Virus record (IMG/VR): IMGVR_UViG_3300028761_000006 | Location: 1-22,424 of that record | Source of the DNA: a virus | Length of the DNA stretch: 22,424 nt | Direction: 5' to 3' (one strand) | Shown here: positions 1-22,424 of the stretch, in pieces | Position numbering within the stretch: position 1 is the first letter of the stretch | How the letters are laid out: the number at the start of each line of letters is the position of its first letter | Program-made: the position numbers and the translations under genes | The notes under the pieces: generated by a model | What the model saw: the letters and a program-made list of their open reading frames with translations, nothing else | The model's database searches: none | Told to the model about the DNA's origin: nothing

Positions 1-477
1 AAGTGCGACGACAATGGCTCGTTTCGCCCCTAGCGCGGCGATTTGGGTTTGCACCTGGTGGTAAACATGCCAGGGCAAATCGTCAGGCGACCAACCGACC
101 GCTTTGTTCCCGAACAGCCCGCTCGTTTTGCACTCAATCGGGAACAGCTCGTCACCTTCCTGACCGACTGCGTCCAGGTGGGCGATGATGGGCGTGTCGG
201 CGATATGCAGCTCTGTCAGCGAGCTGTCAGTGTAAACTGTCCACTTCTGTTTCACGAACTCAATCAACCCGCGTTCAAGCGCGCTGCCCAGCGCCGCTTC
301 CAGCCCGCCGTCGCGGGGCTGGTAATCAGGATGGCCCACTTTGCTGGCCCAAAGGTGCCAGCGAGTCACACCGAACTGGGGGAGATACAGACTGCCCATG
401 ACGATGGGCACCTCGCTGGCACCGAGGTAGGTTGTTCGGTCGCCGAGCTTAATCCACGTTTCAATCGCCGACGACAT
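1..477 (-). CDS. YqaJ/lambda-exonuclease-type PD-(D/E)XK nuclease, 3' end cut by window edge
   Basis: The 159 visible N-terminal residues look like the YqaJ/lambda exonuclease family, nucleases that resect double-stranded DNA for phage single-strand annealing recombination. Visible motifs are GASEVP (residues 19-24), an ALGSALERGL helix (62-71), HLD (D102), and IECK (E115, K117), which fits the D...ExK metal-binding core. A HVYHQVQTQIAALG stretch (137-150) matches the conserved His-Gln helix after the core. The ATG at 477 follows an AAGGAG Shine-Dalgarno. The gene is the last visible one of the leftward block, behind two small genes and a strong promoter. A single-strand annealing partner is expected beyond the left edge. 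A Cas4-like nuclease is the alternative, but no Cys cluster is visible. Family membership is from motif recognition only. Confidence 0.85.
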   Translation of the reverse strand, partial: MSSAIETWIKLGDRTTYLGASEVPIVMGSLYLPQFGVTRWHLWASKVGHPDYQPRDGGLEAALGSALERGLIEFVKQKWTVYTDSSLTELHIADTPIIAHLDAVGQEGDELFPIECKTSGLFGNKAVGWSPDDLPWHVYHQVQTQIAALGAKRAIVVAL

Positions 478-524
478 ATTCACTCCTTGCAATCCCGTTG
501 CGCACGTGCATCCCAGTCCGCGTG

Positions 525-731
525 TCACGGCAGTACGTTGTGTTTATCTTCGAGGTACCACTGTGGCAGAAGCTTGCGATAGCACTCCTTTGAGCACACC
601 CACTTGCCGTGCCAGCGTTTCGGAATCAGCTGGTCGCTGACCTTAGTTCCGTCAATGACGCGCCCGCCATCAGGAAGAATCGGCGGTCGGCATCGGCACA
701 CGATGCATCGCATTTTGCGTGTCAGCCGCAT
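525..731 (-). CDS. Small Cys-cluster protein, putative zinc-binding
   Basis: This encodes 68 residues. I chose the ATG at 731 because AAGGAG precedes it; the longer reading frame to 920 would lie inside the upstream gene. The N-terminus has C9-x2-C12-x-C14 and the second half has a CSKEC pair (C46, C50), a spacing typical of small treble-clef or zinc-ribbon proteins. The rest is basic and carries KRWHGKW. It begins 4 bases after the upstream stop codon, so the two are probably translationally coupled. It precedes the YqaJ-type nuclease. Function is unknown; DNA or RNA binding is a reasonable guess but not shown. Confidence 0.7.
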   Translation of the reverse strand: MRLTRKMRCIVCRCRPPILPDGGRVIDGTKVSDQLIPKRWHGKWVCSKECYRKLLPQWYLEDKHNVLP

Positions 732-735
732 GACA

Positions 736-1131
736 CTACTCCTTCGCTGCAAAATCGCACCGCAGTAGGCTCCGCTCCAGCACGTCCATCGCCGTTTGTG
801 GTGTGGCCCATTGTCTATGATCTCGCTCGCATTGTTCAATGAGGGCCTCCTCAAACCGAGCAACCCACGGAGGTGCGGGAACTTCGCAAACCACTTCGCC
901 AACTCGCACGCTGATGACATCGCTGGTAACAGAAATGAACGGCAGATGGTAACCCTTTTGCATGAGAAATTGCTTTAGAAACAGCGCCATTGGACAGTAG
1001 TTGCAATCGTCGGGCCTACCGACCAAAGATGACTTGCCGAGTTCCTGCGACAGCCAATCGTAAAATGCCAGCGCCGTCTCTGTTGCCCTTCGCACGCACT
1101 CGGCTAGTTCTGTTGCGTTGACCGCTGTCAT
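736..1131 (-). CDS. Hypothetical phage protein, early leftward operon
   Basis: 131 residues that I do not recognise. The N-terminal third is helical in character (LAECVRRATETALAFYDWLSQE). A CNYCPMALFL motif follows (residues 43-52), with a pair of cysteines in CxxCP form. A beta-rich middle (ISVTSDVISVRVGEVVCEV) leads to a charged C-terminus. The ATG at 1131 has GAGG about 8 bases upstream. It is the first gene downstream of the strong leftward promoter at 1387-1414, with a leader of roughly 250 bases, and is immediately followed by the 68-residue Cys-cluster gene. A Cys-rich partner for recombination or replication is possible but unproven. Confidence 0.75.
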   Translation of the reverse strand: MTAVNATELAECVRRATETALAFYDWLSQELGKSSLVGRPDDCNYCPMALFLKQFLMQKGYHLPFISVTSDVISVRVGEVVCEVPAPPWVARFEEALIEQCERDHRQWATPQTAMDVLERSLLRCDFAAKE

Positions 1132-1363
1132 CGCAATGTCCTCGCGTTATGCTGTGATCGCCACGCGGCCTGGCATTCGCGCGCTCGGCACTACACCTAG
1201 CGGACGCACCCGACTGGACACCGGAGCAGGGGACAGAAGCACCGGCCCAGCACCACGCTGAGCTCCCACGGTGCAATGAGCGCGCGCACGCTAAGCCGCG
1301 TCTATCACCCGCTAGGCTTCTTGCGCGACGAATTCCTGGCGGCGGCCGCCGCTGCCATGCACG

Positions 1364-1391
1364 ATAATCCCTGCGAGACTAGCAGGATTAT
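1364..1391. promoter_or_regulatory. Operator-like inverted repeat over the leftward -10 box
   Basis: The arms are ATAATCCCTGC (1364-1374) and GCAGGATTAT (1382-1391). They are complementary apart from one extra base and are separated by 7 bases. The right arm covers the -10 hexamer of the leftward promoter, the position expected for a repressor operator. An attenuating RNA hairpin is less likely because the right arm lies upstream of the expected transcription start. The adjacent HTH protein is an obvious candidate ligand, by inference only. Confidence 0.55.
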
Positions 1392-1414
1392 ACATGGTCA
1401 GTGAGTGGCGTCAA
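1387..1414 (-). promoter_or_regulatory. Near-consensus sigma70-type promoter, leftward
   Basis: On the minus strand TTGACG (1414-1409), a 16-base spacer and TATAAT (1392-1387) form a near-perfect housekeeping promoter. It reads into the genes at 1131, 731 and 477. The -10 box is overlapped by an inverted repeat, suggesting tight repression. Confidence 0.75.
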
Positions 1415-1457
1415 GAGGAAATGGCAAAAATTTTTCTACGGCGCTAACCCCCGCTAA

Positions 1458-1763
1458 CTAGCCACACTTCCTGGGCCTGCCGACACGAAATGCCCTTGTG
1501 GCTTTGTACTCTTGTACACCCGCCTCGCTGATATAAATCCTGCATCCGTCAGGTAACGGCCGCTGCCGTAGGTGCGCTATGGCGATTCTTCCTTCTGTGA
1601 TTGCTAGGTGCAAAGCACTAACGCCTTTGTGTCCTATCATTCTCGCCGCCCTGGACAGCGGTATGTAGATCACACCATCATCGATGACGCTGCCGTCGGG
1701 CAGGTCGCGGGCGGTTGGAGAGAACACGGGAATCGGACGTTTGGAACCTACTGCCACGCTCAT
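1458..1763 (-). CDS. Small helix-turn-helix protein (excisionase/MerR-like) with AT-hook-like tail
   Basis: 101 residues. The core YIPLSRAARMIGHKGVSALH (residues 33-52), followed by LAITEGRIAIAHLR and YISEAGVQEY, resembles the winged-HTH fold of excisionase/MerR-like DNA-binding proteins, in which the helix pair is followed by a 'domain read as an entry key' strand. The C-terminus ends in GRPRK, an AT-hook-like minor-groove motif. Starts at ATG 1763 or GTG 1757 both lie behind GGAGG; the GTG has the better spacing. An upstream in-frame extension to 1913 runs through the tRNA remnant and is not credible. It sits between the candidate attP and the operator-bearing promoter, so excisionase (Xis) or transcriptional regulator are the two best roles. 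Confidence 0.7.
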   Translation of the reverse strand: MSVAVGSKRPIPVFSPTARDLPDGSVIDDGVIYIPLSRAARMIGHKGVSALHLAITEGRIAIAHLRQRPLPDGCRIYISEAGVQEYKATRAFRVGRPRKCG

Positions 1764-1805
1764 CACCTCCATTTTACGCCGCTGCCGAGATAGGCAACTG
1801 GCGAT

Positions 1806-1830
1806 TGCGGAAGGTGGGACTCGAACCCAC
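1806..1830 (-). other. tRNA 3'-end remnant, candidate attP core
   Basis: Read on the minus strand this is a complete T-arm (GTGGG stem, TTCGAGT loop, CCCAC stem) followed by the acceptor 3' strand CTTCCGC and discriminator A. No matching 5' acceptor strand (GCGGAAG), D-arm or anticodon arm lies upstream, so it is not a full tRNA. Phages that integrate into tRNA genes carry exactly this 3' segment to restore the gene. The CTTCCGCA ending is common in tRNA-Leu, a weak guess. No integrase gene is in the window. Confidence 0.6.
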
Positions 1831-1850
1831 ATGGGGGTGCGGGGTCTGTA

Positions 1851-2130
1851 TATGGCCGTCCACCACCATCTACTACCGTCCACTGCTGTCTTTTCTCGTT
1901 CAGGAATGAACACTGTCGTCTACCCTCGGATAGCTTCCGATAACTTCGGATAGCTTCGGATAACTTCGGATAATTTTGGAACACTTGCGGCAACAAGCGG
2001 AGAGTTGCGGAACCTTCGGGAAACTTCGGATAATTCACGGAAACAAGCGGCAACAAGCAGAAGGCCGCGGAAACTTCTGGAAGCCTTCGGAAAGGTTCGG
2101 AAAAGTTCGGATGCGTTCAGATATGTTCAG
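1851..2130. repeat. Helically phased ~10-bp degenerate direct-repeat tract
   Basis: The tract reads in decamers. From 1921 to 2130 nearly every 10-11 bases ends in CGG or CGGA, for example TAACTTCGGA at 1941 and 1961, TAGCTTCGGA at 1951, AAACTTCGGA at 2021 and AAAGGTTCGG at 2091. TTCGG occurs eight times. From 1851 to 1920 a different motif keeps the same period: CCGTCCAC at 1856 and 1876, CACTG at 1881 and 1911. The period equals one DNA turn, so motifs face the same side. It lies in the main intergenic region (1764-2260) and is not coding, because a 10-base period shifts frame. Likely roles are replication origin, recombination arm sites or partition/regulator binding. Confidence 0.75.
1898..1911. 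promoter_or_regulatory. Perfect inverted repeat GTTCA-N4-TGAAC
   Basis: GTTCAGGAATGAAC has perfect 5-base arms around a 4-base centre, a typical size for a dimeric HTH repressor site. It lies within the phased tract, upstream of the HTH gene. Binding is not shown. Confidence 0.35.
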
Positions 2131-2184
2131 GCGCGCCCGACAATTCATTCTCGGCGTCTTGCCACTGCTTAACGCAGCTGAATG

Positions 2185-2212
2185 TTGACGCTTCACCAGG
2201 ACGGAATACCAT
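2185..2212 (+). promoter_or_regulatory. Probable rightward promoter for the accessory block
   Basis: TTGACG (2185-2190), a 16-base spacer and TACCAT (2207-2212, 4 of 6 to TATAAT) point towards the gene at 2261. Its position just right of the phased tract suits a divergent control region. The -10 match is imperfect. Confidence 0.45.
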
Positions 2213-2260
2213 AGCGCCGCGTGGCCGGAACCAGAGAAGAGGCGACAAAGGAGACCGGCC

Positions 2261-3031
2261 ATGACGACACATTCGAGCTTACCAGATCGGGTCGGGGAGT
2301 TCTCACGGCACATCACGAGCGAGGAGATGTCGTTCAGCTACTTGTGGAAACACAGACGATGGCAACTGCTGTTTGTGATATTGGGTTTGTGCATAATCGC
2401 AGTGTGCGGCGTGGTGCTTTATAGGCGGATTTGGAATAAGCCACAACTGCCACCGCTGGAGGTCAAAGGGAAAACGTGGGCTGTATGTGTCGGCGACGAA
2501 TACACAGTCTCGCTCGAAAAAGTAATGTTTTTCAGCGGCGACAAAGTGATGCTGCTGCTGGAAGCAAAAACCAACAAAAGTGATGTTCTGCTACCTTCTA
2601 TATACAGAATTACGTGCACCGGCGTTTTTGACTACCTGTTCTGGGATGCGTTAGAGCAAAAACCAGCTGTGGACAGGGTTTTTAAGGTTCACGGCAAATC
2701 CGACGCGTGGGGACGATTTCACGAAGACCAGGAAGCAATGATGTACGCCGCCGGACTGCTCAAACAATATGCGACATCAGACATCTCGATTGCCGGAGAA
2801 ACAATGCTCGCAGCCCAGAAAAAACCGAGAAGATTGCCACCTGGCCGACGCGCGTACTACGCAGTGTGCTTGTACTTCGACGACGCCCTTGAAAACCAGT
2901 GGGACAATCTGCGTCTGGGCGGAATGAAGGCGGTAAAGATGACTCTCACCATCAGCGGCTTTGGCAACCAGGACATTGTTTGCGAGTTGGCCCCGGGCGA
3001 CATGGAGATCGCTCCGCGGCCGGGGTGGTAG
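2261..3031 (+). CDS. Membrane-anchored hypothetical protein
   Basis: 256 residues, not recognised. A basic N-terminal segment (KHRRWQ) leads into one transmembrane helix (about residues 35-54, LLFVILGLCIIAVCGVVLYR). A large, mostly soluble domain follows with alternating beta-like stretches and a final MTLTISGFGNQDIVCELAPG. The positive-inside rule places the C-terminal domain outside the cytoplasm. AAAGGAG precedes the ATG by 7 bases. A GGCCGG (2223-2228)/CCGGCC (2255-2260) pair could form a stem enclosing this ribosome site. As the first rightward gene next to the control region it could be a superinfection-exclusion or host-interaction protein, but nothing in the sequence proves this. Confidence 0.8.
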   Translation: MTTHSSLPDRVGEFSRHITSEEMSFSYLWKHRRWQLLFVILGLCIIAVCGVVLYRRIWNKPQLPPLEVKGKTWAVCVGDEYTVSLEKVMFFSGDKVMLLLEAKTNKSDVLLPSIYRITCTGVFDYLFWDALEQKPAVDRVFKVHGKSDAWGRFHEDQEAMMYAAGLLKQYATSDISIAGETMLAAQKKPRRLPPGRRAYYAVCLYFDDALENQWDNLRLGGMKAVKMTLTISGFGNQDIVCELAPGDMEIAPRPGW

Positions 3032-3088
3032 TTTTCCGCGCGACGCGTTGCTTGCGATTTGTATCGCCCCTAGTGTTCGCGGAGAACA

Positions 3089-3141
3089 TATATATATGTA
3101 GAGCGAGCACTGAGCCGGTCGCCGGACAAAGAACAAAGGAG
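3089..3141 (+). promoter_or_regulatory. Leader element copy A: TATATATATGTAGA box plus CCGGTCGCC leader
   Basis: The segment upstream of the clamp gene holds TATATATATGTAGA (part of the palindrome ACATATATATATGT). It then has CCGGTCGCC (3115-3123), an ACAAA-rich stretch and AAAGGAG. The same order recurs before the gene at 4515 and, in part, before 4982. TAGAGC (3099-3104) would be the -10 by analogy with copy B, but the -35 here is poor. Confidence 0.5.
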
Positions 3142-3151
3142 CGGTGCGGAG

Positions 3152-3931
3152 ATGCCAAACAACACTTCCGTAGCAACAGGAATGACACGAGTGCCCACAA
3201 GCGTGCTGAGAGATGCGATTTACAAGTGTCTAGCTTGCAAAGTTGACGACCCGTACCGCGGCGCGGTGATGTTCGATGTGTGGGACGACGATTTGGTGTT
3301 GGCCGCCACCGACGGCGTTAGCTTAGTGATCGTGAAACTTGCTGGCCCTGACAGGGGGAAACCGGACGGGTATATCCGCTTGACACCGTACGCGCTGCGG
3401 GAGTTGTGGTATGCAGTGAGGTTTCCTAGGAGTAGGGACGCTGTCTTCGACTGGGAAACAAAGCAGTGCCAGGCCGGAGATCGTTTTGTTGAGCTAGAAA
3501 CGAATGAGCACACGCCGCCGCCCTGGCGCGCGATTGTGGAAATGACGCAGGGTTATAACGCATGGTTTACCGCGAGCGCGCTGCGCGATGTTTTCGCGGG
3601 ACTGAAGGCGGCACACTGCGATATTGCCGTCTGCAGCTACACGCGCGCGACAAATCAGCTTCAGGTGGAATCGCGAAGTAAACGACTTCGGATGTACGCG
3701 AACTGCGATGTATTTGTAAAGGGAACCGACATCTTTGAGTTCGCAGTGGACGTCAAGCGTATGTACATGATGCTGCAACGTGTCGGCTGCGAGCGAGTGC
3801 GGATTGGGAAAGGCTGGCGAGAGCCGCTCGCGTTGGATTTCTCTGGCGGCGTCGCGTTTCTGATGCCGATGGACTTGGAGGAAGTCCGCTTCGTGTGGAA
3901 GATGCGTGAATCGCAGTCGTCGCAGTCGTGA
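3152..3931 (+). CDS. DNA polymerase III beta-clamp (DnaN)-like protein, phage-encoded
   Basis: 259 residues resembling a bacterial sliding clamp, the ring that tethers replicative polymerase to DNA. LVLAATDGVSLVIVKL (residues 48-63) matches the DnaN 'ATDGHRLA' strand. The end, ALDFSGGVAFLMPMDL (about 227-242), matches the DnaN C-terminus, where an 'IMPMRL' sequence forms the client-binding pocket. Between them, FAVDVKRMYMMLQRVGCERVRI fits the clamp's final-domain helix and strand. At 259 residues it is about 100 shorter than the usual ~366, so one of the three domains is reduced or missing. The leader has CCGGTCGCC and AAAGGAG. It implies the phage reprograms host polymerase III. Confidence 0.7.
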   Translation: MPNNTSVATGMTRVPTSVLRDAIYKCLACKVDDPYRGAVMFDVWDDDLVLAATDGVSLVIVKLAGPDRGKPDGYIRLTPYALRELWYAVRFPRSRDAVFDWETKQCQAGDRFVELETNEHTPPPWRAIVEMTQGYNAWFTASALRDVFAGLKAAHCDIAVCSYTRATNQLQVESRSKRLRMYANCDVFVKGTDIFEFAVDVKRMYMMLQRVGCERVRIGKGWREPLALDFSGGVAFLMPMDLEEVRFVWKMRESQSSQS

Positions 3932-3944
3932 GGGGAGTGTCAGC

Positions 3945-4376
3945 ATGGTGGCAAAAACAAAATCGCAACACAGGCAACGCTTTCAGCGCTGGGGGCCAGG
4001 CCCGCTGGCGCTACTCGGCTATCTCTACGCGACAAGCGTCCTGGGCAAGCGGGTCGGCATCATGCCGTTCCTGCGGGAGTTTTATCCGCGACGCAAGTAC
4101 GGCAACCTGGCCCAGCTCGCAGTGCGAATGAAGAAGTGGCTCAGCCAGCTACAAAAAGCCGACGTTGTGCGTGAAGAAAAAGAGCGCGGTTTCGGCGGGC
4201 AGCGAGTGTGGACTTTGCTGCGCAAGCCTACGATGATAGTGGAGATTGCAGATATTCTGACTATTCATCTCCGGTTTAGCCCTGTGGAGCGGCTGTGGAA
4301 TAATCACAAAAACAGACTGAAGAGGTGGGATTTGGATGAGTTGGTGCGGAAGTACAAGGCCAGGTGGCCCCGGTAG
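3945..4376 (+). CDS. Winged-helix-like DNA-binding protein
   Basis: 143 residues. I chose ATG 3945 because GAGGGGAG lies just upstream; a longer frame from 3906 overlaps the clamp gene. Residues about 16-95 look like a winged helix: LALLGYLYATS helix, a basic PRRKYGNLAQLAVRMKKWLSQLQKADVV pair of helices, then a VVREEKERGFGGQRVWTLL beta wing. The C-terminus is rich in Arg/Lys/Trp (NHKNRLKRWDLDELVRKYKARWPR). It starts 14 bases after the clamp gene and is likely cotranscribed. Replication initiator accessory or regulator are both plausible; I cannot choose. Confidence 0.7.
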   Translation: MVAKTKSQHRQRFQRWGPGPLALLGYLYATSVLGKRVGIMPFLREFYPRRKYGNLAQLAVRMKKWLSQLQKADVVREEKERGFGGQRVWTLLRKPTMIVEIADILTIHLRFSPVERLWNNHKNRLKRWDLDELVRKYKARWPR

Positions 4377-4427
4377 GGGGGGCCAAAAACGGGTTCGTAC
4401 TATTAGCAATTTTTATGGCACTGGGGC

Positions 4428-4456
4428 TTGACATTGAACGTATATATATGTAGAAT
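4428..4456 (+). promoter_or_regulatory. Strong rightward sigma70-type promoter
   Basis: TTGACA (4428-4433, perfect -35), a 17-base spacer containing TATATATATG, and TAGAAT (4451-4456, 5 of 6 to TATAAT) with TG immediately before it. It drives the gene at 4515 and shares the TATATATATGTAGA string with the region upstream of 3152. Confidence 0.75.
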
Positions 4457-4478
4457 GCAAGTAGAAAGGTGGTTGAGA

Positions 4479-4508
4479 CCGGTCGCCAGGCGAAACAAAA
4501 ACGGGAGG
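4479..4508 (+). promoter_or_regulatory. Leader element copy B: CCGGTCGCC-AGGC-A-rich-GGGAGG
   Basis: CCGGTCGCC (4479-4487) is followed by AGGCGAAACAAAAAC and GGGAGG, ending 6 bases before the ATG at 4515. It matches copies A (3115-3141) and C (4949-4974) in order and spacing, so it is a conserved 5' untranslated segment and not only a ribosome site. Confidence 0.6.
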
Positions 4509-4514
4509 TCAGCT

Positions 4515-4895
4515 ATGCGGAGCGATGTGCTGAGCGGTGCGATGACGAAGAAGCAGGCGGATGAGCGGCTGCGACAAGAACTCAACTTCAAGGCAGGTTT
4601 ATACCTCAACTACCTGCTTGCCCGCCCCCTGGACAAGGTCTGGAAAGGGGGAGAGTGGTGGCAGTTCGTAGTCAACTGGATGAAGGCGCAGGGTGATGCT
4701 GATGTTGTGTACATGGACAGCGAGAATGAATTCGCAACGTACGTTTGGAAGGATGGAGAGAAAAGGGTCCAAGTGCAAGTGAAGCTACCACGTTGGTTGA
4801 CGACACTTTTAACGATGCTGAATCAGGTTTATCATGCTGACATTACGAACGAGCAGTTCAACGAAATCCTGCATTTTGTTACGAGCCAGGAATAA
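4515..4895 (+). CDS. Hypothetical protein
   Basis: 126 residues, unrecognised. ATG 4515 is chosen because GGGAGG and the shared leader precede it, and because the promoter's transcription start lies downstream of the alternative start at 4428. The N-terminus is helical and charged (MTKKQADERLRQELNFKAG). The middle has aromatic residues and beta character (KVWKGGEWWQFVVNWMK, ATYVWKDGEKRVQVQVKLPRW), and the end is helical. No signal peptide or membrane segment is seen. It has its own strong promoter, so it is probably expressed early and well. Confidence 0.75.
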   Translation: MRSDVLSGAMTKKQADERLRQELNFKAGLYLNYLLARPLDKVWKGGEWWQFVVNWMKAQGDADVVYMDSENEFATYVWKDGEKRVQVQVKLPRWLTTLLTMLNQVYHADITNEQFNEILHFVTSQE

Positions 4896-4919
4896 CCAAC
4901 TAGCCGACACCGACCGCTG

Positions 4920-4945
4920 CCGCCCAGCCCTAGTGGGCCGGGCGG
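4920..4945 (+). terminator. GC-rich hairpin between two small genes
   Basis: CCGCCCAGCCC (4920-4930) and GGGCCGGGCGG (4935-4945) pair over 11 positions with one A/C mismatch around a TAGT loop. No T-run follows, so it is not a classic intrinsic terminator. It may be a Rho-independent-like pause, an RNA-stability stem, or part of the leader of the next gene, whose CGGTCGCC element begins 4 bases later. Confidence 0.4.
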
Positions 4946-4948
4946 GAT

Positions 4949-4974
4949 CGGTCGCCAGGCAAAAACAAAAGGAG
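4949..4974 (+). promoter_or_regulatory. Leader element copy C: CGGTCGCC-AGGC-A-rich-GGAG
   Basis: CGGTCGCCAGGC (4949-4960), an A-rich decamer AAAAACAAAA and GGAG precede the ATG at 4982. This copy lacks the upstream TATATATATGTAGA box, so the shared part is the transcribed leader. Confidence 0.55.
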
Positions 4975-4981
4975 CATCGCT

Positions 4982-5191
4982 ATGGCTAGCAGGCTTGTGC
5001 GTGGTGCAGATGGGAAGGTCGTGTGCCCGTGGTGCGGCGCGGCAACAGAGTATTGGCTTGAGCATGACGAGGATGGTTTTCTACAGGTCATGGCACAACC
5101 CGCCTGCGAGCACCTGGAGGATGCTGAGTGGGAAGCAATGAAGGATGGCAGAGTGGAAGTGGTAGCGTACAACCCTGACGCTGACGAGTAA
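4982..5191 (+). CDS. Small acidic zinc-ribbon-like protein
   Basis: 69 residues. CPWCG (residues 15-19) is a zinc-knuckle half; a CEH pair (about residues 42-44) may supply the other ligands. The rest is strongly acidic (LEHDEDGF, EDAEWEAMKDG, NPDADE), which may mean a DNA mimic or simply a soluble small domain. The start has GGAG 7 bases upstream and leader copy C. Function unknown. Small acidic phage proteins are often host-takeover or anti-restriction factors, but this is only a category guess. Confidence 0.7.
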   Translation: MASRLVRGADGKVVCPWCGAATEYWLEHDEDGFLQVMAQPACEHLEDAEWEAMKDGRVEVVAYNPDADE

Positions 5192-5205
5192 TCACAGCGA
5201 GAACA

Positions 5206-5556
5206 TTACTTCTTACCGCGATTCCTACGCCGCCGCTCCCGCTGCAACCTAGCCCGGCAGGCCCGGCACCGCTGGTCGCGGGCGAGGATGACCTGGGAGC
5301 GTCGGATTAACGATCCGCACTCCAGGCAGGGCACGAAAAACTTTTTGAGCTTGTGAGTGTGCCCAGCTAGTTTCGCAGCTCTAATTGCGAGACTCTCGAG
5401 CGCCCGCAGCGGGTGCTCGTGGATTTCAGACTCCACAGCGAGATGCAGCGTCGGCGGATCGCCGACCAGGGCAACGCGGATGCCCGACTCGCCATGCTTG
5501 GCCAGTCTGCGGGCGCGCTTCAACAGCAACTCAACTTGACGGGAAATTTTTGGCAT
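5206..5556 (-). CDS. Basic zinc-finger-like protein, opposite strand to its neighbours
   Basis: 116 residues from ATG 5556 (a GTG at 5577 would add 7). The N-terminal half is helical and basic (SRQVELLLKRARRLAKHG). The C-terminal half has CLECG and CRACR, a four-Cys zinc finger spaced by about 20 residues, followed by RLQRERRRRNRGKK. This composition suggests nucleic-acid binding. The ribosome site is weak. It is the only minus-strand gene between 2261 and 6752 and faces the 4982 gene with 14 bases between stops. A separately acquired regulatory or homing-associated gene is possible. Confidence 0.6.
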   Translation of the reverse strand: MPKISRQVELLLKRARRLAKHGESGIRVALVGDPPTLHLAVESEIHEHPLRALESLAIRAAKLAGHTHKLKKFFVPCLECGSLIRRSQVILARDQRCRACRARLQRERRRRNRGKK

Positions 5557-5629
5557 AAAGCTGTCACAGCTCACCACGCGTCTGCGTAATCATACGTGGA
5601 CGCGGAGGGAAAAAAGAGGAGGACGAACC

Positions 5630-6403
5630 ATGAGGCGTGTAATCCACATCAACAACTGGCATGTAACACTGACAGAACACGGCGATGTCACCAAAGTCGT
5701 CGAGCTGGTTCCGGGCAAGCGTTACGAGTTTCACGACTGCCCGGCTCAGTTGACAGCACGTTTGCAATCCACTCGCGCAGGCAATGCAGCATGGTGGTTG
5801 TGCGGGAGCAACGCAGCGCGTGCGTTGAATGAAGCGCCGTACCAACCAATTATCCGGGGGTATGTTAGCGTCTTCGAGTGGAAACCACCCGCGAGCAAAG
5901 ATAACCGCCGCTTGTTTTACTACGAGTACCCATCGCAGGAAGAGCTAGAATCCGCCAACCACGGAAACCACGTTTTGCAAGGCGGGTCGAACGTACTGAA
6001 CTGGTTTGCATACGTTGTAGCTCCGATGCCTGACCCATTACGCGAGAAAATTGCTAAACTGGTAGACCACGTTGCGCCACTCTGGATCGAGGCACATCGC
6101 CAAGGTCATTTAGAAGTCGTTAACTTCGTGTTAGGCGACGACAATCCGCTGTGGCAGGAGCTGAATCGGATGTTGCCCGGTGCTGGCAGCGGGTTCCGGG
6201 CGTTGTACAACCACTACATCTATCCTCTGTATCAGTGGGCGTGGCGTGTTATTGACGGCGTCGCGTATGCGGTGTTTGTGCCGGCTGGCGATGTAGTGTA
6301 CGTTACCTCTGAGGATCACGAGAGCGAGAGTCTCACAATCAAGGGCATGCAGCTTTGCGTGGCCCGGCATCCAATCCCTGACGCGGGCCGAGGCGTGGAC
6401 TAA
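5630..6403 (+). CDS. Hypothetical protein preceding the DUF1874 gene
   Basis: 257 residues, unrecognised. The start has AGAGGAGG 8 bases upstream. The N-terminus is beta-rich (VIHINNWHVTLTEHGDVTKVVELVPGKRYEF), the middle has many aromatics (FEWKPP, RRLFYYEYP, NWFAYVVAPMP), and the final part has a Trp/Tyr-rich stretch (ALYNHYIYPLYQWAWRVIDG). No membrane or signal sequence is convincing. It is 13 bases upstream of the DUF1874 gene and almost certainly cotranscribed with it, so a counter-defence link is worth testing. Confidence 0.75.
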   Translation: MRRVIHINNWHVTLTEHGDVTKVVELVPGKRYEFHDCPAQLTARLQSTRAGNAAWWLCGSNAARALNEAPYQPIIRGYVSVFEWKPPASKDNRRLFYYEYPSQEELESANHGNHVLQGGSNVLNWFAYVVAPMPDPLREKIAKLVDHVAPLWIEAHRQGHLEVVNFVLGDDNPLWQELNRMLPGAGSGFRALYNHYIYPLYQWAWRVIDGVAYAVFVPAGDVVYVTSEDHESESLTIKGMQLCVARHPIPDAGRGVD

Positions 6404-6416
6404 AAGGAGAATTGCT

Positions 6417-6752
6417 ATGCGATTCCTCTTAAACTCAGCTGTAATCACTGAATTCGGAACCTACACCTACGAGCGGATGAATGCGGAACAGGCAAAGGCT
6501 TGGTGCGCAGCCGGACCCGTCACCAGCACCATAGGTTACCAGGAAACCGCGGACGCTTTGGCGGAGTTGCTCGGCGTGCCAGTCGCGGTCAATCGCATCA
6601 CCATACGTATGCAACCCGGCGACGAGGCATTGGTTTTCCGGCTCGTCCTGCCGCCTGGGCACCCGCGCATCGATCCCAAAGACAAAGGCCAGATTCGCAA
6701 CGTTATCCAGGCTGGTTTCTGGGAACTCGGTCTGCTCAAACGCATCGCGTAA
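6417..6752 (+). CDS. DUF1874 / AcrIII-1-like protein (cyclic tetra-adenylate ring nuclease family) with altered active site
   Basis: 111 residues with the DUF1874 signature: LLNSAVITEFGTYTYE (residues 4-19), EQAKAW, a TIGYQETADALAELLGVPVAVNR block (38-60), PGDEALVFRL and a C-terminal WELGLLKRIA. The family's viral members (AcrIII-1) bind and cleave cyclic tetra-adenylate, silencing type III CRISPR effectors; bacterial homologues act as self-limiting ring nucleases. The catalytic His of the IGH motif is Tyr41 here (IGY). The usual 'RLPEG' segment reads LVLPPG, so the Arg and Glu that help catalysis also appear absent. NR (59-60), implicated in ligand binding, is kept. AAAAGGAG lies 7 bases before the ATG. 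It may bind without cleaving, or act on another ligand. Confidence 0.85.
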   Translation: MRFLLNSAVITEFGTYTYERMNAEQAKAWCAAGPVTSTIGYQETADALAELLGVPVAVNRITIRMQPGDEALVFRLVLPPGHPRIDPKDKGQIRNVIQAGFWELGLLKRIA

Positions 6753-8390
6753 TCACACAAATTCCACTGTCGTTCCCTGACCTCGCTCCCCCATCACCTG
6801 TGTGGCCCGCGCCAGGGCCATCAGCATTGCCACCACGTTGTCAATCAACAGACCCGACCGGTCGCCGCCTGGCCGCACGGGGCGCAGGTTTCCGCTCGCA
6901 TCCTGTTTGACAGTGCAATGTTTGACCTGCCAGGACAATAGCGGGTTGCCGTCATGTTGAATTTGTTTCGCCAAGACCAAACGCTCAAACTCCCGGCATA
7001 TCGGAGCGTAGTTGCGAATCGTTTGGCGAAATTCCAGTCGCGGAATTCCCAGCTCTGTCTCCAGTCGCTGCGTGAAAGCCTCGGCGTTCCAGGGGTCATA
7101 AACCACTTCGGCAATCCGAAACTTCTCCGCGAGCTCGCCGATGTCTGCGAGCACTTTCTCGTAGTCCACCACGTCGCCGCGCGTGATAGTGATCAATCCC
7201 TGACGCGCGAAATCACGCACTTCGTCGCGGCACTCGGCCAGGTCAAGGTAACGTTCAGGCAGCCACGCCTTCGCCAGCACACGATAGTAGCCATCGCCGT
7301 TGCCCACCGGAAAAACCAGCGTCGCCGCGGTGAGCGCGGTCGTCCTGGCCAGGTCGAGTCCGAGCCAGCACTCCTCGCCAGCCAGGTCGTCTTCGGTGTA
7401 CGTTGCTTTGCACGCATCCCACGCAGCTGGTGAAATCCAGCTTGTTTCGGCGGTAACCCACACGTTCAGCGTGTACCTGAGGAACGCAATCATTGCTCGC
7501 GGTGAACGCGTGGCTTCACGGTAATCAGCAGCGATGTCGTCTTCACGCAGCGTTACGCCCAAAGAGGGATTCGCTTTGTGCCACGTTGCAGGCGATGCTG
7601 GGTTGTCATCAGGCGAGGCGGCGCGGATGTAAGTGAAAAATCGCGTATCTACAATGTCACCTTTCAGCACGCCTTCCGCGTAGTCGTGAATCTCCCGACA
7701 CAATGTTGAACTGTCATCGCCAGCCGTGGTAATCATCAGCAAAAGCGGTTGTGAGCGAGCGCGCCCAGCGTACTGCAACGCCGAGTACATCTGCCTGTCC
7801 TTCCAGGCGTGCAACTCGTCAGCGATAATCGCGTGTGCGTTGATACCTTCCACGCCCCGGGGATCGCTCGCCAGCGCTGCATACTTCGAGTTTGTCGCGT
7901 CGAAAAAGATTGTGTGCGTCGTGCCGTGAATCCGCAGCAGCTCAGACAGGTCGGGCGAGGCACGCACCATTTGTATCGCTTCGTTGTGCACGATTCGGGC
8001 CTGGTCGCGGTCGCTGCCGAAACTGTAGACTTCCGCGCCTTGCTCACCGTCGCCGCAGAGCATGTACAAACCAATCGCCGCTGCGAGCGTGGATTTGCCG
8101 TTTTTCTTTGGGATTTCGATGTACGCACGACGGAACCGCCGCGTGCCATCGGGCCGTCGCCAACCGAACATCGGCTTGATTACGTCTTCCCATTGCCATT
8201 CGAGTAACTCGAACGGCTGCCCAGCCCACTGTCCTTTCGAGTGCCGCAGGAACCGGCGTGCGAACTCGCGGAACCGCTCGGCAGCGGCGAGGTCGAAATA
8301 ACAGCCCTCACGCACCGCTTCCTGGTCGCTCTTGGTCTTGACCAGTCGTTCCAGCTCTGACAACTGTTTTTTACGACGCCTACTCGCCAC
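6753..8390 (-). CDS. terL: Phage terminase large subunit (Terminase_1 / HK97-like)
   Basis: 545 residues of packaging motor ATPase plus nuclease. Walker A is PKKNGKST (94-101), Walker B AIIADEL (187-193), and the coupling motif ITTAG (220-224). The RNase H-like nuclease begins at CWLGLDLARTTAL (D347), continues with VVYDPWNAEAF and ends with DRSGLLIDNVVAMLMAL, giving the three Asp ligands. Length is normal for the family. The 5' end overlaps the HNH gene by 11 bases. Its stop codon touches the stop of the convergent DUF1874 gene. It is the last gene of the long leftward operon, far from its small subunit at 12423. Confidence 0.95.
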   Translation of the reverse strand: MASRRRKKQLSELERLVKTKSDQEAVREGCYFDLAAAERFREFARRFLRHSKGQWAGQPFELLEWQWEDVIKPMFGWRRPDGTRRFRRAYIEIPKKNGKSTLAAAIGLYMLCGDGEQGAEVYSFGSDRDQARIVHNEAIQMVRASPDLSELLRIHGTTHTIFFDATNSKYAALASDPRGVEGINAHAIIADELHAWKDRQMYSALQYAGRARSQPLLLMITTAGDDSSTLCREIHDYAEGVLKGDIVDTRFFTYIRAASPDDNPASPATWHKANPSLGVTLREDDIAADYREATRSPRAMIAFLRYTLNVWVTAETSWISPAAWDACKATYTEDDLAGEECWLGLDLARTTALTAATLVFPVGNGDGYYRVLAKAWLPERYLDLAECRDEVRDFARQGLITITRGDVVDYEKVLADIGELAEKFRIAEVVYDPWNAEAFTQRLETELGIPRLEFRQTIRNYAPICREFERLVLAKQIQHDGNPLLSWQVKHCTVKQDASGNLRPVRPGGDRSGLLIDNVVAMLMALARATQVMGERGQGTTVEFV

Positions 8391-8688
8391 GTGCGGTTCT
8401 CCGCGAATGGCAACTCGTGCAAAGGCTCATGAAGTTGTTCTCGTCGTAAAGCAGCTCAGGATTGCCGAGATGTTTCACTTTGTGATGCACTTCGTTCGCA
8501 AGACGCACGATACCACGTGCAAGGCAGTCCTCGCAGAGCGGATGTCTGGCCAGCCAACCAACGCGATAACGCTGCCACCGCCGGTCGTAACCCTGTCGGG
8601 ACGGGCTGGGTCTTTTTTGTTGCTGAAACTGTCGCGGCTTACTTTCGCGCTTTGCGACGTGCCTGAATTTTCTGGCTTTTTCTGGCAT
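8380..8688 (-). CDS. HNH endonuclease, terminase-associated
   Basis: 102 residues. The zinc-stabilised HNH fold is clear: C52-x2-C55, EVHHK (H68/H69), ENN (N84/N85), and C90-x2-C93 followed by H94. A basic, Gln-rich N-terminus precedes it (PRQFQQQKRPSPSRQGYDRRW). HNH proteins next to the large terminase are known to assist DNA cleavage at cos or pac during packaging (as in HK97), and the 11-base overlap with terL supports that role over an independent homing nuclease. The ribosome site is weak, so translation may depend on the upstream gene, which it overlaps by 50 bases. Confidence 0.9.
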   Translation of the reverse strand: MPEKARKFRHVAKRESKPRQFQQQKRPSPSRQGYDRRWQRYRVGWLARHPLCEDCLARGIVRLANEVHHKVKHLGNPELLYDENNFMSLCTSCHSRRTARGE

Positions 8689-8971
8689 GACTAGCGGGCC
8701 AAGTATAAGCGCGGACGAAGGCCCGCCAGGTTGTCATGTCAATGTCAGTGTCAACATCCTGCTCAAAGACGACGGCGTATAAGTGTGCTTTTGTACGCTT
8801 AGTGTCTCGTGCAATGTACGCCTCGCGGAGTGTCTCGATGCAAGTGTTGCGGAACTCAAGCGGCTCGTCAAACGGAAATGACATCGCAATGTCAGTGCAC
8901 GCGGAGCAGGCCAGGTCTCCCGCGTAAACTTCGTGTCCAACAAACTCCACGTGAGCCGCCTTAGCCACCAT
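8639..8971 (-). CDS. Hypothetical protein upstream of the HNH gene
   Basis: 110 residues, unrecognised. The N-terminus has VEFVGHEVYAGDLACSACTD with a CxxC pair (C22, C25). The middle is helical (TLREAYIARDTKRTKAHLYAVV) and the C-terminus very basic (SHARKSQKIQARRKARK). GGAG lies 12 bases before the ATG, a long spacing. Its 3' end overlaps the HNH gene by 50 bases. Sequence upstream of this ATG in another frame also looks protein-like, so the true gene may begin further right through a frameshift. Confidence 0.6.
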   Translation of the reverse strand: MVAKAAHVEFVGHEVYAGDLACSACTDIAMSFPFDEPLEFRNTCIETLREAYIARDTKRTKAHLYAVVFEQDVDTDIDMTTWRAFVRAYTWPASHARKSQKIQARRKARK

Positions 8972-9096
8972 AAATGCTCGTTTCTCCGTCCTAATTGTAC
9001 GAGAACCTCGGCAACGGCCGGGCCGTACAAGCCAATCACATCTCGCAGATAATAGCGGGACGCGAGGCGGTACTGCAACCAGTCCGGATAGCCCAT
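8734..9096 (-). CDS. Doubtful frame; only its first ~45 codons look coding
   Basis: Residues 1-45 (MGYPDWLQYRLASRYYLRDV, then IGLYGPAVAEVLVQLG) look like genuine protein and fill the otherwise empty 8972-9096 interval, starting 6 bases after the upstream stop. From about residue 55 the frame becomes Ser/Thr/Arg-rich and reads like a shadow of the 8639-8971 gene. Either it is a small real gene with a long overlapping tail, or it and the 8639-8971 frame are one gene broken by an indel or joined by recoding. No good ribosome site is visible. Confidence 0.3.
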   Translation of the reverse strand: MGYPDWLQYRLASRYYLRDVIGLYGPAVAEVLVQLGRRNEHLWWLRRLTWSLLDTKFTRETWPAPRALTLRCHFRLTSRLSSATLASRHSARRTLHETLSVQKHTYTPSSLSRMLTLTLT

Positions 9097-9102
9097 GTTC
9101 AG

Positions 9103-9447
9103 CTAGTACTCAATACAGACGACGCTGGCGCAACTCAGATACCACGCGCGCAGGTTGCAGTCATCACACATGCCGTCCAGCCAGGGCAGAAACTCTATGA
9201 GTGCGAGGTCGTCGCTGAGAACCGCGTCGAGCCAGGTAACGCGATTGAGGCGAGCAACATACGCGCAGCGGCGACGCACTTCAGCAGGCAAACTGTCTAT
9301 GCCAGCCAGCAATTTTGACCATTGAGCGCCAGCGATGCCACAACGTTCCAATAACGCCTGGGCACGCTCGCGGGTACGCCAGTCCGGCGCGTTCAGACAG
9401 TCAACAATCGCGAGGATGAACGCGACTTGCAGAAGCGCAAGTTTCAC
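9103..9447 (-). CDS. Hypothetical protein
   Basis: 114 residues from a GTG at 9447, unrecognised. Mostly helical (LALLQVAFILAIVDCLNAPDWRTRERAQALLERCG, LPAEVRRRCAYVARLNRVTWLDAVL), ending with LPWLDGMCDDCNLRAWYLSCASVVCIEY, where five cysteines cluster in about 25 residues. The Cys cluster could bind metal. It lies 12 bases downstream of the holin-like gene in the leftward operon. The ribosome site is poor (GCGGG). The opposite frame is less protein-like, so I accept it as real but without function. Confidence 0.65.
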   Translation of the reverse strand: MKLALLQVAFILAIVDCLNAPDWRTRERAQALLERCGIAGAQWSKLLAGIDSLPAEVRRRCAYVARLNRVTWLDAVLSDDLALIEFLPWLDGMCDDCNLRAWYLSCASVVCIEY

Positions 9448-9459
9448 ATCCGTGTCCCG

Positions 9460-9708
9460 CTAGTTCTTCTGCTCCGCGGACGGCAGAGCGGCTTGAATAC
9501 TGTTCAGCTTATCGTCCACTCGCTTGATTGCATCACGCAAATAGTAGCCCATCAATCCCAGCAGTGCTGTGCCTGCTTTCAGAATAATCGCTTCCCACTG
9601 CGCGGGCACTACCGGGTAGACCGTGTTGAACGCCGCGAAGCCCAGCAGCCCCGCGGCCAGCAGCGATGTCAGAAATGTGCGGTTACCAACTTCCCAGCTC
9701 AGGTTCAT
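9460..9708 (-). CDS. Small two-helix membrane protein, holin candidate
   Basis: 82 residues. Two hydrophobic segments (about residues 11-31, TFLTSLLAAGLLGFAAFNTV; and about 38-56, WEAIILKAGTALLGLMGYYL) are followed by a charged tail that may form a short coiled coil (RDAIKRVDDKLNSIQAALPS). Size and layout resemble class II holins, which time membrane opening at lysis. AGGAGA precedes the ATG, whose first bases overlap the upstream stop as ATGA. Its neighbours are a membrane-anchored TIGR03000-like protein and an exported peptidase, so this may be a lysis or envelope-interaction cassette. Holin is an inference from topology only. Confidence 0.65.
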   Translation of the reverse strand: MNLSWEVGNRTFLTSLLAAGLLGFAAFNTVYPVVPAQWEAIILKAGTALLGLMGYYLRDAIKRVDDKLNSIQAALPSAEQKN

Positions 9709-10532
9709 TTGCCATCTCCTTCTTTACGTTTAGTCAGCACGCGATACGCGATGTAGGCGATAATCAGCCAGCCCCACCACGGGATGCGTTCGACCAGGCT
9801 CGGCCCACCTGGCGACGGCATGTTGGCACGCTCAATCAATTGACGCACCTGCTCGATGCTGTCGTATCGCGCTTGAGCCACCAGTGTGCCATCTGGTCTT
9901 TGCAGCACGACAGTGGGCTGATTGTTTTCGACTTTGATACCGGCCCGTTCGAGTGCCCAGTGCCCTGGCGGATACACCTGAACGACTGCGATGTCTTCGA
10001 GCGATTTCGCACCAGCCTTCACCTGTTCGACCTGCGATTCCGGCACGATGATAGTAACGCGAAGTTTACTCTGCGTTGCAGCGATGTAACGTTCCACGTC
10101 TTCGCGCGTGAGCGTTCCGCTGATGGGCTTGTCTTCGGACTGCGACAGTTTCGACGGATCAAGTCCGAAATTCTTCGCGTCGTCGCCAACCGCGGGCTGG
10201 TCGAATCGCACGGGCGTGTTGGTGCCTGCGGCGAATTGGACAACTCGCGTTTCACGCTCGCCGTCGGGCCGGATGCGGGTGATGGCCACTTCGTACTGCC
10301 CAGGTGCAAGTCGCCAGCCGACACGACGAACTGGCCCGCTGCTTTGCAATTGGTAACCGTCAACCAAAATGTTGTCATCTGGCTGACAGTGAATTTCGAT
10401 GGTGGTATTCAGCAGCTGGCTGGTTTGTGTTGCTGGCGGACTGTAAATCGCAGGTGCCACGACCGTGGCACAGCCACCAGGCCCCCAGTTAGAAGCCCAG
10501 AGCAACGCAGCAGACAGGACAGGTGCAATCAT
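9705..10532 (-). CDS. Membrane protein with a TIGR03000/PEGA-like beta domain
   Basis: 275 residues from ATG 10532, which overlaps the upstream stop as ATGA and has GAGG upstream; a longer frame to 10634 is a shadow. An N-terminal hydrophobic segment could be a signal or lipoprotein-like export sequence. Residues about 45-110 (IEIHCQPDDNILVDGYQLQS, then WRLAPGQYEVAITRIRPDGE and RVVQFAAGTNTPVRFD) match the layout of TIGR03000, a short beta domain described in Planctomycetes: hydrophobic strand, 'VDG', 'L.PGQ.Y', then 'V..G....V.F'. The C-terminus has one transmembrane helix (about 251-266, WWGWLIIAYIAYRVL) and a basic tail. It probably sits on the envelope. The domain assignment is from memory of the consensus. 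Confidence 0.7.
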   Translation of the reverse strand: MIAPVLSAALLWASNWGPGGCATVVAPAIYSPPATQTSQLLNTTIEIHCQPDDNILVDGYQLQSSGPVRRVGWRLAPGQYEVAITRIRPDGERETRVVQFAAGTNTPVRFDQPAVGDDAKNFGLDPSKLSQSEDKPISGTLTREDVERYIAATQSKLRVTIIVPESQVEQVKAGAKSLEDIAVVQVYPPGHWALERAGIKVENNQPTVVLQRPDGTLVAQARYDSIEQVRQLIERANMPSPGGPSLVERIPWWGWLIIAYIAYRVLTKRKEGDGK

Positions 10533-11173
10533 GATCGCAGCCTCGGTGGTGGCGGGGGTTCGAGGATGATAATCGCCCAGGCTTGCTGTCCGTGCAACGT
10601 CCAGGCTTTCAGGAATTCCTCGCGCGTCAGCCACTCGATGGAGCGTGGATAGTTGTTATCGAGGATAGCGTACGTCTCTTTTTGTGGATCGCCGGCGCTA
10701 ATTAGGTTGACCATATGGTAAATAGTGCGACCATCGTAACGCCCGGACGGCGATCGGTAGTAGGTAACGCAGACCAGGAACCCGGCTTTGACCGCGCGTT
10801 CCACCAAATCCAGGTCGCGCGTGGTCTGAATGTGGACGTATTTCGGCACTGGTTTACCAAGTTGTTTTGCTCGGCGTTGCACGTACTCGTCCACTTTTTC
10901 TGGCCAGCCGCCACCGGGAAACTGCTTCATGTAATCACGCATGCCGATAAGCACTTCGTTATTGTGCCATCGCCCGCTGTGATCCAGTGAGGTGAACACG
11001 CACAAGCCGGAACCATCGCGGCCCGCGGCGTTACGAAGATGCTGCGACTCCGGTAAATCGCAGATGGCGCGCTCGCCTGTGGGGCCGTTCAGACCGCCGA
11101 CGGAAGCGGAGATTGCGGCAACGGCAGCAGACAGTGACAACGCGAAGACAATCAGCGAGATGACTCGCAGCAT
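10529..11173 (-). CDS. Exported papain-like / C39-like cysteine peptidase
   Basis: 214 residues. An N-terminal signal-like helix (residues 2-22, LRVISLIVFALSLSAAVAA) precedes the catalytic region. GSGLCVFTS (C58) starts the nucleophile helix, TIYHMVNLI (H153) is the histidine strand, and YAILDNNYP (D172, N173) supplies the third residue, so the Cys-His-Asn/Asp order of papain-fold peptidases is intact. WLTREEFLKAW follows, as in C39-like folds. It may cut host envelope protein or peptidoglycan at lysis or entry. The ATG has AGGTGAG upstream and overlaps the methylase gene by 22 bases. A Pro-rich tail (EPPPPPRLRS) ends it. Confidence 0.7.
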   Translation of the reverse strand: MLRVISLIVFALSLSAAVAAISASVGGLNGPTGERAICDLPESQHLRNAAGRDGSGLCVFTSLDHSGRWHNNEVLIGMRDYMKQFPGGGWPEKVDEYVQRRAKQLGKPVPKYVHIQTTRDLDLVERAVKAGFLVCVTYYRSPSGRYDGRTIYHMVNLISAGDPQKETYAILDNNYPRSIEWLTREEFLKAWTLHGQQAWAIIILEPPPPPRLRS

Positions 11174-12015
11174 AGGCGCTCACCTTTCTGTTGTTCGAGC
11201 GCCTGGATGCAGGCAGGGTTGAGATAGAGGACTTCGGTGCGGTGAGGACATTTGCGTTGTTTTGCAATGCTCGTTAGCGACATCCAGCACCACGTGTTAC
11301 GATGCACTTCCTTCCAACCAGCCTTTTTGAGCTTTGCATAGATGGGGTTCGGATAGGTCGAAATTGCTACCATCCCCTTCAATTGAATGATTCTGTCAAC
11401 CAGTTCCGCGTGGTCATCGGCTGACATCTCATGCGAATAAATTGTGTGGCCTGATCTGGCTTCGAGCGGGTACGGTGGGTCGAGATACCAGACAATACCA
11501 GGTTGATCGTAACGCTCCAGGCACGCTTGCCAATCTAGATGGTCTATTTGCACGCAACGCAGGCGGGCATGGATTTCCGGTAGTCTATCCACATGGTTGG
11601 CCCAGGTACGCGAAGATGCTGTGTGTCCGACATAGCGGATGTCGTAACCCCACCCATGACGTCCGGACATGGACTGGTTCATCAGGACGTAAAACCGCCA
11701 CGCCCGCTCTATCGGGTCAGTTTGCTCGCGAAGCGTCTGCGCGCAGTAGATGTAAAGTGAACGCGCGTACGGTAATGGTTGCACACGACGCAGGAATTTC
11801 CGAAAGAGTTTCGGGTCGGCGACGACGCGGAACAAGTTGACTAAGTTATCGTCTATGTCGTTATAGATTTCGAGGGGCGATGGCTCTTTGTTCATAAGCA
11901 CATGCGCAGCGCCGCCGAACGGTTCGCAGTACACGTCCGATTTCGGCAGGTGCTGGACAATCCATCGCCAGAGCCGTCCCTTCCCGCCTGGGTACTTAAT
12001 GAGGCCCAAGCCCAT
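11152..12015 (-). CDS. DNA adenine methyltransferase, D12 class (Dam-like)
   Basis: 287 residues. Motif I and AdoMet site: IKYPGGKGRLWRWI (residues 6-19) and CEPFGGAAHVL (30-40), with IYNDIDDNLVNLF following. The catalytic motif IV is YLDPPYPL (177-184). This order is the D12/Dam class of N6-adenine methyltransferase. Phage copies usually protect phage DNA from restriction or mark packaging and replication sites. No partner restriction gene is seen, so it is an orphan. It lies in the late operon, which suggests methylation of progeny DNA late in infection. The target sequence cannot be read from the protein; GATC is only the family default. Confidence 0.93.
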   Translation of the reverse strand: MGLGLIKYPGGKGRLWRWIVQHLPKSDVYCEPFGGAAHVLMNKEPSPLEIYNDIDDNLVNLFRVVADPKLFRKFLRRVQPLPYARSLYIYCAQTLREQTDPIERAWRFYVLMNQSMSGRHGWGYDIRYVGHTASSRTWANHVDRLPEIHARLRCVQIDHLDWQACLERYDQPGIVWYLDPPYPLEARSGHTIYSHEMSADDHAELVDRIIQLKGMVAISTYPNPIYAKLKKAGWKEVHRNTWCWMSLTSIAKQRKCPHRTEVLYLNPACIQALEQQKGERLCCESSR

Positions 12016-12016
12016 A

Positions 12017-12199
12017 TCATGCTTTCGGTTTGATAAACATGACGTAGAAGTACGCCAGCACAGAGAAGGTTACTAAAGCTCCCGTTATCGCACCTTCCCA
12101 AAAGCCGCGCCAGAACGCGAACTTAATCGCGTCCATGACCACGGGAACCAGCTCGTCTTTCACGACCGCGGAGATCACGTCGCGCACCGTCTGATCCAT
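12017..12199 (-). CDS. Small single-helix membrane protein, paralogue of the next gene
   Basis: 60 residues. An amphipathic N-terminus (MDQTVRDVISAVVKDELVPV) leads to FWRGFWEGAITGAL and a transmembrane helix (about 37-56, ALVTFSVLAYFYVMFI), ending in KPKA. The block FAFWRGFWEGAITGALV aligns with AAYWRGFADGAMTASAV of the upstream gene, so the pair arose by duplication or both derive from one small membrane family. AAAGGG precedes the ATG. Spacing to both neighbours is only 2-4 bases. Function unknown; pinholin, spanin or envelope-modifying roles fit the size. Confidence 0.75.
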   Translation of the reverse strand: MDQTVRDVISAVVKDELVPVVMDAIKFAFWRGFWEGAITGALVTFSVLAYFYVMFIKPKA

Positions 12200-12202
12200 C
12201 GC

Positions 12203-12439
12203 TTAGCCCTTTCGCAGAAAGAGGTACCACACCACCAGTAGCCCGACCGCGACCGCGCTAGCCGTCATCGCACCGTCAGCGAAGCCGCGCCAGTAAGCCG
12301 CTTCGATCAGCTTAGCAATTGGCGGAAACTCTTTGAGGATGGCGAGCAGTCGGTCAAGCAAATCACAGATTTTCGCCAGCGAATCAATGCTGTCTGGTGA
12401 TGGCGGTTGCGGTCGAATCGTCTCACTTGCGAGAAGCAT
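12203..12439 (-). CDS. Small single-helix membrane protein, paralogue of the 12017-12199 gene
   Basis: 78 residues. ATG 12439 is chosen over 12469 because AAAGGAG lies 7 bases before it. A helical soluble N-terminus (LAKICDLLDRLLAILKEFPPIAKLIEAA) is followed by YWRGFADGAMTASAVAVG and a transmembrane helix (about 56-74, AVAVGLLVVWYLFL) with RKG at the end. It shares the (Y/F)WRGFxxGAxT block with its neighbour, placed at the same distance before the membrane helix. It overlaps the small terminase gene by 17 bases. Probably holin- or spanin-like, by topology only. Confidence 0.75.
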   Translation of the reverse strand: MLLASETIRPQPPSPDSIDSLAKICDLLDRLLAILKEFPPIAKLIEAAYWRGFADGAMTASAVAVGLLVVWYLFLRKG

Positions 12440-12878
12440 TCTTAAGCTCCTTTGTTTTGCGTTCGCCAACGGGCGGGGTGTTTTTGAGAAACTCCATCAG
12501 CGCGTTTCCGCTCAGTTTGCTTTGCTGCGGCATCGTCTTGAACAGCCTGGCCCGCGACTGCGGCGACAGTCCCATTTGCTCTTCCGCTTTCCGCATCTCT
12601 TCGCTTGTCGCACGCCATAGCGAAACCGCTTTGTTATATGTCATATCCTTGTCACCGCGGCGATAAAGCAGGTACTCCGCCGCACGTCGCATCAGCATGT
12701 ACGCATGGCAGTAGCGTTCGAGCAGCAGTCTGTCGAGCTCGCGCAGGTGCCTGCCCCACAACTCAACCACACGTCGCCACAGCTTTTTCGCTTCATCAGG
12801 CAGGTGGTCAGGTGGATCGCCAACGGGCGGCAGGGTCAGGTCAACTTGCTGAATCTCTTTCGGTTTCCTGCCACGCAT
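12423..12878 (-). CDS. terS: Phage terminase small subunit, P27 family
   Basis: 151 residues, the DNA-recognition subunit that delivers genomes to the large terminase. The N-terminus MRGRKPKE, then LPPVGDPPDHLPDEAKKLWRR and the late EEMRKAEEQMGLSPQSRARL are the recognisable marks of the P27 (Terminase_4) family: a basic GRKPK start, 'P..L...A...W' and a terminal 'LGLTPSSR'-type helix. Length is normal. The ribosome site is weak. Unusually it lies about 4 kb upstream of terL, with a methylase, a peptidase and membrane proteins in between, all on the same strand. Confidence 0.85.
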   Translation of the reverse strand: MRGRKPKEIQQVDLTLPPVGDPPDHLPDEAKKLWRRVVELWGRHLRELDRLLLERYCHAYMLMRRAAEYLLYRRGDKDMTYNKAVSLWRATSEEMRKAEEQMGLSPQSRARLFKTMPQQSKLSGNALMEFLKNTPPVGERKTKELKNASRK

Positions 12879-12937
12879 AGATAAGAGCCGCAGCCAGCAA
12901 TGCGACGGCTATTGCGAAGCTAACTTATAGCGTGCGA

Positions 12938-15004
12938 CTACTCGCTCGGCTTTGGCCACTTCTTCAGCGGACAATCCTGGTCGCGGTACCAGGTGCGCCC
13001 CAGCGCGCCGTTCGGGAATTGACGCAAGTAGCAACCGCACTCGCCGCACCGCTCACCGAATCGCGCTTCGCAGAGAAGACAAACTTGCCAGCGTTTGCGG
13101 GCTTCCGCCGGAGAGAGATAACCTTTGCCAGCAAACAGTGAGCGGAACCAGAACCACAGCTTAAACGCCAGGTAGCGATGCACCAACTTCCAAACGGGCG
13201 GCGGCTTCTTTTTCTCTGACTCAATGCGTGTGAGTATCGCCATGCCGCCGTTTCGCTTGACGTAGTACGACCGTGTGAACTCTGTGTGCTCGTTCAACAG
13301 CTTTTGCAGGTCGAACGCGAAGTCGGTCTTGGGTTCAGAGCTTCCCTGCGGCAGGTATGTGATTTCGGGTTGCAACGCGATGATGCGGGCGTAGCGCGGC
13401 GCGATGTCAGCAACGAGACTTTGGAGCGGCGGGTATATGTGATGACGCACGAGCACCAGGTCGTCTTTGTCACTGATTTCCTCAGTGCTCACGCTGTCTC
13501 GCTTGGCAATTCGCGCTTCGCTTCCCGCAAGCGGAATGCCCGCCATCTCGCCGCCAGGTAGCAGGAACACCTGCGACGGTCGCGGCTCGCTGTATGCGAG
13601 GATTGCCGCCAGCATGTCAGCGTAGCGACCCGCAACCCACACGCGCCGCTCACGCACGGCTTCGGAGATAGTCGGCACGTGCATCAGCACGTCAGTGAGT
13701 GTGCGATACTTTTCCGACTGCGTGTCTCTTGCGATCTGTTCGAGCCACACGCGCATGGTTTGCGGTACGTCGGGCGGCAAGCGTACCTGAATGTGTACGC
13801 CCTGCGGCTGGCCAGCTGGCGCGTTCGCTGTTATCTGGGGTCGAGCTACGTTTTGAGGATTAGCACCTGCGCACGCCACGCATTGCTCCTTTCTTTGCTC
13901 TGCTTCAGCCATGATTTGCTGCCATTCCTGTTCCGAAAGCCGCGTTGTTAGCGCGTTGTCTTTGCCCAGGACAAAATGCTCGTAAATATCTTGCACGCTG
14001 CGATTGCAGGCGTACTTCGACATGAGCACAAAGTTGCGAGCTTTATCAATCTTCCGAACCGGCGCTCGCACGTGTCGCTGCCCGAAGTAGTGCCGCCACT
14101 CCAAACCACGCACAATGCGCACGTCGCGTCCAACGTGTCTGTAGAGTCCGTGAATCAGTCCTTCTTCACCACCGAACCCCTGGACGCCAGCGGGAGCAAA
14201 CCCAAGCCAGGACTCGCGGCGCACGCAGAAAACTCCCAGCCCCAACATCGGCACGGGATAGCTAGCAACGTCTGTCTCGATGGCTGGTCGGTAACCGAAC
14301 TCGCGCAGTCGGCGTTCGTGTCCGTAGAACTGCATGCCCGCCGGAAGCCGCTCGCCGCAAACGGGACATTGTTCCACGTTGCCGTCTTTGCCTTGCAAAA
14401 TCGGGTCGCTTACTGTCGCACCCCAGAATCGCAGCACTGAACGTTCAGTCACCAGGACGGGATCGGGCCAGGGGCAGAAGTAGAACTTGCTGCATTTGCA
14501 GACCCACACGCGCGAGCTGATGCCCAGCATTTCGTTACGCCATTTCGGAACGTAGCAGTCGTCGTAGGCAATCCGTTCACCATCGCCCGCAACTGGATCG
14601 GAGTCGTAAACCAGCGGGCCGTGCAGCAGGTCGTCTGTCAGCGGATTGTCAGTGAGATAACGCACCAGCGCCGCGAGCGACTTTGCAGTGACATAGACGT
14701 GACTGTCAAGCATCAACACGAAATCGCCGCGTGCTTCGCGTATCGCTTTGTCTCTCGGATATGCCGTTCCCACCACCTCGTTTGCGAGTAAATAGCGAAT
14801 GCCCGACGCAGCGCAGAATGCTCGCAACCACCGTGAGTTCACCTGCGACTGCGGGTCATTGTCGGCGACGAGCAGCTCGATTTCGCTATTCCAGTCAGGA
14901 ATCAGAGTGCGCAGTTCGGCGATGGCGTGGCGCAGCTGCGTGAAGGTGAACCATATTCCTTCGTCGTCGCGGTATGTTGCAGAGGCGATGGTCAGGGATG
15001 TCAT
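12938..15004 (-). CDS. GT2-fold glycosyltransferase with polypeptide-GalNAc-transferase-like motifs and C-terminal zinc cluster
   Basis: 688 residues. Residues 1-330 form a GT-A glycosyltransferase: LLVADND (44-50), then RDKAIREARGDFVLMLDSH (84-102), where the sugar-nucleotide metal motif is DSH, as in polypeptide GalNAc-transferases, and GFGGEEGLIHGLY (276-288) with LEWRHYFG, recalling their 'WGGEN' and downstream His. Internal cysteines (CKC 169-171, CPVCG 213-217) may bind metal. Residues about 400-640 form a second, unrecognised domain. The end is a compact zinc cluster (C642, C645, C653, C656, C658, C678). It follows the Thr-rich Cys protein by 21 bases and may glycosylate it (inference). 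Confidence 0.8.
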   Translation of the reverse strand: MTSLTIASATYRDDEGIWFTFTQLRHAIAELRTLIPDWNSEIELLVADNDPQSQVNSRWLRAFCAASGIRYLLANEVVGTAYPRDKAIREARGDFVLMLDSHVYVTAKSLAALVRYLTDNPLTDDLLHGPLVYDSDPVAGDGERIAYDDCYVPKWRNEMLGISSRVWVCKCSKFYFCPWPDPVLVTERSVLRFWGATVSDPILQGKDGNVEQCPVCGERLPAGMQFYGHERRLREFGYRPAIETDVASYPVPMLGLGVFCVRRESWLGFAPAGVQGFGGEEGLIHGLYRHVGRDVRIVRGLEWRHYFGQRHVRAPVRKIDKARNFVLMSKYACNRSVQDIYEHFVLGKDNALTTRLSEQEWQQIMAEAEQRKEQCVACAGANPQNVARPQITANAPAGQPQGVHIQVRLPPDVPQTMRVWLEQIARDTQSEKYRTLTDVLMHVPTISEAVRERRVWVAGRYADMLAAILAYSEPRPSQVFLLPGGEMAGIPLAGSEARIAKRDSVSTEEISDKDDLVLVRHHIYPPLQSLVADIAPRYARIIALQPEITYLPQGSSEPKTDFAFDLQKLLNEHTEFTRSYYVKRNGGMAILTRIESEKKKPPPVWKLVHRYLAFKLWFWFRSLFAGKGYLSPAEARKRWQVCLLCEARFGERCGECGCYLRQFPNGALGRTWYRDQDCPLKKWPKPSE

Positions 15005-15025
15005 GGCGATGTCAGTAACTGAATA

Positions 15026-17053
15026 TCAATAATCGCATAGGATAATGTGCCAGCCCACGCTCCATTCGTGGCACATGAAGTACAAGTCAGGTCGGCACTG
15101 ACAGCCAGTTGGGCAGGGCCCGAATATGTCCCAGTAGTAGTTGCCTTGACCATCAGTTTGACATGACGCGTAACAGTACCATAACGTGCAGTCCTGGCTT
15201 GTGGTAGTGTCGGTCGTCGTGGTGCTGGACGTGGTTGTAGTGTCGGTCGTCGTGGTGCTGGCCACATAACAGGGTTGATGCAAAACTTGACCGGCGTATT
15301 CTGTTCCAGAACACGGGAACGGTGGAGGATCGCACGTACAAGGCGGCTGGCAAGGCTCGATTAGCCACCACTGCCAAGTATAGCCGTCATCATTAGAGTG
15401 GCAGCTCCACCGGCAACCATACTGCAAGCATGACGGCGTTGTCGTGGTCGTCGTGGTGCTGGACGTGGTTGTGGTGGTGCTGGACAGGGTTGTGGTGGTG
15501 CTGGACAGGGTTGTGGTGGTTGTCGGCTCGCACGCGAGTGCGTAGTACCCATCGCGACCTGGACAAGGCCCGCTTGGTGGGGTAACGCAATCGCAACCGA
15601 TAGGACAATCATGACTAACGAGAGTCCACACACCTCCAGCACAGTAGTAGTCGCAGAAGTGAGCGAGGCAGTTCACGGAAGTCGTTGTAGTCTCAGTGGT
15701 CGTGGTTGTCGGCGGGTGACACGTAAACGCCCGCACCTGACCCACGGTGGCGCACACACAATCTTCTTCGGGCGGCATAACGTCATTGTTGCACAAACAC
15801 CCTTGCGGACAGTGCTCAATTCTCTGCCAGAAGAAACGGCCGTCCCAGTTAATGCACTTCCATTTACACAAGTGCTGCGAACAGAGTTCCGCGGTGGTAG
15901 TAGTGCCGCTTCCGGTCGTCGTGGTGCTGGATGTTTGGTCTGGTCTGTAGCAAGGCGTCATCGTGCCTTCGCCGGGGATTGAACAAGTAATCGGCGATGG
16001 CGGGTCGCACATACATCCGGCTGCGGCATCACATCTGTTCTCACGCAGCAGCCATACATCCGCCATAGCCTGTTCAGACCAAGCGCAGGTCCAGGTGCAA
16101 TAATCTGAACAACGCGGCGGCGGTGGCGGTGTCGGGCAGTTACATGGAAGCTGTACAAGCATGTACGACACCTGCGGGGGGCAGGGTTGTTCCGGCGGCG
16201 TACAGCAACATTCCACATGGCCGCAGGTGTTGTTTGCGAGAGTGTAAATGCCGGACTGACAGAGCCACTGGCACGCACCGGGCAGAGTTGTGGTTGTGGA
16301 CGGGAACTCGGTGCATTTGGAGGCCCTGTACTTGAGGGTTAAATTGAAATAGCTATGGACATCGCATGGAATATTAGGCGGGATACACGTGTAATTGGGA
16401 CACCTACAAGGTGTATCCAGAACCCACTGGAATGTGCACGTGTCGGCGGTGCCTTGGCACACCCACCAACATGTATGCGGACACCTATCTGAACAGGGAT
16501 ACGTAATTGTGTATGAAGGGTCGCAAGGACATATCGTCTGCGGACTGCCGTACGGGAGACCGTACAGGTATTCGTAACAGAAGCAACAATGCCTCAGCGG
16601 GCATGTGTCCTCCACCAACACCATCATCCATTCCCCATTAACCATCGCACACCGGTATGTGCAACCCCCCTCCACATCACGGCACTTAACATCCTCACAA
16701 GGAACGGATGTGGTGGTGTCTGACGTTGACGTAGAACCAGTTATGGATGACTCTGACGTCGTCGTTGAGTAGTCGCAGTATGTCAGTAGTATTGATCCAA
16801 CCGCCGTGTTGTCACACACACTTGCTGGTTGCGGACAGACACAACCGGTCGGGCATGTCGTGACAATCTGCCACACGTACTCCCCCGCTTCATTCAGAAC
16901 GCACTGCCACTGACACTGCGCATCGTCGCACTGCACACCGCCTGGCCCGCGCCACAGCCGCGGCGCCACCGGTTCCGCTTTTGTTCCACGCGGCCCTAAG
17001 AGCTGTTCGCTAAGCCACTGCGCTGCGCGTTTGCCGAGTACGAAGATGTCCAT
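15026..17053 (-). CDS. Nine-repeat Cys-rich protein with Thr-rich mucin-like linkers
   Basis: 675 residues from ATG 17053 (GTG 17068 is alternative). About nine modules of 60-80 residues repeat the pattern C-x(3-4)-C-x-W/Y-x-C, 6-10 residues, a W-rich strand, then CP-x-G-C-x-C, P-rich turn, C, and a last C. Examples are CQWQCVLNEAGEYVWQIVTT followed by CPTGCVC near the start, and CYASCQTDGQGNYYWDIFGP followed by CPTGCQC near the end. Linkers between most modules are Thr/Ser runs (TTTTTLSSTTTTLSS, STTTTDTTTTSS). No signal peptide or membrane helix is clear. The high even number of Cys suggests disulfides outside the cell, so a tail fibre/adhesin or decoration protein fits its place after the tail genes. 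Family unknown to me. Confidence 0.85.
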   Translation of the reverse strand: MDIFVLGKRAAQWLSEQLLGPRGTKAEPVAPRLWRGPGGVQCDDAQCQWQCVLNEAGEYVWQIVTTCPTGCVCPQPASVCDNTAVGSILLTYCDYSTTTSESSITGSTSTSDTTTSVPCEDVKCRDVEGGCTYRCAMVNGEWMMVLVEDTCPLRHCCFCYEYLYGLPYGSPQTICPCDPSYTITYPCSDRCPHTCWWVCQGTADTCTFQWVLDTPCRCPNYTCIPPNIPCDVHSYFNLTLKYRASKCTEFPSTTTTLPGACQWLCQSGIYTLANNTCGHVECCCTPPEQPCPPQVSYMLVQLPCNCPTPPPPPRCSDYCTWTCAWSEQAMADVWLLRENRCDAAAGCMCDPPSPITCSIPGEGTMTPCYRPDQTSSTTTTGSGTTTTAELCSQHLCKWKCINWDGRFFWQRIEHCPQGCLCNNDVMPPEEDCVCATVGQVRAFTCHPPTTTTTETTTTSVNCLAHFCDYYCAGGVWTLVSHDCPIGCDCVTPPSGPCPGRDGYYALACEPTTTTTLSSTTTTLSSTTTTTSSTTTTTTTPSCLQYGCRWSCHSNDDGYTWQWWLIEPCQPPCTCDPPPFPCSGTEYAGQVLHQPCYVASTTTTDTTTTSSTTTTDTTTSQDCTLWYCYASCQTDGQGNYYWDIFGPCPTGCQCRPDLYFMCHEWSVGWHIILCDY
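15204..15261. repeat. Direct repeat in a Thr-rich linker, 25 bp, 33-bp period
   Basis: A 25-bp segment containing GTAGTGTCGGTCGTCGTGG occurs at 15204-15228 and again at 15237-15261. The 33-bp period equals 11 codons, so copies encode the same Thr/Ser/Asp linker and unit loss or gain keeps the frame. Confidence 0.8.
15470..15511. repeat. Perfect 21-bp tandem duplication in a Thr-rich linker
   Basis: Two adjacent identical 21-bp units (15470-15490, 15491-15511), with core GTGGTGGTGCTGGACAGGG, are followed by a partial third copy. Each is 7 codons of a TTTTLSS-type linker. In-frame slippage could change linker length. Confidence 0.8.
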
Positions 17054-17055
17054 CG

Positions 17056-17928
17056 TTAGCCGATCCACGTCGAGAAATTTGCTACATCGTAGAACCTGAA
17101 TGTGAGGTAAACGGGCTGAGCGCCCTGCGGCAAAAGACGTCCGCGACCGTCGAGTAGAACTGGTTGCCCTAACGGATTACCCCGGTCGTCCACTGCAAGT
17201 TTTTTGCGGCCATCCGCGTCGAGATAGAAGTAACCGGCGTCCAGAATTTCGGTCGGTATCCACTTCTCCTGGTTGTACACGACCACGAATCGGCACTGCC
17301 AGACCCAGAAGTTGTTGACTTTTGTGAACGTTGCATCAACGGACTCGCAAAGCAGAGTATGTTTCTCGAAACCGCGGTAGTTGCTGTCATTCACGCGGTT
17401 GGTCATAGCCAGCACTAGGTTCAGCACGGGGTATCCTGGCGCGTAATACTTAGTGAACGTAATCACTCCCAAAACTCTTGTGATGAAAATTGGCTCAGAA
17501 AATACGCCTTGTGCTGAATTGACGAGTGGCCTTGCGTCCCTATCTTTGGTTGCCGCAACTTCCTGCTTGCGCCCGGTGATGCTGATTTCAATCGGCCACG
17601 TCGTCGGGTCGCCGGTCATGCGCGTGCTGCCGCCAGCTGGCGGAGTGGCTCTGTCATGCGAACCGACCTGCGACGGTTCCGGCATGCGATAAATAAGTTC
17701 GACGTGCCAGACGTTTTTCTCCTTGCCGATCTCCTGCAACCGCGGGCGGATTTCCTCTAGGAACAGAGCCGGCGCGTCAGGATGCGCAGTGCCGAGAACA
17801 ACTCCAGGCGCAGCAGCTACAGCGGGGACACCTACGTTTTTTTCGGCGATAACGAGATACGTTTCGACAATCTCGCTTCGCCCTGTGAGCGAGCCAGTTC
17901 CTGACCTGCTTAGCAGTTTGACTTCCAC
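17056..17928 (-). CDS. Hypothetical tail-associated structural protein
   Basis: 290 residues from a GTG at 17928 with AAGGTG upstream. I do not recognise it. It is beta-rich and soluble, with stretches such as VWHVELIYRMPEP, WPIEISITGRKQE, FWVWQCRFVVVYNQEKW and YLTFRFYDVANF. It follows the tape measure gene by 8 bases and precedes the Cys-rich protein by 2. In siphophages the gene after the tape measure usually encodes a distal tail or baseplate protein, so that role is the best positional guess. No catalytic motif is visible. Confidence 0.75.
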   Translation of the reverse strand: MEVKLLSRSGTGSLTGRSEIVETYLVIAEKNVGVPAVAAAPGVVLGTAHPDAPALFLEEIRPRLQEIGKEKNVWHVELIYRMPEPSQVGSHDRATPPAGGSTRMTGDPTTWPIEISITGRKQEVAATKDRDARPLVNSAQGVFSEPIFITRVLGVITFTKYYAPGYPVLNLVLAMTNRVNDSNYRGFEKHTLLCESVDATFTKVNNFWVWQCRFVVVYNQEKWIPTEILDAGYFYLDADGRKKLAVDDRGNPLGQPVLLDGRGRLLPQGAQPVYLTFRFYDVANFSTWIG

Positions 17929-17936
17929 GGTTCACC

Positions 17937-20252
17937 TTACGGCCCCACCACTCGCGGCGCATCCTGGCGTTCGACTGCGCGCGCGATGCGGTGCTGCGCT
18001 TCCAGCTGCTGACGAGCGAGCTGGGCTAGTTGTGGCAATATCTCACGTGCGATGTCCCGCGCCTGAGCTTGCGCTTCGCGTTGCAGCAAGAGCCTCGCTT
18101 CTTCGACGCTACCCTTGACGATGGGCCGCATCTGCGAGAAGTTCTGCATGATGTTCTGTCCAACCTGGACAAACAGTTGTTCAAGCAGCCGCGCGTGCTC
18201 CTGCGCACCAATCAAACCTTTTTGCAGTGCGATGTCGAGCAGTGCTGCATTTCGTGCCGCGTCCGCAAACGCGGGCGGAATACCGCTTGCAGCCTCGCGC
18301 ATACGGTTGACCGCATCAGCGGCATCTTTCAATAGCGTTGCCTCACCGAGACGCCTAGCGGCTTCAGCTGCATCAGCGAACGCTTTGTTGATTGCGTCAA
18401 CTCGCTCTTTGTCGAGAAAACCGCCTTGCCGTACCTCGCCAACCTGGCGGCGCAGAATTTCGAGACGCGCTTCCTGCTGCGTGAAACCGCGAGCAAGCAG
18501 CTCGTTTTCGAGTGCTGCGCGATTAAGTTCCTCGCCGAGTTCGCGTGCGGACTTAGCTACCTGCGCGATTTCCGCTGCCTGCTTTGCGAACTGGAGTTGT
18601 TCAATCACGCCTTGCGGGGCACCTGCCTGCTGTAACTGCGTCAGGAGTCGGCCAAAGTCCTGGCCCAGGAGTTTATCAATTTCCTCGTTCAGCTCGCGGA
18701 TGCGCTTGTTCGCTTCGGTCTCAGCGACAACGCGAAGTTGCTGGGCGCGCTTTTGCTCCAACTGAGCTAACTCAGCGACAGCTTGCCGCTCTTGTTCACG
18801 CAGTTTTGCGAGCAATCCGCCAACCTGCGTCCACGCGTTCAGGACGGCTTTCGTCTGTTCGTCTGGCTCTGCGGCACCGGCCATCGCTCGCTGCGCCGCC
18901 TGGCCAGCCGGCTCCAACCGGCGAAACTCAGCTTCCACCTGCGCAATCGCTTCGCGGATTTGGCGGAGCTTTTCTGTTGCTTTTGCTTGTGCGTCGTCAA
19001 ACTGCTGTGTGATGTCAACGGCGAATTTCGGAACATCGAGCTTGACCGCCAACGCCGCCGACTTCTGCCGCTCTGCGAAGGCTTTGGTCATCTCGTCGTC
19101 GAGCTTTTTCACTGCCTCGGCAGCTTCCCTTGCCGCTTTGGTGGTGCCTACTGCGACTTGGGCAACCGTCGCAAAACCTCCCGCACTATCGGCAACTTGC
19201 CGGGATGCCACTGCGAGCTGCTTGGCACTGTCGGCGGCCTCTTGACTCTTTCTGTCGAAAATTCCCAACTGCGAAACCGCGGCAACCGCCAGACTCGCTG
19301 CAACCGTGGCCGTCGCAAGTAGCGCAATGCCAGCTGGGCCAGCAAGCGCAGTCAGGAATGCCTTTACCGCTGCCACAGCAATCAATGCCGTGCGATACAC
19401 CGCCATCGCTGCTGTTACCGCCATAATCACCGCACGCCAGGCCAGGAACGCGCCCGCGACGGCCAATGCTGTGCGAATGAGAGTCATCACCGCGGCAGCG
19501 TTGTCCAGCAGAAACTTTGTGAAGTTGACGACTGCCGCAGCAACAGAGTTGATAGCGGGAGCCAGGCTGGCAATGATCAGCGTGCTGATAGATTTCGCAA
19601 CCCCGCCCATTTTGGTAAACGAGTCGCTCAGTTCCTCAATCTGTTTTTGCCCGGTTTCGCCGATAGCACCAAGCGCACGCGACATCAGACCAGGCCCGCC
19701 TTCCAGGTCCTGGGGGCGGAGTTTCAGAAATTCGCGGCCACTTCGGCCGAACAGCGCATGCGCCACCGCCTCGCGCGATTCCTGGTTCAGCGATCGCATT
19801 GCGGTAACGATCTTTTTCAACTTCTCCTCAAGCGGCAGTCCAATCAAGTCGTCCGCACTCAGACCCAGTTGCGCGAGTGCATCTGCCGCTTCACCGCTTC
19901 CTGATTGTGCATCAGCCAGCGCCCGCTGGAGTCGGTGAAGTCCTGCCTGCAACGCTTCTGTGCTGATGCCTGCCAGGCTCGCCTTACCCGCGATATTAGC
20001 GAACGCTTCCGCAGACTCTCCCAGTGCCCGTGAGCTTTTGATTATTGCGTCCACCGAGTTCGTGAACTCTTTCAAACCAGCCAGCCCCTGGAACGCGACA
20101 AACGCACCGAGTGCTTTCTTTGCCAGCGAGCTGACACTTTCCATCTTCGTCTCGAATGACTTGCGAAAGTCTTCGGTCTGTTTCTCGACGCGCTTGATAG
20201 CGTTGACAAACTCAATTGCGTCAGCGCTGATGCGTACACCGATGTCGGGCAT
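17937..20252 (-). CDS. Phage tail tape measure protein
   Basis: 771 residues, fixing tail length during assembly. The N-terminal part is helical (AIEFVNAIKRVEKQTEDFRK, then GLAGLKEFTNSVDAIIKSSR). The central zone (about 225-340) is a string of Ala/Val/Leu-rich hydrophobic helices (AVIMAVTAAMAVYRTALIAV, ALAGPAGIALLATATVAASL), typical of tape measures that enter the host membrane. The rest is long Gln/Ala/Glu/Arg coiled coil (QQLRVVAETEANKRIRELNE). Its position after the two chaperone genes, with a 1-base overlap at 20252, is diagnostic. At roughly 0.15 nm per residue the tail would be about 115 nm, a rule-of-thumb estimate. Confidence 0.93.
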   Translation of the reverse strand: MPDIGVRISADAIEFVNAIKRVEKQTEDFRKSFETKMESVSSLAKKALGAFVAFQGLAGLKEFTNSVDAIIKSSRALGESAEAFANIAGKASLAGISTEALQAGLHRLQRALADAQSGSGEAADALAQLGLSADDLIGLPLEEKLKKIVTAMRSLNQESREAVAHALFGRSGREFLKLRPQDLEGGPGLMSRALGAIGETGQKQIEELSDSFTKMGGVAKSISTLIIASLAPAINSVAAAVVNFTKFLLDNAAAVMTLIRTALAVAGAFLAWRAVIMAVTAAMAVYRTALIAVAAVKAFLTALAGPAGIALLATATVAASLAVAAVSQLGIFDRKSQEAADSAKQLAVASRQVADSAGGFATVAQVAVGTTKAAREAAEAVKKLDDEMTKAFAERQKSAALAVKLDVPKFAVDITQQFDDAQAKATEKLRQIREAIAQVEAEFRRLEPAGQAAQRAMAGAAEPDEQTKAVLNAWTQVGGLLAKLREQERQAVAELAQLEQKRAQQLRVVAETEANKRIRELNEEIDKLLGQDFGRLLTQLQQAGAPQGVIEQLQFAKQAAEIAQVAKSARELGEELNRAALENELLARGFTQQEARLEILRRQVGEVRQGGFLDKERVDAINKAFADAAEAARRLGEATLLKDAADAVNRMREAASGIPPAFADAARNAALLDIALQKGLIGAQEHARLLEQLFVQVGQNIMQNFSQMRPIVKGSVEEARLLLQREAQAQARDIAREILPQLAQLARQQLEAQHRIARAVERQDAPRVVGP

Positions 20253-20575
20253 TACTTAATCCCCAAGAAAAATCGCACGAGGGCTTCGGCCTCTTGGACG
20301 GTCTTGGGTTCATAAAACCTGCCCGGTTGCGGGCCGCGGTCTTCAGCGAAGTCGGGCATGAAATCAAGCGGGCTGAACGGTTCACGTGAGGCGTCGCGGT
20401 AAACGTTAGCAATCGTGCTGGCGATGATACCAGCGCGCAAGTCGCTGCGTTCTTCGCCCCACGGCTCGAGCTGATAATATGCTGCCCACAGTTGCAATTC
20501 GCTCCAGCTCATATCTGCAATCTCCGCTAATGTCTTTCCGAGCCGGAGCGCGAGCCGCAGCACGAAACGCAGCAT
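20252..20575 (-). CDS. Tail assembly chaperone, downstream partner (DUF4035 / lambda T-like)
   Basis: 107 residues. WSELQLWAAYYQLEPWGEER (24-43), followed by SDLRAGIIASTIANVYRD, is the recognisable signature of the DUF4035 tail assembly family, which occupies the T position of lambda-like tails. It starts with ATG just after the slippery site of the upstream gene and lies in its -1 frame, with the -1 frame open all the way back to the slip site. It may therefore be made mainly as the C-terminal part of a G-T-like fusion that coats the tape measure. It overlaps the tape measure gene by one base. Confidence 0.85.
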   Translation of the reverse strand: MLRFVLRLALRLGKTLAEIADMSWSELQLWAAYYQLEPWGEERSDLRAGIIASTIANVYRDASREPFSPLDFMPDFAEDRGPQPGRFYEPKTVQEAEALVRFFLGIK

Positions 20576-20913
20576 CAGGTCGTGTCGGAGAAATTTTTTT
20601 GTTCTTCAACTCCGCGCAGGAATTTGCCGACTGCGATTGCCAACCGCGTTGCCAGGTCGAACGGGCACGATTCCTCTGCTGTTGCCAGGTCGGGGAACAA
20701 TCGCTCGCTGCTGCGCTCCTGGCCCTTGCGGGCACATTGCAGCCCCAAGAGAAGCCCAAGCCGCGTCGTGCGGTCTTGTTCGCTCACCGTGGACGTGCGC
20801 GGATCGTTGGCCAGGTACACGTTGACCTCAAAAAAATCGCGTGGCGTCGGGGCGTGTACCCAGATGATGTTTCCGCGGTATTCGACTGCGATTGGCTCTG
20901 GATGCAGTGTCAT
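20575..20913 (-). CDS. Tail assembly chaperone, upstream partner (lambda G-like)
   Basis: 112 residues. Recognised mainly by position between tail tube and DUF4035/tape measure genes, by its size, and by a beta-rich N-terminus (IAVEYRGNIIWVHAPTPRDF) followed by helices (FDLATRLAIAVGKFLRGVEE). Near its end the codons CAA AAA AAT contain a -1 slippery heptamer, so a fraction of ribosomes should continue into the next gene. The ribosome site before ATG 20913 is weak. It probably binds the hydrophobic tape measure during tail assembly. Confidence 0.8.
   Translation of the reverse strand: MTLHPEPIAVEYRGNIIWVHAPTPRDFFEVNVYLANDPRTSTVSEQDRTTRLGLLLGLQCARKGQERSSERLFPDLATAEESCPFDLATRLAIAVGKFLRGVEEQKNFSDTT
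20593..20599 (-). promoter_or_regulatory. Programmed -1 frameshift slippery heptamer A_AAA_AAT
   Basis: On the minus strand the zero frame reads CAA AAA AAT TTC, giving X_XXY_YYZ as A_AAA_AAT. A -1 slip lets both tRNAs re-pair as AAA AAA. The -1 frame then reads TTT CTC CGA CAC GAC CTG ATG without a stop into the DUF4035 gene. The zero-frame stop TGA is 18 bases downstream. This is the lambda G/GT arrangement. Confidence 0.75.
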
Positions 20914-20980
20914 AGCTCAGTCACTACACGAAGCGGACTTTGGCGAATTTCACCGTCGTCCTCGACGCAGCTCACCCCTG

Positions 20981-21316
20981 TTATGATGTTCGAACTGCCG
21001 CCACCTTCACCGTAATGACAGGGGCCTCACCGACACTGACGTTTACATCAACGCCGGTAATCATGCATGGCCAGCTAACAGAACCGACTGTGCACGTTCC
21101 AGTGTCGCCCGCGCTGGGTGGAGAGATGCCGCCAGTAGAGATGATCTCGAACGTTAGCTCGCCATCTTCAGGAAGGCCAGGCACGTAAACGCGCTTAGCA
21201 TCATCCAAGGCTGTTACGTCAACGCGCTGAGCCGACCCGGCGGTACCGCTGATGCGGCGCACTTTGCCGCTGATGCCGGGGCCGGAGAAGCTAATTCCAC
21301 TCCAAGGTAGGGACAT
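20981..21316 (-). CDS. Major tail tube protein
   Basis: 111 residues from ATG 21316, which follows GGGAG; a longer frame to 21394 crosses the divergent intergenic region. RVDVTALDDAKRVYVPGLPE followed by DGELTFEII (residues about 32-60) is the typical turn and strand of siphophage tail tube monomers, and the remaining sequence is beta-rich (CTVGSVSWPCMITGVDVNVSVGEAPVITVKV). It is short but within range. It is the first gene of the leftward tail operon, followed by the chaperone pair and tape measure as expected. Confidence 0.8.
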   Translation of the reverse strand: MSLPWSGISFSGPGISGKVRRISGTAGSAQRVDVTALDDAKRVYVPGLPEDGELTFEIISTGGISPPSAGDTGTCTVGSVSWPCMITGVDVNVSVGEAPVITVKVAAVRTS

Positions 21317-21411
21317 AATTGCACTCCCAGTTTCGCGCAGATCGAAAGCGACCCGCAGTTGCGATGTTATTGCGTGCGATTTAGGCGTTCGCACGTCGTA
21401 AGCTCGCTCGC

Positions 21412-22424
21412 ATGAGCAGCAACAACAACCCGCTTGTTGGCCTGGAACTTCTGGATTTTTTCGACGCGCGCACTGCGCCGGGCATTCGCGTTACGCCGAA
21501 AGCAGCGCTCACGGTACCGCCCTTTTACCGTGTTGTTTCAATGCTCGCGCGCGATGTGGCGAAAGTGCCGCTCAAGCTGTACCGCGTCGCGGATGACGGC
21601 TCACGTCAACTTGTGCGAAACCATCCTGTTGCGAAGTTGCTGCGACTCAAACCAAATCCAGAAATGACCGCGTACGCGCTGAAAAACTCATTGGTGTGGA
21701 ACGCGGTGCTGCATGGTAACGGCTACGTGTACGTGCGACGCAATCGGGCCGGAACGCCAATCGAGTTGTGGCCCATCGAAGCTCCGCATGTTGCGATTCA
21801 GCGCGACAGTGATGGAACTCTCTACTACCGCGTAACACTGCCCCGTTCGAGCGGTCTCGACCCGTACACATCACCGCCACACCCCATGACCGACGGCGCG
21901 AACGTGATGGACGTTGCTGCCGACGACATGATTCACGTTCGCATCGTCACCGCAGACGGACTTGCAGGCGTGCCGCTTTGGAAGGTCGCACGTGAAGACC
22001 TTGCCACCTGGATTGCAATTCGCCGCTTCTCGGGCGCACTGTTCAGGAACTACGCACGGCCGAGCATGGCTCTTGTGTACCCGCGACAACTAAATGACAA
22101 CCAGCGGCGTGCGATACGCGAAGCGTTCGAGCGGATGTACACTGCCGAGAACGCGCATCGCGTTGCCGTGCTCGACGGCGGTGTTGATATCAAAACGTTT
22201 CAAATCAACTCGCGCGAGGCAGAGATGACTGCGACGATTTTGGCGACGATGCGGAATATCGCCGCGTTCGGCAACGTGCCCAGCTCCAAAGTCGGCGACC
22301 CCAGTCGCACCAGCTACGCCTCGCTCGAAGCGGAAATGACATCGTATCTATCCGAATCGCTCGACCCGATTCTTGTCGCAATTGAGCAGGAGATGATGGT
22401 GAAGTTGCTCAGCGAAGACGAGCA
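21412..22424 (+). CDS. Phage portal protein, HK97 family, 3' end cut by window edge
   Basis: The 337 visible residues of an expected ~400 form the dodecameric channel through which DNA is packaged. Recognisable features are PPFYRVVSMLARDVAKVPLK near the start, then LVWNAVLHGNGYVYVRRNRA with ELWPI, DMIHVRI with GVPLW, and the helical crown IRRFSGALFRNYARPSMALV, ending in SREAEMTATILATMRNIAAF and GNVPSSKVGDPSRTSYASLE, the usual HK97 portal ending. The ATG at 21412 has no good Shine-Dalgarno. It is transcribed opposite to the tail and terminase genes; capsid protease and major capsid are expected beyond the right edge. Confidence 0.93.
   Translation, partial: MSSNNNPLVGLELLDFFDARTAPGIRVTPKAALTVPPFYRVVSMLARDVAKVPLKLYRVADDGSRQLVRNHPVAKLLRLKPNPEMTAYALKNSLVWNAVLHGNGYVYVRRNRAGTPIELWPIEAPHVAIQRDSDGTLYYRVTLPRSSGLDPYTSPPHPMTDGANVMDVAADDMIHVRIVTADGLAGVPLWKVAREDLATWIAIRRFSGALFRNYARPSMALVYPRQLNDNQRRAIREAFERMYTAENAHRVAVLDGGVDIKTFQINSREAEMTATILATMRNIAAFGNVPSSKVGDPSRTSYASLEAEMTSYLSESLDPILVAIEQEMMVKLLSEDE

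Follow-up and report, generated by a model that had tools for sequence, protein, structure and literature searches.

A candidate mucin-type O-glycosylation cassette at the end of a phage tail operon

Two adjacent genes that close a siphovirus tail operon probably constitute a phage-encoded cassette for mucin-type O-glycosylation that acts on a tail adhesin. The first encodes a repeat protein rich in cysteine and threonine and the second a glycosyltransferase, whose catalytic domain has the predicted fold of polypeptide GalNAc-transferases and carries an invariant metal-binding motif. Genes with long Thr tracts recur next to this enzyme across phages and bacteria. The DNA analyzed (the window, 22,424 nucleotides) is a 22.4-kb contig of an uncultivated virus of bacteria, whose minus strand carries the tail module of a siphovirus.

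In the mechanism that we infer for the cassette, a GT-A domain of the GT27/GT60 kind, with a DxH metal site, a distal His and a GGEE loop, would take a nucleotide sugar from the host cytoplasm as its donor and transfer the sugar to the hydroxyls of the Thr/Ser linkers in the protein encoded just before it. The product would be a stiff, sugar-coated rod bearing small, presumably disulfide-rich beta modules and presented at the tip of the tail or in the form of a fibre, where it could mediate adhesion, act as a shield or resist proteases. Some bacteria have no UDP-GalNAc, so that GlcNAc or another sugar is possible as the donor moiety. The bacterial cytoplasm is also unfavourable to disulfides, which counts against the proposed cassette.

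If this is correct, environmental phages coat mucin-like proteins with sugar by means of enzymes that they themselves encode, with consequences for adsorption and virion shielding. In that case mucin-type glycosylation of proteins could no longer be considered mainly eukaryotic, viruses would be a major reservoir of it, and the finding would bear on the origin of GT27. Compact bacterial-type polypeptide O-glycosyltransferases with built-in acceptor sequences would be useful in glycoprotein engineering. Phage-encoded glycosylation of virions is already known in mycobacteriophages, by enzymes that do not match the profile of the present family (alignment A2). For a phage enzyme paired with a Thr-rich acceptor, or a prokaryotic mucin-type transferase, no description was found in the literature searched (open-licence, with most subscription journals outside it); the earlier note on this DNA had taken a dedicated phage enzyme-substrate pair of this kind to be undescribed.

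The repeat protein and its place in the tail operon

On the minus strand the gene order is major-tail-like protein, tail protein, tape measure, a 290-aa protein, repeat protein and glycosyltransferase (Table 1). The last two form the end of the tail operon, and beyond them lie a terminase small subunit, a D12-type DNA methylase and others. Both reading frames of the pair were found exactly as the earlier note had given them, including the 21-base gap; both lie on the minus strand, a point that the note had left unstated. The repeat protein runs from ATG 17053 to 15026, and the glycosyltransferase starts at ATG 15004, 21 nt past the stop codon. An alternative GTG at 17068 would add five residues to the repeat protein and overlap the upstream gene. 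When three genes were searched as single proteins, close relatives of each came from a single phage. Elsewhere in the window (3152-3931, plus strand) a 259-aa protein looked sliding-clamp-like by eye and had no Pfam or PHROG match.

Table 1. Positions in the window of the gene pair, its neighbors and the features discussed
Feature	Coordinates	Strand	Remarks
Tape measure protein	17937..20252	-	phrog_9483, E 7.2e-23; puts the pair at the end of the tail module
290-aa protein between tape measure and repeat protein	17056..17928	-	No assigned family (Pfam/PHROG, tail context)
Repeat protein, 675 aa	15026..17053	-	Conserved N-terminus, nine Cys modules, Thr/Ser linkers
Longest Thr tract, residues 507-545	15419..15535	-	Partly a 21-bp tandem repeat
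Thr tract joining modules 8 and 9, residues 596-623	15185..15268	-	Shortened in sister phage L002
Spacer between the two genes, 21 nt	15005..15025		
Glycosyltransferase, 688 aa	12938..15004	-	PF00535; AF2 and Foldseek; phrog_13558
DSH, residues 100-102	14699..14707	-	DxH metal-binding motif; D100 and H102 invariant in 72 relatives
GGEE, residues 278-281	14162..14173	-	Invariant in alignment A2 (72 relatives)
H305, distal His (C-His)	14090..14092	-	Predicted third metal ligand; invariant in alignment A2

The repeat protein consists of 11.6% Cys and 15.6% Thr over its 675 residues and matched no Pfam or PHROG family. Counting by hand gave nine Cys modules, in line with the earlier estimate of about nine, with the consensus CxxxxCxWxCx(n)WxLxxxCPxGCxCxPPxxxC...C. 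The modules had also been described as joined by long Thr/Ser runs; this applies to six of the eight junctions, the other two being direct or Pro-rich. The tracts use a mixture of Thr codons (entropy 1.86 of 2 bits), and between the window phage and its sister phage the codon differs at 31 Thr sites while the residue is still Thr. Thr is therefore kept at the protein level, and the tracts are not a mere DNA microsatellite. Long Thr/Ser/Pro tracts that are conserved at the protein level and joined to Cys-rich domains are present here as in mucin-like (PTS) proteins, whose tracts in addition carry dense O-glycans. We regard the protein as a candidate acceptor for O-glycosylation and as a likely tail adhesin or fibre. 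No virion domain was detected in it, and this counts against the proposed cassette.

The closest relative, phage L002, retains both genes, and the pair is for that reason not a chance arrangement. Between the two phages the enzyme is 93% identical with a dN/dS of 0.08, similar values were obtained for the tape measure protein (92%, 0.07), and the repeat protein is 72% identical over aligned columns with a dN/dS of 0.24. Purifying selection acts on the genes of both the repeat protein and the enzyme. The first 54 residues of the repeat protein are identical in the two phages, and the L002 protein is devoid of module 8 and most of one Thr linker. The high divergence and the module loss fit a host- or environment-facing protein that gains and loses modules at its Thr linkers. 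A 21-bp tandem repeat at 15446-15520, within the longest Thr linker, is a likely site of such gain and loss.

An enzyme reduced to a remnant, next to Thr tracts that arose by low-complexity drift, would accord with the poor model of the C-terminal half of the enzyme and with no activity being known for it. The dN/dS of 0.08, the invariant active site and the mixed Thr codons argue against this explanation, which we consider very improbable.

An alignment of 17 modules yielded a confident three-stranded beta model (pLDDT 89) for which the PDB contained no fold match (best E 2.5). Because the model is confident and has no such match, the Cys module may represent a new small fold, with putative disulfides. 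In the 39 viral records searched, all of them selected for the enzyme, the module profile matched only the repeat genes of L002, L047 and L054. Of 392 planctomycete genomes, sampled evenly across the phylum, it matched one, on a contig (L190) where the module adjoins the enzyme and which had itself supplied a module to the profile. The module was thus seen in three divergent phage lineages and on one contig of a planctomycete MAG, with the enzyme adjacent every time; outside enzyme-bearing contigs none was seen in this small search set (39 viral records, 392 planctomycete genomes). Phage L047, whose enzyme is only about 29% identical, shares the layout of the window from the major capsid through the tape measure to the repeat protein and the glycosyltransferase.

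The glycosyltransferase: motifs, predicted fold and known families

The catalytic GT-A domain comprises about residues 1-345 of the 688-aa enzyme. In the AF2 model, built with 72 relatives, this domain mostly has a pLDDT above 80, and the C-terminal half is modelled poorly. The earlier note had proposed a fold comparison of the first 330 or so residues against GT27 and GT2. Run with Foldseek on the full-length model, the comparison gave polypeptide GalNAc-transferases (GT27) for all 50 of the PDB matches listed (E 1e-11 to 5e-9). The full-length TM-scores against these structures are low, about 0.3 by query and 0.4 by target, because the C-terminal half is poorly modelled and the targets carry a lectin domain. 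The closest viral structure, A0A6J7WYC1 from an uncultured Caudovirales phage (TMt 0.83, E 2.4e-20), probably belongs to the same enzyme family; it differs in bearing the generic label 'Glyco_tranf_GTA_type'.

The DSH, GGEE and downstream His to which the earlier note had drawn attention are all invariant in the 72 relatives in the form given in Table 1. Since most relatives were collected with the pattern GFGGEEG, the invariance of GGEE is built in; the DxH motif and H305 lie outside that pattern. The canonical DxD of GT2 is absent, and most relatives have DSH or DCH. According to a survey of GT-A enzymes (PMC7185993), DxH takes the place of DxD in GT27 and GT60, two families that adjoin in the GT-A tree and share O-glycosylation of polypeptide Ser/Thr, and the C-His is a metal ligand in GT27.

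By sequence the enzyme is assigned to PF00535 (GT2; E 1.8e-7, 31.7 bits against a cut-off of 23.3), which also matched 72 of the 72 relatives at E 0.01 or better. The description of the enzyme as GalNAc-transferase-like is consequently borne out by fold and motif and not by sequence membership, Pfam placing it in GT2 and the profile search reaching GalNAc-T12 only at a non-significant E = 1.3. It resembles the GT27 enzymes of animals and apicomplexans in its best fold matches, DxH and distal His, and GT27 acceptors are Thr/Ser-rich like the phage linkers. It differs from them in that the usual ricin-type lectin domain has no Pfam match in its 688 residues, and in having a candidate acceptor within its own operon. 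With GT60, the Skp1-type polypeptide GlcNAc-transferases, it shares the DxH motif, and the acceptors of that family are likewise polypeptides. The listed fold matches contained no GT60 structure, and the Pfam matches of the 72 relatives included no family of GT60. As the enzyme is only GT2-like by sequence, we describe it as GT27/GT60-like in its predicted mode and file it in neither family.

Over about residues 416-688 the enzyme shares homology with the C-terminal part of the L047 enzyme (E 6e-14), and both proteins end in a Cys-rich, zinc-ribbon-like module (phrog_13558). A methyltransferase-like reading of the region preceding this module, made by eye, was not retained, as it had no Pfam support. 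Che8 gp108 also looks, in our own reading, like a transferase fused to a methyltransferase. Che8 gp108-110 were rejected as homologues, scoring 1.1 bits or less against the A2 enzyme profile. Mycobacteriophage glycosyltransferases modify virion proteins (PMC12619734, PMC11256854), but the reported targets of the Che8-type enzymes (Freeman et al. 2023) are the C-termini of capsid and tail-tube proteins and not dedicated Thr-rich repeat proteins.

Decoration of modified bases in the phage DNA would be another role for a viral glycosyltransferase, such enzymes existing in DNA-hypermodifying viruses (Pyle et al. 2024, cited in PMC12619734). Given the tail-operon location, the polypeptide-transferase fold and the pairing with Thr-tract genes, we attach hardly any credence to it here.

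Recurrence of the pair in phages and bacteria

The conserved motif pattern was found in at least 119 viral stretches, from which removal of near-duplicates left 77 loci with readable upstream sequence. Among the matches listed, 33 of these 77 non-redundant loci have a Thr-tract gene on the same strand that ends within 160 nt upstream of the enzyme, whereas only 14 of the 752 other genes encode such a long tract (Fisher p = 8e-27). The signal is concentrated at the directly preceding gene (36% at offset -1, 9% at -2 and at most 3% elsewhere), with percentages that are approximate since gene calling relied on simple six-frame ORFs. On well-supported branches of the enzyme tree the presence of a Thr-tract neighbor requires at least 11 changes. 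Partners range from 100-175 aa, almost wholly Thr/Ser/Pro, up to 1,200 aa, some of the large ones carrying pectate lyase or GDSL domains; the L097 partner has 175 aa, 61% T+S and a gap of 12 nt. The enzyme-substrate pairing suggested earlier for the window alone is supported by Thr-tract genes directly upstream of the enzyme in many phages and in bacteria.

About half of the viral relatives have no Thr-tract neighbor, so that the family may have other acceptors and may not be uniform. In L015, L019, L028 and about 30 other viral loci the enzyme has 284-290 aa, and a gene of about 340 aa, RecB-like nuclease by eye, lies upstream in place of the Thr-tract gene.

These distributions bear on two further explanations. 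The enzyme might modify sugars or lipids of the host surface, in seroconversion or superinfection exclusion, and the Thr-rich gene might be adjacent only through the clustering of host-interaction and fibre genes. Phages do carry serotype-modifying glycosyltransferases (PMC12619734), several large partners have the pectate lyase or GDSL domains mentioned above, and many relatives have no Thr-tract neighbor. Yet the fold and DxH motif are of the polypeptide transferase type, many partners are tiny and nearly pure Thr/Ser rather than fibres, the pairing is maintained in bacterial copies, and other gene offsets show little or no enrichment. We therefore consider a role in surface modification unlikely.

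Alternatively, a polypeptide transferase might have its acceptor elsewhere, on a residue of the Cys modules, another virion protein or host proteins, with the Thr linkers as plain spacers. GT60 enzymes, which glycosylate a defined hydroxyproline and not mucin tracts, provide a precedent, and the relatives that have no Thr-tract neighbor would fit. The Thr tract is, however, common to otherwise dissimilar partners, whereas Cys modules occur in few of them, and we judge this explanation distinctly improbable.

Glycosylation of the Thr linkers by the adjacent enzyme hence remains the reading that we prefer. On balance we lean to the view that GT27/GT60-like O-glycosylation operons, consisting of a Thr-tract acceptor and a dedicated transferase, are widespread in uncultivated phages and are also used by some bacteria for exported Thr-tract proteins. 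Similar pairs turn up in dozens of phages from the environment and in a number of bacteria, which suggests a virus-encoded means of sugar-coating proteins that has been overlooked. Four enzyme queries gave no match in 50,697 genomes of isolate phages, where a terminase control retrieved 2,115 records; with no detectable copy in the isolates searched, this biology has so far been beyond culture-based work.

Of the 33 non-redundant viral Thr-tract partners, 19 terminate in a common tag, C-x(1-10)-C-[NKL]-x-L-x-[FYW]. It occupies the last 12 or so residues in L009, L011, L013, L021, L049, L097, L116 and others (for example CVDNTCNKLGF and CPEDPDCNNLQF) and is possibly a recognition or anchoring signal.

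With respect to the sugar donor, no epimerase match was found in the L002 or L047 records, so that the host may have to supply UDP-GalNAc, or a different sugar may serve as donor. In phage G017 (L211, 2-6460) sugar-nucleotide genes (Polysacc_synt_2, RmlD/epimerase) lie beside the pair on the opposite strand, together with genes for an ATP-grasp protein and another glycosyltransferase.

In 84,980 bacterial and archaeal species genomes the motif pattern retrieved 78 stretches, and the bacterial hosts of the enzyme are alphaproteobacterial and other MAGs and isolates. Here a short, exported-looking Thr-tract protein is encoded 13-110 nt upstream of the enzyme; in L131, L168, L189, L183, L156 and L124 the distance is 60-110 nt. 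Several of these partners have the form RR...GGV...LP.RW.KPVV...PAHA followed by a Thr tail. In L131 and L168 the enzyme carries a fused HprK-related kinase A domain, and in L167 (2250-4817) a PqqD-like domain; in L143 (26-1476) the PqqD-like domain is fused to the Thr-tract partner instead. The PqqD-like fusions suggest a peptide-modification pathway, and the six loci from L131 to L124 may represent a bacterial system of this kind. Finally, a cellular look-alike of the phage pair was observed in a Thermomicrobiales MAG (L157, 693-5872), where the enzyme is followed 2.2 kb downstream by the gene of a Tat-signal-like protein (672 aa, 16% Cys, Thr tracts), and an epimerase-like gene, identified by eye, lies between the two.
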